From Flavobacterium frigoris PS1 (GTDB lineage Bacteria > Bacteroidota > Bacteroidia > Flavobacteriales > Flavobacteriaceae), in contig NZ_AHKF01000010.1 of assembly GCF_000252125.1 (NCBI RefSeq), positions 62,001-126,000 of the forward strand: a stretch of 64,000 nt of DNA. Direction: 5' to 3'. Each line of letters opens with the position of its first letter. Within the stretch, counting starts at the first letter, position 1. The translations under genes and the position numbers were made by a program. Positions 1-64,000 of the stretch are shown one piece after another. The notes beneath the pieces are model-generated. The model did not search any database, had not been told where the DNA came from, and was given only the letters and a program-made list of their open reading frames with translations.

Positions 1-1482
1 AAACACAATTTCGTTATAAGATGGATTGTAATAGGCATTCACCGTTTGTGGTGACATGTTCCATTTTGTTTTGTCTACTGGCTTATTCAAATCTGCTAAA
101 TCTTGCTCAAATCGCCACTTAGCCATGTTTTTTGTATTATCAAAATAAGTACCACCTTCTTCTGGACTTTTAATAACTAATGCAGAATAGTCTTTCCATT
201 TGTCAGGATATCCAATTTTGATTTTTGACTTGTGCAACTTTTCAACAGCACTCACTTTAGTCTCTGGCGACATCCATGATAAATTATTGATTCTGTTTTC
301 AAAAGCGACAAAGATATTTTTTATCATAATCTCCGCTTTTGCTTTGGCTTCAGCCGGAAATTTTTTCTCCACATATAATTTTCCTAATGCCTCACCTATT
401 CTACCATTAATTACCTGCAACGCTCTCTCATCACTTGGCCTCTGCTTCACGGCACCAGTTAAGGTTTTACCATAAAAATCAAAGTTTGCATCTTCAATAG
501 TTGTTGACAACTGGCTTGAAGCTCTATTTAATAATGACCAACGCATGTATGCTTTCCAGTCATCCACTTTGTTCTCTTTTAATACTGACTCTAAGGCCGC
601 CATGTATTTAGGTTGCGAAACGATTAATGAATCCACGTTTTTCAATCCTATTTTTGTAAAGTAGTTGTCCCAATTTATAGATGGAGTCAATTTCTGCAAA
701 TCAGAAACCGTCATTGGGTTGTAAGACTTTCTTCTATCCCTTCTTTCAACACGGTCAAATCTTGGTTTTGACATTTCGATCTCCAATGCCAAAATTTGTT
801 CTGCATGTGTTTTTGCTTCTACTGGTTTTTCACCTAGAAACCCTAACATCTTTGCAACGTGAAGAACGTACTTCTCTCTTTTTTCTTTAGAATCTTTATC
901 TTCTGAAACATAATAATCCCTATCCGGAAGACCAACTCCTCCGGGTCCTACACTAATTACATTACGATTACTGTTCTTAGCATCAGCTCCTACATTAGCA
1001 CCAAAAAAGCCAATTCCTCCTAAAGGCTCCATTTCAATCATTAAAGCTTCTAAGTCTTTACTGTTTTTAACAGCATCAATCTTTTTTAAATAAGGCTTTA
1101 AAGGTGCTATGCCTAATTTATTTCGACCAACGGTATCCAAAATAGACTTATACAAATTGATAGCCTTTCCTTGATCCGTACTTGATTTATATTTAGGGTT
1201 GTTTACGGATTCTTTTAGAATTGCCAACGCATCTGCATCTGTGCTTTGTCTTAGTTCGTCAAAGCTCCCCCAACGGGTTCTGTCGCTTGGAATTTCCGTA
1301 TTGTCTAACCAGGTTCCATTCACATATCGAAAGAAATCATTACTTGGCTTTACATTCTTATCCATGTAATTAATGTTAATTCCAGGTTGCACGGGTACCG
1401 AAACATTTTGTGCTTGAGTAGCTGCAAGTCCCATAATTGCTGGTATTGCAAAAAGAATTTTTTTGTTTATTTTGTTCCTCAT
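1..1482 (-). CDS. M13 family zinc metallopeptidase (neprilysin/PepO type), C-terminus outside window
   Basis: Reading leftward from an ATG at 1482, 494 codons stay open to the window edge. The product starts with a Lys-rich n-region and a hydrophobic signal peptide ending near ATQAQ, then an M13 N-terminal domain closely matching the next gene: GINI, FFRYVNGTWLD, SDRTRWGSF, YYNPSYNEIVF. The family hydrolyses peptides in the periplasm or at the cell surface with zinc held by HExxH and a downstream Glu. That catalytic part lies left of base 1, so activity cannot be judged here. The gene is a tandem paralogue of the one at 1652-3715 and is separated from it by a long hairpin terminator, so it probably has its own promoter. 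Confidence 0.93.
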   Translation of the reverse strand, partial: MRNKINKKILFAIPAIMGLAATQAQNVSVPVQPGININYMDKNVKPSNDFFRYVNGTWLDNTEIPSDRTRWGSFDELRQSTDADALAILKESVNNPKYKSSTDQGKAINLYKSILDTVGRNKLGIAPLKPYLKKIDAVKNSKDLEALMIEMEPLGGIGFFGANVGADAKNSNRNVISVGPGGVGLPDRDYYVSEDKDSKEKREKYVLHVAKMLGFLGEKPVEAKTHAEQILALEIEMSKPRFDRVERRDRRKSYNPMTVSDLQKLTPSINWDNYFTKIGLKNVDSLIVSQPKYMAALESVLKENKVDDWKAYMRWSLLNRASSQLSTTIEDANFDFYGKTLTGAVKQRPSDERALQVINGRIGEALGKLYVEKKFPAEAKAKAEIMIKNIFVAFENRINNLSWMSPETKVSAVEKLHKSKIKIGYPDKWKDYSALVIKSPEEGGTYFDNTKNMAKWRFEQDLADLNKPVDKTKWNMSPQTVNAYYNPSYNEIVF

Positions 1483-1589
1483 TTTTATTCTTGCTAAATT
1501 ATTTAGACAAATATAATTAATAAACAGTAATCAATTATATAAATTATTCCAGCATAAAAAAAGAAATCAATCAGCTATTAACATAAAAA

Positions 1590-1644
1590 CATCTATAAAC
1601 GCACAAAACCCGAATTTTATTCGGATTTTGTGCGTTTATAGATG
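1590..1644 (-). terminator. Very long perfect-type hairpin terminator between the two M13 genes
   Basis: Arms 1590-1614 and 1620-1644 are 25 nt each with a single mismatch and a 5-nt loop. On the minus strand the stem is followed by a T-rich run. It lies just after the stop codon of the 1652-3715 gene, so it should end that transcript and insulate the downstream paralogue. Confidence 0.85.
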
Positions 1645-1651
1645 AATCAAA

Positions 1652-3715
1652 TTACCAGATTTTTACTCTTTTTTCTGGCTCGATATACATACCGTCTCCT
1701 TTTTTAATTTCAAATGCTTTATAAAAAGCATCAACATTTTGTACCGGAACATAAGCTCTATACATTCCCGGAGAATGTGGATCTGTTTTTACTTGGTTTT
1801 TTATCGCTTCATCACGCGATTTCGTTCTCCAAACTGTAGTCCAAGCAATGAAAAATCGTTGTTCAGGTGTGAATCCATCAATAAGTCCCGGATTCTTATT
1901 TTCTTTGAGATACAATTGCAAACCATCATAAGCAGCGTTAACACCGCCTAAATCGCCTATGTTTTCTCCAAGAGTAAACTTACCATCAACATGAACGCCT
2001 GGCAATGGTTCCAAAGCACTGTATTGATCTGCAAGAGCAGTTCCTAAGGTTGTGAATTGTTCTAAATCTCCGCTAGTCCACCAGTCCACCAAGTTCCCAT
2101 CGGCGTTATAACGTGCTCCTGAATCATCAAAACCATGAGAAATTTCATGACCAATAACTGCCCCGATTCCCCCATAATTTACTGCTTCATCAGCTTGGTA
2201 GTTATAAAAAGGTGGTTGTAAAATAGCTGCCGGAAAAACAATCTCATTATAAGAAGGATTGTAATAAGCGTTTACCGTTTGCGGAGACATATACCATTCA
2301 GTCTTATCCACTGGCTTATTCAGCTTGTCGATATCCTTTTGAAATCCCCATCTTGCTATACTTTTCACATTTTCAAAATAACTTCCACCTTCAGCTATTC
2401 CTTTAATTTCTAATTTTGAATAATCTTTCCATTTATCTGGATATCCTATTTTAATGGTAATTTTATTTAGCTTTTCGATGGCCTTAACTTTAGTCTCTGC
2501 CGACATCCAAGTTAAATTATTGATTCGGTTTTGATAAGCAAGAATAATATTCTTAATCATCTTCTCCGCTTTTACTTTTGCTTCAGCAGGAAATTTAGCC
2601 TCTACATATAACTTACCTAATGCTTCCCCTACAGTACCATTGACCGTTTGCAATGCTTTTTCTTCACGTGGTCTTTGCTTGATTGCTCCGGTCAGTGTTT
2701 TTCCGTAAAAATCAAAGTTCGCCTCTTCTATTTTTGTAGATAATAAAGGAGTAGAACCGTTGATTAAATTCCATTTCATGTATTCTTTCCAGGCCGAAAC
2801 ATTATTTTCAGAAAGAATAGTTTGCAATGCTTTCATGTATTTCGGTTGGCTAACGATAACGGTGTCTAGCTTTGTAAAACCAATTTCTGTAAAATAGTTG
2901 TTCCAATTAATTGCTGGAGTCATTTTCTGTAATTCGGCTACAGTCATCGGATTGTACTGTAATCTTCCGTCTCTACGTTCTACTCTATCTAAACGTGGTT
3001 TAGACATTTCAATCTCTAAAGCTAAAATTTTACTTGCATTCTCTTTAGATTCCTCCGGAGATTCTCCAATAAACTGCAACATTCTTGCGATATGCAACTC
3101 ATATTTCTGACGTTTCTCTTTAGTATCTTTTTCTTCTGATGTGTAATAATCCTTGTCAGGTAATCCTAATCTTCCAACACCAATACTAAGTGAGTTTTTA
3201 GCACTGTTTTTATCATCAGCTCCAACTCCAACCCCAAAAAAACCAATTCCACCAGTAGGTTCCATTTCAACTAATAGCTGTTGCAAATCAGCAGTATTTT
3301 CTACTTTGTCAATTTTAGCCAAATAGGGTAACAAAGGGCTTATGTCTTGTTTATCTCTGGCAACAGTATCTAGAATAGTATTAAAAAGATTGATTGCTTT
3401 TCCCTGATCAGTATTCGATTTGTATTTTGGATTCTTAGAAGCTTCTTTTAAAATTGTCAAAGCATCTTTATCTGTTTTTTTAAGCAATTCATTAAAACTC
3501 CCCCAAGAAGTTCTGTCACTGGGAATTTCAGTTTTGTCAAGCCAAGCACCATTTACAAATCTAAAGAAATCATCAGCAGGTTTCACTTTATTATCAAAGT
3601 ATGAAACATTAATTCCAGGTTCTTTAACGGTGGTCTTCTTCTGAGCTTGAGCTTCTGTAAATCCAATTATTGCAGGAATCACAAAAAGCAATTGCTTATT
3701 CAACTTTATTTTCAT
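1652..3715 (-). CDS. M13 family zinc metallopeptidase (neprilysin/PepO type)
   Basis: The 687-residue product is a full-length M13 peptidase with a signal peptide of about 24 residues ending in EAQAQ. The N-terminal M13 domain is followed by the catalytic domain, with the zinc motif HEISH near residue 522, the third-ligand motif ENIGD near 583 and the C-terminal VKIW. Members are secreted or outer-membrane endopeptidases acting on oligopeptides. The length is typical and all catalytic motifs visible in the sequence are present. It is the upstream member of a tandem pair with 1-1482, in a separate transcription unit because a strong hairpin follows its stop. The substrate is unknown. Confidence 0.95.
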   Translation of the reverse strand: MKIKLNKQLLFVIPAIIGFTEAQAQKKTTVKEPGINVSYFDNKVKPADDFFRFVNGAWLDKTEIPSDRTSWGSFNELLKKTDKDALTILKEASKNPKYKSNTDQGKAINLFNTILDTVARDKQDISPLLPYLAKIDKVENTADLQQLLVEMEPTGGIGFFGVGVGADDKNSAKNSLSIGVGRLGLPDKDYYTSEEKDTKEKRQKYELHIARMLQFIGESPEESKENASKILALEIEMSKPRLDRVERRDGRLQYNPMTVAELQKMTPAINWNNYFTEIGFTKLDTVIVSQPKYMKALQTILSENNVSAWKEYMKWNLINGSTPLLSTKIEEANFDFYGKTLTGAIKQRPREEKALQTVNGTVGEALGKLYVEAKFPAEAKVKAEKMIKNIILAYQNRINNLTWMSAETKVKAIEKLNKITIKIGYPDKWKDYSKLEIKGIAEGGSYFENVKSIARWGFQKDIDKLNKPVDKTEWYMSPQTVNAYYNPSYNEIVFPAAILQPPFYNYQADEAVNYGGIGAVIGHEISHGFDDSGARYNADGNLVDWWTSGDLEQFTTLGTALADQYSALEPLPGVHVDGKFTLGENIGDLGGVNAAYDGLQLYLKENKNPGLIDGFTPEQRFFIAWTTVWRTKSRDEAIKNQVKTDPHSPGMYRAYVPVQNVDAFYKAFEIKKGDGMYIEPEKRVKIW

Positions 3716-3829
3716 ATTTTTTTATTGTTTAGTTAGTATCACAAAGCTATTGATAAAAGTTTTAATAATTGTTGATTTTTGATTGAATTAACAGTTGTTA
3801 AAGTCGCTTTAAAACAGCCTTCTTTTTTG

Positions 3830-3837
3830 TATTTTTG
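3830..3837 (+). promoter_or_regulatory. Bacteroidetes -7 box (TATTTTTG) before the SCO1 gene
   Basis: The octamer matches TAnnTTTG and lies about 16 nt upstream of the ATG at 3853. It overlaps a TTG that could be misread as a start at 3835. No well-spaced -33 element is obvious. Confidence 0.45.
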
Positions 3838-3852
3838 CGTAAATTATTTTCT

Positions 3853-4518
3853 ATGAAATCTATTTTAATTAAATACCGAATATTTTTCGGTGTTTTTTTC
3901 ACACTATCAGCTATTATTCTATACTTATTTTACACAGCTCTAAAACCAGTTAAAACGCTTCCTATATACAATCCGGCAGACGTAAATCCCGAGCTGGTTG
4001 ACAGTACCGTTCAGTATATCAGCAAATACCATACTATAGCTGATTTTTCTTTTGTGAACCAAAACGGAAAAACAATAACCCAAAAGGATTATGAAGGCAA
4101 GATATATGTTGCCGACTTTTTCTTCACCACCTGTCCTTCCATTTGTCCAAAAATGACAGCCAATTTATTTGATGTTCAAAAAGCCATTATCAATAACCCA
4201 AAAGTAATGTTACTTTCTCATACTGTCTTTCCTGAAAACGATAATGTTGCAGTTTTAAAAGCCTACGCAATTAAAAACGGAGTTGATGACAGCAAGTGGA
4301 ACTTAGTAACTGGGGACAAAAAAGAAATTTACACTATGGCCAGAAAATCCTATCTAGCCGTTAAAATGGGAAAACCAAACGAGCTATATGATATGGTTCA
4401 TACTGAAAATTTTGTGTTAGTAGATGCTAAAAGGAGAGTTCGTGGTTTTTATGACGGAACTAAAAAAGAAGACATTCAAAAACTAATAGAAGATATTAAT
4501 TTTTTAAGCAACGAATAG
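3853..4518 (+). CDS. SCO1/SenC family copper chaperone (thioredoxin fold)
   Basis: The ATG at 3853 is preferred to the upstream in-frame TTG at 3835, because that TTG lies inside a -7 promoter box. The 221-residue product has one N-terminal membrane anchor (about residues 7-25) and a thioredoxin-like domain carrying the copper site CPSIC (about 93-97) with the distant His in DMVHTENF (about 182). SCO proteins deliver copper to, or reduce, the CuA site of cytochrome c oxidase on the outer face of the cytoplasmic membrane. No oxidase genes are adjacent. The neighbour is the feo iron operon, so the link here is to metals in general. Redox function without copper delivery is possible. Confidence 0.92.
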   Translation: MKSILIKYRIFFGVFFTLSAIILYLFYTALKPVKTLPIYNPADVNPELVDSTVQYISKYHTIADFSFVNQNGKTITQKDYEGKIYVADFFFTTCPSICPKMTANLFDVQKAIINNPKVMLLSHTVFPENDNVAVLKAYAIKNGVDDSKWNLVTGDKKEIYTMARKSYLAVKMGKPNELYDMVHTENFVLVDAKRRVRGFYDGTKKEDIQKLIEDINFLSNE

Positions 4519-4610
4519 CCTCGCTTATTAGGAATTTTCATCGCTTCCAAACCCTAGTCAAAAGACTTCTTTTTTTACACCCTTGAAATAGTTTAAATAA
4601 GTTATAAAAG

Positions 4611-4622
4611 TGATAATTATCA
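4611..4622. promoter_or_regulatory. Fur-like palindrome at the feoA promoter
   Basis: TGATAATTATCA is a perfect 12-bp palindrome made of the GATAAT/ATTATC half-sites typical of Fur operators. It abuts the TTTG -33 element at 4623-4626, a position where a bound repressor would block RNA polymerase. Fur control of feo is well established in other bacteria; here it is inferred. Confidence 0.7.
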
Positions 4623-4652
4623 TTTGATTTAGTATTATAATATGTACTTTTG
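4623..4652 (+). promoter_or_regulatory. feoAB promoter (TTTG-N18-TACTTTTG)
   Basis: TTTG at 4623-4626 and TACTTTTG at 4645-4652 are 18 nt apart, matching the Bacteroidetes housekeeping promoter. Transcription would start about 20 nt before the feoA start codon. Confidence 0.75.
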
Positions 4653-4678
4653 CAATATTAATTCAATCTAAATAAGAC

Positions 4679-4918
4679 TTGCGAACAACGATAAATTCAC
4701 TTAAAAAAGGCGAGAAAGCCATTATCAAAGATTTTGATATTGACATTATTCCATTAAAACTTCTTGAAATGGGTTGCTTACCCGGAAATACGGTCGAATT
4801 GTTGCAAATCGCACCTTTTGGTGACCCTTTATATTTAGATATCAACGGCTCCCATTTAGCCATTCGCATTGAGACAGCTAAAGAGATTGAAGTTGAACTA
4901 ATAAAAATTACGCTTTAA
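4679..4918 (+). CDS. feoA: FeoA, ferrous iron transport accessory protein
   Basis: The 79-residue protein has the SH3-like FeoA fold: a start near MRTTINSLKKGEKAII, then the LLEMGCLPG and DPLYLDINGSHLAIR segments. It begins with TTG at 4679; no in-frame ATG lies near the N-terminus, and the promoter sits just upstream. FeoA is a small cytosolic partner thought to modulate the FeoB GTPase/transporter. Its stop codon overlaps the feoB ATG by one base (TAATG), which implies translational coupling. The Fur-like palindrome upstream suggests iron repression. Confidence 0.93.
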   Translation: MRTTINSLKKGEKAIIKDFDIDIIPLKLLEMGCLPGNTVELLQIAPFGDPLYLDINGSHLAIRIETAKEIEVELIKITL

Positions 4919-7017
4919 TGATCAACACTAATATCAATGTCGCCTTAATAGGTAATCCAAATACGGGTAAAACTTCTGTTTTTAACCAATTGACTGGACT
5001 GAACCAACAAGTAGGGAATTATCCTGGAATCACCGTTGAAAAGAAGATAGGTTTTTGCAAATTACCATATAATATAAAGGCAAACATTTTAGACTTACCA
5101 GGTACCTATAGCCTGAATGCTAGTTCGATTGACGAGAATGTCGTAATTGAATTGATGCTTAACAAAAATGATAAATTATATCCAGACGTAGCCCTAGTAG
5201 TTACAGATGTAGAAAATCTAAAGAGAAATTTACTTCTTTTCACCCAAATAAAAGACTTGGAAATCCCTACCATTCTAGTTATCAATATGGCAGACCGAAT
5301 GGAACACAAGGGGATCACTCTAAACATACCCTATCTTGAGGAACATTTAAAGACAAAAATTGCCCTTATCAGTTCCCGAAAAGGTTTTGGAATCACTGAG
5401 CTAAAAGAATTGATAGTCACCTATAAATCTATTTCAAGCGAACCTTGTTTGAATGCTTCAGTTATTGATACAGAATATTTCAACAGTCTGCGTAAAGCAT
5501 TTCCAAACCAGTTGTTATACAAACTGTGGTTAGTGATTACTCAAGATGTAAATTTCTTGAATTTAGAGCGTAAAGAGATTCAGGGTTCTTTTACTAAATC
5601 ACATTCCGATTTAAAGCGTTTACAACAAAAAGAAACGATCAAGCGATATCAGTTCATCAATGATGTACTGAAAGAGGGACTCAAAGTAGATGCGACATTA
5701 GCAAAAGATTTCAGAAGCAAACTGGATCGTGTTTTAACCCATAAAATATGGGGCTACGTAATTTTCTTTGCTATACTATTCGTTATTTTTCAATCCATTT
5801 TCGACTGGTCAAAAATTCCGATGGATTTCATTGACAGCACCTTTGCCTCATTAGGTACGTTAGCAAACGATTCACTGCCGTCTGGTGTTTTAACGAATTT
5901 GATTTCGCAGGGAATCATCCCCGGAATCGGTGGAATACTAATTTTTATACCGCAAATCGCGTTCTTATTTTTATTCATTTCCATATTAGAAGAAAGTGGC
6001 TATATGAGTAGAGTTGTTTTCTTGATGGATAAAATAATGCGTAAATTTGGTTTATCTGGAAAAAGTGTTGTTCCCTTAATTTCAGGGACTGCTTGCGCTA
6101 TACCGGCTATTATGGCAACGCGAAATATTGAAAATTGGAAAGAACGCTTAATTACCATTCTGGTAACACCATTTACAACTTGCTCCGCACGACTACCTGT
6201 TTACGCAATTATAATAGCATTGGTAATTCCAGATACTCGTGTATTTGGTATCTTTAATCTTCAAGGATTGACGTTAATGCTATTGTATCTTTTGGGTTTT
6301 GGTATGGCTATATTTTCAGCTCATATTTTAAATAAAATTTTAAAAATAAAAGGGAAGACGTTTTTTGTGGTTGAAATGCCAAACTACAAATTGCCAATGT
6401 TCAAAAACGTAGCAATCAACGTCATTGAAAAAACCAAAGCTTTCGTTTTTGGAGCGGGGAAAATAATTTTAGCTATATCAATAGTTCTATGGTTTATGGC
6501 ATCTTATGGTCCAGGTGAAGAATTTAATAACGCTGATGAAATAATACGCACTACGACTGACAATACTACTCTGACGCAACAACAGCTACAAAACAAAGTG
6601 GCCTCATATAAACTTGAGAATTCTTATATTGGAATTATGGGAAAAACGATTGAACCCGCAATCTCGCCTTTAGGATATGATTGGAAGATTGGGATTGCAG
6701 TTTTAACTTCCTTTGCGGCTAGAGAGGTCTTTGTAGGTACCTTAGCCACCATATATAGTGTAGGCGACAGTGACAATGAAGACACGATAAAAAATAAAAT
6801 GGCTGCTGAAATCAACCCCGTAACAGGAAAGAAAATATTCAACTTTGCCTCAGGAATCTCATTGTTGTTATTTTATGCTTTTGCTTTACAATGTGCCAGC
6901 ACTTTAGCTATTACCCGAAAAGAAACCAATTCCTGGAAATGGCCTCTGGGACAACTTATTTTCATGAGTGGATTTGCTTATGTTTTGGCATTGATTGCCT
7001 ATCAAATTTTAAAATAA
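4918..7017 (+). CDS. feoB: FeoB, ferrous iron transporter (G-protein domain plus permease)
   Basis: The 699-residue protein has an N-terminal cytosolic GTPase domain with G1 GNPNTGKTS (about 12-20), the switch threonine in NYPGITVE, G3 DLPGTY (about 59-64) and G4 NMAD (about 122-125). A helical linker follows, then the membrane domain with two Gate regions that include SGTACAIPAIMATR and TTCSARLPVY. It imports Fe2+ across the cytoplasmic membrane. The start overlaps the feoA stop by one base. A small Cys-rich membrane peptide gene follows 6 nt after the stop, completing an operon of feoA, feoB and that gene. Length and motifs are typical. Confidence 0.97.
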   Translation: MINTNINVALIGNPNTGKTSVFNQLTGLNQQVGNYPGITVEKKIGFCKLPYNIKANILDLPGTYSLNASSIDENVVIELMLNKNDKLYPDVALVVTDVENLKRNLLLFTQIKDLEIPTILVINMADRMEHKGITLNIPYLEEHLKTKIALISSRKGFGITELKELIVTYKSISSEPCLNASVIDTEYFNSLRKAFPNQLLYKLWLVITQDVNFLNLERKEIQGSFTKSHSDLKRLQQKETIKRYQFINDVLKEGLKVDATLAKDFRSKLDRVLTHKIWGYVIFFAILFVIFQSIFDWSKIPMDFIDSTFASLGTLANDSLPSGVLTNLISQGIIPGIGGILIFIPQIAFLFLFISILEESGYMSRVVFLMDKIMRKFGLSGKSVVPLISGTACAIPAIMATRNIENWKERLITILVTPFTTCSARLPVYAIIIALVIPDTRVFGIFNLQGLTLMLLYLLGFGMAIFSAHILNKILKIKGKTFFVVEMPNYKLPMFKNVAINVIEKTKAFVFGAGKIILAISIVLWFMASYGPGEEFNNADEIIRTTTDNTTLTQQQLQNKVASYKLENSYIGIMGKTIEPAISPLGYDWKIGIAVLTSFAAREVFVGTLATIYSVGDSDNEDTIKNKMAAEINPVTGKKIFNFASGISLLLFYAFALQCASTLAITRKETNSWKWPLGQLIFMSGFAYVLALIAYQILK

Positions 7018-7023
7018 ATAGTT

Positions 7024-7149
7024 ATGCTTCAAGAAATTATAGCTTTTACGGCACTCGGAATTGCGCTTGCATTTCTGATAAAAAAATTCTTTTTCAAAAA
7101 GAAAAAATCCGACAAAAATTGTGGAGACGACGACTGTGGTTGTCACTAA
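7024..7149 (+). CDS. FeoB-associated Cys-rich membrane peptide (41 aa)
   Basis: An ATG six bases after the feoB stop opens a 41-codon reading frame. The product has one hydrophobic helix (about residues 4-19), a run of Lys and Phe, and a tail with the pattern C-x4-CGCH. This layout of one transmembrane segment, a basic stretch and a short Cys-rich C-terminus downstream of feoB fits the FeoB-associated Cys-rich membrane protein family, thought to stand in for FeoC in many bacteria. The Cys cluster could bind iron or sense redox state; that is inference. The gene is easily missed because of its size. Confidence 0.83.
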   Translation: MLQEIIAFTALGIALAFLIKKFFFKKKKSDKNCGDDDCGCH

Positions 7150-7271
7150 GAAATAAATAGTTACAGTACGCCTTAAGCAAAAAGAGAGAAACAATACGGT
7201 ATTTTACCTTCAAAAACCTGGTCACTCTAAAAGCGCAAACCAGCTAAATCCTCATTAAAAAAAATCCCCTT

Positions 7272-7304
7272 AATTTAAGTTAATTAATTTATATTAACTA
7301 AATT
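7272..7304. repeat. AT-rich imperfect inverted repeat
   Basis: The arms AATTTAAGTTAAT (7272-7284) and ATTAACTAAATT (7293-7304) pair with one bulged base around an 8-nt spacer. There is no T-tract, so a terminator is unlikely. It could be a protein-binding site or simply AT-rich chance. Confidence 0.35.
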
Positions 7305-7722
7305 TACATAGCGCTTATCCGTAGTTAAAGCCTTAAGGTCAGTTATTTACAGCACCTACTCTGTTAATACATTGGATTTGAATATAATTTCAAGCCTATC
7401 AGCTCTACTCCTACAAAAGCTAATGAAATTGCGTAGCAAGTATAAAAAGGCAATAAAAACACCCCAACACAAATTAATTTTACTGGAAAAAACTACTATA
7501 TCACAAGTAGAACTTTACATCCAAATAAAAAATTATAGTTCTCACGGTTGCTATAACAATTGTGTCTGAACTACTCAATTAAACCTAAATAGATACAGCT
7601 AGCTATTATGAAAATAAAAAGAGACTCCTTTTGATTTCCTGACGAAATCTATAATACGCTGCTTATAAAAAATGCTTAGTCAAGTCGCCAAATGAGAATT
7701 TCATACAATTATTATGTTGCAA

Positions 7723-7737
7723 TTGATTTTAAATCAA
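7723..7737. promoter_or_regulatory. 15-bp palindrome just upstream of the TonB receptor gene
   Basis: TTGATTT-T-AAATCAA has perfect 7-bp arms around a single central base and ends 21 nt before the ATG at 7759. Its position suits an operator in the promoter or leader of the receptor/YfiR/sensor cluster. No regulator gene for it is identified. Confidence 0.45.
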
Positions 7738-7758
7738 AAGGACCAATAACAACTAATT

Positions 7759-10620
7759 ATGAAAAAATTTGTCTTACTATTATTAATACTAAACATGAGC
7801 TCGCTTTATTCACAAAAAGCGATCTCCGGCTATGTATTAAACAATGCCGGCTATGGTCTGTCAGGCGCTAACATAACCGAAAAAGGCACAACTAACAGTG
7901 TCTCGACCGATATCAATGGAGCGTACAGAATTCTTGTTAGAGAGCAAGCTACTTTAGTCTTTAGTTATTATAGTTTCCCTAAACAAGAATACGGCGCTAC
8001 AGAATCAATTTTAAACGTCATTTTATCTGAAGAAGGAGGACAAAATCCTAATGAAATTGTAGTTACAGGAACAAGAGCGGCACCAAGAAGCAATACTACA
8101 ACCGCGCTCCACATAGATGTGTTGTCATTTGAAGATCTCAGTTCGACTGGACAAATAACTTTCGATAAAGCATTGCAGCACCTCATACCTTCTTTTAACA
8201 CGGTTCAAACACCCGTAAATGACGCCACCTCCTTACTTGACCCCTATGAAATTAGGAATATGGGACCTAGCAGGACATTAATTCTTATCAACGGAAAACG
8301 AAAAAACTTAAGCTCTCTACTCTATGTTCAAACATCTCCTGGTCAGGGAGAAACTGCTACTGATCTTTCTGCAATTCCAATTGACGCCATTGAAAGTGTG
8401 GAGATTCTGAGAGATGGTGCATCAGCACAATACGGTTCTGATGCTATAGCTGGGGTTATAAATATTATTTTAAAAAAGAGAACGGGTAATGGTACAGCAA
8501 CGCTAAAAACTGGCATTACAGCCAAAGGAGATGGTGAAATGATGGGGGTTATTTTAAATAATGGATCTACAGTTGGCGATAGAGGATTTGTCAATTACAC
8601 CCTCGATTTCTCAAAAGTAAATATGACAAACCGAGCTGGAAAAGTAGATGCACAAGGAGATTTTAATGATCTTATCGCCATATCACCTAACAACCCGGCT
8701 AGTTATGTGAATAATGACAATACACTTAATGGCACCAACATTACCGGATTGAATGAAAATCAAATCACGGCTCTATTCGAAGACTACAAAGGTTCTCCTG
8801 ATTACAATGCAAAATTGGCTACTATAAACCAAGGAAACAGCATAGGAAGAAATACTGTTGATTCATTTTTACAGGAAAATCCAGACGGCGGAAATATCAA
8901 TGGATCTCCAGAAACAGCATCTGCAAAATTCTTGGTAAACGGTGGATTAACCCTATCCAATCAAACACAATTATATTACAATGCCGCTTACAGCTATAAA
9001 AAGGTAAACTCATTTGCGAATTACAGAACCCCATATTGGAGATCGATCAAGAACCCCTTTGAAAACCCCAATATTCCAAACTGGAGTACGGCAGCAGTGT
9101 ATCCAACCTATTTGAAGGATTTCTTTGGTGATGGTACAGCGGCTTCCTATAAGGGTTACCATCCCACATTTACAGGCGACTTAAACGATTACAACGCCAC
9201 CTTGGGCTATGCAACTATAAAGAATGGCTGGAATACCGATGCTAGCATAACCATCGGTGGGAATACCCAAACTTATACTGTAGAAAACTCGCAAAACAGC
9301 TCGAATATAAAAAACAGTAACGAACTCAATATCTACCAAGAAAATAGTCCTATCTATTTTAAACCAGGTGCTGCTTCGTTTAATCATATTGTAGGTAACT
9401 TGGATATGTCTAAGGTACTTTCGGATAAAATGAGCATTGGATTTGGTTCAGAGTTTAGATCCGAAACCTTTAAAATTGTCGAGGGAGACAAAGCTTCTTG
9501 GGATGGAGCGGGTGCCGATTCTTTTTCTGGTAATAGACCCGAGGACTCTGGAAAATGGAACCGCTACAATTTAGGCGGATATATTGATCTTGCTTATGAT
9601 TTTAATAATGACTTTCTAGTAAACGGCACAGTACGCTACGAAAATTACAGCGATTTCGGTGGAGCCACAGTTTGGAAGCTGAGCTCCCGTTATAAATTTG
9701 CTAATGATAAAGTCACATTAAGAGGATCTGTTTCTACAGGATTTAGAGCACCAACCTTACATCAAATTTTTTCTCAAAAATCACAGTATGCTTTCATGCC
9801 AGGCAAAGGTATACAAATCAGCGGCTTAATAAACAACATTTCAGTGCAAGCACGAGCTCTAGGGATTCCCAAATTAGACGCTGAAAAATCAACAAATATA
9901 ACCATAGGAATTGGAGCTAAACCATTAAAGGAATTTAACCTCACCTTAGATTACTATAATATTAAGTTGGAAGACAGAATTATCCTGGGAGACAACGTTC
10001 AGACACAATTTGGAACTGTCACTTGGTTTGAAAATTCATTTGACACTAGAACTTCGGGTTTAGACTTAGTCTTGAATTACGGCAATTTAGAAATAGGATT
10101 TGGTGAATTAGGGTTTGACTTATCCGGAAACATAACTTTCGAAAACAAGAGAATTTCGCCTGTAGCAAGCGGTAATTTTGGACCTACACTTGATGCTTTA
10201 ATGTTTACATCAAGACCCAAAACAAAATGGGTTTTAGGAACAACTTATAAAATTAGAAATATCGAACTGTTCCTTAACAATACGTATTTTGGAAAAACAA
10301 CATTCAAACAAGATGGTTTGGATCCTAATTTAAAGACCGAGTTTACACCAAAAGTTGTCACTGATCTAGGAATACATTATGCTGCAACAGATAAATTTAC
10401 AGTAGCATTAAATGTGAACAATTTGCTGAATGTAATGCCTGAATGGAAATTTAAGGCTGAAAACGCGACTGGAAGTGCAATTTTAAATGACCTAAATCAA
10501 ATAAAATCGCAATTCAACCTAATTACATTCAATGGCCGATATTCCCAAATGACCTATGAAGGCTATCACTTTAGCCAGCTAGGTACCCTATTAAGTTTAA
10601 CATTAATCTATAAATTTTAA
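7759..10620 (+). CDS. TonB-dependent outer-membrane receptor with CarboxypepD-like N-domain
   Basis: The 953-residue product has a signal peptide (about 1-18), a carboxypeptidase-regulatory-like domain (AISGYVLNNAGYGLSGANI, about 21-90), a TonB-box-like stretch around NEIVVTGTR, a plug domain with VEILRDGASAQYGSDAIAG, and a beta-barrel ending in the aromatic TLIYKF. Such receptors import siderophores, vitamins, oligosaccharides or similar ligands using TonB energy. No SusD partner is adjacent. Instead a YfiR-like protein and a membrane sensor follow on the same strand, suggesting that uptake or occupancy is coupled to signalling. The substrate cannot be told from sequence. Confidence 0.93.
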   Translation: MKKFVLLLLILNMSSLYSQKAISGYVLNNAGYGLSGANITEKGTTNSVSTDINGAYRILVREQATLVFSYYSFPKQEYGATESILNVILSEEGGQNPNEIVVTGTRAAPRSNTTTALHIDVLSFEDLSSTGQITFDKALQHLIPSFNTVQTPVNDATSLLDPYEIRNMGPSRTLILINGKRKNLSSLLYVQTSPGQGETATDLSAIPIDAIESVEILRDGASAQYGSDAIAGVINIILKKRTGNGTATLKTGITAKGDGEMMGVILNNGSTVGDRGFVNYTLDFSKVNMTNRAGKVDAQGDFNDLIAISPNNPASYVNNDNTLNGTNITGLNENQITALFEDYKGSPDYNAKLATINQGNSIGRNTVDSFLQENPDGGNINGSPETASAKFLVNGGLTLSNQTQLYYNAAYSYKKVNSFANYRTPYWRSIKNPFENPNIPNWSTAAVYPTYLKDFFGDGTAASYKGYHPTFTGDLNDYNATLGYATIKNGWNTDASITIGGNTQTYTVENSQNSSNIKNSNELNIYQENSPIYFKPGAASFNHIVGNLDMSKVLSDKMSIGFGSEFRSETFKIVEGDKASWDGAGADSFSGNRPEDSGKWNRYNLGGYIDLAYDFNNDFLVNGTVRYENYSDFGGATVWKLSSRYKFANDKVTLRGSVSTGFRAPTLHQIFSQKSQYAFMPGKGIQISGLINNISVQARALGIPKLDAEKSTNITIGIGAKPLKEFNLTLDYYNIKLEDRIILGDNVQTQFGTVTWFENSFDTRTSGLDLVLNYGNLEIGFGELGFDLSGNITFENKRISPVASGNFGPTLDALMFTSRPKTKWVLGTTYKIRNIELFLNNTYFGKTTFKQDGLDPNLKTEFTPKVVTDLGIHYAATDKFTVALNVNNLLNVMPEWKFKAENATGSAILNDLNQIKSQFNLITFNGRYSQMTYEGYHFSQLGTLLSLTLIYKF

Positions 10621-10674
10621 TTTATTTAAAAAAACAATTAAAGAGACCGTAAAACATAATTAAAACTAAAAGAT

Positions 10675-11196
10675 ATGATACTTAAACAATACCTGTTTTA
10701 TTTGATTCTACTTGTCATGTTGATGGAAGGGAATCAAATATCAGCCCAAGAGCAAGCTGGCGGGAAGGATTACGCTTTAAAAGCTGATTTTCTGTATCGT
10801 TTTGTTGATTATGTGTATTGGGAAAATTATTCCAAGGAACAAACATTTAAGATTGCAGTATTAGAAAATAGTCCTATTACTTCTTCATTGTTAAAAGCAA
10901 CTAAAAACAAAAAAATTGACATTAAGCAATATAAAAACATGAGGGAGATCCCTACTTGCCACATTCTATTTATTCCTTACAACTGTAGTATTCCAATCGA
11001 AACCATACTTTCCAATTTCTCTGGTAGGCCAATATTAATAGTCACTGAACAAAATGGCGACGGAAAAAAAGGAGCACATATGAATTTTGTTATGATGGAC
11101 AATAAATTAAAATTTGAGGTAAACTTAAAAGCAATAAACAAGACCGGAATAGGAATTAGCTCCTTCTTGTTACAACATGCCATTATTGTGCAGTAA
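10675..11196 (+). CDS. YfiR/DUF4154-type periplasmic protein
   Basis: The 173-residue product has a signal peptide (about 1-25) and the DUF4154 pattern: KADFLYRFVDYVYW near the mature N-terminus, FKIAVLENSPI, a central CHILFIP segment, PILIVTEQNGDGKKGAHMNF, and KLKFEVNLKAINKTGIGIS near the end. In Pseudomonas, YfiR is a periplasmic repressor of the membrane cyclase YfiN. The next gene has a YfiN-like sensory region, so this protein probably regulates that sensor; this is inferred from context. It lies 54 nt after the TonB receptor gene and probably shares its transcript. Confidence 0.85.
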   Translation: MILKQYLFYLILLVMLMEGNQISAQEQAGGKDYALKADFLYRFVDYVYWENYSKEQTFKIAVLENSPITSSLLKATKNKKIDIKQYKNMREIPTCHILFIPYNCSIPIETILSNFSGRPILIVTEQNGDGKKGAHMNFVMMDNKLKFEVNLKAINKTGIGISSFLLQHAIIVQ

Positions 11197-11320
11197 TTCA
11201 TTAAATTTACATTGTTTGAGGAATGCGATTTTGATTAACAACGCTAATGAATACAACTTAAAACTGCTATAACGTCTTAAGACTATGGTTAGTTTTAGAG
11301 TTGAAAAAAAAACAAAATAA

Positions 11321-13780
11321 ATGATAAATCTACGCAACATTTCTATTAAAAATAAACTGGTTCTGATGCAGGTTTTTACCTCTGCATTTGTATTAGGAAT
11401 CTGCATTGCAGCATTTGTAATAATCAATATTAAAGGATTTAAAGACCGAAAAGTGGTTAGTTCAACAGCGATCGCTCAAGTAATCGGCTTTAATAGTGCT
11501 TCTGCCATCGATTTTTTAGACAATGCAGCCGCCGAAAAAATCCTATCGGAACTAAAAGTACAAAATGACATCTTGAATGCAGTTATACTTGATAAAAACG
11601 GAAAGGCTTTTGCTTCTTATACCAAGCCAGGATCTGATCCTACTTATAAATTCTCTGTTCCAGAAATGAATCAAAATAAGTCCCTGTTTACTAGTCAACA
11701 CCTTTTTGTTTATAGCGAAATAAAGAAAGACAATGAGACAATAGGATATGTTTGCATCCGCTTTGAACTAACTGAATTAAGTAGAATAAAAATGGATGTG
11801 CTAAGCCTAGGCGTTATTTTGCTACTATTGGGAATCGGGCTTGCTTTTTTAATTGCCATGATAATTAAAAAATACATTTCAAAACCCATCTTAAACCTTA
11901 TAGACATCACTCAAAAAATAAAAGAAACTGCTGATTATAAAATCAGAATGACTGTTGAAGGAAAAGATGAAATTAGCGTTCTTGCCTCTGGCTTTAATGA
12001 CATGTTAGAAAACATTGAAAAAAGGGACAATGAAGTCGCCAAATCTAAAGGGCAATTAGATGAGCAAAACACCCTTTTACAATCCGTTATACAAAATATG
12101 GGAGATGGGTTAGTAGTTTCTGATGAGAACGGAAAATTCATCATTTGGAACCCCGCCTCCGAAAAAATAATAGGAATTGGACTTTTAGATATTCCTGAAG
12201 AGAAATGGGCTGACACTTATGGCGTCTATTGGCCCGACACCAAAATTAGGATGAATACAAATGACCTTCCTTTGGTCAAAGCCATACATGGCGAAGACGT
12301 TGATGATATGGAACTGTTTATTCAAAACTACAGAAAAACCGAAGGTAATTTCGTTATAATGTCGGCCAGACCACTAAAAGACTCAACAGGTAAAATCACA
12401 GGGGCCGTCGCTGTTTTTCACGACATCACTGAAAGAAAAAACTCAGAAAATCTTATAAAAAAACTAAATGAAGAGCTAGAAAAAAAGGTAACCGAACGTA
12501 CCGCTCAATTAGCAGAAGCCATAGAAACGCTGCAAACAAGCGAAGAAAAATACCGTGAAATAGTCGAAAACACAAGTGATGTAGTTCATACCACTGATTA
12601 TAAAGGAAACGTAACTTATATCAATCCCGCTTGTGAAAAACTAACTGGTTATACCCAAAAAGAATTGACAGGCACCAATATTTCTGACCTTGTTGCTCCG
12701 GAATGGAGAGAGCGTGTAAACGAATTTTACCTAAATCAATTCAAACATAAGATCGACGAGACCTTATTTGCATTTCCAATAATCACTAAATCTAGAACAC
12801 AAAAATGGGTGGAGCAAACCGTAAAACAGTTGAGGGAAGGCAATAGGATCACTGGTCATAAATCGATTATGCGAGACATTACGGACCGAAAAACCGCAGA
12901 ACAAAAATTAAAAGAAAGCGAAGGTCAGTTGCAAACCATATTTAACGAGGCACCAGATGCCTTAATTGTAATAAATGAAGAGGGAAATATTATTAGATGG
13001 AATCCAAAAGCTGAAAAAATATTCGGATGGTCGTTAGCCGAGGTTTTAGGTAAACCTATGACCGATTTAATTATTCCAGAACAGCATAGAGAAAGTCTTG
13101 CCAAAGAGTTTAAAACTTTTGTTTTAACCGGAAAAAGTCCCATAATAAACAAAACAATACAAATCACCGGCCTTAATAAAAACGGCTTAGAGTTTGACAT
13201 TGAGTTTACGGCCTCCCCTGCCAGAATATTGGGTAGCTACATCTTTATCGCCTTTATCAAAGACATTTCTGAAAGCAAAAAAATGGAAAATCAGAAAATT
13301 GAGGCCGATAGATTGGTACGTCAAAACGAACTAAAATTAAAATTGATTTTAGAAAACATTGGTGAGGGAATTATTGTTACCGATACACAAAAAAGAATTG
13401 TTCTTTCCAATCATATGGCGGAAGAAATTATAGGAATAAAACAAGATTCAGAAATACCTACCACCCTCGATTGGTCTGCGGAATATGAACTATATTATCC
13501 TGATGAAAAAACCATTTTCCCTGCACAAAATCTTCCTTTAGACAAAGCATTACGGGGCGAATCAACCGATGATGTTGAAATAATAATTGCGAATCCCGAA
13601 ACAAATACTAAAAAACGAGTTTTAATAAGCGGAAGGCCTATCGTTGATGAAAACAACTACGTAATTGCTGCCGTTGCAAATATAAAAGACATCACTTCTT
13701 ACAAGCAGCTTGAGGTAGCATTGGAGGAAAGTGAAAAGAAATACCGGAAATTAATAGGCTTCAAAAGCGATGAAAAATAA
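11321..13780 (+). CDS. Membrane sensor: CHASE8-like, HAMP and four PAS domains, no output domain
   Basis: The 819-residue protein has a transmembrane helix (about 12-36), a periplasmic CHASE8-like region (about 37-150), a second helix (about 158-182), a HAMP domain (to about 236), a coiled coil and four PAS units starting near 251, 407, 532 and 667. Several end in typical PAC motifs (VFHDITERK, IMRDITDRK, IKDISESK). It then reads EESEKKYRKLIGF, which looks like the opening of a fifth PAS domain, and stops 7 residues later. No histidine kinase, GGDEF or receiver domain follows. The convergent neighbour leaves no room for one, so the gene appears truncated at its 3' end or works as a PAS scaffold. 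Confidence 0.88.
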   Translation: MINLRNISIKNKLVLMQVFTSAFVLGICIAAFVIINIKGFKDRKVVSSTAIAQVIGFNSASAIDFLDNAAAEKILSELKVQNDILNAVILDKNGKAFASYTKPGSDPTYKFSVPEMNQNKSLFTSQHLFVYSEIKKDNETIGYVCIRFELTELSRIKMDVLSLGVILLLLGIGLAFLIAMIIKKYISKPILNLIDITQKIKETADYKIRMTVEGKDEISVLASGFNDMLENIEKRDNEVAKSKGQLDEQNTLLQSVIQNMGDGLVVSDENGKFIIWNPASEKIIGIGLLDIPEEKWADTYGVYWPDTKIRMNTNDLPLVKAIHGEDVDDMELFIQNYRKTEGNFVIMSARPLKDSTGKITGAVAVFHDITERKNSENLIKKLNEELEKKVTERTAQLAEAIETLQTSEEKYREIVENTSDVVHTTDYKGNVTYINPACEKLTGYTQKELTGTNISDLVAPEWRERVNEFYLNQFKHKIDETLFAFPIITKSRTQKWVEQTVKQLREGNRITGHKSIMRDITDRKTAEQKLKESEGQLQTIFNEAPDALIVINEEGNIIRWNPKAEKIFGWSLAEVLGKPMTDLIIPEQHRESLAKEFKTFVLTGKSPIINKTIQITGLNKNGLEFDIEFTASPARILGSYIFIAFIKDISESKKMENQKIEADRLVRQNELKLKLILENIGEGIIVTDTQKRIVLSNHMAEEIIGIKQDSEIPTTLDWSAEYELYYPDEKTIFPAQNLPLDKALRGESTDDVEIIIANPETNTKKRVLISGRPIVDENNYVIAAVANIKDITSYKQLEVALEESEKKYRKLIGFKSDEK

Positions 13781-13797
13781 CTGAGATTATTATATAC

Positions 13798-14208
13798 CTA
13801 CTTGACATAAGCTATACGTATGTAGTAATTTTTAGATTTGATTTTAACTCCCTCTTTTGGATATGGAAAGACTTCTATGTTTTGTATGTTTCTATTATCA
13901 GCTCGCAAATATTGCGAAAACCACGCTATGTTTTTCTGGCTGTCAGTCTCTGAAATGGTCAAAGTCTCTTCCTTTATGATTTTTTTATCCAGATATACAG
14001 TTATCACAACTTTTATCTCACCAGCCCAAACACAGTTTACACCAACCGGACAGCGCGAATCTGACAGAACTTCTTTAAATGTTAAAAAATCCCCTTTTTT
14101 CTTTATACAGCTATTTTGCTTGATTTTTAGATAACTGACATCCTTATTATTCTGGCCAAATAAAGAAAAGCTAAAAACTAGTATACCGGCAAAAAGAATA
14201 TTCTTCAT
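13798..14208 (-). CDS. Small secreted protein with DSRCPxGxxCxWAG motif, function unknown
   Basis: The 136-residue product has a signal peptide ending near FGQ (about 1-19) and a compact domain with the motif SDSRCPVGVNCVWAGE at about residues 49-64; the two Cys could form a disulfide. Short exported Bacteroidetes proteins with this motif are recurrent, but I know of no established function. It faces the truncated sensor convergently, only 17 nt away, and lies downstream of mntR on the same strand after a 47-nt gap, so it might be read through from the mntH-mntR unit. Confidence 0.75.
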   Translation of the reverse strand: MKNILFAGILVFSFSLFGQNNKDVSYLKIKQNSCIKKKGDFLTFKEVLSDSRCPVGVNCVWAGEIKVVITVYLDKKIIKEETLTISETDSQKNIAWFSQYLRADNRNIQNIEVFPYPKEGVKIKSKNYYIRIAYVK

Positions 14209-14255
14209 TTAAATTTAATTATCATTTAATTATATCAAATATAACTTGATTCAAT

Positions 14256-14909
14256 CTAGGTCGTTTCTACGAAAAGATTGCTGGCAATTTTATTCGAAAT
14301 CGTCAAAACGGCACCATCGACATTGATTTTGAATGATAGATCAAAAGTTTCTTTACTTAGAATTTCTATTTTGGATCCCAAAGCAATTTTTTGCTTGTCC
14401 AAGTATTTCAAAAATTCAGATGAAGTATCCTTCACTCCCACACAAATCCCTTTTTGCTTAGCGGAAAGCTCGGAAAGCAATTGCTTTTCAATTTTGAGTA
14501 TCTGTCCTTCCGCATTTGGGATTGGGTCACCGTGTGGATCTGTGGTTGGGTTACCCAGAAAATCATCCAATTTATTAATCAGCTTTTCTGACTTTATATG
14601 TTCTAATTGCTCGGCAATATCGTGTACCTCATCCCAAGAAAAATCTAACTTTTCTACTAAGAAAACTTCCCAAAGACGGTGTTTTCTAACTATCATTTTT
14701 GCAGCTAGTTTTCCTTTTTCCGTTAAGGAAACCCCTTGGTATTTTTTATAGTTCACCAAGTCTTTTTCGGCCAGTTTTTTAATCATATCTGTTACCGAGG
14801 AAGCTTTAGTTTCCATCATTTCAGCAATGGCGTTTGTGCTCACCGCAGAATTTGAAACGACTGTGATATGGTAAATGGTTTTAAGATAGTTTTCTTCTGA
14901 AAATGTCAT
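14256..14909 (-). CDS. mntR: MntR/DtxR-family metal-dependent repressor
   Basis: The 217-residue protein has an N-terminal winged helix-turn-helix (about 1-62, with SSVTDMIKKLAEKDLVNY), a dimerisation and metal-binding domain (KHRLWEVFLVEKLDFSWDEV, then EQLEHIKSEKL; about 65-140) and a C-terminal FeoA/SH3-like domain (about 145-215). DtxR-family proteins bind Mn2+ or Fe2+ and repress metal uptake genes. It follows the Nramp transporter gene on the same strand, which favours Mn2+ sensing, although iron sensing cannot be excluded. A candidate operator lies upstream of the transporter at 16930-16945. Confidence 0.88.
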   Translation of the reverse strand: MTFSEENYLKTIYHITVVSNSAVSTNAIAEMMETKASSVTDMIKKLAEKDLVNYKKYQGVSLTEKGKLAAKMIVRKHRLWEVFLVEKLDFSWDEVHDIAEQLEHIKSEKLINKLDDFLGNPTTDPHGDPIPNAEGQILKIEKQLLSELSAKQKGICVGVKDTSSEFLKYLDKQKIALGSKIEILSKETFDLSFKINVDGAVLTISNKIASNLFVETT

Positions 14910-14921
14910 TTTTTTATTTTT

Positions 14922-14997
14922 TTAGCCCCGATAGCACCTTTATCTTTTTTCCTTTAAAAAGATAAAGATATAGCGCATAGCGAGAAAAAGCTTCTAA
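14922..14997 (+). repeat. Dispersed palindromic element, copy A
   Basis: The ends match the other copies: TTAGCCCCGATAG at the left and GATATAGCGCATAGC, then TTCTAA, at the right. The central hairpin pairs CTTTATCTTTTT with AAAAAGATAAAG, 12 bp. It lies between mntH and mntR and opposes their transcription. Confidence 0.75.
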
Positions 14998-15002
14998 TAA
15001 TT

Positions 15003-16874
15003 TTAATTTTTAACTATAAATAGTGGGATCGAAATCTTGTGACGCAGCTTATCTACTGTAGTACCAAAAATCAAATCCTTGAAACCAGTATGGCCATGTG
15101 TTCCCATAACTAAAATGTCGAAATTACCTTTATTAATAATCTCTGGAATGACTTTATTTGGTTTTCCAAAACCTAGCTGGATTTCTACAATAAATCCTTT
15201 TTCTGAAAGCATATCTTTGTATTCCTTTAGTAATTTTTCGTCAATTGAGGTTTCATGATCGTCTACATGTTCCCCAAAAATCATTGCTCCTACGGTTTCT
15301 ACGACATGTATCAAAGTATATTTTGCACCTAAGCCTCCCAATTCAAAAGCACTATTCAGAGCCACTTCATCAGCATCAGAAAAATCTACAGTCACAGCAA
15401 CATTCTTTTTGGCACTACTCCCAGACTCCGAAAATTTAAGTTTTAAATTATGTGGCGAATGATTTTGAATATTGATTTTAGATTTTGAAACAAATGGTTT
15501 AAAAACAATATACAGCAGTAGAATCAAGAAACTAAAAGCTAGTGGAACCACTGTCAGCCAAAGTATAATAGGATTTTCAGAAGCTTCGAGCCATCCGTTG
15601 ATCTCATCATAAACTAACTTTCCATTTAAAATAACAATTATTGTTGCCACAGTCCAAGAGGCGACTTGTGTTAGCTTACTAATATGAAATCCATACATTT
15701 TTGATTTATCACTTACAAAATGAATTAATGGAATGATGGCAAAACCCAATTGCAAACTCAAAACTACCTGACTCAAAATTAGTAATTTTCCGGTTACGCC
15801 TTCTCCAAAAATGCTAATCACAATAACTGCCGGTACAATAGCGATCAATCGTGTTATAATTCTACGTACCCAAGGCTGGATTCTTAAATTTAAGTAACCC
15901 TCCATAATAATTTGTCCTGCCAAAGTTCCCGTTATTGTTGAACTTTGCCCTGCAGCAATCAAGGCTACAGCAAATAAAATAGGCGCCCACTTAGTTCCCA
16001 AAAGCGGAGCTAAGAACTTATGTGCATCTTGAATTTCAGCCACATGATACATCCCGACTTTATAAAAAGTGGCTGCCGCCAAAATTAAAATCGCTGCATT
16101 CACTAAAAAGGCCAAATTAAGGGCAATGGTAGAATCTATGAAGTTGTATTTTAAGGCCTGCTTGATTCCTTCTTTTGTTCTGTCGAACTTTCTGGTTTGC
16201 ACCAATGAAGAGTGCAAGTACAAATTGTGAGGCATAACCGTAGCCCCGATGATTCCAATGGCGATATACAATGCAGTTTCATTTGGCATTGAAGGAATTA
16301 AACCCAAAAGCACTTTGTCCATTTCTGGTTGCGCAAAAATCATCTCAAAAATAAAAGAAGCCCCAATCACCATCACCAATGTAATAATAAAAGCCTCCAT
16401 TTTACGTATCCCCTTATTAATCAAAAACAACAATAAAAAAGTATCTAATACCGTAATCATCACCCCTTCGATAAGTGGAATATCAAAAAGTAAATTAATC
16501 CCAATCGCCATTCCTAAAACCTCAGCCAAGTCACATGCTGCAATGGCAATCTCGGCCAAAAAGTAAAGAATGTAATTGATAAATGGCGAATAGGTTTCAC
16601 GAGAGGCTTGTGCCAAATCCCGTTGAGTCACGATTCCCAGTCGAGCACTCAAACTTTGCAAAAGCAAAGCCATAATATTACTCATCAATAAAACCCAAAG
16701 CAAAGAATAGCCAAATTGACTACCTCCAGCGATGTCTGTAGCCCAGTTTCCCGGGTCCATGTATCCAACGCTGATAAGGTAAGCAGGGCCAAAAAAGGCT
16801 AATATTTTTCGGAATACTGATTTCTTATTTAGTGTAGAAACCGACTCGTTTACCTCTTCTAATGATTTTCCCAT
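15003..16874 (-). CDS. mntH: Nramp divalent metal transporter fused to a C-terminal UspA domain
   Basis: Of 623 residues, about 25-455 form an Nramp permease with the metal-binding motif DPGN (40-43) in helix 1 and MPHNLYLHS (about 214-222) in helix 6. Residues about 490-623 form a universal stress protein domain with the nucleotide-type motif MGTHGHTGFKDLIFG and a final PLFIVK strand. The transporter imports Mn2+ and/or Fe2+ with protons across the cytoplasmic membrane. The cytosolic Usp domain could bind ATP and tune transport; that is inference. The downstream MntR gene, 93 nt away, suggests an operon controlled by its own product. Confidence 0.95.
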   Translation of the reverse strand: MGKSLEEVNESVSTLNKKSVFRKILAFFGPAYLISVGYMDPGNWATDIAGGSQFGYSLLWVLLMSNIMALLLQSLSARLGIVTQRDLAQASRETYSPFINYILYFLAEIAIAACDLAEVLGMAIGINLLFDIPLIEGVMITVLDTFLLLFLINKGIRKMEAFIITLVMVIGASFIFEMIFAQPEMDKVLLGLIPSMPNETALYIAIGIIGATVMPHNLYLHSSLVQTRKFDRTKEGIKQALKYNFIDSTIALNLAFLVNAAILILAAATFYKVGMYHVAEIQDAHKFLAPLLGTKWAPILFAVALIAAGQSSTITGTLAGQIIMEGYLNLRIQPWVRRIITRLIAIVPAVIVISIFGEGVTGKLLILSQVVLSLQLGFAIIPLIHFVSDKSKMYGFHISKLTQVASWTVATIIVILNGKLVYDEINGWLEASENPIILWLTVVPLAFSFLILLLYIVFKPFVSKSKINIQNHSPHNLKLKFSESGSSAKKNVAVTVDFSDADEVALNSAFELGGLGAKYTLIHVVETVGAMIFGEHVDDHETSIDEKLLKEYKDMLSEKGFIVEIQLGFGKPNKVIPEIINKGNFDILVMGTHGHTGFKDLIFGTTVDKLRHKISIPLFIVKN

Positions 16875-16929
16875 TTATAAATATTTTATTTCCAAATATA
16901 TAAACATTTTTTGGCAAAGTAATCTTTTT

Positions 16930-16945
16930 TTTAGATAAGTCTAAA
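16930..16945. promoter_or_regulatory. TTTAGA-N4-TCTAAA dyad, candidate MntR operator
   Basis: Perfect 6-bp arms with a 4-bp spacer lie 56 bp upstream of the mntH start, in the divergent region shared with crtY. DtxR-family operators are dyads of this size. The same half-sites with a 5-bp spacer occur at 45688-45704. Confidence 0.55.
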
Positions 16946-16998
16946 TTTAATTTATTTACATAGTTTCAGCTCCCATCCAACGTCTAATTTTAATTCCT

Positions 16999-17006
16999 TA
17001 TTTTTG
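16999..17006 (+). promoter_or_regulatory. -7 box (TATTTTTG) before crtY
   Basis: The octamer matches TAnnTTTG and lies 21 nt before the crtY ATG. No clear -33 element was found. Confidence 0.4.
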
Positions 17007-17027
17007 AAAAGAATTTCTTGACTCAAT

Positions 17028-18173
17028 ATGAAACATTACAATTACATTTTCGCTGGTGCAGGTTTGTCTGCTTTGATGACGGTCTATAAAATGGCGTTAT
17101 CTGGTAAATTTAAGGACAAAACGATTCTGCTTATTGACGAGGATGTAAAAAAAACAAATGACAGGACTTGGTGTTTCTGGCTAAAAAACGACTCCGTTTG
17201 GGAAAAATCAATCTCCAAAAAATGGAATTCGGCCCTGTTTGCCAATGCTGATTTTCGTCGCGACTTAGATTTATTGCCATATCAGTACAATATGGTTCAG
17301 GGATTGGATTTTTACAATCAAGTGTTTGAAGGTATTCTGAATGAAACTAACATACATTTCATTAATCAAAAAGTGATCGATATCAACGAAATCCCAAATC
17401 ATGTCTATGTAGCAACCGAAACAGATAGTTATACCTGCGACACCCTTTTTAACTCCATTTACAGAAAACAAGAAGTAGAAAACCAAACCAAATATCCTGT
17501 TTTGCAACAGCATTTTATAGGTTGGTTTATAAAAAGTAAAGAAGCTGTCTTTAATCCAGAGCAAGCCACTTTCATGGATTTTTCGATAGAACAAAAAGGC
17601 AACACTCGCTTTATGTATGTTTTGCCCACTTCAAAAACCGAAGCATTACTAGAATATACGCTGTTCTCGCACCAACTTTTAGAGCGAAGCGAATACGAAG
17701 AGGAGATTCAGAAATATATTCAGAAACTCGGTATCAACAACTACGACATCATCGAAAAAGAAAGAGGAAGCATCCCGATGAGCTGTTATCCTTTTTGGAA
17801 AAAAAACACCAAACGCGTTCTCAACATAGGAACTGCCGGTGGCTGGACTAAGGCCAGTACTGGTTACACTTTTAAAAACTCCGACAAGAAGTCGACCGAA
17901 CTAATTGAATTCATTCAAAAGGAAAGCGACCTCAGAAAGTTCCATAAAAAGACGAAATTCTGGATTTATGACTTGCTTTTGCTAGACATATTAGATCGTC
18001 ATAACGAAATGGGAGCTCATCTCTTTTCGTCGATGTTTAAAAAAGGAGACTCCAAATTGATCTTTAAGTTCTTGGACGAAGAAACTTCGTTTCTCGAAGA
18101 CATTCAGGTGATTTTAAAATGTCCAAAAACACCCTTCCTCAGTGCTTTAGTAAGGTCAATGCGGCATTTATGA
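17028..18173 (+). CDS. crtY: Lycopene beta-cyclase
   Basis: The 381-residue flavoprotein starts with the dinucleotide-binding motif YIFAGAGLSALM and carries the CrtY signatures DRTWCFW (about 45-51), ATFMDFS, RGSIPMSCYPF and IGTAGGWTKASTGYTF. It cyclises the ends of lycopene to make beta-carotene, the precursor of zeaxanthin-type yellow pigments common in flavobacteria. The other carotenoid genes (crtB, crtI, crtZ) are not in the window, so the gene stands alone, divergent from mntH with 153 nt between them. Confidence 0.93.
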   Translation: MKHYNYIFAGAGLSALMTVYKMALSGKFKDKTILLIDEDVKKTNDRTWCFWLKNDSVWEKSISKKWNSALFANADFRRDLDLLPYQYNMVQGLDFYNQVFEGILNETNIHFINQKVIDINEIPNHVYVATETDSYTCDTLFNSIYRKQEVENQTKYPVLQQHFIGWFIKSKEAVFNPEQATFMDFSIEQKGNTRFMYVLPTSKTEALLEYTLFSHQLLERSEYEEEIQKYIQKLGINNYDIIEKERGSIPMSCYPFWKKNTKRVLNIGTAGGWTKASTGYTFKNSDKKSTELIEFIQKESDLRKFHKKTKFWIYDLLLLDILDRHNEMGAHLFSSMFKKGDSKLIFKFLDEETSFLEDIQVILKCPKTPFLSALVRSMRHL

Positions 18174-18256
18174 TGGTGAATTGCGTCCACAAACACCGTC
18201 TATTAAACAATAACAAAACTTTATAATGCATCTAATGGAGTTCTTTTTAAACTTCG

Positions 18257-18264
18257 TAACTTTG
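18257..18264 (+). promoter_or_regulatory. -7 box (TAACTTTG) before the bacilliredoxin gene
   Basis: It matches TAnnTTTG, 34 nt before the ATG at 18299. Confidence 0.4.
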
Positions 18265-18298
18265 CCTATTCAAAAATTAATATTTAAAATATAAAGAT

Positions 18299-18709
18299 AT
18301 GTATCCAGAAGAAATGGTAAAACCAATGCAAGCTGAATTAACAGTAGCAGGTTTTCAAGATTTACATAGTGCAGAAGCGGTTGATAACGCAATAAAAGCA
18401 GAAGGAACTACACTAGTAGTTGTGAATTCAGTTTGTGGTTGTGCTGCTAGAAATGCGCGCCCAGGAGCAAAAATGAGCTTAGATGGTGCAAAAAAACCAG
18501 ACCATTTAATCACGGTTTTTGCTGGAGTTGACAAAGAAGCAGTTGATGCTGCAAGACAACACATGTTCCCTTTCCCTCCATCATCACCATGTATGGCTTT
18601 GTTCAAAAACGGAGAATTGGTACATATGTTAGAGCGTCACCACATTGAAGGTCGCCCAGCTGAAATGATTGCTGAGAACTTACAAGATGCTTTTAACGAG
18701 CACTGTTAA
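18299..18709 (+). CDS. BrxA/BrxB family bacilliredoxin (YphP/YqiW)
   Basis: The 136-residue protein begins [10 protein letters not shown] and carries the family motif [12 protein letters not shown] (CGC near residues 47-49), then [11 protein letters not shown] and ERHHIEGR. Bacilliredoxins remove bacillithiol from protein thiols, or act as weak thiol-disulfide oxidoreductases. Many Bacteroidetes are thought to make bacillithiol, which fits. It is a monocistronic cytosolic gene followed by a clear terminator at 18757-18806. Confidence 0.93.
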
Positions 18710-18756
18710 GACTACTATTTAGTCAAAACATATTGCGCTAATAACGCAAAAACTTT

Positions 18757-18806
18757 AACCGCAGATTCGCAGATTTTTAAATTTGTGAAACTGCGGTTTT
18801 TTTATT
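18757..18806 (+). terminator. Rho-independent terminator after the bacilliredoxin gene
   Basis: AACCGCAG (18757-18764) pairs with CTGCGGTT (18791-18798), followed at once by a T-run. The intervening bases can extend the stem imperfectly. Confidence 0.8.
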
Positions 18807-18808
18807 TG

Positions 18809-18887
18809 TAGCTATTTCCAGCTGTCCATTATATCTTTTCCTGGCTAAAGAAGCCAGTAAAAGAATGCCGTTCCCATCTGTGCTAAA
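18809..18887 (-). repeat. Dispersed palindromic element, copy B
   Basis: Read on the minus strand it has the shared left end (TTAGCACAGATGGGAACGGC), a central hairpin CTTTTaCTGGCT/AGCCAGgAAAAG with loop TCTTT, and the shared right end GATATAATGGACAGCTGGAA followed by TAGCTA. It lies right after the bacilliredoxin terminator. Confidence 0.8.
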
Positions 18888-18955
18888 AGATATTTTGCAC
18901 GAAATAGAGAAAAGTTGTATATATTGGAGTAAAACAACTAATAGTTAAAGCTAAT

Positions 18956-19378
18956 ATGAAAAAAATTCTATTCATCATCTTATTAGTGAGTTTAAAAGTC
19001 AATTCCCAACAACTAGTCGGGAACTGGAAAGTCGTCTGCTATGAGGATGAAATTTGCTATTTCAACAAAACAACCGATTCAATTTTGTACAAAGATACTA
19101 CCCGAAAAGAAGAAGCTGAAAATTTTCGTAAAATGTCAGATTTAATCATATTCCCTATTACTTATAATTTTGATAGTAATGGAAATTACACGATGACAAA
19201 CCCTATGATCGGTAAAACTCATGGTAAATTTAAAATTGACAAAGTCACTAAAAAAATCGCCTTTATTGATGATGAAAATAAAAAATTTGAAATACCCTTC
19301 GAGTACAAAGATGAAATCCTCTTTCTTCAAATGAAAATGGAAAATGCCTATATGAAAATTGGCTTAAAAAAGAACTGA
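18956..19378 (+). CDS. Small secreted lipocalin-like protein, function unknown
   Basis: The 140-residue product has a signal peptide of about 17 residues ending near VNSQQ, followed by QLVGNWKVVCYEDE. This opening (LVGxWK) is like that of short lipocalin or DUF-type proteins that form a small beta-barrel. Later strands include ITYNFDSNGNYTM and KFKIDKVTKKIAFIDDE. It is probably periplasmic. No catalytic motif or informative neighbour was found. Confidence 0.7.
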   Translation: MKKILFIILLVSLKVNSQQLVGNWKVVCYEDEICYFNKTTDSILYKDTTRKEEAENFRKMSDLIIFPITYNFDSNGNYTMTNPMIGKTHGKFKIDKVTKKIAFIDDENKKFEIPFEYKDEILFLQMKMENAYMKIGLKKN

Positions 19379-19422
19379 GTTTTTTTGTCATCATACCAGG
19401 TTCAAAAAAATTACAGCTAGCT

Positions 19423-19437
19423 CGAGCGTTACGCTCG
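19423..19437. repeat. GC-rich short hairpin CGAGCG-TTA-CGCTCG
   Basis: A perfect 6-bp stem with a 3-nt loop stands out against the AT-rich background between two genes. It has no T-tract, so it is not a clear terminator. Confidence 0.35.
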
Positions 19438-19569
19438 CAAGCATAAAGTTGATACTAACGCACCGCAGAAGCAAAAAAGTTAGTTTTTAGAAATCCTACT
19501 CAACGTTAAAATTTTTATAAATACTCATATCCATTCTTCATTCCTTACAAAATCTAATATTTTTATCAA

Positions 19570-20361
19570 ATGAAAAAATCGATACTGACACTTTGTGTCT
19601 TGGCAGCTGTTGCATTTTCTTGTAATAAGAAAAAAGACAGTCAGGATGAATCTAATAAAAATGATACCATTGCAGTCGTAAAGCGATTATCAAAAGCAGA
19701 TTCTATTGTCAATCTAGCCATTGAAGCACACGGTGGTGATTTATACAAGAAGGCAGATTATTCATTTACTTTCAGAGATAAGAAATACCACTTTAAAAAC
19801 GACGGAAACAATTACGAATACATATTAGATTTTAAAAAAGGTGATTCTGTTTTTAAAGATGTCATTACTAACAGTAACTTTAACAGATATATCAATACAA
19901 AACAGCAAACTTTGACTAAAGAAGATGCCGATAAATACGGAGAGTCGTTGAATTCAGTTATTTATTTTGCTACACTTCCTTACAAATTGCAAGATGCTTC
20001 TGTAAACAAAAAATTCATCGAGGAAACAATTATCAAGGAAAGAAGCTACGATGTTATAGAAGTTACTTTTGGACAAGAAGGTGGTGGCAAAGATTTTGAT
20101 GATGAATTTCACTACTGGATAAACAAGCTAACCCACAAGATCGATTATTTAGCATACAACTACCGAACAAATGATGGCGGAGTTCGCTTTAGAGCTGCAT
20201 TCAATACTAGAGAAATTGACGGAATAACTTTTCAGGACTACATCAATTACGAAGCGCCCGTAAAAACACCGCTGAAAGATTTACCTAAATTATACGAACA
20301 AGGAAAGTTAAAAGAGGCTTCTCGAATCTTAACAGAAAACCTGATAAGCAATCAAGATTAA
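19570..20361 (+). CDS. Lipoprotein, DUF6503-like
   Basis: The 263-residue product has a lipoprotein signal with lipobox AFSC (Cys 18), a Lys/Asp-rich tether, and a soluble domain starting SKADSIVNLAIEAHGGDLYKKA. This opening resembles LolA/LppX-like or DUF6503 proteins of Bacteroidetes, which hold an antiparallel sheet folded around a cavity. Further segments include YSFTFRDKKYHF and EFHYWINKLTHKIDYLAY. It is probably anchored in the outer membrane facing the periplasm. The family assignment is from memory of the motif order, and the function is unknown. Confidence 0.75.
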   Translation: MKKSILTLCVLAAVAFSCNKKKDSQDESNKNDTIAVVKRLSKADSIVNLAIEAHGGDLYKKADYSFTFRDKKYHFKNDGNNYEYILDFKKGDSVFKDVITNSNFNRYINTKQQTLTKEDADKYGESLNSVIYFATLPYKLQDASVNKKFIEETIIKERSYDVIEVTFGQEGGGKDFDDEFHYWINKLTHKIDYLAYNYRTNDGGVRFRAAFNTREIDGITFQDYINYEAPVKTPLKDLPKLYEQGKLKEASRILTENLISNQD

Positions 20362-20397
20362 ATAATACTACAAATCGTTATCGCTAAACTTATTCCC

Positions 20398-20478
20398 TAG
20401 CCCAGATTGCAGCGACATCCTCTTGTGGTAGCGATAGTTAACACAAGAGATATAGCGGAAAGCTAGATAAAGCTCCTA
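20398..20478 (+). repeat. Dispersed palindromic element, copy C
   Basis: The left end is TAGCCCAGATTGCAGCGACA, the central stem TCTTGTG/CACAAGA has a longer loop, and the right end is GATATAGCGGAAAGCTAGAT followed by AAAGCTCCTA. This is the only copy here that runs in the same direction as both flanking genes. Confidence 0.8.
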
Positions 20479-20559
20479 CACTTTGAAAATTAAAACCATT
20501 AAACAATTAAGTTAAATTAAGTTTCAGTGGGAATTGCTAAACTTTGAAGCCTAGAGACT

Positions 20560-20590
20560 TTTGCCGCTCAAAAACTTTTCCCTACTTTTG
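20560..20590 (+). promoter_or_regulatory. trhO promoter (TTTG-N19-TACTTTTG)
   Basis: TTTG at 20560-20563 and TACTTTTG at 20583-20590 are 19 nt apart, a full match to the Bacteroidetes promoter. The ATG follows 35 nt later. Confidence 0.75.
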
Positions 20591-20625
20591 CACAAATAAT
20601 TTTTCACACTTAAACCGTTTATAGC

Positions 20626-22002
20626 ATGCAACTGTATAACACTTTAAGCGCAGAAGAAAGAGCCATCATGATTGATGATGCCGGAAAACAAAGACTTACT
20701 TTGTCTTTCTATGCTTATGCGCAAATTCAAGATCCAACACAATTTCGTAACGATTTATTCCGCGCTTGGGATCCGCTAGTGGTTCTTGGTCGTATTTATG
20801 TGGCCAAAGAAGGAATAAATGCTCAGTTATCGCTTCCTGCTGATAATTTCTATGCCTTTAAAGACACCATCGAAGCTTATGATTTCATGAAGGGAATGCG
20901 CCTGAACATCGCCGTAGAACAAGACGATCACTCTTTCTTGAAACTGACCGTAAAAGTGCGTGACAAGATTGTTGCTGACGGATTAAATGACGAGACTTTT
21001 GATGTAACCAACATTGGAATTCACTTAAAAGCAAAAGAATTTAACGAAATTTTAGAAAATCCAAATACCATAGTAGTTGATTTTAGAAATCATTACGAAA
21101 GTGAGATTGGATATTTTAAAGGTGCCATTACACCTGATGTTGATACTTTTAGAGAATCACTACCTATTATCAACGAACAATTACAAGATTTCAAAGAAGA
21201 TAAAAACTTGGTGATGTATTGCACCGGAGGAATCCGTTGTGAAAAAGCATCTGCCTATTTTAAACACCAAGGGTTTAAAAATGTATATCAGCTAGAAGGT
21301 GGTATCATTAATTATGCAAAGCAAATCAAGGAAGAAAACCTAGAGAGCAAATTTATAGGTAAGAACTTTGTTTTTGATCACCGCTTAGGCGAAAGAATCA
21401 CTGACGATATCGTTTCGCAATGCCATCAATGTGGAAAACCATGTGACGTACATACAAATTGTATTAATGAAGGTTGCCATTTATTGTTTATCCAATGTGA
21501 AGAATGTGCAAAAGCCATGGAAGGTTGTTGTTCGCAGGATTGTATTGATGTGATTCATTTACCAGAAGACGAACAAAAAGCCATTAGACGAGGAATAAAA
21601 AACGGCAATATGATTTTCAAAAAAGGAAAATCAGATGTATTGACATTTAAAAATAGAGAAGCAAATCTTGATCCTTTGGCCGCAGTTCCTAATCTTGTGG
21701 ATTTAACCAAATCGAAAGTATTGGCTAAAAAAGCACCAAAAATCAAAAAACAATACATTGGCAGAGGAACCCACTTTTTTCCAAAACCAAGTGTTGGCCA
21801 ATTTACAATTGAAGAAAATGAAATCAAGATTGGGGATACCATCTTGATTAAAGGTATGACTACTGGAGAACAAAAATTAGTGCTTTCTGAAATGCTAGTT
21901 AATGATAAAGCTGCTGATAAAGCCGTTGCAAATGATGTTTGTACTTTCAAATTACCTTTTAGAATTCGATTGTCAGATAAATTATACAAAGTTTTAGACT
22001 AA
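20626..22002 (+). CDS. trhO: tRNA uridine-34 hydroxylase TrhO (rhodanese family, YceA-like)
   Basis: The 458-residue protein has an acylphosphatase-like N-domain (about 1-110), a rhodanese domain (about 124-235) with the active Cys in MYCTGGIRCEK (about 199), and a Cys-rich segment (CHQCGKPCDVHTNC, CEECAKAMEGCCSQDC) that may bind zinc. TrhO makes 5-hydroxyuridine at wobble position 34 of certain tRNAs in an oxygen-dependent reaction. A C-terminal extension of about 110 residues beyond the Cys region exceeds the roughly 350 residues of the E. coli protein, and its role is unknown. Confidence 0.93.
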   Translation: MQLYNTLSAEERAIMIDDAGKQRLTLSFYAYAQIQDPTQFRNDLFRAWDPLVVLGRIYVAKEGINAQLSLPADNFYAFKDTIEAYDFMKGMRLNIAVEQDDHSFLKLTVKVRDKIVADGLNDETFDVTNIGIHLKAKEFNEILENPNTIVVDFRNHYESEIGYFKGAITPDVDTFRESLPIINEQLQDFKEDKNLVMYCTGGIRCEKASAYFKHQGFKNVYQLEGGIINYAKQIKEENLESKFIGKNFVFDHRLGERITDDIVSQCHQCGKPCDVHTNCINEGCHLLFIQCEECAKAMEGCCSQDCIDVIHLPEDEQKAIRRGIKNGNMIFKKGKSDVLTFKNREANLDPLAAVPNLVDLTKSKVLAKKAPKIKKQYIGRGTHFFPKPSVGQFTIEENEIKIGDTILIKGMTTGEQKLVLSEMLVNDKAADKAVANDVCTFKLPFRIRLSDKLYKVLD

Positions 22003-22025
22003 AAATCTATAATAGAATATTTACA

Positions 22026-22064
22026 AAAAGCCTATTTCATTCATTTGAAATAGGCTTTTATTTT
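22026..22064 (+). terminator. Rho-independent terminator after trhO
   Basis: GCCTATTTCA (22030-22039) pairs with TGAAATAGGC (22046-22055) around a 6-nt loop, extended by an A-run and followed by TTTTATTTTA. It is identical to the terminator at 26903-26941. Confidence 0.9.
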
Positions 22065-22190
22065 ACATTTAAATACCTAAACCACAAGGTCTTTAAAAAA
22101 TGAAATAAACAACAAAAACGGGTTTTAATAATAATATTTACACGAATCAAACGAAATGTACAATATATACTGTTAATAATTGTTAAATTA

Positions 22191-22213
22191 TGTTAGTTTT
22201 ACATAAACTAACA
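22191..22213. promoter_or_regulatory. 23-bp palindrome upstream of susC-like gene
   Basis: The arms TGTTAGTTT (22191-22199) and AAACTAACA (22205-22213) are perfect 9-bp complements around TACAT. The site ends 13 nt before the ATG, so it could be an operator or a hairpin in the leader mRNA that blocks the ribosome site. Confidence 0.6.
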
Positions 22214-22226
22214 CAATCAAATAACA

Positions 22227-25200
22227 ATGAAAAAAACGTATTTAATTCTATTACTGCTCTTTTTTGGAATCACTACCAATTATTCCCAAAATATTACTGT
22301 AAAAGGTAAAGTTTCGGACGCCAAATCTTTACCATTACCAGGCGCAAATGTGTCTCTCAAAGGATCCAAATCTACCGTTGCTACAGATATGGATGGGAAT
22401 TATCAAATCGAAGCTTCAAAAGGAGCTACTTTGATTTTTTCTTACATTGGGTTTATAAGCCAAGAGCTTAAAGTTTCGGGTAGCACTCTAAGTGTTTTTT
22501 TAAAAGAAGACGGCGAAAACAAACTAGACGAAGTAGTGGTAACCGCGATGGGTATCAGCAGCAAGTCGAAGTCTTTAGGTTATGCCAACCAAACAATTAA
22601 AGCTGCAGACATTGAACGTCCTGGACAGCTAAACGCCTTACAAGCACTGCAAGGCAGCATTTCCGGAGTAACTATTAGTAAGACTTCAGGAGAAGCAGGA
22701 GGAGGAGTTGACATCTTAATCAGGGGAGTTTCCTCTTTGAGTACAGGTAGCAACAACCAACCTTTGATTGTTATTGATGGTAACCCTGTTAACAATAGCA
22801 CGATATCTGGAAATGTTTTATCAAGTGCAAATACTTCTTCTCCGGGAAGCAACGAGCAATTTGGTTTTTCAAACCGCTCCATTGACATTAACCCTAATGA
22901 TATTGAAACTTATACGGTATTAAAAGGAGCTGGAGCTACAGCCCTATATGGCATTTTAGCCGGTAATGGAGTTATTATTATCACCACTAAAAAAGGAAAA
23001 GAAGGAAAAACTAAAGTAAACTTCTCCTCTAGTGTAACCATGAGTGAGGTTAACAAATATCCAGAATTACAATCAACTTGGAGAGAAGGATCTGGCTTAT
23101 CTCCTAGAGTTTTAAGCATGAATGCAGATACTCCCTCTGGCGTTTCTTACTATCCTGGATTTACTTCTGGATTTCAAACTAACGGTCCTGCTTATTCAAG
23201 TAGTGATGACGCGAGTATCAAATTTAGAGATTTTTACAAAGATTTTTTTAAAACAGGTATTAACACAACTAACAATGTTAGTTTGAGCGGTGGATCTGAA
23301 AAAATGAATTATTTTGTTTCTGCCTCTTCAAGTAAAGATGAAGGAATTGTGCCAAATACAGAATACGCTAGAAAAACGTTGAAATTTAATGGAGGCTATA
23401 AACTTTCAGAAAATTTAAAAATGGGAACATCTGTTTCGTATGCAAATTCCGGAGGGACTCGCGCAAATACTGGAGATAAATCGATAATGAGTTCACTATC
23501 ATATTGGTCTCCATCTATAGATATTAAAGATTATTTGACTGCATCTGGAGGCGAGAAAGATTGGACTGTCGGAACTATTGACCAGCCCATCTATTTTGCT
23601 ACGACAAGTAATCTGCATGACAAAGTTGATCGCTGGATTGCATCTGCTAATTTGAATTGGCAAGCAAAACCTTGGTTAAACATAGTTTATAGAGGAAGTG
23701 TAGACAACTATTCTGAAACAAGAAATAGATATGCAGGTGCGGACTTAGATCCTGGATCTCCTGTAAATGGTTTTGTAGTAAACGAAAAAATTAATTTTAG
23801 AGGCTTGAACTCTGACATATTAGTAACTGCCGCTAAAAATTTCGGAGATTTTAACACGTCTGCAATGATTGGTAATCAAATTTTTGAGACCAACTCTGAT
23901 TATGGTTTTGTGAGAGGAGAAGGATTGTTGTTGCCTAAATTTAATAATATTGCGAATACGATCAATAAATATGCTGCACAAACTACAGAAATAGTTAGAA
24001 CAGTTGGTTATTTTACTGAGTTGAAAGCAGACTATAAAGAAAGAGTATTTCTAGCCGCTACGGGAAGAAGAGATTATGCCTCTACTCTGCCTACTGCAAA
24101 TCGAGCATTCAATTATTTTTCTTCTAATCTTGCTTTTGTATTTCATGATCTTATGGACAAGGAAGGAAGTTTACTTTCTTTTGGAAAACTGCGTGGATCA
24201 TGGGCTCAGGTTGGGAAAATTCCTCCATTTGGAATTGGAAGATACAGTTACCCTGACACTCCCTTTAATGGTGTAGGTGGCGTTAGCCTTGGTACTATTG
24301 ATGCAGATCCAAATATTAAAGCTGAGATTGTTACCACAACAGAAGCAGGTATTGATTTACGTTTCTTTCAAAATCGCCTTCGTCTAGAATATACTTATTT
24401 TGATAGAAAAAGTGACGGACAAATTTTAAAAGTAACGTTACCACAAAGTACTGGTTTAACAGGAACTTGGACTAATTCTGGTTCGTTGAAAACTACTGGA
24501 CATGAATTAACATTAGCAGCTGATATCGTTAAAAGCGCAGATTTCAAATGGACTGCTATAGCCAACTTTACTGCTTATGAAACGGAGGTTTTATCAATCC
24601 CTTTTGATAATATTGATTTTGCTTACAATGGTGGTGCCGATATCTATTCTCGAATCAAAGTGGGTGATGCTGCAGGTTCTTTATACGGTAGAACTTGGAC
24701 TTATATAGATGGTCAAAGATTAATTGGTTCAAATGGATTACCTGTAATAGCAAAAGATGTTAATGGAGCGGTACTTTATTCTAAAGTTGGAAATGCTTTC
24801 CCTGATTATGTACTTACGCTAAACAACACTTTCAAATACAAAAACTGGGATTTAGGGTTCATGTTTGAGTATAAAAAAGGCGGTGAAGGATTTGATCCAG
24901 CGGAAAGAAATGGTATTAGAAATGGTATTTTAAAAATGACTGAAGATAGAAATCATACTGCGGTTTTAGAAGGTGTAAAAGCGGATGGTTCACAAAATGA
25001 CATTCCTGTAACAATTGACGGTAATAGCTATTATAGAAGTACAATTATCAACCAAGCATCTGAAATATTAATTCAAGATACTTCTTGGTTGAAGCTTAGA
25101 AACGTGTCTTTAACCTATAATTTATCATCTAATTTAGTGTCTAAATTGAAATTATCAAGTGCTTCCTTCTCAGCAAGCGGTAATAACTTTTTGTTATGGA

Positions 25201-25325
25201 CACCTTTCAGAGGATTTGATCCAGAAGGACAACAATTTGGTTCAGGAAGTAATGTTTATGGTTTCTCTGGTTTAAATATTCCTTTAACACAATCGTACAC
25301 ATTGGGCTTAAACATTGGATTTTAA
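22227..25325 (+). CDS. SusC/RagA-like TonB-linked outer-membrane transporter
   Basis: The 1032-residue product has a signal peptide (about 1-20), a CarboxypepD-regulatory-like domain (ITVKGKVSDAKSLPLPGANV onward), the TonB-box region LDEVVVTAMG, a plug (RGVSSLSTGSNNQPLIVIDG, then ATALYGILAGNGVIIITTKKG) and a large barrel ending in LGLNIGF. SusC-type transporters form the pore below a SusD lid and import glycans or peptides. The susD-like gene follows after 20 nt. No glycoside hydrolase, sigma/anti-sigma pair or SusR is adjacent, so the substrate is open; a peptide is as likely as a glycan. Confidence 0.96.
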   Translation: MKKTYLILLLLFFGITTNYSQNITVKGKVSDAKSLPLPGANVSLKGSKSTVATDMDGNYQIEASKGATLIFSYIGFISQELKVSGSTLSVFLKEDGENKLDEVVVTAMGISSKSKSLGYANQTIKAADIERPGQLNALQALQGSISGVTISKTSGEAGGGVDILIRGVSSLSTGSNNQPLIVIDGNPVNNSTISGNVLSSANTSSPGSNEQFGFSNRSIDINPNDIETYTVLKGAGATALYGILAGNGVIIITTKKGKEGKTKVNFSSSVTMSEVNKYPELQSTWREGSGLSPRVLSMNADTPSGVSYYPGFTSGFQTNGPAYSSSDDASIKFRDFYKDFFKTGINTTNNVSLSGGSEKMNYFVSASSSKDEGIVPNTEYARKTLKFNGGYKLSENLKMGTSVSYANSGGTRANTGDKSIMSSLSYWSPSIDIKDYLTASGGEKDWTVGTIDQPIYFATTSNLHDKVDRWIASANLNWQAKPWLNIVYRGSVDNYSETRNRYAGADLDPGSPVNGFVVNEKINFRGLNSDILVTAAKNFGDFNTSAMIGNQIFETNSDYGFVRGEGLLLPKFNNIANTINKYAAQTTEIVRTVGYFTELKADYKERVFLAATGRRDYASTLPTANRAFNYFSSNLAFVFHDLMDKEGSLLSFGKLRGSWAQVGKIPPFGIGRYSYPDTPFNGVGGVSLGTIDADPNIKAEIVTTTEAGIDLRFFQNRLRLEYTYFDRKSDGQILKVTLPQSTGLTGTWTNSGSLKTTGHELTLAADIVKSADFKWTAIANFTAYETEVLSIPFDNIDFAYNGGADIYSRIKVGDAAGSLYGRTWTYIDGQRLIGSNGLPVIAKDVNGAVLYSKVGNAFPDYVLTLNNTFKYKNWDLGFMFEYKKGGEGFDPAERNGIRNGILKMTEDRNHTAVLEGVKADGSQNDIPVTIDGNSYYRSTIINQASEILIQDTSWLKLRNVSLTYNLSSNLVSKLKLSSASFSASGNNFLLWTPFRGFDPEGQQFGSGSNVYGFSGLNIPLTQSYTLGLNIGF

Positions 25326-25345
25326 TTTATTAAACGAAACAAATT

Positions 25346-26866
25346 ATGAAAAAAATATTTAAAATTGCTACTGTACTTACTTTAGCAATCTCCGTTTATA
25401 GTTGCAGTGACAACTATTATGACACAAACACACCCAGTAATGCTGTTTCATCTGAATCGGTTGGTATCAACAATATTTTGTCTTCTTCTATTCAATACAC
25501 AATGACTGCTCAATATAGCGCAGCAACTAGTTTGGCTCAAGTAGATCAACATATCGCATCAGCTTTTAACGATCAGAATATTGACAAGCACTATCAATCC
25601 TCGTTAGATGAATACTGGAGACTTGTTTATTCGAAAGCACTTCCAAATATTAAAGTTTTAGAAGAAAAAGCAACTGCGACCAATTCAAGTCACTATCTCG
25701 CTATTGCAAAAGTGTTAAGAGCAGTAAACATTGGCTTAACTACTGATCTACATGGAGACGTTCCTTATTCAGAAGCTACCCTTGCAGCAACAAATTTTTA
25801 TCCAAAATACGATGCGCAACAAGTTATCTATACTGATGTTATAAAGTTGTTAGATGAGGCAATAGTATTGTTTTCATCTCCAAACACTTCTACATTCAAC
25901 CCTGGAGCGGATGATTTAATCTACGGTGGAAAAGCAGCAAACTGGACAAAAGCGGCATACACTTTCAAGGCTAGATTTCAACTACACTTAATGAAAGTAA
26001 ACGGAGCAAATGCAACAGCTACTGCTGTTTTAGCAAGTTTATCAAAAGGCTTCACAGCTAATAGTGATGATTTCCAATTAAAATACAATAGCGTAAATAC
26101 AAATCCTTGGTACCAATCTCAACTGGGACTGTCTACTGGAAACCTTACCTTTTATATTTCAAATCATTTCATCAGTTATATGAACGGAGGAACCATTTTT
26201 CCTTTTGCCTCTCCTTTGTTAACAATGGATCCTAGAATGCCTTTATTAGTTGACCTAAGTACATACTCAAGTGCTGGCATTTCCGCAGGTCCAGATCCAA
26301 CCGTAGTTGTAAACTATGTAGGATCAACAAATGGAACTGGTACTAGCTCTAAAACTAAAATTGGAACTCAGTTTTTTTACTCAAAAATCGATTCTCCATT
26401 AGTTTATCTGACTTATGCAGAAGCTAAATTTATGGAAGCAGAAGCCCAATTTCTTCTTTCGGGAGGCACTTCAACAAGTGTGGGTACAAATGCAGCCGCA
26501 AACGCAGCTTACCTTGCTGGAATTTCAGCTAATATGGACAAACTTGGCGTTGTTGTTGCTAATAAAAACACATATCTAGCTGATGCATCAATTGCTAAAG
26601 GAGTTGCAGCATTAGAACTAAAAGATATCATGAGACAAAAATTTATTGCCTTATTCTTAAATCCAGAAGTATTCACTGATTATAGAAGATATAATTTTTC
26701 AACAGATGCCTTCAAAAATTTAACTAAACCAGCAAATACTGATCCTTTAAATGAAGGAAAATGGATTAGACGATTTGTTTATTCAAGCAATGAAAGAGGA
26801 GCAAACACTGCAAATTACAACTTAAATTTCAAACCTATGATTAGCCCAATTTGGTGGGATAAATAA
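25346..26866 (+). CDS. SusD/RagB-like outer-membrane lipoprotein
   Basis: The 506-residue lipoprotein (lipobox VYSC, Cys 20) has TPR-like helices typical of the SusD fold, including SHYLAIAKVLRAVNIGLTTD, YSEAT, and YLTYAEAKFMEAEAQF near the C-terminal half. It forms the surface lid over the SusC pore and captures ligand. The closest layout is the SusD-like_2 group, which is often paired with transporters for peptides or unknown substrates. It forms an operon with the upstream gene and ends at a strong terminator. Confidence 0.93.
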   Translation: MKKIFKIATVLTLAISVYSCSDNYYDTNTPSNAVSSESVGINNILSSSIQYTMTAQYSAATSLAQVDQHIASAFNDQNIDKHYQSSLDEYWRLVYSKALPNIKVLEEKATATNSSHYLAIAKVLRAVNIGLTTDLHGDVPYSEATLAATNFYPKYDAQQVIYTDVIKLLDEAIVLFSSPNTSTFNPGADDLIYGGKAANWTKAAYTFKARFQLHLMKVNGANATATAVLASLSKGFTANSDDFQLKYNSVNTNPWYQSQLGLSTGNLTFYISNHFISYMNGGTIFPFASPLLTMDPRMPLLVDLSTYSSAGISAGPDPTVVVNYVGSTNGTGTSSKTKIGTQFFYSKIDSPLVYLTYAEAKFMEAEAQFLLSGGTSTSVGTNAAANAAYLAGISANMDKLGVVVANKNTYLADASIAKGVAALELKDIMRQKFIALFLNPEVFTDYRRYNFSTDAFKNLTKPANTDPLNEGKWIRRFVYSSNERGANTANYNLNFKPMISPIWWDK

Positions 26867-26902
26867 TATTTAAACTAAAATTTAGTTTTTTAAACTATTC
26901 AT

Positions 26903-26941
26903 AAAAGCCTATTTCATTCATTTGAAATAGGCTTTTATTTT
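26903..26941 (+). terminator. Rho-independent terminator after the susCD pair
   Basis: The stem 26907-26916/26923-26932 has the same 38-nt sequence as the terminator at 22026-22064, including flanking A and T runs. Confidence 0.9.
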
Positions 26942-27065
26942 AGTAAATATTTATGAATTATTGCGGTTTTCAATGGTTGCGACATAAACTTAAAAAATGC
27001 TATCTTTACCAATTAATCGTTTTAAGAACATAAGTTGTGTTTATCACAACACTATATATAAAATT

Positions 27066-28322
27066 ATGGCATGTACAAGTTGTTCAACTTCTGATGGTGG
27101 CTCACCAAAGGGTTGTAAAAATAATGGGACTTGCGGCACCGATAGCTGCAACAAATTAACTGTTTTCGATTGGCTTTCTAACATGAGTTTACCCACTGGT
27201 CAGGCTCCTTTTGACTGTGTAGAGGTTCGCTTTAAAAACGGTAGAAAAGAATTTTACCGCAATACTGAAAAATTGACTTTAAGCATGGGAGACATTGTGG
27301 CTACTGTTGCATCTCCTGGTCACGACATCGGAATTGTTACTTTAACAGGAGAATTGGTTAAAATCCAAATGAAGAAAAAAGGCGTTAGTCCTGATAGTAA
27401 TGAAGTTCCAAAAATCTATAGAAAAGCATCTCAAAAAGACATTGACATTTGGTCTGCTGCACGAGAAAAAGAAGAACCAATGAAAGTTCGCGCTCGTGAA
27501 CTTGCGATTGCCCAAAAATTAGAAATGAAAATTTCGGATATCGAATTTCAAGGTGATGGATCAAAAGCTACTTTTTATTATACCGCTAATGATAGAGTTG
27601 ACTTTAGACTTTTAATTAAAGATTTCGCCAAAGAATTCAGCACTAGAGTTGAGATGAAACAAGTTGGTTTCCGTCAAGAAGCAGCTCGTTTAGGAGGGAT
27701 TGGATCTTGCGGACGAGAACTATGTTGCTCTACTTGGTTGACTGATTTCAGAAGTGTGAATACTTCAGCTGCACGTTACCAACAACTGTCTTTAAACCCT
27801 CAAAAGCTAGCAGGACAATGCGGGAAATTAAAGTGCTGTTTGAACTATGAGCTAGACACTTATATGGATGCGTTGAAAGGTTTTCCTGATTTTGAAACTA
27901 AATTAGTTACTGAAAAAGGAGACGCAATTTGTCAAAAACAAGATATTTTTAAAGGCCTAATGTGGTTTGCTTACACTAATAATTTTGCAAATTGGCATGT
28001 ATTAAAAATTGAAAAAGTAAAAGAAATCATTGCTGAAAACAAACTAAAAAATAAAGTTTCATCATTGGAAGATTTTGCAATTGAAATCATTCAAGAAACA
28101 GAGAAAGATTTTAATAATGCTATGGGGCAGGAAAGTTTAACTCGTTTTGACCAACCTAAAAAAAGAAAAAAACCAAACAAAAAGCCAAAACCAGCAGGGG
28201 AAAATGTCATTGTTGCCAATAACAAAAAACTAGCAAATAATAACTCTTCTGCCGCTAATGAAAAAAAACCAGCAGCACCAAGAAAACCTATAATTATTAA
28301 AAAAAATGAGACTAAAAAATAG
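27066..28322 (+). CDS. PSP1-domain protein, RicT/YaaT-like
   Basis: The ATG at 27066, giving MACTSCSTSDGGSPKGCKNN, is preferred to an upstream in-frame ATG at 26997, because the extra 23 residues look unlike the family and lie in the promoter region. The 418-residue protein has a PSP1 domain (about 45-260) with the conserved Cys set SCGRELCCSTWL and QCGKLKCCLNYE, and a Lys/Asn/Pro-rich tail. In Bacillus, RicT belongs to a complex binding Fe-S clusters that acts on RNA processing and phosphorelay; the role in Bacteroidetes is not settled. Its end overlaps gldH by 17 nt. Confidence 0.9.
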   Translation: MACTSCSTSDGGSPKGCKNNGTCGTDSCNKLTVFDWLSNMSLPTGQAPFDCVEVRFKNGRKEFYRNTEKLTLSMGDIVATVASPGHDIGIVTLTGELVKIQMKKKGVSPDSNEVPKIYRKASQKDIDIWSAAREKEEPMKVRARELAIAQKLEMKISDIEFQGDGSKATFYYTANDRVDFRLLIKDFAKEFSTRVEMKQVGFRQEAARLGGIGSCGRELCCSTWLTDFRSVNTSAARYQQLSLNPQKLAGQCGKLKCCLNYELDTYMDALKGFPDFETKLVTEKGDAICQKQDIFKGLMWFAYTNNFANWHVLKIEKVKEIIAENKLKNKVSSLEDFAIEIIQETEKDFNNAMGQESLTRFDQPKKRKKPNKKPKPAGENVIVANNKKLANNNSSAANEKKPAAPRKPIIIKKNETKK

Positions 28323-28785
28323 CTTTTTTATTCTTCTAACGGTGTTTATCATTTATTCATGCGATAAAAAAAGGGTATTTGATGAATATAAAACGGTAGG
28401 AAGTAGCTGGCACAAGGACAGTATCATCACTTTCGATCTGCCCGTTTTAGATTCCACAAAACGCTATAATGTATTCATAAATTTAAGAGACAATAACAAT
28501 TACCAATACAACAATCTTTTTTTGATTGTTTCCATGGAAAAACCAAATGGATATACAAAAGTGGACACGTTGGAATACCAAATGGCCAGTCCAGACGGAA
28601 CACTCCTTGGAGATGGATTTACTGACATTAAGGAAAGCAAATTGTTTTACAAAGAAAATGTGAAGTTCAAAGGCAAGTACAAAGTACAAATCAAACAAGT
28701 TGTCAGAGAAAAAGGTAAAGTACCAGGAGTCAAACATTTAGAAGGTATCACTGATGTAGGTTTAAGAATAGAAAAAATAGAATAG
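28306..28785 (+). CDS. gldH: GldH, gliding motility lipoprotein
   Basis: The 159-residue lipoprotein has the lipobox IYSC (Cys 19), followed by DKKRVFDEYK and WHKDSIITFDLPVLDSTKRYNVFINLRDN, the GldH family core. In Flavobacterium johnsoniae, GldH is needed for gliding and for normal secretion through the type IX system. Its start overlaps the end of the RicT-like gene, and a PBP1A gene follows 8 nt later, so the three are co-transcribed. This gene is a strong taxonomic marker for the window. Confidence 0.92.
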   Translation: MRLKNSFFILLTVFIIYSCDKKRVFDEYKTVGSSWHKDSIITFDLPVLDSTKRYNVFINLRDNNNYQYNNLFLIVSMEKPNGYTKVDTLEYQMASPDGTLLGDGFTDIKESKLFYKENVKFKGKYKVQIKQVVREKGKVPGVKHLEGITDVGLRIEKIE

Positions 28786-28793
28786 TACAATTT

Positions 28794-31100
28794 ATGGCTA
28801 CGAAACAAAACAACAATAAGGTTAATACGGTCGATAAAGATTTTAAATATTACACTAAAACATTTTGGAAAATATTCTTCTCTGGAATGGGCGCAGTCGT
28901 GCTTTTTTTCTTGTTTGCCTCTTGGGGAATTTTGGGATCCATGCCCTCATTTGAAGATTTGGAAAACCCTGACTCAAATTTAGCCACGGAAGTAATATCC
29001 TCTGACGGAGTAGTTATAGGTAAGTATTTCCAAAAAAACAGATCTCAATTAAAATATTCAGATTTGCCAAAAAACCTAGTAGATGCTCTGGTAGCTACTG
29101 AGGACGAAAGATTTTACGAACATTCTGGTATTGACGGAAGAGGTACATTAAGAGCTATTGCAAGCCTAGGAAGCAGTGGGGGAGCAAGTACCTTGACGCA
29201 ACAATTAGCCAAGCAGTTATTTCACGGTGAAGGATCAAAATTCTTGCCTTTTAGAATTATACAAAAAGCAAAAGAATGGATTATTGCCATTCGATTAGAA
29301 AGACAATACACAAAAAATGAAATATTGGCCATGTATTGCAACATCTATGATTTTGGGAATTTTTCTGTTGGTGTCAGCTCAGCTGCGCAAACTTATTTCT
29401 CAAAAGAACCAAAAAATCTTACGATAGATGAGTCGGCTATATTAGTTGGAATGTTCAAAAACTCGACCTTATACAATCCAGTAAGAAACCCACAAGGAGT
29501 AAAAAACCGCAGAAACGTTGTGCTGGCTCAAATGGAGAAAAGTAAAATGATTTCTGAAGCACAAAAATTAAAACTTCAAAGCCTGCCTATCACATTACAT
29601 TTCAAACTAGAAAGTCACCGCGAAGGAACAGCCACTTATTTTAGAGAGTATCTTAGGGACTACATGAAAAAATGGGTTGATGAGAACAAAAAACCAGACG
29701 GATCAGATTACGATATCTACAAAGATGGATTGAAGATCTATACTACTATCGACTCCAGAATGCAATTGCATGCTGAAGAGGCAGTTTCGGCACATATGGC
29801 AAACCTTCAAGAAGAGTTTTTCATACAGGCAAAAAAGAATAAAAACGCCCCTTTTGTTAACATTTCTAGTGCCGAAACGCAACGTATTTTAACACAAGCG
29901 ATGAAGTCATCAAACAGATGGAGTGTTTTAAAATCTCTTGACAAAACTGATGAAGAAATCATAAAATCATTCAGTGTAAAAGCAAAAATGACAGTCTTTA
30001 CCTGGAAAGGTGAAAAAGATACGATTATGACCCCTATTGATTCCATCCGCTATTACAAACATTTCCTGCAATCAGGTTTGATGGCTATGGAACCCCAAAC
30101 AGGAAACATAAAAGCCTGGGTAGGTGGAATTAACTACAAATACTTTCAATACGATCACGTAGGACAAGGTGCGAGACAAGTTGGATCTACATTCAAGCCT
30201 TTTGTTTACGCAACCGCGATCGAACAATTGAACATGTCTCCGTGCGATTCAATCATAGATGCTCCTTTTACCATGCCGGCAGGACGTCACCATGCAACAG
30301 AAGCTTGGTCACCTAGAAACTCGGACAACAAATACAGAGGAATGGTTACGTTGAAGAAAGCATTGGCGAACTCCATAAACACAATATCTGCCAAATTAAT
30401 GGATAAAGTAGGTCCTGAAGCGGTAGTTAAATTAACGCATAAATTAGGGGTGAAATCCGAAATTCCAATACAAGCATCCATAGCATTAGGAGCGGTAGAT
30501 ATCACCGTTGAAGACATGGTAGCAGCATACGGAACATTTGCAAATCAAGGTGTGTATATCAAACCGCAGTTCTTGACAAGAATCGAAGACAAAAGCGGCG
30601 TTATTATCTACGAACCCATTCCTGAATCACATGATGTTTTAAATAAAGACATCGCATTTGCGATTATTAAACTATTAGAAGGAGTTACCGAAGGTGGCTC
30701 TGGAAACCGTTTAAGAACTGAAGGCGGTGGTTATGGATATAATAGAATAACTGGATACCCTTATAAATTTACAAATCCAATCGCAGGTAAAACAGGAACA
30801 ACTCAAAACCAATCTGATGGCTGGTTCATGGGAATGGTTCCAAACCTTGTGACGGGTGTTTGGGTAGGTTGTGAAGATCGTTCAGCTAGATTCAAGAGCA
30901 TTACTTATGGTCAGGGAGCAACTGCAGCATTACCGGTTTGGGCTTACTTCATGAAACTTTGTTATGCTGATCCAGAACTTAAAGTGTCTAAGGAAGAATT
31001 CGACAGACCTGCAAATCTTTCCATAAAAGTAGATTGTTATTCGGCTCCAAAAGCAAAAGACACTACTGCCGTTCAAAATACAGATGAATTCGAGTTTTAA
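28794..31100 (+). CDS. Class A penicillin-binding protein (PBP1A)
   Basis: The 768-residue protein has one N-terminal membrane helix (about 28-50), a GT51 transglycosylase domain (about 70-250) with EDERFYEHSGID and GGASTLTQQLAKQLF, and a transpeptidase domain with the catalytic SxxK in GSTFKPF (Ser about 464), SIN in ANSINTIS (about 525) and KTG in AGKTGTTQ (about 664). It polymerises and cross-links peptidoglycan. It lies 8 nt after gldH. Length and motif order are normal. Confidence 0.96.
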   Translation: MATKQNNNKVNTVDKDFKYYTKTFWKIFFSGMGAVVLFFLFASWGILGSMPSFEDLENPDSNLATEVISSDGVVIGKYFQKNRSQLKYSDLPKNLVDALVATEDERFYEHSGIDGRGTLRAIASLGSSGGASTLTQQLAKQLFHGEGSKFLPFRIIQKAKEWIIAIRLERQYTKNEILAMYCNIYDFGNFSVGVSSAAQTYFSKEPKNLTIDESAILVGMFKNSTLYNPVRNPQGVKNRRNVVLAQMEKSKMISEAQKLKLQSLPITLHFKLESHREGTATYFREYLRDYMKKWVDENKKPDGSDYDIYKDGLKIYTTIDSRMQLHAEEAVSAHMANLQEEFFIQAKKNKNAPFVNISSAETQRILTQAMKSSNRWSVLKSLDKTDEEIIKSFSVKAKMTVFTWKGEKDTIMTPIDSIRYYKHFLQSGLMAMEPQTGNIKAWVGGINYKYFQYDHVGQGARQVGSTFKPFVYATAIEQLNMSPCDSIIDAPFTMPAGRHHATEAWSPRNSDNKYRGMVTLKKALANSINTISAKLMDKVGPEAVVKLTHKLGVKSEIPIQASIALGAVDITVEDMVAAYGTFANQGVYIKPQFLTRIEDKSGVIIYEPIPESHDVLNKDIAFAIIKLLEGVTEGGSGNRLRTEGGGYGYNRITGYPYKFTNPIAGKTGTTQNQSDGWFMGMVPNLVTGVWVGCEDRSARFKSITYGQGATAALPVWAYFMKLCYADPELKVSKEEFDRPANLSIKVDCYSAPKAKDTTAVQNTDEFEF

Positions 31101-31106
31101 AAAGGC

Positions 31107-31185
31107 TTAGGAGCTATTTCCAGCTATACGCTATATCTTTATGGTTGAAACCCAACCATAAAGGATAACGCTACTATCTGGGCTA
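31107..31185 (-). repeat. Dispersed palindromic element, copy D
   Basis: On the minus strand it reads TAGCCCAGATAGTAGCG at the left, the perfect 11-bp central stem CTTTATGGTTG/CAACCATAAAG with loop GGTTT, and GATATAGCGTATAGCTGGAA followed by ATAGCTCCTAA. It begins 6 nt after the PBP1A stop codon. Confidence 0.85.
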
Positions 31186-31223
31186 GATCAATACTATTAA
31201 TTAGATCATTAGAACCAAATTAT

Positions 31224-31925
31224 ATGATTAATAAAAAAGTAAATTCCGTTCAAGAAGCACTTCAAGGTGTAGAAAACGGCATGACCATAATGTTAGGTGG
31301 TTTCGGACTATGCGGTATTCCAGAAAATTCTATCGCAGAACTAGTAAAAAAAGAAACAAATAACCTGACTTGCATTTCAAACAATGCTGGTGTTGATGAT
31401 TTTGGTCTTGGCTTGCTATTGCAAAAAAGACAAATTAAAAAAATGATTTCTTCCTATGTAGGGGAAAATGCCGAATTTGAACGCCAAATGCTGTCTGGTG
31501 AATTGGATGTGGAGTTGATTCCACAAGGAACATTGGCTGAGCGCTGCCGATCTGCACAAGCCGGAATTCCAGCTTTCTATACTCCTGCAGGATACGGAAC
31601 AGAAGTCGCAGAAGGCAAAGAAGCACGTGAATTCAATGGAAAAATGCACGTTATGGAGCATGCTTTCAATGCTGATTTTGCCATTGTAAAAGCCTGGAAA
31701 GGAGACACTGCTGGAAATTTAATATTTAAAGGAACCGCTAGAAATTTCAACCCTTGTATGGCTGGTGCTGCAAAAATTACCGTTGCCGAGGTAGAGGAAT
31801 TAGTAGAAGCCGGATCACTTGATCCCAATCAAATTCATATTCCTGGAATATTCGTACAACGAATCTTTCAAGGAGAATTATATGAGAAAAGAATCGAACA
31901 ACGTACAACCAGAAAAAGAGACTAA
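31224..31925 (+). CDS. scoA: 3-oxoacid CoA-transferase subunit A
   Basis: The 233-residue protein has the CoA-transferase alpha signature [18 protein letters not shown] near the start, then [14 protein letters not shown] and [25 protein letters not shown]. With subunit B it moves CoA between succinyl-CoA and acetoacetate or related 3-oxoacids in ketone-body and short-chain acid use. The subunit B gene starts 2 nt after its stop, so translation is probably coupled. Confidence 0.95.
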
Positions 31926-31927
31926 TC

Positions 31928-32584
31928 ATGGCACTTGATAAAATTGGAATAGCGAAGCGAATCGCACAAGAATTAAAAGACCGTTATTTTGTTAATTTAG
32001 GGATTGGAATACCTACGTTGGTAGCCAACTATATCCCTCAGGGAATTGACGTTGAATTTCAAAGCGAAAATGGAGTTCTAGGAATGGGATCATTCCCTTT
32101 TGAAGGAGAAGAAGACGCCGATATTATTAACGCCGGAAAACAAACAATAACAACTTTAGCAGGAGCTTCATTCTTTGATTCCGCTTTGAGTTTTGGAATG
32201 ATTCGCGGACAACATGTAGACTTGACCATTCTGGGAGCTATGGAAGTGGCCGAAAACGGGGACATCGCCAACTGGAAAATACCAGGCAAAATGGTGAAAG
32301 GAATGGGAGGCGCAATGGATTTAGTTGCTTCTGCCGAAAACATCATCGTGGCCATGATGCATGTAAATAAAGCGGGGGACTCAAAAATATTAAAACAATG
32401 TACTTTGCCTTTAACCGGAGTAGGTTGTGTCAAAAAAGTGGTTACCGAATTGGCAGTTTTAGAGGTAACTCCAAAAGGATTTAAATTACTAGAACGCGCA
32501 CCAGGTGTAACTGTAGAACACATAATCGCTTCAACTGAAGCAGAATTAATTATTGAAGGTGAAATTCCTGAGATGCAAATTTAA
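31928..32584 (+). CDS. scoB: 3-oxoacid CoA-transferase subunit B
   Basis: The 218-residue partner of subunit A carries the catalytic Glu in FQSENGVLGMG (about residue 47) and the motifs NLGIGIPTLVANY, GGAMDLVA and KVVTELAV. The enzyme forms a glutamyl-CoA thioester on this Glu. It is cytosolic, and the operon is scoA-scoB. No dedicated terminator is obvious; the hairpin at 32655-32687 has its T-run on the other strand. Confidence 0.95.
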   Translation: MALDKIGIAKRIAQELKDRYFVNLGIGIPTLVANYIPQGIDVEFQSENGVLGMGSFPFEGEEDADIINAGKQTITTLAGASFFDSALSFGMIRGQHVDLTILGAMEVAENGDIANWKIPGKMVKGMGGAMDLVASAENIIVAMMHVNKAGDSKILKQCTLPLTGVGCVKKVVTELAVLEVTPKGFKLLERAPGVTVEHIIASTEAELIIEGEIPEMQI

Positions 32585-32654
32585 ATCTCTAATAAAAAAA
32601 AATGCAACTTAAGGGCTTTCCTTATATCTCTGAGTAGATTTGCAGTTCATATCT

Positions 32655-32687
32655 AAAAAGAAGGCCACCCTTTATGTGGATGGCCTT
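32655..32687 (-). terminator. Terminator for the 32711-33190 gene
   Basis: AAGGCCA (32661-32667) pairs with TGGCCTT (32681-32687), with two more inner pairs. On the minus strand the stem is followed by CTTTTTAG, so it serves the leftward gene. Confidence 0.7.
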
Positions 32688-32710
32688 ATAAAAAAACTTT
32701 AAGTTTAAAC

Positions 32711-33190
32711 TTAATAAGTATAAGCAATAGCCTTAAGGTTATCTTTTTTATTAGAGGTTATAACAATAAATTGACACCCTTTTTTGGCAGCATTTTGTTT
32801 TAATTGTTTTTCACCTATTTGGGCTAAGGACCACCTTGTTTCACCTTTAGCAATTGAATGATATCCTTTCAGATTTTCAGATTTTGTTAAACCAATTGTC
32901 TCTGATTCTTTTAATACAATCACTTTTTTGTAATCAAGATTATCCGCAAAGATTATCCTTTCAGAAACAATTTTAGAATTATTTTGGGCTTTTTCATTTA
33001 ATTGCGCTATTGCATAACGGCTTATTTTGTGTTCCTCCATACTATTTGGGAGTGCATAATAAACGATGTTGTTATCCGTTTTTATATAGTTTACTTCTAA
33101 TTTTCCGCCATTGTGTTTAATGATTTCGTGTGTTTGCGCAAAAAGTGGCGCCGTAAATAATACGGCTATTACAGCTAATATAATTTTCAT
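32711..33190 (-). CDS. Secreted protein with a LysM-like C-terminal half, function unknown
   Basis: The 159-residue product has a signal peptide ending near LFAQ (about 1-19). The middle part (VNYIKTDNNIVYYALPNSMEEHKISRYAIAQLNE) resembles short repeated segments seen in exported Bacteroidetes proteins that begin with Gly-Gly-x-Leu-x-Val. The later YHSIAKGETRWSLAQIGEK looks like the start of a LysM fold but is incomplete. No enzyme motif is visible. It is probably monocistronic, with its own terminator. Confidence 0.7.
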   Translation of the reverse strand: MKIILAVIAVLFTAPLFAQTHEIIKHNGGKLEVNYIKTDNNIVYYALPNSMEEHKISRYAIAQLNEKAQNNSKIVSERIIFADNLDYKKVIVLKESETIGLTKSENLKGYHSIAKGETRWSLAQIGEKQLKQNAAKKGCQFIVITSNKKDNLKAIAYTY

Positions 33191-33282
33191 TTGTATTTAA
33201 ATTTTTGACCACAGTAAAAATTGCGGCTGATTTTATAATTAATTCAATATTGCTTTCATAACAAAGCAAAAGTGTAAAGTAA

Positions 33283-33576
33283 TTATACTAGCTCTGGAGG
33301 TGGCGTAAAATTTTTAAAACTAAATTCCTTAACATTAAAGGAATAAAACGAATTGATTTTTTGTGAATCAAATAATGAAAAAGAGTCCAAATCAAAAACT
33401 TCGATTTGGTTGATGAATAGCGTTTTTAACTGACCTTCAACTTCGGTTTTTTCACTAGCTTCAAAATAACTGTATTTTTCATTTTGAAGGAAAATAGTTG
33501 ACTTGTCATTTATCCAAAATAATGAAAAAGTGGCTATCAAGAACAGGAAGATTAGTTTAATTGCGTTATTTTTCAT
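33283..33576 (-). CDS. Small membrane-anchored protein, function unknown
   Basis: The 97-residue product has one N-terminal hydrophobic segment (about 7-23, IKLIFLFLIATFSLFW) and a soluble part ending in NFTPPPELV. The tail FTPPPE recurs at the end of small exported flavobacterial proteins near metal efflux genes, but that is a weak recollection. No partner gene is close. Confidence 0.5.
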   Translation of the reverse strand: MKNNAIKLIFLFLIATFSLFWINDKSTIFLQNEKYSYFEASEKTEVEGQLKTLFINQIEVFDLDSFSLFDSQKINSFYSFNVKEFSFKNFTPPPELV

Positions 33577-33805
33577 AAAATCAAATTTAATTATAAAGCC
33601 TTGTTTTTACAAGGATTATAAGAAAATATTAAGATTTATTACAATTTGTATTTACTTTTTGCAAACAGATTTTTTTTAATAGGATGTCTATAGATTATTT
33701 ATCTGTTTTTGAATGACCCCCTCATATTTTAAGTGATAAAAATTTCAATTTTTAGCAAAAAAAAAGCTGTCCGTTTTGAACAGTCAATTTCTATACTTTT
33801 TGTTT
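33577..33805. other. Intergenic stretch left of the fumarase relic
   Basis: No coding pattern is seen. A small stem CCTTG/CAAGG lies at 33599-33614, and a terminator for leftward transcription lies at 33757-33783. The rest is AT-rich with no recognisable feature. Confidence 0.4.
33757..33783 (-). terminator. Terminator belonging to the decayed fumarase gene
   Basis: On the minus strand CTGTTC pairs with GGACAG (one G-T pair) around AAAAC, then a run of nine T. It lies 22 nt after the relic's final stop codon and would have ended the former gene. Confidence 0.7.
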
Positions 33806-34027
33806 CTACAAATTTTCAAAGAAATCGTTCCCTTTATCATCTGTAATATTCAAAACAAGGAAATCTTTGATCGTGATTTTACATAGGGCTTCCCTGCCTA
33901 TTCCAGGAAAATCGAATACCTAAACAGATCAAATATTGTTTTTGGTTAATATGGCAGCTGAACACCCTATTGACCCAACATAGCACCCAACATAGGTTTT
34001 ACAAGCACCATTAGTCGTGATGCTTTT
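33806..34027 (-). pseudogene. Remnant of a class I fumarate hydratase, C-terminal end
   Basis: Translating the minus strand in one frame gives 74 codons ending in TAG at 33806. They read NGACKTYVGCYVGSIGCSAA, a middle part with two in-frame stops (TGA, TAG), then REALCKITIKDFLVLNITDD and KGNDFFENL. This follows the C-terminus of class I fumarases such as E. coli FumA as I remember it (ACHKHGGFYLGSIGGPAA; EAIWKIEVEDFPAFILVDD; KGNDFF). The two internal stops, loss of everything upstream of the matching segment and an intact terminator downstream mark it as a decayed gene end. A working fumarase presumably exists elsewhere. Confidence 0.78.
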
Positions 34028-34085
34028 TTATGAGACTATCTATTCTATTAAAAAAGCAAAACTCCTAGAAATAGCCACACCCGTT

Positions 34086-34475
34086 TTACAACTTATATAG
34101 TAATGGTTTTAGTGCTAGTAGATTCGCTTTACTAAATGGTTTTTCGACAAAATCAATTATTTTAGAATACGATTTAGCCTTATCTTTATCTGCTTGATCT
34201 ACCGAAGAAGTGACCATGATTACCTTAATTATTTTACTAAAACTTTCCTGATGAATAATATCTAACAATCCCCATCCATCCATTATGGGCATATTAATGT
34301 CCAAAAACAACAATATGGGCGCAGCGTCGTCTGCAATGCTCTCAAAAAAAATTAAAGCCTTGATTGCAGAACTGAAAGTTTTTGGCTCTTTACAAAGTCC
34401 AACAGCCTGAATTATTTTACTATGCAAAAACAAGATTATCTCATCATCATCAACAACAACTATATTATAACTCAC
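34086..34475 (-). CDS. Single-domain response regulator (receiver only)
   Basis: The 129-residue protein is one REC domain: acidic pocket VVDDDEI (about 6-12), phospho-acceptor Asp in LFLDINMPIMDG (about 58), the switch Ser/Thr in MVTSS and the Lys in FVEKPF. It has no output domain, so it would act by protein contact or as a phosphate carrier. It starts 5 nt after the stop of the REC-PAS-DHp gene, so the two are expressed together and probably work together. Confidence 0.92.
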   Translation of the reverse strand: MSYNIVVVDDDEIILFLHSKIIQAVGLCKEPKTFSSAIKALIFFESIADDAAPILLFLDINMPIMDGWGLLDIIHQESFSKIIKVIMVTSSVDQADKDKAKSYSKIIDFVEKPFSKANLLALKPLLYKL

Positions 34476-34480
34476 TTGAC

Positions 34481-35512
34481 TTATATTTTATTAATAGTTT
34501 CCGTTTTCTTCACAATATCTCTTATAATGGTATCAAGCTCAGTCCCAGAATCAAAAAAGTGACTCCATAAATCTTGATATTCAGCGGGAATTTCGTCTGA
34601 CTCTTTCATAAAATCAACGATTGACATCATTTTTGCTAAAGGCGCCCTAACAACATGCGAATGTGTCCACGCAATTTCTTTCAGACTTTTATTTTGGTCC
34701 TCTATAGTAGTAATGTACTGCATCTGCTTCGTTATATCATTTGCCATAACCAATTTAGCTTTTTGGTCATTAAAAAAAATGATATTACTTTGGATCTCCA
34801 CATTAATTATTTTCCCGTCTTTTTTCTTATGTCTCAAATATTTCTTTTTGAGATTTTCTTTATATTGGCTGAAGGAATTAACCCCTTCATCAAAAATTGA
34901 ATAGTCCTCTACTGGCCAGATTTCCTTAATCGTCATTTTAAGAAATTCCTCCTTTGTATAACCATAGTTATTTACAGCAGCATCATTTACATCCAGAAAC
35001 TGAAAAGTCCCTAAATCATAAACCCACATAGGTAAGGGACTTAAATGAAAAAGATCACTATATCGTGTTTTTGCCATCTCATATGAAAAGAAAATCTTTT
35101 TTCGTTCTATGGCACAAACTATACTCTTATACAGCATCGCTGTTGTTAAGTCCTCCTTAATTACGTAATCTGAAATACCTTGAGAAATTGATTTAAGAGA
35201 CATCTCTTCATCAGCAATTGTGGCCAAAACTACTATTGGGCTAAAGAATACTAAATCTAACATTTTAGTAACTACTTCCTTCTTATCGATATCAGGTAGT
35301 GTAAGATCCAATAATACCGCGTCAAAAAATTTATCTTCGGAAGCCAAGATGAACGAGGCTTCCTCAAAGTCCTTCGCATGTTTGACTTCTGACTTAAAAT
35401 CGAATGCTGCTATTAATCGTTTTATTGTCTCATAATCGCTGAAATTATCTTCAACAATTAGAATAGAATACATTTTTGGCTTTTCAGTCATTTCCCTATT
35501 ATTCACTTTCAT
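34481..35512 (-). CDS. REC-PAS-DHp phosphorelay protein lacking an ATPase domain
   Basis: The 343-residue protein has a receiver domain (about 14-135; acidic IVEDNFSD, Asp in LLDLTLPD), a PAS domain (about 145-270) and a C-terminal DHp-like region with THSHVVRAPLAK (about 281-292), where the His is the expected phospho-acceptor. It ends about 50 residues later with no HATPase domain, so it cannot phosphorylate itself. It may act as a phosphotransfer or dimerisation hub with the receiver protein just downstream. ATGs at codons 8 and 14 are alternative starts. No kinase is adjacent. Confidence 0.88.
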   Translation of the reverse strand: MKVNNREMTEKPKMYSILIVEDNFSDYETIKRLIAAFDFKSEVKHAKDFEEASFILASEDKFFDAVLLDLTLPDIDKKEVVTKMLDLVFFSPIVVLATIADEEMSLKSISQGISDYVIKEDLTTAMLYKSIVCAIERKKIFFSYEMAKTRYSDLFHLSPLPMWVYDLGTFQFLDVNDAAVNNYGYTKEEFLKMTIKEIWPVEDYSIFDEGVNSFSQYKENLKKKYLRHKKKDGKIINVEIQSNIIFFNDQKAKLVMANDITKQMQYITTIEDQNKSLKEIAWTHSHVVRAPLAKMMSIVDFMKESDEIPAEYQDLWSHFFDSGTELDTIIRDIVKKTETINKI

Positions 35513-35553
35513 AATCCAACATTGTAACTCCCTTCAAAACACACTCACTAATC

Positions 35554-37239
35554 TTAACCTTTAGGAATGGCTTCTATAAGCTTCTTTGTATATTCCTTTT
35601 GAGGGTTAGCATACAATGCATCAGCATCAGCAATTTCCTCAATTTTCCCTTTGTTCATTACTAAAACCTGGTCACTCATGTATTTTACCACCGCTAAATC
35701 ATGTGAAATGAAGATGTAGGTAAAACCAAAATTCTCTTTTAGCTCGTTTAACAGGTTTAAAACCTGCGCCTGCACCGATATGTCCAAAGCCGAAACTGAT
35801 TCGTCACAAACAATCAATTTGGGCTGTAGCGCAATAGTTCGAGCTATTCCTATTCTTTGTCTTTGTCCGCCAGAAAATTCATGCGGATAACGGTTAAAAA
35901 ACTCGCCTCCGAGTCCTACTCTTTCAAGGATTTCAATAGTCTTGGCTTTTCTTTCTTTATCATTTTTATATAAACCATGAACTTGCATTGGCTCCATAAT
36001 GGCTTTTCCAACTGGTATTCTAGGATTCAACGAAGAATACGGATCTTGAAAAATAATCTGTATTTCTTTTCTGAGTTTTTTGACTTCAGCGTTCCCTAAT
36101 TTAGTAATGTCTTGCCCACGATATAAAATCTGCCCAGATGTAGCTTTGTCTAATTGCAATATAGCATTTCCTAATGTCGACTTACCGCAACCACTTTCCC
36201 CTACCAATCCTAAAGTTTCGCCTTCATACAACTTGAAGCTGACGTCATTTACTGCTTTAAAACCTGACTTTTTTCCAAAGAAACCAGCTGTAGAAAAATA
36301 CTCTTTTTCTACATTAATAACTTCTAAAATGGGTTGCTGACTGTATAGTTGATCATGGAATTGAGCTCTATCCACCGGAGTCACAATTTCTGAATTTATG
36401 TTGTCACTTAAAAAATCCTGAATGGTGGGCAATCGTTTCAAACGAACGTCTAACGATGGTCTTGAAGCGATTAAAGCTTTAGTATAATTGTGTTCCGGAT
36501 TTTTAAAAATTTGTTTTACTTCACCCTGTTCTACAATCTCACCTTTATACATCACTAAAACACGGTGTGCAATCTCAGAAACCAGAGACAAATCATGGGA
36601 TATAAAAATGATACTCATTCCTGTTTCCTGTTGAATGTCTTTCAACAATTGAATAATTTCTTTTTGAACCGTAACATCAAGCGCGGTTGTAGGCTCGTCA
36701 GCTATCAATAACTGTGGTTTACAAGCAATAGCCATGGCAATCATGACACGCTGTTTTTGTCCACCAGAAATTTCATGGGGATATTTGCCGAATAATATTT
36801 CAGGCTCTGGCAGTTTTACCTTTTCAAATAGTGAAAGTGTTTCTGCCTTAGATTCTGATTTAGATAATTTTGTGTGTTGCAATAGAATTTCCTGAACTTG
36901 AAAACCACATTTCAATGATGGATTAAGTGAACTCATCGGTTCTTGAAAAATCATGGCGATCTCATTCCCACGAAGGTTCTGTAGTTCTCTTTCGCTCAAA
37001 TGCGCTACATTTTTCCCATCAAAAACGATTGTACCTTCAGAAATCTTAGAAATATGCGCCGGTAACAATCCCATAATAGCTAAAGAAGAAACAGACTTTC
37101 CTGAACCTGATTCACCTACGATTCCCAGAATTTCATTTTCATGCAAGTCATAACTGATGTTTTTTATAACAGCGTTATAACCCCCTTCCTTTTTGAAAGA
37201 AATTTCCAGATTATTTATCGAAAGTAAAGGTTTGTTCAT
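35554..37239 (-). CDS. Double ATP-binding protein of a peptide ABC importer (DppDF/YejF type)
   Basis: The 561-residue protein is two fused ABC ATPases. The first has Walker A GESGSGKS (about 41-48), signature ISGGQKQR and Walker B LLIADEPT. The second has Walker A GESGCGKST (about 346-354), signature FSGGQRQR and Walker B LIVCDESVS. Each half is followed by an oligopeptide/nickel-type C-terminal tail (KNPEHNYTKALIASRPSL). It energises uptake of di- or oligopeptides. The permease and binding protein genes are not adjacent, which is common in flavobacteria. Confidence 0.93.
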   Translation of the reverse strand: MNKPLLSINNLEISFKKEGGYNAVIKNISYDLHENEILGIVGESGSGKSVSSLAIMGLLPAHISKISEGTIVFDGKNVAHLSERELQNLRGNEIAMIFQEPMSSLNPSLKCGFQVQEILLQHTKLSKSESKAETLSLFEKVKLPEPEILFGKYPHEISGGQKQRVMIAMAIACKPQLLIADEPTTALDVTVQKEIIQLLKDIQQETGMSIIFISHDLSLVSEIAHRVLVMYKGEIVEQGEVKQIFKNPEHNYTKALIASRPSLDVRLKRLPTIQDFLSDNINSEIVTPVDRAQFHDQLYSQQPILEVINVEKEYFSTAGFFGKKSGFKAVNDVSFKLYEGETLGLVGESGCGKSTLGNAILQLDKATSGQILYRGQDITKLGNAEVKKLRKEIQIIFQDPYSSLNPRIPVGKAIMEPMQVHGLYKNDKERKAKTIEILERVGLGGEFFNRYPHEFSGGQRQRIGIARTIALQPKLIVCDESVSALDISVQAQVLNLLNELKENFGFTYIFISHDLAVVKYMSDQVLVMNKGKIEEIADADALYANPQKEYTKKLIEAIPKG

Positions 37240-37307
37240 GACGACAAAAGTAACAATTTAACCGTAATATTGATCTAAATGTTGAAAACTGGCAGCGGAA
37301 ATCTCAT

Positions 37308-38021
37308 TTAAACATGAATAATCTCATCATCTATCAACAAATCTTCTCTTCTCAGTCTTAGAAAAATTTGGGCAACGGCAATAGTGTCTTTTTCACAGTA
37401 AGTTACGATGCGGTCGATATCTTTATCCACATAAAAAACATGCCCTACCTGACTGCCGTCAATATCCCCTTTTGGCGAAGGAATCCCTAGTACTTTACAC
37501 AGTAGTTTTAAAGAGGTAAAATGTTTGTAATCTCCGAATTTCCATAACTCCAAGGTATCCAAATGCGGAATTTCCCATGGTTTTTTTCCAAATAAATTCA
37601 GTTTATTAGGAATAGGAATTTGGTTTATGATCATTCTTCTGGCTATAAATGGAATATCAAACTCCTTCGCGTTATGTCCGCACAAAATATGTTGCGGCTG
37701 ATTGAAATGTGTATTTAGCAGATTATTGAAATCTTTTAGAATCTTAGTTTCTTCACCAAAAAAAGAGGTCACCCGAAAATTTCGGATATCGCCTTTGGTG
37801 ACAAAAAACCCGACAGAAATGCATACGACTTTCCCGAATTCGGCCCAAATTCCAGCTCGATCATAGAAACCCTCTGGAGTATGCTCCTCTTTTCGTTGGT
37901 ATTGGGTTTTTTGTTCCCACAATTCTTTCATCTCTGAATCTAATTCGCTGAAATCAGCGGTTTCAGGCACTGTTTCAATGTCTAAGAACAGTATGTTGTC
38001 AAGACGGATTTTTTCAATCAT
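37308..38021 (-). CDS. Predicted PolB-like 3'-5' exonuclease (DEDD superfamily)
   Basis: The 237-residue protein shows the three exonuclease motifs: ExoI LDIETVPE (about 14-21), ExoII GHNAKEFDIPFIARR, and ExoIII YCEKDTIAVAQIFLR near the C-terminus with the last Asp. It is a metal-dependent nuclease of the ribonuclease H fold, probably in DNA repair or RNA turnover. It starts 11 nt after the end of ogt, so a shared repair-related transcript is likely. Confidence 0.88.
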   Translation of the reverse strand: MIEKIRLDNILFLDIETVPETADFSELDSEMKELWEQKTQYQRKEEHTPEGFYDRAGIWAEFGKVVCISVGFFVTKGDIRNFRVTSFFGEETKILKDFNNLLNTHFNQPQHILCGHNAKEFDIPFIARRMIINQIPIPNKLNLFGKKPWEIPHLDTLELWKFGDYKHFTSLKLLCKVLGIPSPKGDIDGSQVGHVFYVDKDIDRIVTYCEKDTIAVAQIFLRLRREDLLIDDEIIHV

Positions 38022-38032
38022 AGCTCAGTATA

Positions 38033-38503
38033 TTAAAATAAACTTTGTTGCGTTGTTGGGTTCTCGTGTTCCAGTAGCCATTTTTTGCGCCATAAACCTC
38101 CTGCATAACCAGTCAGCGAACCATTAGTACCAATGACTCTATGACAGGGAACAACAATCCACAATGGATTTTTCCCATTAGCGGAAGCCACAGCACGAAT
38201 GGCCTTGACATCACCTAAAATTTTGGACTGTTCCATATATGTTCTGGTTTCTCCGTAGGGAATTTCTAACAATGATTTCCACACTTTTTGCTGAAACTCA
38301 GTTCCCTTTGGGTTCACCTTAAAAGTGAAATTGTTTCTTTTCCCTTCGAAATATTCATTAAGCTGAACTACAGCATTTACCAAAATTGCTGGAACTATTT
38401 CCGAAGCTTCTCCCTCGTCAGAAACTGAAATTACTGAAACGCCATTTTTGTCCCCTATAATTGTAGCGATCCCTAAAGTCGTTTTGATGTAAGCTGTTTC
38501 CAT
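38033..38503 (-). CDS. ogt: Methylated-DNA-protein cysteine methyltransferase
   Basis: The ATG at 38503 (METAYIKTTLG) is chosen over an upstream in-frame start at 38560, which adds 19 hydrophobic residues foreign to the family. The 156-residue protein has the helix-turn-helix region FQQKVWKSLLEIPYGETRTY, the active-site Cys in VVPCHRVIG (about 122) and the GYAGGLWRKKWLLEHE end. It repairs O6-methylguanine by irreversible methyl transfer. The PolB-like exonuclease gene follows. Confidence 0.94.
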   Translation of the reverse strand: METAYIKTTLGIATIIGDKNGVSVISVSDEGEASEIVPAILVNAVVQLNEYFEGKRNNFTFKVNPKGTEFQQKVWKSLLEIPYGETRTYMEQSKILGDVKAIRAVASANGKNPLWIVVPCHRVIGTNGSLTGYAGGLWRKKWLLEHENPTTQQSLF

Positions 38504-38582
38504 TGAATAAAAATAATAAATTAAAGCATTTAATACACATAGAAAGCTTAAAGTTCGCAAAGCGGTTATTTTGAAAGTATTG

Positions 38583-38618
38583 AAAACAGAAAAACCACTC
38601 GCTTTCGCAAATGGTTTT
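38583..38618 (-). terminator. Terminator for the cytochrome c lipoprotein gene
   Basis: On the minus strand AAAACCATTTGC pairs with GCGAGTGGTTTT around a GAAA tetraloop (12-bp stem with two G-T pairs), then a T-rich run. It lies downstream of the 38735-39151 gene and just past repeat copy E. Confidence 0.7.
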
Positions 38619-38623
38619 GTTTT

Positions 38624-38705
38624 TTAGCCCTGATGGCAGTGGCATCCTTTTTTTGCCTTCTTTAGGCAAGGAAAGATATAACGAACAGCAGGAATTAGCT
38701 CCTAA
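38624..38705 (+). repeat. Dispersed palindromic element, copy E
   Basis: The left end is TTAGCCCTGATGGCAGTGGC, followed by ATCC; the central hairpin TTTTTTTGCCT/AGGCAAGGAAA has loop TCTTT; the right end is GATATAACGAACAGCAGGAA followed by TTAGCTCCTAA. It opposes the flanking genes. Its loop and adjacent bases match copy B. Confidence 0.85.
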
Positions 38706-38734
38706 TTGTACTGAACCAAGCCCAGCGGAATCTC

Positions 38735-39151
38735 TTATTGTAAATTACTATAAATATACGCTTCTAAGCCTTTTAGCTCTTCATCAGACATTGCTTTTGT
38801 AATAACGAAATTAGCTTTCATAATTTCATATTGCGCAGGATCGACAATAGGCTCTCCCTCTCCTTTCAAAAACGTAACTATATCTGCGTTTTTATCTTTA
38901 TAAATTTTCGCAATATCCTGAACGCTAGGTCCTATTAATTTTTTATCAACTTGATGGCACGACACACAGTTTCCTTTTCCTTGGAAGATAGTTTCCCCCA
39001 GTTTTTCTGGTGTCTGCACTTCAGCTTGCATTCCTTCTGATGCTGCCGCTTCATTGGCAACTGCTTCCTCTTGTTTTCCAAAAGATTCCTCTTCCTTATT
39101 TTTACAAGATAAGGCTAAGAAAACCATTGCTAATACTATTATTTTTTTCAT
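38735..39151 (-). CDS. Cytochrome c lipoprotein (class I)
   Basis: The 138-residue product has the lipobox LALSC (Cys 16), a Glu/Ala-rich linker, and a cytochrome c domain with the heme motif CVSCH (62-66), LIGPSVQDIAKIY, and a likely axial Met in IMKANF. It is a membrane-tethered electron carrier on the outer face of the cytoplasmic membrane or in the periplasm. It sits next to the heme biosynthesis region on the same strand, 87 nt after hemB, but has its own terminator. Confidence 0.92.
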   Translation of the reverse strand: MKKIIVLAMVFLALSCKNKEEESFGKQEEAVANEAAASEGMQAEVQTPEKLGETIFQGKGNCVSCHQVDKKLIGPSVQDIAKIYKDKNADIVTFLKGEGEPIVDPAQYEIMKANFVITKAMSDEELKGLEAYIYSNLQ

Positions 39152-39238
39152 GATATAAGTGTTTATTTTCTCAAAGTTAGACTAATAATACTTCCTAAAT
39201 GGTACGAATTATCATCTAATTTAAAATCTATGACTTCA

Positions 39239-40234
39239 TTACTTACTTAAAAGTATCGCAGCTTCCTTTGCAAAATAGGTTGAGATCAGACTTGCTCCAG
39301 CGCGCTTGATACACATCAATTGCTCCATCATGATTTTATCATGATCTAACCAACCCCTTTCGGCAGCGGCCTTGATCATCGCATACTCACCAGAAACATG
39401 GTAAACCGTTACGGGAACATTTACCGCATTTTTTACTTCCCGAACGATGTCTAAATAAGCAATTCCGGGTTTCACCATTACCATATCAGCACCTTCTTCG
39501 ACATCCCAAAGAGCTTCTTTAATAGCTTCTATGCGATTTGCATAGTCCATTTGGTATGTTTTTTTATCCATGGGAATTACTACATCTGATTCTCTTGGCG
39601 CGCTGTCTAAAGCATCACGAAAAGGTCCGTAAAATGCAGAAGCATATTTAGCTGAATAACTCATGATTCCCACATTAGGATAACCAGCAGCATCCAAGCC
39701 TTCACGCAAACGCAGTACACGTCCATCCATCATGTCAGATGGTGCTACGAAATCGGCGCCAGCCTCTGCATGAGAAACTGCCATTTTTACCAAAGCTGTA
39801 TTTGTTGAATCATTTTCTACATCGCCATTTGCTATGATTCCGTCATGACCATAAATTGAATATGGATCCAAAGCTACATCCGGCATAACAATCATTTCTG
39901 GACATGCCGTTTTGATGGCGCGAATTGCATTTTGCATCAATCCGTCTTTATTCCAAGCTTCTTTTCCTGTATTGTCTTTTAAGTTTTCGCTTACCTTAAC
40001 GTATATGTTAATCGCACGAATCCCTAAAGCATATATTTCTTGCACTTCTTTTACCGTTAAATCAATCGAACGACGAAAGATTCCTGGCATAGAACCAATT
40101 TCTACTTCTACGTTTTCACCTTCAGCAATAAACATGGGAAACATAAAATCGGATGGACTTAAACTAGTTTCACGAACTAGACTTCTGATGGATTCATTGG
40201 TTCTTAATCTTCGACCTCTTTGTAATGGGAACAT
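39239..40234 (-). CDS. hemB: Porphobilinogen synthase (delta-aminolevulinate dehydratase)
   Basis: The 331-residue protein has the two active-site Lys motifs, SYSAKYASAFYGPFR and MVKPGIAYLD, and condenses two 5-aminolevulinates into porphobilinogen. The segment that carries the zinc-binding Cys in E. coli-type enzymes reads MPDVALDPYSIYGHDG here, with no Cys, so this is the magnesium-type or zinc-independent form. It is the last hem gene of the leftward cluster, 82 nt after hemF. Confidence 0.97.
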   Translation of the reverse strand: MFPLQRGRRLRTNESIRSLVRETSLSPSDFMFPMFIAEGENVEVEIGSMPGIFRRSIDLTVKEVQEIYALGIRAINIYVKVSENLKDNTGKEAWNKDGLMQNAIRAIKTACPEMIVMPDVALDPYSIYGHDGIIANGDVENDSTNTALVKMAVSHAEAGADFVAPSDMMDGRVLRLREGLDAAGYPNVGIMSYSAKYASAFYGPFRDALDSAPRESDVVIPMDKKTYQMDYANRIEAIKEALWDVEEGADMVMVKPGIAYLDIVREVKNAVNVPVTVYHVSGEYAMIKAAAERGWLDHDKIMMEQLMCIKRAGASLISTYFAKEAAILLSK

Positions 40235-40316
40235 AATATTTTTAGTTTAAAGTTTCAGGTTTAAAATGTTTATTGTTAAACCCATTTAAAATTTAAAATT
40301 CAGCAGTCAAAATAAA

Positions 40317-41219
40317 CTATACCCAATCTCTCAAGTTTTCTAATACGCTTACTAATTTCTCTTCTTCGCTTCCAGCTTCTGCATGATGATCATACACCCA
40401 TTGTACATTTGGTGGTAAACTCATCAGGATACTCTCAATTCTTCCGTTGGTTTTTAAGCCAAATAAAGTGCCTTTATCATGAACCAAATTAAACTCAACG
40501 TAACGGCCACGACGGATTTCCTGCCATGTTCGTTGTTCATCTGTGTATGGTAAATTTTTTCTTTTCTCTACAATTGGAACATAAGCCTGAAGGAAACTGT
40601 TTCCCACTTCAGATACAAAATGGAACCAATCTTGCATTTTAATTCCCTCTGTCTCTTTGCAATAATCGAAAAACAACCCTCCTATTCCACGTGCTTCGTT
40701 GCGATGTGCATTCCAGAAATAGGCATCGCATTGTTTTTTATATTTTGGATAAAAGTCCAAATTGTGTTTATCACAGGCCGTTTTACAGGTTTGATGAAAA
40801 TGGATTGCATCTTCTTCAAACAAATAATAAGGCGTTAAATCTTGTCCACCGCCAAACCATTGCTGAATAACATTCCCGTTATCATCGTACATTTCAAAAT
40901 AACGCCAGTTGGCATGAACCGTAGGCACCATTGGATTCTTTGGATGTAAAACTAAACTTAGTCCACAGGCAAAAAAATCAGCTTCGCCTACATTAAACAT
41001 CTTTTGCATGGCTTCTGGCAACTTTCCGTGAACGGCTGAGATATTCACTCCGCCTTTTTCAAAAACTTTACCGTTTTCAATCACACGAGTTCTTCCTCCG
41101 CCACCTTCCAGACGTTCCCAAAGGTCTTCACGGAATTTAGCTTGACCATCAACCGCTTCTAAACCAGCGACAATAGTGTCTTGAAGATTTTGTATGTATG
41201 TAAAAAATTGTTCTTTCAT
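40317..41219 (-). CDS. hemF: Oxygen-dependent coproporphyrinogen III oxidase
   Basis: The 300-residue protein shows the HemF signatures GGGGRTRV, WRYFEMYDDNGNVIQQWFGG and GGQDLTPYYLFEEDAIHFH, with RRGRYVEFNLVHDKGT and GRIESILMSLPP near the end. It converts coproporphyrinogen III to protoporphyrinogen IX with O2. It follows the unknown 124-residue gene by 6 nt. Together with HemJ and HemH it places this organism on the classical aerobic protoporphyrin route. Confidence 0.97.
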   Translation of the reverse strand: MKEQFFTYIQNLQDTIVAGLEAVDGQAKFREDLWERLEGGGGRTRVIENGKVFEKGGVNISAVHGKLPEAMQKMFNVGEADFFACGLSLVLHPKNPMVPTVHANWRYFEMYDDNGNVIQQWFGGGQDLTPYYLFEEDAIHFHQTCKTACDKHNLDFYPKYKKQCDAYFWNAHRNEARGIGGLFFDYCKETEGIKMQDWFHFVSEVGNSFLQAYVPIVEKRKNLPYTDEQRTWQEIRRGRYVEFNLVHDKGTLFGLKTNGRIESILMSLPPNVQWVYDHHAEAGSEEEKLVSVLENLRDWV

Positions 41220-41225
41220 TGTAAT

Positions 41226-41600
41226 TTATAATTTGACAGCAGCAATTTTACTAATTATTTCAAATGAAAACGTCTTACTATCTATTTGAATATGATTATA
41301 AATAGCAATTGCTTTTACCGAAAAATCATATTGATTACTTTTAGAATAGGCGATTAAAAAGTCGGCGAATTGTTCTTTTTGAGCCCAATCCATTTCGTAT
41401 TTATCTAACAATTGAATCAAATTTTTTTCTTCAATTTGATCCAAAATCACAGTTGTTAGATCGAAATCAGTCAGTTGACTGTCAATTAAACTGGTATCTT
41501 CAATATTCCAAAATTTAGGCACAAAAACCAAAGAAAGTAAAGTGCTCAACATATTGTCGATCTTTACTTTCTTCTCGTCTCTTAATCCTTTATTTAGCAT
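41226..41600 (-). CDS. Unknown 124-residue protein inside the heme operon
   Basis: The product is acidic-neutral, predicted all-helical, without signal peptide or Cys. Segments include DNMLSTLLSLVFVPKFWNIED, SQLTDFDLTTVILDQIEEKN and FSVKAIAIYNHIQID. It lies 6 nt after hemE and 6 nt before hemF, so it is co-translated with both. I do not recognise the family. The tight placement suggests a role in heme synthesis, for example as a scaffold or regulator, but that is context only. Confidence 0.8.
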   Translation of the reverse strand: MLNKGLRDEKKVKIDNMLSTLLSLVFVPKFWNIEDTSLIDSQLTDFDLTTVILDQIEEKNLIQLLDKYEMDWAQKEQFADFLIAYSKSNQYDFSVKAIAIYNHIQIDSKTFSFEIISKIAAVKL

Positions 41601-41606
41601 CTGCTA

Positions 41607-42632
41607 CTATTGGTTGTATTCTTTCACAGCATCGATAAATGCTTTAGCGTGATCAACAGGAATATTTGGTAAAATACCGTGACCTAAATTCACGATGTAT
41701 TTGTCTTTTCCGAATTCGTCAATCATTTCATGCACCATTTTCTTGATAACAGGAATTGGAGACAATAGTCTTGACGGATCAAAATTTCCTTGCAATGTGA
41801 TGTTTCCACCAGATAAATATCTTGCGTTTCTTGGAGAACAAGTCCAGTCAACTCCTAATGCAGAAGCGCGACTTTTTCCCATTTCACCAAGAGCGAACCA
41901 ACATCCTTTTCCGAAAACAATAACCGGAGCATCATCAGCTAATGCTTCAACGATTTGGTTAATGTATTTCCAAGAGAATTCTTGATAATCTACTGGAGAT
42001 AACATTCCGCCCCAAGAGTCAAAAATTTGAACGGCATCTACTCCTGATTTTACTTTTTCTTTTAGGTATAAAATAGTGGTATCCGTAATTTTTTGCAATA
42101 AAACATGCGCTGCTTCTGGGTGCGAAAAACAAAATCCTTTAGCTTTATCAAAGCTTTTAGATCCTTGTCCTTCTACTGCGTAACACATGATTGTCCACGG
42201 TGAACCTGCGAAACCAATTAATGGTACCTCATCATTCAACATTTCTTTAGTCAATTTAATGGCCTCAAAAACGTACCCTAAAGTTTCGTGAACATCAGGA
42301 ACGATTACTTTCTCGACATCTTGAATCGTACGAATAGGATGTGGCAAATACGGACCAAAATTAGGTTTCATTTCTACTTCAATCCCCATTGCTTGAGGAA
42401 TTACCAAGATATCCGAGAATAAAATAGCCGCATCCGGAGCAATTCTACGAATAGGCTGAACCGTGATTTCGGCAGCTAATTCTGGAGTTTGACAACGAGT
42501 AAAAAAATCATATTTATCACGCAATGCAATAAATTCAGGCAAATATCTACCCGCTTGACGCATCATCCAAACTGGCGGACGCTGTACTGTTTCTCCTTTT
42601 AATGCTCTTAAAAATAAGTCGTTCTTGATCAT
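41607..42632 (-). CDS. hemE: Uroporphyrinogen decarboxylase
   Basis: The 341-residue protein has the N-terminal signature [17 protein letters not shown], the catalytic Asp in [13 protein letters not shown], and [16 protein letters not shown]. It removes four carboxyl groups from uroporphyrinogen III to make coproporphyrinogen III in the cytosol. It begins 3 nt after hemD ends. The gene order hemA-C-D-E follows the pathway steps closely. Confidence 0.97.
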
Positions 42633-42635
42633 GTT

Positions 42636-43340
42636 TTATATTTTATCTAATGGCTCAGTGCTTTCTTCTGTATTATAATATGCTATAACTTCAACAATTA
42701 CATCTTCAATTGTTGGTATTTCGGCAATTACAATATTTTTAACTTTATTTAATTCTAATGATTTTGCGGTAGTATTTCCTACGCAAAAACAAACTTCGTT
42801 CTTGATTTTATTATTTGTCAAATAACTTTCAACGGCAGATGGACTAAAAAATAGAATTCCATCAAAATTTTCCTGCTCTGATATTTTGAAAGGCGCTAAC
42901 TTGGTTTCGTAGACCTCTATTTCATTAAAAGTTATTCCTGCATTTTTTAATGCTTCTGGCAAAGTCTCTTTGCGCAAATTTCCGCTTAAAAAAGTATAGC
43001 TTTCTTTGTTGTAAATTAAAGTGATTATTTCAGCTAATTCAGATGCGTAGTCTAAATAGACATCCACAGTGAAACCATTTGCTTCTAGTAATTCTTTAGT
43101 TTTAATCCCCACACAAAATACAGGTTTCGCCTTTAGAACTTCCCAACCGCTTTGTTCGATCAAACTTAAAACAGCATTTTGGCTACTAAAAATCAAGTTG
43201 TTATTGATTGAATTCAGTTCAAAAAGGTTATTTTTAATTTCGATGAAGTCTTGCTCTAAAAGATCAAAATTAGCATCAAGAAATACTTGTCTTTGTTCTT
43301 CCGACAATGTTTTGGTGGATAAAATGCTCGTTTGACTCAT
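42636..43340 (-). CDS. hemD: Uroporphyrinogen-III synthase
   Basis: The 234-residue protein is poorly conserved, as is usual for HemD, but shows a two-lobed alternating alpha/beta pattern, NNLIFSSQNAVLSLIEQ, CVGIKTKELLEANGF, and the characteristic FDGILFFSPSAVESYL followed by CFCVGNTTAKSLE. It closes the linear tetrapyrrole with inversion of ring D. Its ATG overlaps the hemC stop by one base (TAATG), which implies coupled translation with the enzyme that makes its unstable substrate. Confidence 0.92.
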   Translation of the reverse strand: MSQTSILSTKTLSEEQRQVFLDANFDLLEQDFIEIKNNLFELNSINNNLIFSSQNAVLSLIEQSGWEVLKAKPVFCVGIKTKELLEANGFTVDVYLDYASELAEIITLIYNKESYTFLSGNLRKETLPEALKNAGITFNEIEVYETKLAPFKISEQENFDGILFFSPSAVESYLTNNKIKNEVCFCVGNTTAKSLELNKVKNIVIAEIPTIEDVIVEVIAYYNTEESTEPLDKI

Positions 43341-44266
43341 TATTTCTTTAAATTATTTTTAATTTCTGTCATCAATTTTGCTCCACCATTATTCAAGACT
43401 TCCTGAGCCGAATAAAATCCTAGCTTCTTCCACTCTTCGATGGGAACAATTTTGTCGATTTCAATCTTTTCTTTTCCGTCAAGCGAAAATAAAACTCCTT
43501 GAAAATGAATGGTATCTTCATCATCATTATAAATTGCTAAAGCTCCGATTGGCGCTGTACAGCCTCCTTCAAGAGTTTTAAGAAACTGACGTTCTATATA
43601 GGTTACAATTTCAGTCTCAATATCATTTAACTGTGATAAAGCATCTCGTGTAAAAGCATCGTTTTGCATGGCAACTACCACCATTGCTCCTTGAGCGGGA
43701 GCCGGAATCATCCAATCTAAATTGATGAAATTCTCTGGTTTCAAATTAATACGCTCTAATCCTGCGGCTGCAAATACAGCCCCATTCCAATCGCCTTCAT
43801 TGAGTTTTTTCATGCGTAAATTTACATTTCCACGCAAATCAACTACTTTATGTGAAGGATATTTATTAAGCCATTGTGCCTGACGGCGCAAACTACCTGA
43901 AGCAATAGTTCCTGATTCATTCAGAAAATCAAGATTGCCTTTGTGAACTAAAATATCTAATGTACTGGCTCTTTCCAAAACAGCGGCTTGTACAATCCCT
44001 ATGGGTAATACCGTAGGAACGTCTTTCATGGAATGCACCGCAATATCAACATCGCCATTAATCATAGCAACATCGAGTGTTTTAGTAAAAATCCCTGTGA
44101 TTCCGAGCTCGTAAAGAGGCTTATCGAGAATAATATCTCCTGTTGACTTTACGGCTATGATTTCTGTTTTGTATCCTAAATCATTTAGCTTTTTTTCTAC
44201 TGTATGGGCTTGCCAAAGTGCTAGTTCGCTATCGCGCGTCCCTATTTTTATTGTTTTTTCTGCCAT
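43340..44266 (-). CDS. hemC: Hydroxymethylbilane synthase (porphobilinogen deaminase)
   Basis: The start at 44266 (MAEKTIKIGTRDSELALWQA) is preferred to an in-frame ATG at 44308 because it overlaps the hemA stop as TAATG and matches the family N-terminus. The 308-residue enzyme carries the dipyrromethane cofactor Cys in LEGGCTAPIGALA (about 235) and the conserved VHSMKDVP and LRGNVNLRMKKL segments. It polymerises four porphobilinogens. Confidence 0.96.
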   Translation of the reverse strand: MAEKTIKIGTRDSELALWQAHTVEKKLNDLGYKTEIIAVKSTGDIILDKPLYELGITGIFTKTLDVAMINGDVDIAVHSMKDVPTVLPIGIVQAAVLERASTLDILVHKGNLDFLNESGTIASGSLRRQAQWLNKYPSHKVVDLRGNVNLRMKKLNEGDWNGAVFAAAGLERINLKPENFINLDWMIPAPAQGAMVVVAMQNDAFTRDALSQLNDIETEIVTYIERQFLKTLEGGCTAPIGALAIYNDDEDTIHFQGVLFSLDGKEKIEIDKIVPIEEWKKLGFYSAQEVLNNGGAKLMTEIKNNLKK

Positions 44267-45522
44267 TATTTTGCTATAGCGCCAATTTTGAATACTTTTT
44301 CGATCCACTCAATGCTTTCGTCCACCATGGTGTTGTCATCTTTTAAGTGATTGGCAAAGTGTGTTGTTATTTTTTGAATGATTCTACTGCTAATAATTTC
44401 TGCTTGTTCTTCATTGAAATCGACAATTTTTTTACTTTGAAAATTCAATTCCGATGTTTTGATGGCGTTCAGTTTTTCTTTTAAAGCATGAATAGTAGGA
44501 GCAAATTTCCGACCTTTAGTCCAAACATTAAACTCTTCCTTTATTTCTTCGATAATAGCTTCCGCCGCTGGAATATGATTTTTTCTATTTTCCAAAGTTT
44601 CATCCGTAAGTTGCGACAGATAATCCATGTGAATTAAAGTAACCCCGTCTAATGCTTCAACATCTTCATTCACATTTTTAGGAATAGACAAGTCCAAAAT
44701 TAATAATGGTTTTTTAAGATTTAATATGGCTTTGTCAACTGTTGGGTTTTGAGCACCGGTAGCCACCACCACCACATCTGCTTTTTGAAGTTCCAGATGC
44801 AATTCTGAATAATCTTTTACAATTAAATTTAACTTACCTGCTAATCTCTCGGCCTTATCTTTGGTTCTATTGATTAAGGTGATGTGTTCGTTTTTAGTAT
44901 GTTTAACCAAATTCTCACAAGTATTCCTCCCTATTTTACCAGTTCCAAACAACAAAATATTCTTATTTCCTATATCTTCAACATTCTTGATAATATATTG
45001 CACCGCTGCAAATGAAACAGAAGTAGCTCCAGAACTAATCTCCGTATCGTTTTTTATCTTTTTACTAGCTTGGATCACTGCGTTAACCAATCGTTCCATG
45101 AAATTGTTAGCCAATCCCATCGCTTTTGATTGTGTAAAGCTGGATCTAATTTGAGATATAATTTCAAAATCGCCCAGGATCTGACTATCTAAACCAGTTC
45201 CTACACGGAACATATGACTAATAGCTTCTTGGTTTTTATAGACAAAGCCTACTTTTTGAAATTCTTCAACACTCCCCTTACTGTTTTCACAAATCAACTT
45301 TATCAATTGAAAAGGGTGTTCGGCAAATCCGTAAATCTCTGTTCTGTTACAAGTAGAGGTAACAATTAAACTCTCGATTCCTTCGGTTTTTGCTTGCTCC
45401 AGCAAACGGGTTTTTGCTAAAACATCCAAGCTAAATTTACCTCTCATTACGGCATCCGCTTTTTTATAGCTTAGTCCAACAGAATAAAAATAGTAATGTT
45501 TTAAAAGGTTATTATTTTCCAT
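44266..45522 (-). CDS. hemA: Glutamyl-tRNA reductase
   Basis: The 418-residue protein has the catalytic Cys in VTSTCNRTEIYG (Cys 58), the NADPH-binding motif LFGTGKIGRNTCENL, and a C-terminal dimerisation helix region. It reduces glutamyl-tRNA to glutamate-1-semialdehyde, the first committed step of the C5 pathway; the next enzyme, HemL, is not in the window. It heads the leftward heme operon and is divergent from an AraC-type regulator gene. Confidence 0.96.
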   Translation of the reverse strand: MENNNLLKHYYFYSVGLSYKKADAVMRGKFSLDVLAKTRLLEQAKTEGIESLIVTSTCNRTEIYGFAEHPFQLIKLICENSKGSVEEFQKVGFVYKNQEAISHMFRVGTGLDSQILGDFEIISQIRSSFTQSKAMGLANNFMERLVNAVIQASKKIKNDTEISSGATSVSFAAVQYIIKNVEDIGNKNILLFGTGKIGRNTCENLVKHTKNEHITLINRTKDKAERLAGKLNLIVKDYSELHLELQKADVVVVATGAQNPTVDKAILNLKKPLLILDLSIPKNVNEDVEALDGVTLIHMDYLSQLTDETLENRKNHIPAAEAIIEEIKEEFNVWTKGRKFAPTIHALKEKLNAIKTSELNFQSKKIVDFNEEQAEIISSRIIQKITTHFANHLKDDNTMVDESIEWIEKVFKIGAIAK

Positions 45523-45547
45523 ATAAATACTTTTCCAGAAAGTCGAA

Positions 45548-45555
45548 CAAAATTA
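45548..45555 (-). promoter_or_regulatory. -7 box (TAATTTTG, minus strand) of the heme operon
   Basis: The octamer on the minus strand matches TAnnTTTG and lies 25 nt before the hemA ATG. A TTTA on the minus strand at 45571-45574 is a poor -33 candidate at 15 nt. Confidence 0.45.
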
Positions 45556-45649
45556 TCACTATAGTCTTTATAAAAGTAACGCTGTAAGTACTATTTGTGT
45601 CGCTGAATGATTTTTTATTTCTAAAGTTCTCTTTATTGGCAAAAAACGT

Positions 45650-45657
45650 TATTTTTG
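45650..45657 (+). promoter_or_regulatory. -7 box (TATTTTTG) of the AraC regulator gene
   Basis: The octamer matches TAnnTTTG and lies 93 nt before the ATG at 45751, leaving a leader that contains the dyad at 45688-45704. Confidence 0.45.
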
Positions 45658-45687
45658 CACTGAAATCAGGTAATCTTAGGTTGTTAG

Positions 45688-45704
45688 TTTAGAGTCGTTC
45701 TAAA
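45688..45704. promoter_or_regulatory. TTTAGA-N5-TCTAAA dyad in the AraC regulator leader
   Basis: Perfect 6-bp arms with spacer GTCGT. The half-sites equal those at 16930-16945 before mntH. Its place between the -7 box and the start codon fits a roadblock repressor site. Confidence 0.5.
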
Positions 45705-45750
45705 TAAACAGCACTTATAACTATCATGTTATTACAAAAAAAATATCGCT

Positions 45751-46623
45751 ATGGGTTCACAAGAAATTATAAAAATAGAAGATGATTTTACATTGATTCG
45801 CTTTCAAAATGACGGCACTGAATCATTTAATGCACAACGTGAAGTCAGCAGTGGATTGATTCAATTTCACTTTGGTCTAAAAGGAAGCGCAAAATTCATC
45901 TTCAATCAAGGGAATTATGCCTTGGAATTAAAAGAAGAAAAATCCTTGCTTTTATATAATCCCCAAAAAGAGTTGCCTCTAAATTTAGAGTTGGCTCCTA
46001 ATTCTTGGGTAATATCAGTAATTATTTCCATCAAAAAATTTCATGCGTTGTTTTCTTCAGAAGCGGACTACATCACTTTTTTAAGCGGAGACAATAAAGA
46101 CAAGAAATACTACAATGAAGGAAAGATTAGCCCATCTATGGCAATTGTTCTTAGTCAGTTGTTTCACTACAGCTTGCACCCTTCAATAAAAAACCTATAT
46201 TACAAAGGAAAAGGCTACGAGCTATTAAGTTTGTATTTTAACAGAACAGAAGACCCAAATGCGGAACAATGTCCGTTTTTGATTGATGAGGATAATGTTT
46301 TAAAAATTAGAAAAGCCAAAGAAATCATTATTGCTAATATGTCCGAACCTCCAGGTTTACAAGAATTAGCTGATGAAATAGGTTTGAATCTGAAGAAACT
46401 AAAAATGGGTTTCAAACAAATTTACGGTGATACTGTTTATGGTTTTTTATTTGATTATAAGATGGATTATGCACGAAAGCTGCTCGATAGCGGATCTTAT
46501 AATGTAAACGAGGTAGGTTTAAAAATTGGCTACAGCACTGGGAGTCATTTTATAGCCGCTTTTAAAAAGAAATTCGCAACAACTCCAAAAAAATATTTGA
46601 TGTCCATCAATCCAAACACTTAG
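45751..46623 (+). CDS. AraC-family transcriptional regulator
   Basis: The 290-residue protein has an N-terminal ligand-type domain (about 1-170) and a C-terminal AraC double helix-turn-helix (about 190-285) with PPGLQELADEIGLNLKKLKMGF and VNEVGLKIGYSTGSHFIAAFKKKFATTPKKY. The layout resembles iron- or siderophore-linked AraC regulators of the PchR type. It is divergent from hemA and upstream of hemH, so control of heme genes by iron or heme status is likely, though not shown. Confidence 0.92.
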   Translation: MGSQEIIKIEDDFTLIRFQNDGTESFNAQREVSSGLIQFHFGLKGSAKFIFNQGNYALELKEEKSLLLYNPQKELPLNLELAPNSWVISVIISIKKFHALFSSEADYITFLSGDNKDKKYYNEGKISPSMAIVLSQLFHYSLHPSIKNLYYKGKGYELLSLYFNRTEDPNAEQCPFLIDEDNVLKIRKAKEIIIANMSEPPGLQELADEIGLNLKKLKMGFKQIYGDTVYGFLFDYKMDYARKLLDSGSYNVNEVGLKIGYSTGSHFIAAFKKKFATTPKKYLMSINPNT

Positions 46624-46722
46624 TTAAGATTGATTTTATATATTAAACAATAAATAAAAAATAGTTAATCCCAATTTATAAAAAGTAACTTTAATTACTT
46701 TTACGAAACAAAAAAAGATAAA

Positions 46723-47754
46723 ATGAAAGGTGTATTATTAGTAAATTTAGGTTCTCCTGAAAGTCCAACTCCCAAAGACGTAAAACCGTATTTAGATGAA
46801 TTTTTAATGGACAAATATGTAATTGACGTTCCATTTTTATTGAGAGCATTACTTGTTCGTGGAATTATTTTGCAAACAAGACCAAAAAAGTCAGCTGCAG
46901 CTTACGCAAAAATTTGGTGGGACGAAGGTTCTCCATTAGTGGTGATTTCCAAAAGGATGTTTGCCAAAGTAAAACAGCAAGTGGAAATACCCGTTGCTTT
47001 AGCGATGCGTTACGGAAACCCTTCAATATTATCTGGATTACAAGAACTTCGTGATAAAGGAGTTACTGAAGTGCTGCTTTTCCCATTGTACCCTCAACAT
47101 GCGATGGCTAGTACCACTACCATCTTAGTACTTGCTGAGGAATTACGTAAGAAACATTTTCCTGAAATGAAATTTACATCTGTCCCTGCATTTTATAACA
47201 AACCCGATTACTTGCAAAATCTGGCCGATTCAATTAAAGGACATTTACAAGGTTACGATTATGACCATTTGCTATTCTCGTATCACGGGATTCCAGAGCG
47301 TCACATTCGTAAGACAGACATAACCAAATCACATTGCAAAATAGATGGTTCTTGTTGCAACACGCCTTCGCCAGCGCACGAATTTTGTTACCGTCATCAA
47401 TGTTATGAAACTACAAAACAAGTCGTAAAATTACTTGGAATTCCAGAAGGAAAATACAGTCAAACATTTCAATCACGATTAGCAGGAGATAAATGGTTGA
47501 CTCCCTATACTGACGTTGAAGTAAATAAAATGCCTGAAAAAGGAATAAAAAAACTAGCCGTTGTAACCCCTGCTTTTGTATCTGATTGCTTAGAAACACT
47601 AGAAGAAATTGCAATGGAAGCCAACCATGAATTTAAAGTACATGGTGGAGAAGAATTCTTAGCAATTCCTTGTTTAAATGATGGAGATGACTGGTGTAAA
47701 ACCGTTAGTAAATGGATCAATAATTGGGCAATGTCTAAAAATTTAAACTATTAA
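46723..47754 (+). CDS. hemH: Ferrochelatase with an internal Cys-rich insert
   Basis: The 343-residue protein has the N-terminal MKGVLLVNLGSPESPTP, the metal-site His in SYHGIPERH (about 189), TFQSRLAGDKWLTPYTD and the C-terminal CLETLEEIAME. It inserts Fe2+ into protoporphyrin IX. Between SYHGIPERH and the KYSQTFQSR region lies a Cys-rich stretch (about 205-227) with the pattern C-x5-CC-x9-C-x4-C, absent from the E. coli enzyme. Some ferrochelatases bind a [2Fe-2S] cluster through an internal insert, so this one may too. The MATE gene ATG follows the stop codon directly. Confidence 0.96.
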   Translation: MKGVLLVNLGSPESPTPKDVKPYLDEFLMDKYVIDVPFLLRALLVRGIILQTRPKKSAAAYAKIWWDEGSPLVVISKRMFAKVKQQVEIPVALAMRYGNPSILSGLQELRDKGVTEVLLFPLYPQHAMASTTTILVLAEELRKKHFPEMKFTSVPAFYNKPDYLQNLADSIKGHLQGYDYDHLLFSYHGIPERHIRKTDITKSHCKIDGSCCNTPSPAHEFCYRHQCYETTKQVVKLLGIPEGKYSQTFQSRLAGDKWLTPYTDVEVNKMPEKGIKKLAVVTPAFVSDCLETLEEIAMEANHEFKVHGGEEFLAIPCLNDGDDWCKTVSKWINNWAMSKNLNY

Positions 47755-49110
47755 ATGGCTGTAAGCGCCGAAGAATTAGGAACTCAGGACATCAAGAAAC
47801 TTTTGCTCAAGCAGGCGGTACCCGCATCTGTAGGGATTTTATTTATGTCTGTCAATATATTAATTGACACCATATTTGTTGGGCAATGGATTGGATCGCT
47901 AGCGATTGCTGCGGTGACTGTTGTTTTACCCATCACTTTCTTTATTTCCTCTTTAGGAATGGCAATTGGGGTAGGTGGTGGATCAGTTCTTTCCAGAGCA
48001 TTAGGCGCTAATAACAAAGAAAAAGCTTTGTTGACTTTTGCCAATCAAATTATGATGACCTTTCTTATGGCATCTGTATTTGTGCTTCTTGGTATGTTTT
48101 TTAGTGCTGACATGTTGTTGCTTTTTGGCGCCAAAGGAGCAATTGTAAAACCCGCAACGGAATTCTTTTTCCCCATACTCTTATCCGTTCCTTTCTTAGC
48201 GCTTTGCATGATGGGAAATAACATTATACGGGCTGAAGGAAAAGCTAAATTTGCGATGTTTGCAATGATTATTCCCGCTTTTGTCAACATCATACTCGAT
48301 ATCGTTTTTATAAAATTAATGAACTTAGGAATGTTTGGAGCAGCTTTAGCTACTTCTATTTCCTATTTTATGTGCTTTCTTTTCGTCTTATGGTTCTTCA
48401 TGTATAAAAGTGAACTTAAGTTAAAAACAAGCCATTTTAAATTTAACTTTCCAATTATAAAAGAGATTACAAACCTGAGTTTTGTTACCTTTTCAAGACA
48501 AGGTGTTGTGAGTATTCTAGCCATTATCCTTAATCATACTTTATATACGTATGGAGGTGAACATTCGATAGCGGTATATGGAATTATAAGCCGAATGTTA
48601 ATGTTTGCTTTGTTTCCTGTACTTGGAATTACCCAAGGTTTTATTCCAATTGCTGGTTACAATTATGGCGCTGGAAATTATGAAAGAGTAAAAGAAACCG
48701 TAGAAGTATCCATTAAATATGCAGCGCTTTTGGCAGCTATAATATTTGTATTTATACTCGCTTTTGCACAACCAATCGTGGCTGTTTTCACCACAGACTC
48801 AAAAGTAATTGCCGAAACTCCAAATGCCCTTAGATGGGTTTTTGCTGCTTCTCCCATAATCGCAATCCAACTAATTGGCGCAGCCTATTTTCAGGCAGCG
48901 GGAAAAGCTAAAAAAGCATTATTTCTTACCCTGAGTAAACAAGGATTCTTCTTAATTCCCTTAGTACTTATTCTCCCGAATTTTTTCGGTATTTTTGGAG
49001 TATGGGTTTCTTTTCCAATAGCCGATATTTTATCAACAATAATTACTGGGTATTTTCTAAAAAAAGAAATGAACATAAAATTGACAAAACATAACGATGG
49101 AATACTATAA
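47755..49110 (+). CDS. MATE-family multidrug/cation exporter
   Basis: The 451-residue membrane protein shows two MatE repeats with 12 predicted helices, and motifs such as LLKQAVPASVGILFMSVNIL at the start and LGITQGFIPIAGYNYGAGNY in the second half. It exports drugs or metabolites using Na+ or H+. It abuts hemH upstream (no gap) and overlaps hemJ by 14 nt downstream, so it sits inside the heme transcript. Export of porphyrin or heme is a tempting idea, but nothing in the sequence specifies it. Confidence 0.93.
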   Translation: MAVSAEELGTQDIKKLLLKQAVPASVGILFMSVNILIDTIFVGQWIGSLAIAAVTVVLPITFFISSLGMAIGVGGGSVLSRALGANNKEKALLTFANQIMMTFLMASVFVLLGMFFSADMLLLFGAKGAIVKPATEFFFPILLSVPFLALCMMGNNIIRAEGKAKFAMFAMIIPAFVNIILDIVFIKLMNLGMFGAALATSISYFMCFLFVLWFFMYKSELKLKTSHFKFNFPIIKEITNLSFVTFSRQGVVSILAIILNHTLYTYGGEHSIAVYGIISRMLMFALFPVLGITQGFIPIAGYNYGAGNYERVKETVEVSIKYAALLAAIIFVFILAFAQPIVAVFTTDSKVIAETPNALRWVFAASPIIAIQLIGAAYFQAAGKAKKALFLTLSKQGFFLIPLVLILPNFFGIFGVWVSFPIADILSTIITGYFLKKEMNIKLTKHNDGIL

Positions 49111-49651
49111 CTACCTCAAATCATTACACCTCATCTTTGTTATCACTTGGTTTGCAGGTTTATTTTACATTGTACGATTATTTGTTTATCAAATTGAAGC
49201 GGCACAAAAGTCCTCGCCAGAAAAAGAAATTTTACAAAAACAATATAAAATAATGACGTACCGCTTGTGGTATATTATCACATGGCCTTCTGCTGTTTTA
49301 GCGAGTATATTTGCCTTTTGGATGCTGTTTTTTACGGATCTGGGAGCAGCCTGGTTAAAAATGCCTTGGATGCATGTAAAACTTGGCTTTGTATTTGTGT
49401 TGTATTTGTATCATGGCAAATGCCATCAAATATTCAAACAATTGCAAAACAACGAAATAAAACATACGACCAACTTTATGCGCCTTTGGAATGAAGGAGC
49501 TACCATAATCCTTTTCTCCGTAGTTTTTTTAGTAGTACTGAAAAATGCATTTAATTGGATTTATGGTGTTGTCGGAATTATTAGTTTTTCCGTTTTGATT
49601 ATGCTTGGATTTAAATTTTACAAAAAAATTCGAGAAAAAAATCAATCCTAA
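49097..49651 (+). CDS. hemJ: HemJ-type protoporphyrinogen IX oxidase
   Basis: The 184-residue membrane protein has four to five helices and the HemJ pattern KSLHLIFVITWFAGLFYIVR (His near residue 11), TWPSAVL, and WMHVKLGFVFVLYLYHGKCH with conserved His and Lys. HemJ oxidises protoporphyrinogen IX to protoporphyrin IX and is the usual type in bacteria lacking HemG and HemY. The start lies inside the end of the MATE gene. With hemH two genes upstream, the last two steps of heme synthesis are encoded together. Confidence 0.9.
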   Translation: MEYYNYLKSLHLIFVITWFAGLFYIVRLFVYQIEAAQKSSPEKEILQKQYKIMTYRLWYIITWPSAVLASIFAFWMLFFTDLGAAWLKMPWMHVKLGFVFVLYLYHGKCHQIFKQLQNNEIKHTTNFMRLWNEGATIILFSVVFLVVLKNAFNWIYGVVGIISFSVLIMLGFKFYKKIREKNQS

Positions 49652-49653
49652 TT

Positions 49654-51126
49654 ATGCTAAAAGGCTTTAAAATATCGATGTTATCATTACGAATTCGGAT
49701 TTTCCTTTCGATGATCGTCTTGATCATTGTAGCCTCTGTCCTACTCGCTTCCATTTCTATTATTCAATTTAAAAATGAAGCCAAAGAGTACCATCAAGAA
49801 CGACTAGAACGCAAGGAAAATGCGGTACGGGAACATATTAATTACGTGCTTTCAACAACAACATATCCGCTGACAACTGAAAATCTAGATTTGATTTTCA
49901 AGGATAAAATTCATGAACTGGCACACATTCACAACATTGAAATTAACATTTACGGATTGGACGGGAAATTATTAAAGTCTTCCAAAGAATCATTTTCTGT
50001 TGATAAAGTTTCACCTCCCATTCCAAAATATATTTTAAAACTCGTTCGTTCCTCAATCGAAAAACGATATGTAGATATCAAAACCGTAAATGGGGTAAAA
50101 AACCGATCCTCCTTTACCCAAATTAAAGACGACAAATTCAAACCTTTGGGTGTTTTGAACCTGCCATACTTGGAAGATGACGGTTTCTACGACAAAGAAC
50201 TAAACAGTTTCTTAATTCGTTTAGGACAGGTTTATTCCTTTATGCTAATTGTGGCTTTTGCATTAGCTTATTTCCTTGCCACTTATATCACGAAGTCATT
50301 GAAGACGATTTCTGATCGCTTAAACGAAACTAGTTTGAAGCAAAAAAACAAAAAGATTGTTTTAGAGGCTAGCAGTAAGGAAATAAACTTATTGATCAGC
50401 GCCTATAACCGAATGGTGGATGAGCTTGAAATCAGTGCCGTAAAACTAGCACAAAGCGAAAGAGAAGAGGCTTGGCGCGAAATGGCAAAGCAAGTGGCCC
50501 ATGAAATTAAAAATCCATTAACTCCAATGCGCCTCACTGTGCAGAGTTTTCAAAGAAAATTTGATCCAAATGATCCGGAAATAAAGCAAAAAATGAACGA
50601 TTATTCGGAAACATTGATTCAACAAATAGACACTATGAATTCTGTTGCATCTGCATTTTCAAATTTTGCCTCTATGCCTGCACAACAAAATGAAACCCTA
50701 AACGTCGTGGAGGTAGTTGAATTAGCTTTGGACATTTTCAACGAGGAGTTTATTACCTTTGAAAGTGACGCTACAGAAATTATATCGAAAATAGACCGAA
50801 CACAACTGATTCGAATCATTACCAATTTAGTCAAAAATGCCATTCAATCCATCCCGGAACAGCAAGTTGACAAAAATGTTTTCGTAAACGTAAAAAAAGA
50901 ATTAAATAATGTGTTAATTAGCGTTGCCGACAATGGAACGGGAATCAAGCCCGAAGATATAAATCGTATATTCGAATTTAAATTTACCACCAAAAACAGC
51001 GGAATGGGTCTGGGTTTGGGTATTATTAAAAACATCATCGAAAATTATAAAGGAACAATTACCTTTGAAACAGAATATGGAAAGGGAACTCAATTTACAG
51101 TTTCACTTCCTATAATTAACTCCTAA
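49654..51126 (+). CDS. Sensor histidine kinase (NtrY/NtrB-like)
   Basis: The 490-residue protein has two membrane helices (about 13-35 and 186-207) enclosing a periplasmic sensing region, a HAMP domain (about 208-262), HisKA with AHEIKNPLTPMR (phospho-His about 286), and HATPase motifs NLVKNAIQSIP, ADNGTGI and GMGLGLGI. It is an active-looking kinase. It starts 2 nt after hemJ ends and is followed by an enoyl-CoA hydratase, with no response regulator nearby, so its partner is elsewhere. Confidence 0.94.
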   Translation: MLKGFKISMLSLRIRIFLSMIVLIIVASVLLASISIIQFKNEAKEYHQERLERKENAVREHINYVLSTTTYPLTTENLDLIFKDKIHELAHIHNIEINIYGLDGKLLKSSKESFSVDKVSPPIPKYILKLVRSSIEKRYVDIKTVNGVKNRSSFTQIKDDKFKPLGVLNLPYLEDDGFYDKELNSFLIRLGQVYSFMLIVAFALAYFLATYITKSLKTISDRLNETSLKQKNKKIVLEASSKEINLLISAYNRMVDELEISAVKLAQSEREEAWREMAKQVAHEIKNPLTPMRLTVQSFQRKFDPNDPEIKQKMNDYSETLIQQIDTMNSVASAFSNFASMPAQQNETLNVVEVVELALDIFNEEFITFESDATEIISKIDRTQLIRIITNLVKNAIQSIPEQQVDKNVFVNVKKELNNVLISVADNGTGIKPEDINRIFEFKFTTKNSGMGLGLGIIKNIIENYKGTITFETEYGKGTQFTVSLPIINS

Positions 51127-51135
51127 ATCATCACT

Positions 51136-51918
51136 ATGAGCTACAAAAACATCTTAATCACAAAAGAAAACAGTATTGCAACCATAACTATAAACCGCCC
51201 TACGAAACTTAACGCATTAAATAAAGAGACTATCGAAGAATTGCATAAAGCTTTTCAGGAATTAGAAAAAAATTATGAAACTCGCGTGGTTATTTTAACC
51301 GGTAGTGGCGAAAAAGCATTTGTGGCTGGAGCAGATATTGCTGAATTTTCTGAATTTTCAGTTGAAGAAGGCGTACAATTAGCCGCACAAGGACAAGACA
51401 TCTTGTTTAATTTTGTCGAAAATCTAAAAATACCAGTAATTGCAGCCGTTAATGGTTTTGCACTTGGTGGCGGACTAGAATTAGCAATGGCTTGTCATTT
51501 CAGAATCGCCTCTGACAATGCCAAAATGGGCTTACCAGAAGTGTCTTTAGGCGTTATTCCAGGTTATGGTGGAACACAACGTTTGCCGCAACTAATTGGT
51601 AAAGGCCGCGCTATGGAAATGATATTGACAGCCGGAATGGTAACAGCCGAGGATGCGTATAGAATGGGATTAGTGAACAATGTTATTCCACAAGCGGAAC
51701 TGTTAGATTACTGCAACGGAATTGCCCAAAAAATCATGAGAAACTCCCCTTTGGCTATAAGCAGCGCTATAAAATCGATTAATGCTAATTATAAAGATGG
51801 CGAAAACGGTTTTGAGACTGAAATAAAATCCTTTGGAAAATGCTTCGGTACAGAAGATTTTAAAGAAGGAACAACAGCTTTTCTAGAAAAAAGGAAAGCC
51901 GTTTTTACTGGCGAATAA
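51136..51918 (+). CDS. Enoyl-CoA hydratase/isomerase family (crotonase)
   Basis: The 260-residue protein has the crotonase oxyanion motifs FVAGADIAEF and FALGGGLELAMACH with the first catalytic Glu, and MGLPEVSLGVIPGYGGTQRLP with the second. Both Glu are present, so hydratase activity on short-chain enoyl-CoA, as in beta-oxidation or butyrate metabolism, is expected. It lies 9 nt after the kinase gene and ends at a strong terminator, closing the long rightward unit that may begin at hemH. Confidence 0.94.
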   Translation: MSYKNILITKENSIATITINRPTKLNALNKETIEELHKAFQELEKNYETRVVILTGSGEKAFVAGADIAEFSEFSVEEGVQLAAQGQDILFNFVENLKIPVIAAVNGFALGGGLELAMACHFRIASDNAKMGLPEVSLGVIPGYGGTQRLPQLIGKGRAMEMILTAGMVTAEDAYRMGLVNNVIPQAELLDYCNGIAQKIMRNSPLAISSAIKSINANYKDGENGFETEIKSFGKCFGTEDFKEGTTAFLEKRKAVFTGE

Positions 51919-51947
51919 ACATTTTAATTTTCCTTAAAAATACTTTT

Positions 51948-51999
51948 AACTGCCTATTTTATGATTATAAAATCCTAGAATAGGCAGTTATTTTTTTTT
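51948..51999 (+). terminator. Strong Rho-independent terminator
   Basis: AACTGCCTATT (51948-51958) pairs perfectly with AATAGGCAGTT (51979-51989), followed by a run of nine T. It ends the enoyl-CoA hydratase transcript. Confidence 0.92.
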
Positions 52000-52070
52000 A
52001 AACAAACCTACTTGCCTATCCATTCAGCAAATTTTTTCCTTATTAAGCCGCTATTTTGACTTACAAAAGC

Positions 52071-52078
52071 TAATTTTG
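52071..52078 (+). promoter_or_regulatory. -7 box (TAATTTTG)
   Basis: It matches TAnnTTTG and lies 36 nt before the ATG at 52115, which argues against the in-frame TTG at 52076 being a start codon. Confidence 0.45.
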
Positions 52079-52114
52079 CAAACCATATCCGGAAATATTC
52101 AACTAATAAAAATT

Positions 52115-52522
52115 ATGATTATGTCTTTTCAACCTGTATTCGTTCAATTTTGGGAAAAAGTAAAAGAAAGTATCGCAAATGGTACTTATGCTAAATTGAC
52201 TTTGGCCAAAACAATTGGTGATACTGAATTGAAAAACATCTATGTACGTCCTGTATTATTGGCGAACGATGTTTTCAGCCTTTCCCTTAGTGCTAAGTAT
52301 AAGACAGAGGAAATTGAGAGTTTCCATACGATTGATGAAGCTTTTTTAGTTTTGACACCGTATTTGAATAATCCATTTTTGACAGCCTTATTGTTTACAA
52401 CAGAAAATGACATCACTTTTAAACTGAATAAAAAAAGGGTAGCAAGCATTATAGAGCAAGCTCCCACTTTTAAACATGCCTCAGATGTTATAATTGAAAT
52501 GAAGGCAAAAGGTATTATTTAG
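52115..52522 (+). CDS. Unknown cytosolic protein, about 135 residues
   Basis: The start is one of two close ATGs, 52115 or 52121, the latter giving MSFQPVFVQFWEKVKESIAN. The product is mixed alpha/beta, without signal peptide: NIYVRPVLLANDVFSLSLSAKYKTEEIESF, EAFLVLTPYLNNPFLTALLF and FKHASDVIIEMKAKGII. I do not recognise a catalytic motif or a named family. It appears monocistronic and faces the HD hydrolase gene convergently. Confidence 0.8.
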   Translation: MIMSFQPVFVQFWEKVKESIANGTYAKLTLAKTIGDTELKNIYVRPVLLANDVFSLSLSAKYKTEEIESFHTIDEAFLVLTPYLNNPFLTALLFTTENDITFKLNKKRVASIIEQAPTFKHASDVIIEMKAKGII

Positions 52523-52559
52523 CTCCTATTGACAATGGATTTCGAAAGAAACACACCTA

Positions 52560-53213
52560 TTACTTCTCTCCTTCCCATTCCGCATAAAACTGAGATAAAA
52601 AACCTTCCATATAGTGGTGTCTTTCCTTTGCAATTTGTTTTCCTGATTCGGTATTCATTTTATCTTTTAGCAGCAGTAACTTTTCATAAAAATGATTCAG
52701 CGTGGGCGCCTCATTATTTTTATATTCTTCCTTAGTCATATTAGTGTTCGGGGCGATTTTAGGATCGTAGAGCGCTCTATTCTTAAATCCGCCATAGTTG
52801 AATGTTCTTGCGATTCCTATTGCTCCTATCGCGTCTAAACGATCCGCATCTTGCACTATATCCAACTCTATTGAAGTAAATGTTTTTTCGAAATTACCTC
52901 CCTTATAGGAAATGTTTTGAATAATTTTTACTACATGGTTGATTATTTCTTGATCTACACTTTCTGATTCCAAAAAAATTCTGGCAGTTTTTGGTCCGAT
53001 AGCCTCGTCACCATCATGAAATTTACTGTCGGCTATATCATGAAGTAAAGCTCCTAATTTTACAACCGTTACATCACAAACTTCATTTTGTGCTATCAGC
53101 ATCGCATTTTTATAGACTCTTTCGATATGAAACCAGTCATGCCCGCCTTCTGCATTCTCTAATGTCTCCTTAACGAAAGTGATTGTTTTACTAATTATGT
53201 CTGCGTTGTTCAT
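52560..53213 (-). CDS. HD-domain phosphohydrolase (YedJ-like)
   Basis: The ATG at 53213 (MNNADIISKTITFVKETL) is preferred over one 48 nt upstream that adds a lysine-rich segment. The 217-residue protein has the HD metal site: GGHDWFHIERVYKNA, LLHDIADSKFHDGDE and the later VQDADRLDAIGAIGIART. HD hydrolases of this type cleave nucleotide or other phosphoesters; the substrate is unknown. The fold and all metal ligands look intact. Confidence 0.93.
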   Translation of the reverse strand: MNNADIISKTITFVKETLENAEGGHDWFHIERVYKNAMLIAQNEVCDVTVVKLGALLHDIADSKFHDGDEAIGPKTARIFLESESVDQEIINHVVKIIQNISYKGGNFEKTFTSIELDIVQDADRLDAIGAIGIARTFNYGGFKNRALYDPKIAPNTNMTKEEYKNNEAPTLNHFYEKLLLLKDKMNTESGKQIAKERHHYMEGFLSQFYAEWEGEK

Positions 53214-53306
53214 CTTTTTATATTTAAAAAAAAGTTGGTCTTCGAAGTTTTTAAACTTCAAAAACCAACTTTTGTTATTGTTTACTATTTATATAGTCCT
53301 TTTTAA

Positions 53307-54293
53307 CTACATTCTAGCTGGTTCTACCCATTTGAAAATATGAGATTCTTGAGGAATTGTCATTCTTTCTGAAATTCTAGCCATTCTTGCTGGTAATTTC
53401 ATCAGATAATCTCTTGCTTTTTCAGCTTCGTCAGTCAAGCCAGTAATTTTATCAATTTCCCACTTGTCCATTAGTTTTTGCATGATATCAATGTAGTCAG
53501 CTGCTGTGTATACACCAATTCGTTGCGCAGAATCAGAAAACTGTTCGAATGCGCTACTTATCTTTTGACCCGACTCTCTCAAGAAATGAGCTGGCATAAC
53601 GATTTTTTGTTTCATCATGTATTGAAAAGCAATCATCATTTCGCTAGGATCAACCTGAAAAATTCTATTTACAAACTCACTATACGCATGATGATGACGC
53701 ATTTCATCACCTGCAATCATCTTACACATTTTAGACAATTTGTTATCCCCGTATTTCTTAGCCATTTGAGCTACTCTATTGTGAGAAACATAAGTGGCTA
53801 GCTCTTGAAAACTAGTATATACAAAGTTTTTATAAGGGTCTCTTCCTGTACCAATGTCAAATCCATCGTTAATAAGATGCTGAGTAGTCATTTCAATTTC
53901 ACGCATGTTCACACGACCTGATAAATACAAGTACTTGTTCAACAAATCACCGTGACGATTTTCCTCTCCAGTCCATTGTCTGATCCATTTAGACCATCCG
54001 TTTCTTCCCACGTTATCAACTCCGTCAACATCCATCAACCAAGATTCATAAGTAGGTAAAGCTTCTTCAGTGATAGTATCACCCACTAAAGTTACCCAAA
54101 AATCATATGGTAAATCTTTTGCAATTTCGCGTAATTCCTTAACCTCATCAAAAAAAGTATCACTCTCTGAGTTGGGTAAAAAATCTGTTGGTTGCCAAAT
54201 TTTTTCAACTGGTATTAAAAACTGATCAACATAGTTATCAACGTCTTTTTCCAAAAACTGCATAACCTCTAATCGAATATTTTTTATTGACAT
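53307..54293 (-). CDS. Acyl-ACP desaturase (diiron, type 2)
   Basis: The 328-residue protein resembles plant stearoyl-ACP desaturases and mycobacterial DesA. It has diiron-ligand motifs WTGEENRHGDLLNKYL and GDEMRHHHAYSEF, plus FQELATYVSHNRVA. It introduces a double bond into acyl-ACP, tuning membrane fluidity. Its ATG lies 10 nt after the end of the PlsC gene, so the two membrane-lipid genes form one unit. It is cytosolic, with no membrane helices. Confidence 0.94.
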   Translation of the reverse strand: MSIKNIRLEVMQFLEKDVDNYVDQFLIPVEKIWQPTDFLPNSESDTFFDEVKELREIAKDLPYDFWVTLVGDTITEEALPTYESWLMDVDGVDNVGRNGWSKWIRQWTGEENRHGDLLNKYLYLSGRVNMREIEMTTQHLINDGFDIGTGRDPYKNFVYTSFQELATYVSHNRVAQMAKKYGDNKLSKMCKMIAGDEMRHHHAYSEFVNRIFQVDPSEMMIAFQYMMKQKIVMPAHFLRESGQKISSAFEQFSDSAQRIGVYTAADYIDIMQKLMDKWEIDKITGLTDEAEKARDYLMKLPARMARISERMTIPQESHIFKWVEPARM

Positions 54294-54303
54294 TTTATTT
54301 AAA

Positions 54304-55038
54304 TTAAAATTTAATTCCTTTTACTACTTCACTTTCCGTCTTCTCCATTAACTCAGCAAAATCAAATTCGCTAACCGCTAATGGCTTATGAATTACAAAG
54401 GTAAGGCGATTTCCCAAACCTAGTGGAAAAAATCCATGTTTAACCACTTTCCATGAATTATTTATGCTTATTGGAACTACATACGCTGAAGGAGCATACT
54501 TACATAATATTTTTAATCCACTTTGTGCAAATTCTTTTGGCTTGCCTGTTTTGCTTCTGGTTCCTTCCGGGAAAATAACTGCCGAACGATTATTTTTTTC
54601 GATGTATTCTGCCAGTTTTTTAATCTCTGGGATTGCTTGCTTAGGGTCTTTTCTATCGATCAATGCTGAACCACCATGACGCAAATTAAAAGAAACACTT
54701 GGGATTCCTTTTCCGAGCTCTTTTTTACTTACAAATTTACAATGAAACTTGCGCAAAAACCAAATCATTGCAATAATATCGTACATACTTTGATGATTAG
54801 ACACAAATATTATCGGAGCATCTTTTGGTATGTTGTCTATATTCTGAAATTTATAGGTGGTCCCTATAAGATTCGTGCATTTCACTAAAAAAAAATTGAG
54901 GTAGTCAACGCTTACTTTATGAGCATTATATCCAAAAACATTAAAACAAATCCACTGAATAGGATGGAAAATGACCAACGTAAGACCAAAACATAAATAA
55001 TACACTACAGATATGGGATACGAAATCAGTTTTTCCAT
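54304..55038 (-). CDS. 1-acyl-glycerol-3-phosphate acyltransferase (PlsC-like)
   Basis: The 244-residue protein starts at MEKLISYPISVVYYL; an in-frame start 21 nt upstream is possible. It has a membrane segment, the acyltransferase motif NHQSMYD (HX4D), FPEGTRSKTGKPKEFAQSG and VVPISINNSW. It transfers an acyl chain to lysophosphatidic acid to make phosphatidic acid. The acyl-ACP desaturase gene is directly downstream, so unsaturated chains and their transfer to phospholipid are probably co-expressed. Confidence 0.92.
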   Translation of the reverse strand: MEKLISYPISVVYYLCFGLTLVIFHPIQWICFNVFGYNAHKVSVDYLNFFLVKCTNLIGTTYKFQNIDNIPKDAPIIFVSNHQSMYDIIAMIWFLRKFHCKFVSKKELGKGIPSVSFNLRHGGSALIDRKDPKQAIPEIKKLAEYIEKNNRSAVIFPEGTRSKTGKPKEFAQSGLKILCKYAPSAYVVPISINNSWKVVKHGFFPLGLGNRLTFVIHKPLAVSEFDFAELMEKTESEVVKGIKF

Positions 55039-55123
55039 GCTTAAAAAATTAGACACCAAAAGTAAGAAATATATTTTTACCGCTATTTAAATCCCAAACA
55101 ATAATAGGTTTGGGGTTTAATTG

Positions 55124-55131
55124 TACCTTTG
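55124..55131 (+). promoter_or_regulatory. -7 box (TACCTTTG) of rnpA
   Basis: It matches TAnnTTTG and lies 32 nt before the rnpA ATG; a TTTG at 55109 is only 11 nt away, too close for a normal -33. Confidence 0.45.
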
Positions 55132-55163
55132 CTGACTAAAATCTTTGCCTTTTAGCCGTAAAA

Positions 55164-55577
55164 ATGAACTTCACTTATCCCAAAAAAGAAAAACTGAAAA
55201 GTAAAATCACCATCGGATTATTATTTACTGATGGCAAATCAGTATCTAAATATCCTTTGCGATTGGTATACCATTCTGCTGCGTTAAGTGACGGTCAAAA
55301 AATAAAAATGGGAGTTTCTGTTTCCAAAAAGAACTTTAAAAAAGCAGTCGACCGCAATTATTTTAAACGTATTCTTCGCGAAACTTACCGTCTGAACAAA
55401 CATATACTTATCGATAATCTAGATAGCCCTTGTGCCCTTATGTTGTTTTATCAAACTAAGGACCGCTTGTCCTACGATGAAATTAATACCAAAACAATTC
55501 AATTGTTTGAGAAATTCATTGCACAAAATGTAAAAAAAGACGAAACAGATGCGACTACCATTCAGGTAACTGAGTAG
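55164..55577 (+). CDS. rnpA: Ribonuclease P protein component
   Basis: The 137-residue basic protein begins with TYPKKEKLKSKITIGLLFTDG and contains the RNR-type RNA-binding motif SKKNFKKAVDRNYFKRILRE. It is the protein subunit of RNase P, which matures tRNA 5' ends. Unlike in many bacteria, it is not next to rpmH or dnaA here; an S41 protease gene follows after 94 nt. Confidence 0.93.
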   Translation: MNFTYPKKEKLKSKITIGLLFTDGKSVSKYPLRLVYHSAALSDGQKIKMGVSVSKKNFKKAVDRNYFKRILRETYRLNKHILIDNLDSPCALMLFYQTKDRLSYDEINTKTIQLFEKFIAQNVKKDETDATTIQVTE

Positions 55578-55671
55578 CTTCTTATTAAAGATACAAAATT
55601 TAGATTTATTTTACACTGTTCCCATTATTGCTGATTTATTCTTAATTTAGTAGCTCTTAATATAAAATATT

Positions 55672-57309
55672 ATGACAACCTTTCTCAAAAAGAAATATAT
55701 CATCCCCATTATTGCTTCCTTGCTTTTGTTTGTAGGCGCTAGTTTCAAAAACGACTTTTTTGAAATCGCCAAACAAATAGAAATTTTTACGACTCTTTTC
55801 AAGGAATTGAATACTAACTATGTTGACGAAACAAATCCTGGAGAACTAATGGACAAGGCCATTACCAGCATGTTGAGTAGCCTAGATCCCTATACTGTTT
55901 ACTTCAATGAACAAGATGTTTTAAACTTTAAAATAAACAATACGGGAGAGTACACCGGAATAGGGGCTTTAATTACCCGAAAGGCAGATAAATTAATAAT
56001 CCGGGAAGTTTACAAGGATTTTCCTGCAGATAAAGCTGGCTTTAAAGCTGGTGATGAAATTATCCAAATTGGTGATGTTCTATTGGCCGACTTTAAAGAC
56101 GATGCTTCTCTACTAATGAAAGGGGCCAAAAACACTAAAATAGTACTGAAATATATACGCCAAAGCAAAATAAATACCGCTGAAATTATACTCACTGAGG
56201 TTGCCATAAAATCAGTTCCTTTTTTCTCAAAAATAGATGCCACAACGGGCTATATCGTTTTGTCACGTTTCAATGTGAAAGCAGCATTAGAAACCAAGGA
56301 AGCATTAGAAGAACTTAAAAGACAAGGTGCCGAAAGAATCATTTTAGATTTAAGAGGGAACCCAGGAGGATTGCTGAATGAAGCCGTAAACATATGCAAT
56401 CTCTTTGTGCCAAAAAATGAGGTTATCGTAACCACAAAATCTAAAATTGAAAAACACAACAACACCTACAAGACCAGTTTTGATCCGGTTGACACTCAAA
56501 TACCATTGGTAATACTAATTAACGGTAAAAGCGCTTCGGCATCAGAGATTGTCTCAGGAGCCTTGCAGGATCTAGATCGGGCTGTTATTGTGGGTAGCAG
56601 AAGCTTCGGGAAAGGCTTAGTGCAAAAACCGATTGACTTGACTTACAACACACAACTAAAAGTAACCATCTCCAGGTATTACACGCCATCAGGAAGGTGT
56701 ATCCAAGCCTTAGATTACGCACATAAAGACAAAAACGGCTTGGCCATCAGAACAGAGGAAAAAAACTACAATACATTCAAAACCCGCAAAGGCAGAACTG
56801 TTTATGATGGAGGTGGTATTTTGCCAGACGTACAGCTTGATGAGACAAAGATGAGCCCTATTGCCTCGGCTCTCGTGAAAAATGATGGCATATTTAATTA
56901 CGCTACCGACTACTATTTTAAAAATCCAAATTTGGGTAATCAAATTCCAAGCTTATCAAACACTGATTACCAAAAATTCAAACAGTATTTAAAAACCCAA
57001 AATATCTCTTTTGACACGGAAACAGAATTAGCACTAAAAAACACTTTGGCTGTAGCCAAAAAGGAAAAAATAGATGCCACCATTACTTCAGAATACCAAC
57101 AATTACTAGCGGCATTACAAAAAAGCGAGGAAACACTATTAGATAAAAATCAAGAGGAAATCAAAATTTTAATTATTGATGAAATTATCAAACGATACCA
57201 ATATCAGGAGGGTTTGTATCAATATTACACTAAAAACAATTCAGAAATTCAGAAATCCGTCACTCTTTTAAATAATCCTACGGAATATAAAACCATATTG
57301 AAGTTGTAA
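55672..57309 (+). CDS. S41-family C-terminal processing peptidase (CtpA-like)
   Basis: The 545-residue protein has an N-terminal membrane anchor or signal (about 7-25), a PDZ domain (about 90-170; GEYTGIGALITRK, DKAGFKAGDEIIQIGD), and an S41 protease domain with the catalytic Ser in INGKSASASEIVSG (about 287) and Lys in SFGKGLVQ (about 312). A C-terminal extension of about 150 residues follows. CtpA-type enzymes degrade or trim periplasmic proteins. The OmpA-domain gene follows 3 nt after its stop. Confidence 0.94.
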   Translation: MTTFLKKKYIIPIIASLLLFVGASFKNDFFEIAKQIEIFTTLFKELNTNYVDETNPGELMDKAITSMLSSLDPYTVYFNEQDVLNFKINNTGEYTGIGALITRKADKLIIREVYKDFPADKAGFKAGDEIIQIGDVLLADFKDDASLLMKGAKNTKIVLKYIRQSKINTAEIILTEVAIKSVPFFSKIDATTGYIVLSRFNVKAALETKEALEELKRQGAERIILDLRGNPGGLLNEAVNICNLFVPKNEVIVTTKSKIEKHNNTYKTSFDPVDTQIPLVILINGKSASASEIVSGALQDLDRAVIVGSRSFGKGLVQKPIDLTYNTQLKVTISRYYTPSGRCIQALDYAHKDKNGLAIRTEEKNYNTFKTRKGRTVYDGGGILPDVQLDETKMSPIASALVKNDGIFNYATDYYFKNPNLGNQIPSLSNTDYQKFKQYLKTQNISFDTETELALKNTLAVAKKEKIDATITSEYQQLLAALQKSEETLLDKNQEEIKILIIDEIIKRYQYQEGLYQYYTKNNSEIQKSVTLLNNPTEYKTILKL

Positions 57310-57312
57310 TCA

Positions 57313-58119
57313 ATGCTACACTATTTTAAATTAATCGCCTTGATCTCATTTAGCTACCTTACAGCCCAAGGGAAAAAAGTGGAGACCGTTTATTTTGACT
57401 TTGACAAATACAGCTTGGAACTTGAACAGCAACAAACTATTCTTGATTTCATAATTCAGGCAGATACTTCTAAAATTGAATCTATTCAAATTTATGGCTA
57501 TTGCGACGACAGAGGAGATTCTGACTATAATTACAAATTATCAGAAGAGAGAGTCAACACCGTTACAAACATCCTGACTTCACATGGCTTCAATAAAAAT
57601 AAAATAGTAATTGTTGAAGGTAAAGGACGGGTAATATTGACTGATAATAGTTTTGATAATTTAGCCGAAATACGCTCAAAAAACAGGAGGGTAGATTTAC
57701 TTATCGTTAGAAAAAATAGTTTTGGAAAAGGAATCTTCAATTCCATTCAGGAAAAACATAATGTGGGAGATCGCATTTACTTTGAGAATATCCAGTTCAC
57801 TTTAGGCAGTAGTAAACTAAGTTTAAATTCTAAAAAAGAGTTAGATAAAATAGTAGAACAGCTTCAACAAAATAAAAATATAGAATTTGAAATTAGAGGG
57901 CATGTTTGCTGTACCCCAAGCTATTATAACGATGCTATTGATCGAGAAACAAACGAAAGACAGCTATCCTTTAATCGCGCAAAAATAGTATTCTGGTATT
58001 TAATTTCAAAAAAAGTGAATAGTCTTAGAATGAGCTACAAAGGCTGTGGGAACTCATTCCCCTTAGGTAAAGGGGAAGACATTGACCGAAGAGTAGAGTT
58101 TTTAATTACTAAAATATAA
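57313..58119 (+). CDS. Exported protein with two tandem OmpA-like domains
   Basis: The 268-residue product has a signal peptide (about 1-19) and two OmpA-like peptidoglycan-binding domains. The first (about 24-130) has VYFDFDKYSLE and DNLAEIRSKNRRVDL. The second (about 155-268) has FENIQFTLGSSKLSLNSKKE, NRAKIVFWYLI and EDIDRRVEFLI. It has no beta-barrel or lipobox, so it is probably a soluble periplasmic wall-binding protein. Co-transcription with the S41 protease hints at a shared envelope task. Confidence 0.88.
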   Translation: MLHYFKLIALISFSYLTAQGKKVETVYFDFDKYSLELEQQQTILDFIIQADTSKIESIQIYGYCDDRGDSDYNYKLSEERVNTVTNILTSHGFNKNKIVIVEGKGRVILTDNSFDNLAEIRSKNRRVDLLIVRKNSFGKGIFNSIQEKHNVGDRIYFENIQFTLGSSKLSLNSKKELDKIVEQLQQNKNIEFEIRGHVCCTPSYYNDAIDRETNERQLSFNRAKIVFWYLISKKVNSLRMSYKGCGNSFPLGKGEDIDRRVEFLITKI

Positions 58120-58566
58120 TTATTCTCTTTTCATATCTATATGTGGGATATCATCTTCTAAATACATTTCGCTGACTTGTACAAAACCATGGCTTTCATA
58201 GAATTTTTTCAAATATAGCTGGGCTCCTATCGTAATTTTACTCTCGTTAAAATGCAATTGAACTCCTGCAATAGCTTCTCTCATTAAATTGTGTCCCCAT
58301 TTTCTATCTCGGTAATTTACATCTACAACTACTCTTCCTATTGAAGCGTTATCAAAGCTTATTCCCGCCTTAAAAAGACGCGCATGGGCAACAATGTTCC
58401 CTTCAAACTCACCAAAAAGGTGCAATGCGATCTTATCTTTACCGTCCAGATCAAGATAAACGCAGTTTTGCTCTACTACAAAGATCTCACTTCTCAGTTT
58501 CAACAAATCATATAGTTCATTAACCGTTAATGCCTCAAAAGGCTTTATTTTCCATTGTATTGCCAT
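58120..58566 (-). CDS. ElaA-like GNAT acetyltransferase
   Basis: The 148-residue protein matches ElaA: WKIKPFEALTVNELYDLLKLR, EIFVVEQNCVYLDLDGKD, IGRVVVDVNYRDRKWGHNLM (acetyl-CoA site) and YLKKFYESHGF. It transfers acetyl groups to an unknown substrate. Its stop codon directly abuts that of the convergent OmpA-domain gene, with no intergenic base. Confidence 0.93.
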   Translation of the reverse strand: MAIQWKIKPFEALTVNELYDLLKLRSEIFVVEQNCVYLDLDGKDKIALHLFGEFEGNIVAHARLFKAGISFDNASIGRVVVDVNYRDRKWGHNLMREAIAGVQLHFNESKITIGAQLYLKKFYESHGFVQVSEMYLEDDIPHIDMKRE

Positions 58567-58591
58567 GGATTATTATTATTTAATGTGATTT

Positions 58592-59578
58592 TTAATTTAA
58601 AAGATCGTTTGTTATTACAACCGACTTTATAACGGCTTCCAGCTCAAGCATCATATCTCTTTTTTCTTTTGAAGGAGAGTAACAAAATCCCTCTAGAATC
58701 AGTATTCTATCATTTTTTTCATCGACAATAGCATAATTAATGAAAGGTCCAGACATGAAATCATTTTTTAATTCCCAAGTTCCTTTCATTTCATAGGCAA
58801 CCTTGCCAGTTAGTTCAATCTTGAAAAAATACGGAGCATATGCCTCTTCAGTAATCATATCGGTACCCACCTCTTTCCCATGAATATATTGGACCCCAAT
58901 AGAATCTCGCATTTTTATAATATTCGAAACTAAATTGTCTTTGTTTTTAATCGAATTAAGCGGCACCTGATAAATTAACAAACTCGTATTCCCGCTTACT
59001 ATTTCTTTTTTTAACCAAATGAATTTATCTTCCTGAACCATGTATTCATAAGTCGAAGGAATATCTACAGAAATGCCGAATTTACTATTGATGATTTTCG
59101 GGTCTAGTAAGGACTTTTTGTTCAGCCTCTGAATCTCATCAATTTCTGTCTTACGAATAGTCTTGATTATTTGAGCACTGTTATTTTCTAAAATAGTCAA
59201 AATATCAGCAGCTGTTTTTCCTGTAATATGAAATACATTCTGAGGAAAGGCATACTGGTCATTCTTTATGGCAAATTCATTTTTCTCTGCTTTTTTTACC
59301 ACAATAATGTTTCGGTTATCAGTCATAAATCCTTCCATCAATTTTACTGGATATTGATTTATGGTAAAAAGTGGTTCCTCCTGTGGCAAGCCAATAACGG
59401 GAGAAGCAAACTTATTTCGAATGCTATCTCCAATTTCGCCATTCCACAATTGATCATCAATTATAACCGAAATACTATTGACTTTCCCCGTTGTTTTTCG
59501 CGGAAGATCATCGTCTTCCTTTTTACAGGAAAAAAGAAAAACAGGAATAAGCAGAAATAAAAAAAGAGTTTTATTCAT
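58592..59578 (-). CDS. DUF4837 lipoprotein
   Basis: The 328-residue lipoprotein has the lipobox LFSC (Cys 18). The body fits DUF4837: KVNSISVIIDDQLWNGEIGD, LPQEEPLFTINQYP, TDNRNIIVVKK, and a second half with FGISVDIPSTYEYMVQEDKF and MSGPFINYAIVDEKNDRIL. The family is confined to Bacteroidetes and has no assigned function as far as I know. It lies in a run of envelope genes on this strand ending in a lytic transglycosylase. Confidence 0.85.
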   Translation of the reverse strand: MNKTLFLFLLIPVFLFSCKKEDDDLPRKTTGKVNSISVIIDDQLWNGEIGDSIRNKFASPVIGLPQEEPLFTINQYPVKLMEGFMTDNRNIIVVKKAEKNEFAIKNDQYAFPQNVFHITGKTAADILTILENNSAQIIKTIRKTEIDEIQRLNKKSLLDPKIINSKFGISVDIPSTYEYMVQEDKFIWLKKEIVSGNTSLLIYQVPLNSIKNKDNLVSNIIKMRDSIGVQYIHGKEVGTDMITEEAYAPYFFKIELTGKVAYEMKGTWELKNDFMSGPFINYAIVDEKNDRILILEGFCYSPSKEKRDMMLELEAVIKSVVITNDLLN

Positions 59579-59667
59579 TAACGTTAGTCTATAATATATT
59601 AATTACTAAATAAAAAAAACACTGGCTTCGAGTTAAAAAAGCAAAAGTATTTATTAGAAGTTTAGCT

Positions 59668-60324
59668 TTACAGTTTATTTATGTTTTTTAATCGAATGTT
59701 TTTAAAATCAATTGGCGAACCTTCATAATTTAAAGAAATCTTACCTTCTTTTGATGATGCTTCTACACATTCATTTACTAATTTTCCATTCAAATATTGC
59801 GTGCATTTCCCATTATAAGATTGGATTAGCACTGCATTCCACTCTCCATTAGACATTTCATTATCATCAAATTTAGGTGAAGTCACGCTTGCACCAACCA
59901 CAATAAATGCACCATTTACAGTCGCAGTTACATTATCTAAAAAAACAAAATCACCAGTACTCTTTTCCTTTATTTGAAATTGAATGCCTTTTGGCCAAAT
60001 GTGATCCGGAGCATTTGAAGGTATATTATACATCACTCCACTATTTTTTCTATTACTGCCCCTGTATACGTTTTCTGCCATATTCCATCTAAAATCAAAG
60101 CTTAATTCAAAATTTTCGTAACTCTTTTTTGTCATTAGATACCCTATGTTGTCGCCATACATCCGTATCATCCCCTCAGAAAAATCATATACTTGAGCAG
60201 GAGCAATCCTTTGTTCGCTGTCTTTAGTAATAGCATACCAATCATCCATTTGCAAGCTTTGTTTAACTGCACATGAATTACACAAAAGAAGTAAAGTAAA
60301 TGCAAAAGTTATTTTTTTGAGCAT
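59668..60324 (-). CDS. DUF1080 (3-keto-disaccharide hydrolase fold) lipoprotein
   Basis: The 218-residue lipoprotein has the lipobox CNSC (Cys 18) and a single DUF1080 domain, a concanavalin-like beta-sandwich: YENFELSFDFRWN, NSGVMYNIPS, GIQFQIKE, NGEWNAVLIQS and CTQYLNGKLVNE. Related proteins bind or cleave glycans or 3-keto-glycosides. No sugar oxidoreductase gene is adjacent. It lies between a DUF4837 and an MltD-like gene on the same strand. Confidence 0.9.
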   Translation of the reverse strand: MLKKITFAFTLLLLCNSCAVKQSLQMDDWYAITKDSEQRIAPAQVYDFSEGMIRMYGDNIGYLMTKKSYENFELSFDFRWNMAENVYRGSNRKNSGVMYNIPSNAPDHIWPKGIQFQIKEKSTGDFVFLDNVTATVNGAFIVVGASVTSPKFDDNEMSNGEWNAVLIQSYNGKCTQYLNGKLVNECVEASSKEGKISLNYEGSPIDFKNIRLKNINKL

Positions 60325-60360
60325 CGTCTATTTTTATATAATTTTAAAAATATACTCTAT

Positions 60361-62397
60361 TTATCCATTGATTTTTAATTTCATTCCGGGCTTAATTTGT
60401 TCACCACGAATATCGTTCCATTTTTTCAAATCTGAAATGGATACCCCAGGATATTTTTTTGCAATACTATATAGCGAATCCCCTTTTTTAACATAGTAAT
60501 CAGCGCCCTTTTCTAGAGAAATAGTTGCTGGGTTTTTCTTAAAAGAATTGACGGATGCCTTATTAGTGTGAATTGCCAATTGATTTTTAGCTACAATTAA
60601 AGTCCTTCCCAAAGCAATACTCTGCCCCGATAAATCATTCCATTCTTTCAAATCTTCTAAAGTTGTCCCGAATTTTTTTGAAATGCTACCCAAGTTATCT
60701 CCTTTTTTAACGGTGTATTCAATGTTTCTTAATTCAGGAGCTGAAACAACAACTTCTTTAGTATCCAATTCGCTTTCTGCAAGCTTCAAAGTCATACCAG
60801 CCTTAATTGTAGTACTTGAAAGTTGGTTCCACTTTTTAATTTCTTCAATCTTGATATTGTATTTTTCAGCAATCGCATTCAAATTATCTCCTTTACGAAC
60901 CACATAAAAAGTATTTCTATTAGATGAAACTGTATCTATTTCAGTCTTATTTTTTAATTCAGCTATAACCTCTTTTTGATTATTTAAGATACTTTCCTTA
61001 GAAACCGTTTCTAACTTAGCCTCTTCCACGATTGTTTTAATTATGCTTTCTGTTGTGATAATTTTCAAGCTCTTTCCATAAGCGATAGTATTGCTTCGTA
61101 ATTTATTCCACTTTTTTAACTCAGAAACCTTTACATCATACTTATTAGCAATTGCGCCCAAATTATCTCCTCGTCTAATTTTGTAATACTTTGTTCTAGT
61201 ATGGGTAATTCTTTGGGTATTTGAATTGATCGTTTCCTTTAAAACTGTCGCCCTAGATTTTCTAAATGGGTTTTCCCTTAGGTCTAATTCATGCTGAACA
61301 TAGGCATACATTTTGTCTTCATTAGAAGCAAAAACTGCAATTTTCTCCTTCGGCAATCTCAAATAATGGTTTTCATCATTATAAAAAGGAACTACATTTA
61401 ACTTGTAGGATGGATTCAATATTTGCAGTTGCGCAACAGGAACATCTAATAAGTCTGAAATTTGCTTAAATGACATTTGTTTTTTAACCATGATGGTATC
61501 AGTCGAGAAATGTTGCACTAAAGCGCGATCTGGTCTTATTCCATGCTCATTATGATATTCATATAAGTACATCGTCGCTAAAAATGCTGGGACATATCCT
61601 CTTGTTTCTCTAGGCAGGTGTTTTCTTATGTTCCAATAATTTTGTTTTCCACCAGAACGTCTGATTGCTTTAGACACATTACCAGGACCCGAATTATAAG
61701 AAGCCAAAACCAACTCCCAATCTCCAAAAATAGAATACATATTAGACATGTACTTTGCCGCAGCTGCGGTAGCCTTTAAAGGGTCGCTTCGTTCATCGAC
61801 ATAGGAATCAACCTTTAAATTGTATTGTTTTCCTGTTTGATACATGAATTGCCAAAGTCCAGTAGCGCCTACTCTGGAAACTGCTTTAGGATTAAGTGCT
61901 GATTCTACGACAGCCAAATATTTTATTTCTAGGGGAACGTTTTCTTTGGCGAAAGCCTCTTCAAAAATGGGGAAATAGTATTCCGAAATAGCCATTAATC
62001 TCTCAAAGGATCTTTTTCTGTACTTCAGATAGGATTTAATTACATTTTCGAGACTCTCGTTGTATTCAATTCTAAAGGGGGATTTCGAATCCATTTCTGC
62101 CAATCTCGATTTCAACAATTCAGTAGAAAGCTCGTTGTAATCTACTTTTTGATCAATATCTATATTTTCAATATCATACGAGATGTCATTATACAAGTCT
62201 AAATTGGTCAATTCATTCATCCATAAACTATCGACGCAAGCGGCCATATTGTCCTTCTCGAAGGTGTTTTTAATAGAATCTAAATAGGATAAGTTATTCT
62301 CTAAAATAACAATTCCTTTGCTTTCGGCAACATTTTGCGAAAACAAAGGAATTGATGCTAATAATAAAAGTGATACTGCGGATTTTTTTATATTCAT
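60361..62397 (-). CDS. MltD-like lytic transglycosylase with four LysM domains
   Basis: The 678-residue protein has a signal peptide (about 1-20), an SLT domain (about 140-290) with the catalytic Glu in LAVVESALNPKAVS, GATGLWQFM and YNSGPGNVSKAI, and four LysM repeats starting near residues 403, 497, 561 and 636, each with the pattern KGDNLxxIAxKY. It cleaves peptidoglycan to 1,6-anhydro products in the periplasm. E. coli MltD has fewer LysM repeats, and the four may strengthen wall binding. A 36-nt gap separates it from the DUF1080 gene, so co-transcription is likely. Confidence 0.95.
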   Translation of the reverse strand: MNIKKSAVSLLLLASIPLFSQNVAESKGIVILENNLSYLDSIKNTFEKDNMAACVDSLWMNELTNLDLYNDISYDIENIDIDQKVDYNELSTELLKSRLAEMDSKSPFRIEYNESLENVIKSYLKYRKRSFERLMAISEYYFPIFEEAFAKENVPLEIKYLAVVESALNPKAVSRVGATGLWQFMYQTGKQYNLKVDSYVDERSDPLKATAAAAKYMSNMYSIFGDWELVLASYNSGPGNVSKAIRRSGGKQNYWNIRKHLPRETRGYVPAFLATMYLYEYHNEHGIRPDRALVQHFSTDTIMVKKQMSFKQISDLLDVPVAQLQILNPSYKLNVVPFYNDENHYLRLPKEKIAVFASNEDKMYAYVQHELDLRENPFRKSRATVLKETINSNTQRITHTRTKYYKIRRGDNLGAIANKYDVKVSELKKWNKLRSNTIAYGKSLKIITTESIIKTIVEEAKLETVSKESILNNQKEVIAELKNKTEIDTVSSNRNTFYVVRKGDNLNAIAEKYNIKIEEIKKWNQLSSTTIKAGMTLKLAESELDTKEVVVSAPELRNIEYTVKKGDNLGSISKKFGTTLEDLKEWNDLSGQSIALGRTLIVAKNQLAIHTNKASVNSFKKNPATISLEKGADYYVKKGDSLYSIAKKYPGVSISDLKKWNDIRGEQIKPGMKLKING

Positions 62398-62508
62398 GCT
62401 GTTTTTTTGTCAACCTACTTAAATCTAAATGATTAAGTAAATTGTTTTTTTACAAACATAATATGTTATTCTTTAAACTTTAAATAAATACTGTTAAAGA
62501 TGTAATTT

Positions 62509-63696
62509 TTAGTCTAGAATTGCTGCTATACCCGGCAATACTTTACCTTCTAGCATTTCAAGCATTGCTCCACCACCAGTAGATACGTAACTCATTTTAT
62601 CCTCAAGACCAAATTGTTTTACTGCTGCAACTGAATCACCACCACCCACAAGTGAGAAAGCGCCATTTTCAGTAGAAGCTGCTATATAGTTACCGAGAGA
62701 GATTGTTCCGTTAGCAAAGCTTTCCATTTCAAACACTCCCAAAGGACCATTCCAAAGAATCGTTTTAGACTCCATTATAACTTTTTCAAAATTCGCTAAT
62801 GATTTAGGACCTGCATCAAGACCTTGCCATCCGTCAGGAATTTCATTTACATCAACAATTTTAGTATTTGCAGTATTTGAAAAATCATCTGCCGCAACTA
62901 CATCTACAGGAATGTGAATTTGAACTCCTTTTTCTTTAGCTAATCTCAAGATTTCTAAAGCTAATTCTTGTTTGTCATCTTCACAAATAGAATCACCAAT
63001 TTTTCCTCCTAAGGCTTTCACGAAAGTAAAAGTCATTCCACCACCTATAATCATATGGTCTACTTTATCAAGAATATTTTCGATTACCGTAATTTTCGAA
63101 GATACTTTTGATCCACCAAGAACTGCTGTTACTGGTTTTTCGCTATTTTTCAATACTTTATTTAAACTATCGATTTCTTTAGCCAATAATAATCCGAAAC
63201 ATTTTTCTGTTGGAAAAAATTGAGCAATGATCGTAGTTGAAGCGTGCGCTCTATGTGCAGTTCCAAAAGCGTCATTCACGTATATATCTCCAAGTGAAGC
63301 CAATTCTTTTGCAAAAGCAACATCTCCTGCTTCTTCTTCCTTGTGAAAACGAAGATTTTCTAACAATAAAACCTCTCCTGCTTTTAAGTTTGCAGCAGCA
63401 CTATTAGCTTCCTCACCAATACAATCTGAAGCAAATTGGACTGGAACAGCAAGTACTTCTGAAGTTGTTTTCAAAATATGTTTCAACGAGTATTTCTCTT
63501 CAACACCTTTTGGTCTTCCTAAATGTGACATTAAAATCACGCTTCCACCTTGAGCAAGAATTGCGTCTATAGTTGGTTTTGCAGCTTCAATACGAGTAGC
63601 ATCGGTTACATTGAAATTTTCGTCCAAAGGCACGTTAAAATCAACACGTATTATTGCTTTTTTATTTTTAAAGTCAAAGTCGTTTAGAGTCTTCAT
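62509..63696 (-). CDS. pgk: Phosphoglycerate kinase
   Basis: The 395-residue protein has the family signature [27 protein letters not shown], the [14 protein letters not shown] region, [15 protein letters not shown] and [13 protein letters not shown] near the end. It makes ATP from 1,3-bisphosphoglycerate in glycolysis, and the reverse in gluconeogenesis. It is monocistronic and divergent from the gene starting at 63980. A -7 box (TATATTTG on the minus strand) lies at 63732-63739. Confidence 0.98.
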
Positions 63697-63731
63697 TAGG
63701 TCTATTTTTAGTTTGTTTTTTGAAAGAATAA

Positions 63732-63739
63732 CAAATATA
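63732..63739 (-). promoter_or_regulatory. -7 box (TATATTTG, minus strand) of pgk
   Basis: The octamer matches TAnnTTTG and lies 35 nt before the pgk ATG. No well-spaced -33 was found. Confidence 0.45.
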
Positions 63740-63967
63740 GAACTTTTAGATTATTAATAAATTCGAATAAATCAAAAAATATTGCTTTTAATCAACGAAA
63801 TCGTTGTAATTCGACAAATAATTTATTTTATCACTATTTAAAGTGATTTATTTTAAAAAAAGAGCTTCTGATCTGGTTTTAATATCAAAAAGGAAATTTA
63901 ATGCCAAATTGAAGCTACATTTTAGCAAACTTTGCTATTGAAAACTTTAGACTAACCCATTTTCTTA

Positions 63968-63975
63968 TATCTTTG
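63968..63975 (+). promoter_or_regulatory. -7 box (TATCTTTG) of the last gene
   Basis: It matches TAnnTTTG and lies only 4 nt before the ATG at 63980, so the mRNA would be almost leaderless. A TTTA at 63946-63949 sits 18 nt upstream as a possible -33. Confidence 0.45.
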
Positions 63976-63979
63976 CTTT

Positions 63980-64000
63980 ATGCAATTTTCTGAAATTTTA
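63980..64000 (+). CDS. holB: Start of a gene, probably DNA polymerase III delta' subunit
   Basis: Only seven codons (MQFSEIL) are inside the window. Flavobacterial delta' subunits of the DNA polymerase III clamp loader typically open with MQFSxIxGQE and are often located beside pgk. The promoter box immediately upstream supports a real gene start. The assignment rests on these few residues and gene order, so it is tentative. Confidence 0.45.

What the first reader, a model, noticed from the sequence alone, without database searches (positions are those of the whole stretch)
7759..13780. TonB receptor, YfiR-like protein and CHASE8/HAMP/PAS sensor as one signalling cassette
In Pseudomonas the YfiB-YfiR-YfiN system joins an OmpA lipoprotein, a periplasmic repressor and a CHASE8-HAMP-GGDEF cyclase. 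Here the repressor and CHASE8-like/HAMP parts are kept, but the outer-membrane partner is a TonB-dependent receptor and the cytosolic part is a chain of PAS domains. This suggests a system linking outer-membrane uptake or ligand occupancy to a membrane sensor.
Basis: partly seen in the sequence, partly recalled or inferred. Interest (0 to 1): 0.65.

Follow-up and report, generated by a model that had tools for sequence, protein, structure and literature searches.

The report
Kinase-less YfiR sensor beside TonB receptor
Some Flavobacterium genomes place an outer-membrane uptake receptor, a periplasmic repressor and a membrane sensor in a row; the layout is a known kind, but this sensor has no signalling enzyme of its own and ends in a strictly conserved tail, so its partner inside the cell is an open, testable question.

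Summary
In detail: TonB receptor (7759-10620), YfiR/DUF4154 (10675-11196) and a CHASE8-HAMP-4xPAS protein (11321-13780) lie in a row. Of 18 Flavobacterium genomes with DUF4154 above cut-off (398 searched), 14 hold the trio, 3 hold YfiR+sensor without the receptor, 1 holds YfiR+kinase. In the phylum, 12 of 20 fetched DUF4154 loci have a TonB receptor upstream and 11 a histidine kinase downstream (2 more are YfiR-kinase fusions). NCBIfam already models such a trio, so the layout is known. The residues mapped in Pseudomonas for YfiR-YfiN binding are kept on both sides; YfiR very likely controls this sensor. The unusual part is the sensor: 17 of 17 orthologs end, with no kinase or cyclase, in KYR(K/N)LIGFK, under purifying selection (dN/dS about 0.06). 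Kinase-less membrane PAS arrays elsewhere share the tail (29 to 33 of 329 Flavobacterium genomes; none in 96 other genera of the order sample). The nearest relative head (47% identity) carries HisKA-HATPase. The receptor is a duplicate of a resident Flavobacterium receptor, probably captured later. Best reading: a YfiR-type trans-envelope switch with a swapped input and an output delivered in trans. Receptor contact and the output partner are inferred, not shown.

The parts
7759..10620 (+). TonB-dependent receptor, 953 aa, with N-terminal CarboxypepD_reg-like domain, plug and barrel
   Evidence: Pfam; trio clade nested among resident Flavobacterium receptors
10675..11196 (+). YfiR-like periplasmic protein (DUF4154), 173 aa
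   Evidence: Pfam; model mean pLDDT 84.4; Foldseek best match P. aeruginosa YfiR 4zhu, E 4.3e-7, TM 0.65/0.74; profile match to YfiR chains 5.1e-11
11321..13780 (+). Membrane sensor, 819 aa, without an output domain
11426..11794 (+). Periplasmic CHASE8 region (residues about 36-158); Phe65 aligns with the Phe of the YfiN AAVVF motif
11870..12040 (+). HAMP domain (residues about 184-240)
12068..13696 (+). Four PAS domains (residues about 250-792)
   Evidence: Pfam; secondary structure of the model, (mean pLDDT 68.4, pTM 0.30, low)
13697..13765 (+). C-terminal helix and conserved tail KYRKLIGFK (residues about 793-815)
   Evidence: 17 of 17 orthologs; tail family
4918..7017 (+). FeoB, resident left neighbour of the insertion site (not part of the cassette)
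   Evidence: Pfam; synteny
14256..14909 (-). MntR-like repressor, resident right neighbour of the insertion site (not part of the cassette)
   Evidence: Pfam, NCBIfam; synteny

Best explanation
A YfiR-type trans-envelope switch whose two ends have been exchanged. YfiR (periplasm) binds the CHASE8 head of the inner-membrane sensor and holds it in one state, as YfiR does with YfiN in Pseudomonas (pairing and conserved contact faces shown; binding inferred). An outer-membrane event at the TonB receptor next door (ligand occupancy or uptake, in a metal-uptake neighbourhood) frees or removes YfiR (inferred). The head then shifts HAMP and the PAS chain. As the sensor has no kinase, cyclase or other output domain, the change is read by a separate protein that docks on the last PAS domain and the free helix KYR(K/N)LIGFK, most likely a PAS-containing histidine kinase made elsewhere (absence of output and conservation of the tail shown; partner inferred). 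The YfiR+head core resembles kinase cassettes of other Bacteroidota; in Flavobacterium the kinase body was replaced by a PAS array with the tail that is shared with a family of other kinase-less PAS proteins, and a duplicate of a resident TonB receptor was placed in front.
For: Gene order: 14 of 18 genomes. Pair YfiR+sensor kept in 17 of 18, also in the 3 loci without receptor. Contact faces: sensor Phe65, aligned with the Phe of the AAVVF motif that YfiN mutations mark as the YfiR site, is Phe in 28 of 28 heads; on YfiR, Phe147 (PA Phe162) 27 of 30, Glu148 (PA Glu163) 26 of 30, Asn150 30 of 30 (literature passages). YfiR-kinase fusions in 2 of 20 phylum loci. Nearest relative head, L179, 47% identical over residues 1-248, continues into HisKA-HATPase and stands in a receptor-YfiR-kinase row. 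No output domain and no room for one: the next gene, convergent, starts 17 bases after the stop in the window. Tail kept in 17 of 17; 46 of 50 pattern loci carry it at the C-terminus of an open frame, none with a kinase motif; reversed-pattern control 0. dN/dS about 0.06.
Against: No partner was found. The neighbours of the tail-bearing paralogs showed no recurring signalling gene (judged from first residues; Pfam on two of these neighbours gave UPF0176/rhodanese). The window's own genome has no second tail-bearing protein, so a paralog is not a required partner. The receptor is absent in 3 of 17 and there is no receptor domain common to the Flavobacterium and the other cassettes that could bind YfiR. 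The structural disulfide of Pseudomonas YfiR is lost. I may not know an unrecognised output function in the PAS array.
Confidence: 0.5

Rival explanations
1. YfiR and the sensor are a pair, but the TonB receptor is only a neighbour: a second copy of a resident receptor that landed in a metal-uptake region and shares expression, not signalling.
For: Receptor absent in 3 of 17 loci; in the YfiR tree two of these branch early (98/94 and 92/86) and the third is nested, so it was gained after the pair and lost once. It is a duplicate of a free-standing receptor found in genomes without the trio. Neighbours are FeoB, MntR and an NRAMP transporter.
Against: A receptor lies directly upstream of YfiR in 12 of 20 phylum loci and downstream in 1 more, from other receptor families; so receptors came to stand next to YfiR more than once. 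NCBIfam has a receptor model of the same locus family.
Confidence: 0.3
2. The sensor is a dominant-negative or decoy remnant: a former kinase that lost its catalytic part and now titrates YfiR or blocks other PAS kinases.
For: Head of a kinase relative and stop inside a PAS N-cap fit a truncation.
Against: PAS1-PAS4 show no relaxation (dN/dS about 0.06; PAS4 86% and tail 97.5% mean pairwise identity, higher than the CHASE8 head at 72%); a simple titrator would not need the PAS4/tail end. Related kinase-less proteins keep the same end. One apparently broken copy exists (L209, not followed up).
Confidence: 0.15
3. The PAS array itself is the output: a membrane scaffold or redox/ligand sensor that acts through an unrecognised activity or binds a non-kinase target (for example a regulator of metal uptake).
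For: Four to six PAS domains and no known enzyme in the family; fixed place between feoB and mntR in most genomes with the trio.
Against: PAS domains act through partners as a rule (established knowledge); no additional domain seen in the model (low confidence); paralogs with the tail lie at other loci.
Confidence: 0.15

Closest known systems
YfiBNR (TpbB/DgcN) system of Pseudomonas and E. coli
   Same: YfiR fold and C-terminal contact face; CHASE8-type periplasmic domain with the AAVVF-position Phe; HAMP; gene pair YfiR+sensor.
   Different: No YfiB at the locus, no GGDEF, structural Cys145-Cys152 pair replaced (Gly130, Asn137), a TonB receptor instead of an OmpA/Pal lipoprotein.
NCBIfam trio: TOL_0244 TonB-dependent receptor (NF053590), TOL_0243 YfiR-like protein (NF053591), sensor histidine kinase near YfiR-like (NF053592)
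   Same: Same gene order and same kind of YfiR and sensor head (E 2.5e-26 and 1e-45). Phylum locus L083 passes all three cut-offs (752/645, 143/125, 219/194).
   Different: Window proteins fall below the cut-offs (YfiR 92.5 of 125, head 156 of 194), the receptor model is not among the receptor's reported families, and the kinase is absent.
YfiR-YfiN[PAS] modular core of Malone et al. 2012 (PMC3375315)
   Same: Paper states that the core is joined to different outputs in distant species, including histidine kinases, GGDEF-EAL, HPT and MCP (section 12 read whole, passage of section 13).
   Different: TonB and Bacteroid- do not occur in its main text; an output-less sensor is not mentioned in the parts I read.
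FecA-FecR-FecI type surface signalling by TonB receptors (recalled)
   Same: A TonB receptor passes a signal through the periplasm to an inner-membrane protein.
   Different: No FecR or sigma factor among the Pfam hits of the seven window proteins tested and no STN domain on the receptor.

Membership tests
YfiBNR | YfiR protein with YfiR fold | tested here: met
   DUF4154 1.4e-31; Foldseek TM 0.65/0.74 to 4zhu; profile 5.1e-11
YfiBNR | Mapped YfiR-YfiN contact residues on both partners | tested here: met
   Sensor Phe65 in 28 of 28 heads; YfiR Phe147 27/30, Glu148 26/30, Ile154 Ile in 16/30 (others Ala, Leu, Val, Phe). Conservation only, no binding test
YfiBNR | Diguanylate cyclase (GGDEF) output | tested here: not met
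   No GGDEF in Pfam scan
YfiBNR | YfiB OmpA/Pal lipoprotein encoded with the pair | tested here: not met
   None among the seven proteins of the locus scanned; the rest of the genome was not searched for it
YfiBNR | Structural disulfide Cys145-Cys152 of YfiR | tested here: not met
   Gly130 and Asn137 in the window; Cys in 2 and 1 of 30 rows
NCBIfam TOL_0244/TOL_0243/HK-near-YfiR-like trio | Each protein above the curated cut-off | tested here: not met
   92.5 of 125, 156 of 194, receptor model not reported at E 1e-5
NCBIfam TOL_0244/TOL_0243/HK-near-YfiR-like trio | Sensor is a histidine kinase | tested here: not met
   No HisKA/HATPase
Two-component histidine kinase | HisKA and HATPase domains | tested here: not met
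FecARI-type surface signalling | STN domain on receptor, FecR anti-sigma and ECF sigma gene nearby | tested here: not met
   Pfam on seven proteins of 3835-14909; other parts of the genome not searched
Kinase-less tail-bearing PAS arrays (this report) | 2 TM or CHASE8 head, PAS repeats, C-terminal KYRxLIGF(K/R), no output | tested here: met
All of the above | Physical contact YfiR-sensor, YfiR-receptor, tail-partner | not testable with these tools
   No complex prediction or wet experiment on hand

The most novel reading that the evidence does not exclude
Flavobacterium holds a family of kinase-less membrane receptors, split-receptor hubs, that end in a free PAS N-cap helix (KYRxLIGF[K/R]) and switch a separate kinase in trans; the window's member was made by putting a YfiR-controlled head on such a body, so that a TonB receptor, a periplasmic repressor and a detached kinase form one three-membrane-compartment relay.
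Probability: 0.35. Interest if true: 0.75.

Novelty: new variant of a known kind. Interest (0 to 1): 0.55.

Why it matters
The receptor-YfiR-kinase cassette seems widespread in Bacteroidota but, by my searches of open full text, no paper describes it; NCBIfam has only models. It would be a second way, besides anti-sigma surface signalling, by which TonB receptors report to the cytoplasm. The sensor without an output domain asks a sharp question: what reads it? The tail gives a handle for a pull-down.

Tried and rejected
Truncation or assembly error: rejected, since the same stop is found in 17 of 17 orthologs in separate genomes and the frame is under purifying selection. Hidden output domain: none by Pfam, NCBIfam hits only cover head and PAS parts (best 25 of 35 shown), none in the model, whose confidence is low. 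Hetero-oligomer with the tail-bearing paralog as a required partner: rejected for the window's genome, which has no second tail; 3 of the 17 genomes lack one by the strict pattern. Partner from gene neighbourhood of the paralogs: no lead. Chance adjacency of receptors: Fisher test gave 14 of 80 near genes against 2 of 141 far genes, p 1.8e-5, but the receptor profile was built mostly from the near receptors, so this is biased and I do not lean on it. TonB receptor ligand: plug matches siderophore and B12 receptors generally, no ligand named. Regulatory sites: promoter-like matches not above shuffles (22 against 25.7), no terminator-like site on the + strand in 7000-14300. Literature on TonB with YfiR: 5 papers share both words, none relevant by listing.

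Limits: the 20 phylum loci were picked by me, mostly from the best scores, out of the 37 other genomes over cut-off; only one locus per genome was taken. L092 and parts of others were not scanned with Pfam. Two of the three receptor-less genomes are 81-82% complete, though the locus itself is unbroken there between feoB and yfiR.

Full report
What is there. The window lies in a genome of 3.93 Mb in 52 contigs; five Flavo-1 RNAs and close relatives among named Flavobacterium species (best 93% to F. degerlachei) place it in Flavobacterium. The trio stands at the stated coordinates with the stated domains. The sensor consists of TM1, CHASE8, TM2, HAMP and four PAS domains and stops at residue 819. 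Pfam finds no output family. A model of the whole sensor is of low confidence (mean pLDDT 68.4, pTM 0.30) but shows only PAS folds and a last helix at 792-811.

Conservation in the genus. DUF4154 is above cut-off in 18 of 398 Flavobacterium genomes including the window's own. I read 20 kb around the other 17 (one contig was 6.4 kb). Thirteen of them plus the window hold receptor-YfiR-sensor (14 of 18). Three (L069, L071, L077) hold YfiR and sensor without the receptor. One (L063) holds an unrelated-looking YfiR (22% identity) with a CHASE8-HAMP-HisKA-HATPase kinase. In the order sample DUF4154 was over cut-off in 2 of 395 genomes, both Flavobacterium, 1 of 108 genera. A scan of named genomes with the sensor alignment gave 13 full-length matches, 12 labelled Flavobacterium and one Flavobacteriaceae MAG, plus three weaker ones.

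The site. In most genomes with the trio it sits between feoB and mntR/nramp. Of ten genomes without the trio, seven have mntR in the stretch downstream of feoB without it, in one case with 125 bases between (L244), and three do not have mntR there. So the cassette is an insertion, or was lost, at this junction.

The wider cassette. In the phylum sample 38 of 395 genomes are over cut-off. Of 20 loci that I fetched, 12 have a TonB receptor upstream of YfiR (in L080 with a 123-aa ORF between), one has it downstream (L087), seven have none (L084, L085, L089, L090, L091, L092, L096). Eleven have a HisKA-HATPase kinase next, nine of these with CHASE8 at 1e-5; L085 has CHASE8-HAMP-PAS cut by the contig end; in L098 and L099 DUF4154 is fused to PAS-HisKA-HATPase, behind a receptor. 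NCBIfam has models for a receptor, a YfiR-like protein and a kinase of this kind; L083 passes all three cut-offs, the window's proteins do not. The kind is therefore known to annotators; I found no paper on it.

YfiR and the head. The YfiR model (mean pLDDT 84.4) matches Pseudomonas YfiR structures best. Malone et al. 2012 (PMC3375315; section 12 read, passages elsewhere) map the YfiR site on YfiN to AAVVF with a protruding Phe, and the YfiN site on YfiR to a C-terminal hydrophobic face with Phe162, Glu163 and Ile169; structures (PMC4655355 and PMC4887326, passages only) show that Glu163 and Ile169 also touch YfiB. Aligned with E. coli K-12 YfiR and DgcN, the sensor's Phe65 is Phe in 28 of 28 heads; YfiR Phe147 in 27 of 30, Glu148 in 26 of 30, Asn150 in 30 of 30, while Ile154 is Ile in 16 of 30. 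The structural disulfide is gone. I take it as likely that YfiR binds and controls this sensor.

The missing output. All 17 sensors end in KYR(K/N)LIGFK plus 1 to 4 residues. Mean pairwise identity is 97.5% in the tail, 86% in PAS4 and 72% in CHASE8; dN/dS is 0.058-0.070 in five pairs. The end resembles the N-cap of the protein's own PAS2 (SEEKYREIV against SEKKYRKLI; read from the sequence), as if a fifth PAS had been cut off and the stub kept. Proteins of 610-859 aa with two TM helices and PAS repeats, 38-49% identical to the sensor's last part in the best cases, end the same way and also lack an output. The tail as a DNA pattern hits 18 of 24 chosen genomes, 33 of 329 in the genus and 3 of 326 in the order, all three Flavobacterium, 1 of 97 genera; the reversed control is 0 in the rows shown. 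Of 50 pattern loci, 46 carry the tail 10-37 residues before the stop of an open frame without any of four kinase motifs; in 4 (L193, L200, L204, L205) I found no such frame, which leaves 29 of 329 genomes. Fourteen of the 17 genomes with the sensor have another tail-bearing protein, three including the window's do not.

Origins. L179, a Sphingobacteriales MAG, has receptor, YfiR and a head 47% identical to the window's, followed directly by HisKA-HATPase. In the YfiR tree it is sister to the Flavobacterium group (99/97); the receptor-less L069 and L077 branch first (98/94 and 92/86; the fork that joins L069 is weak, 83/15), L071 is nested beside L066. The trio receptors form one clade (100/100) next to free-standing Flavobacterium receptors and far from the other cassette receptors, with long branches among the latter. 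So the pair came first, the receptor was captured later and lost once. That receptors came to stand beside YfiR from separate families is an argument for function, but not proof.

Verdict. A YfiR-type switch with an exchanged input and no output domain of its own. The row is known; the kinase-less, tail-bearing sensor is the new part. Steps shown: order, domains, fold, conserved faces, absence of output, selection, tail family. Steps inferred: YfiR repression here, signal from the receptor, partner in trans.

Noticed in passing
window 14920-14991, 18811-18888, 20395-20473, 31113-31188, 38622-38699: Five Flavo-1 RNAs in one 64-kb window.
   Followed up: no
window 7024-7149: Small Cys-rich ORF directly after feoB, weak FeoB_associated match (2e-4, below cut-off).
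   Followed up: no
window 7296: Short element AACTAAATTTACA about 460 bases before the receptor start; found by exact pattern in 9 of 17 loci (window and L064-L079), twice in L078 where the second copy precedes yfiR.
   Followed up: partly
L098, L099: YfiR (DUF4154) fused to PAS-HisKA-HATPase, behind a TonB receptor.
   Followed up: partly
L089, L090: YfiR genes without a sensor, beside an M42 peptidase and a Peripla_BP_2 protein.
   Followed up: no
L063: A Flavobacterium with a separate YfiR lineage and a CHASE8-HAMP kinase that keeps HisKA-HATPase, no receptor upstream.
   Followed up: partly
L209: Sensor-type tail on an open frame of only 240 aa in a genome without DUF4154 over cut-off: perhaps a broken copy.
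   Followed up: no
L074 against L075: 98-100% identity over receptor and YfiR (apart from one 300-base step at 96%) drops to 89-95% within the sensor, which suggests a recombination break near the sensor's start.
   Followed up: partly
L190 3916-7084: A tail-bearing PAS-array paralog that appears in three pieces.
   Followed up: no
PDB 5z6v, 6k1x, 8wgl: A Rhodothermus marinus 'substrate-binding protein' is a structural neighbour of the window's YfiR.
   Followed up: no
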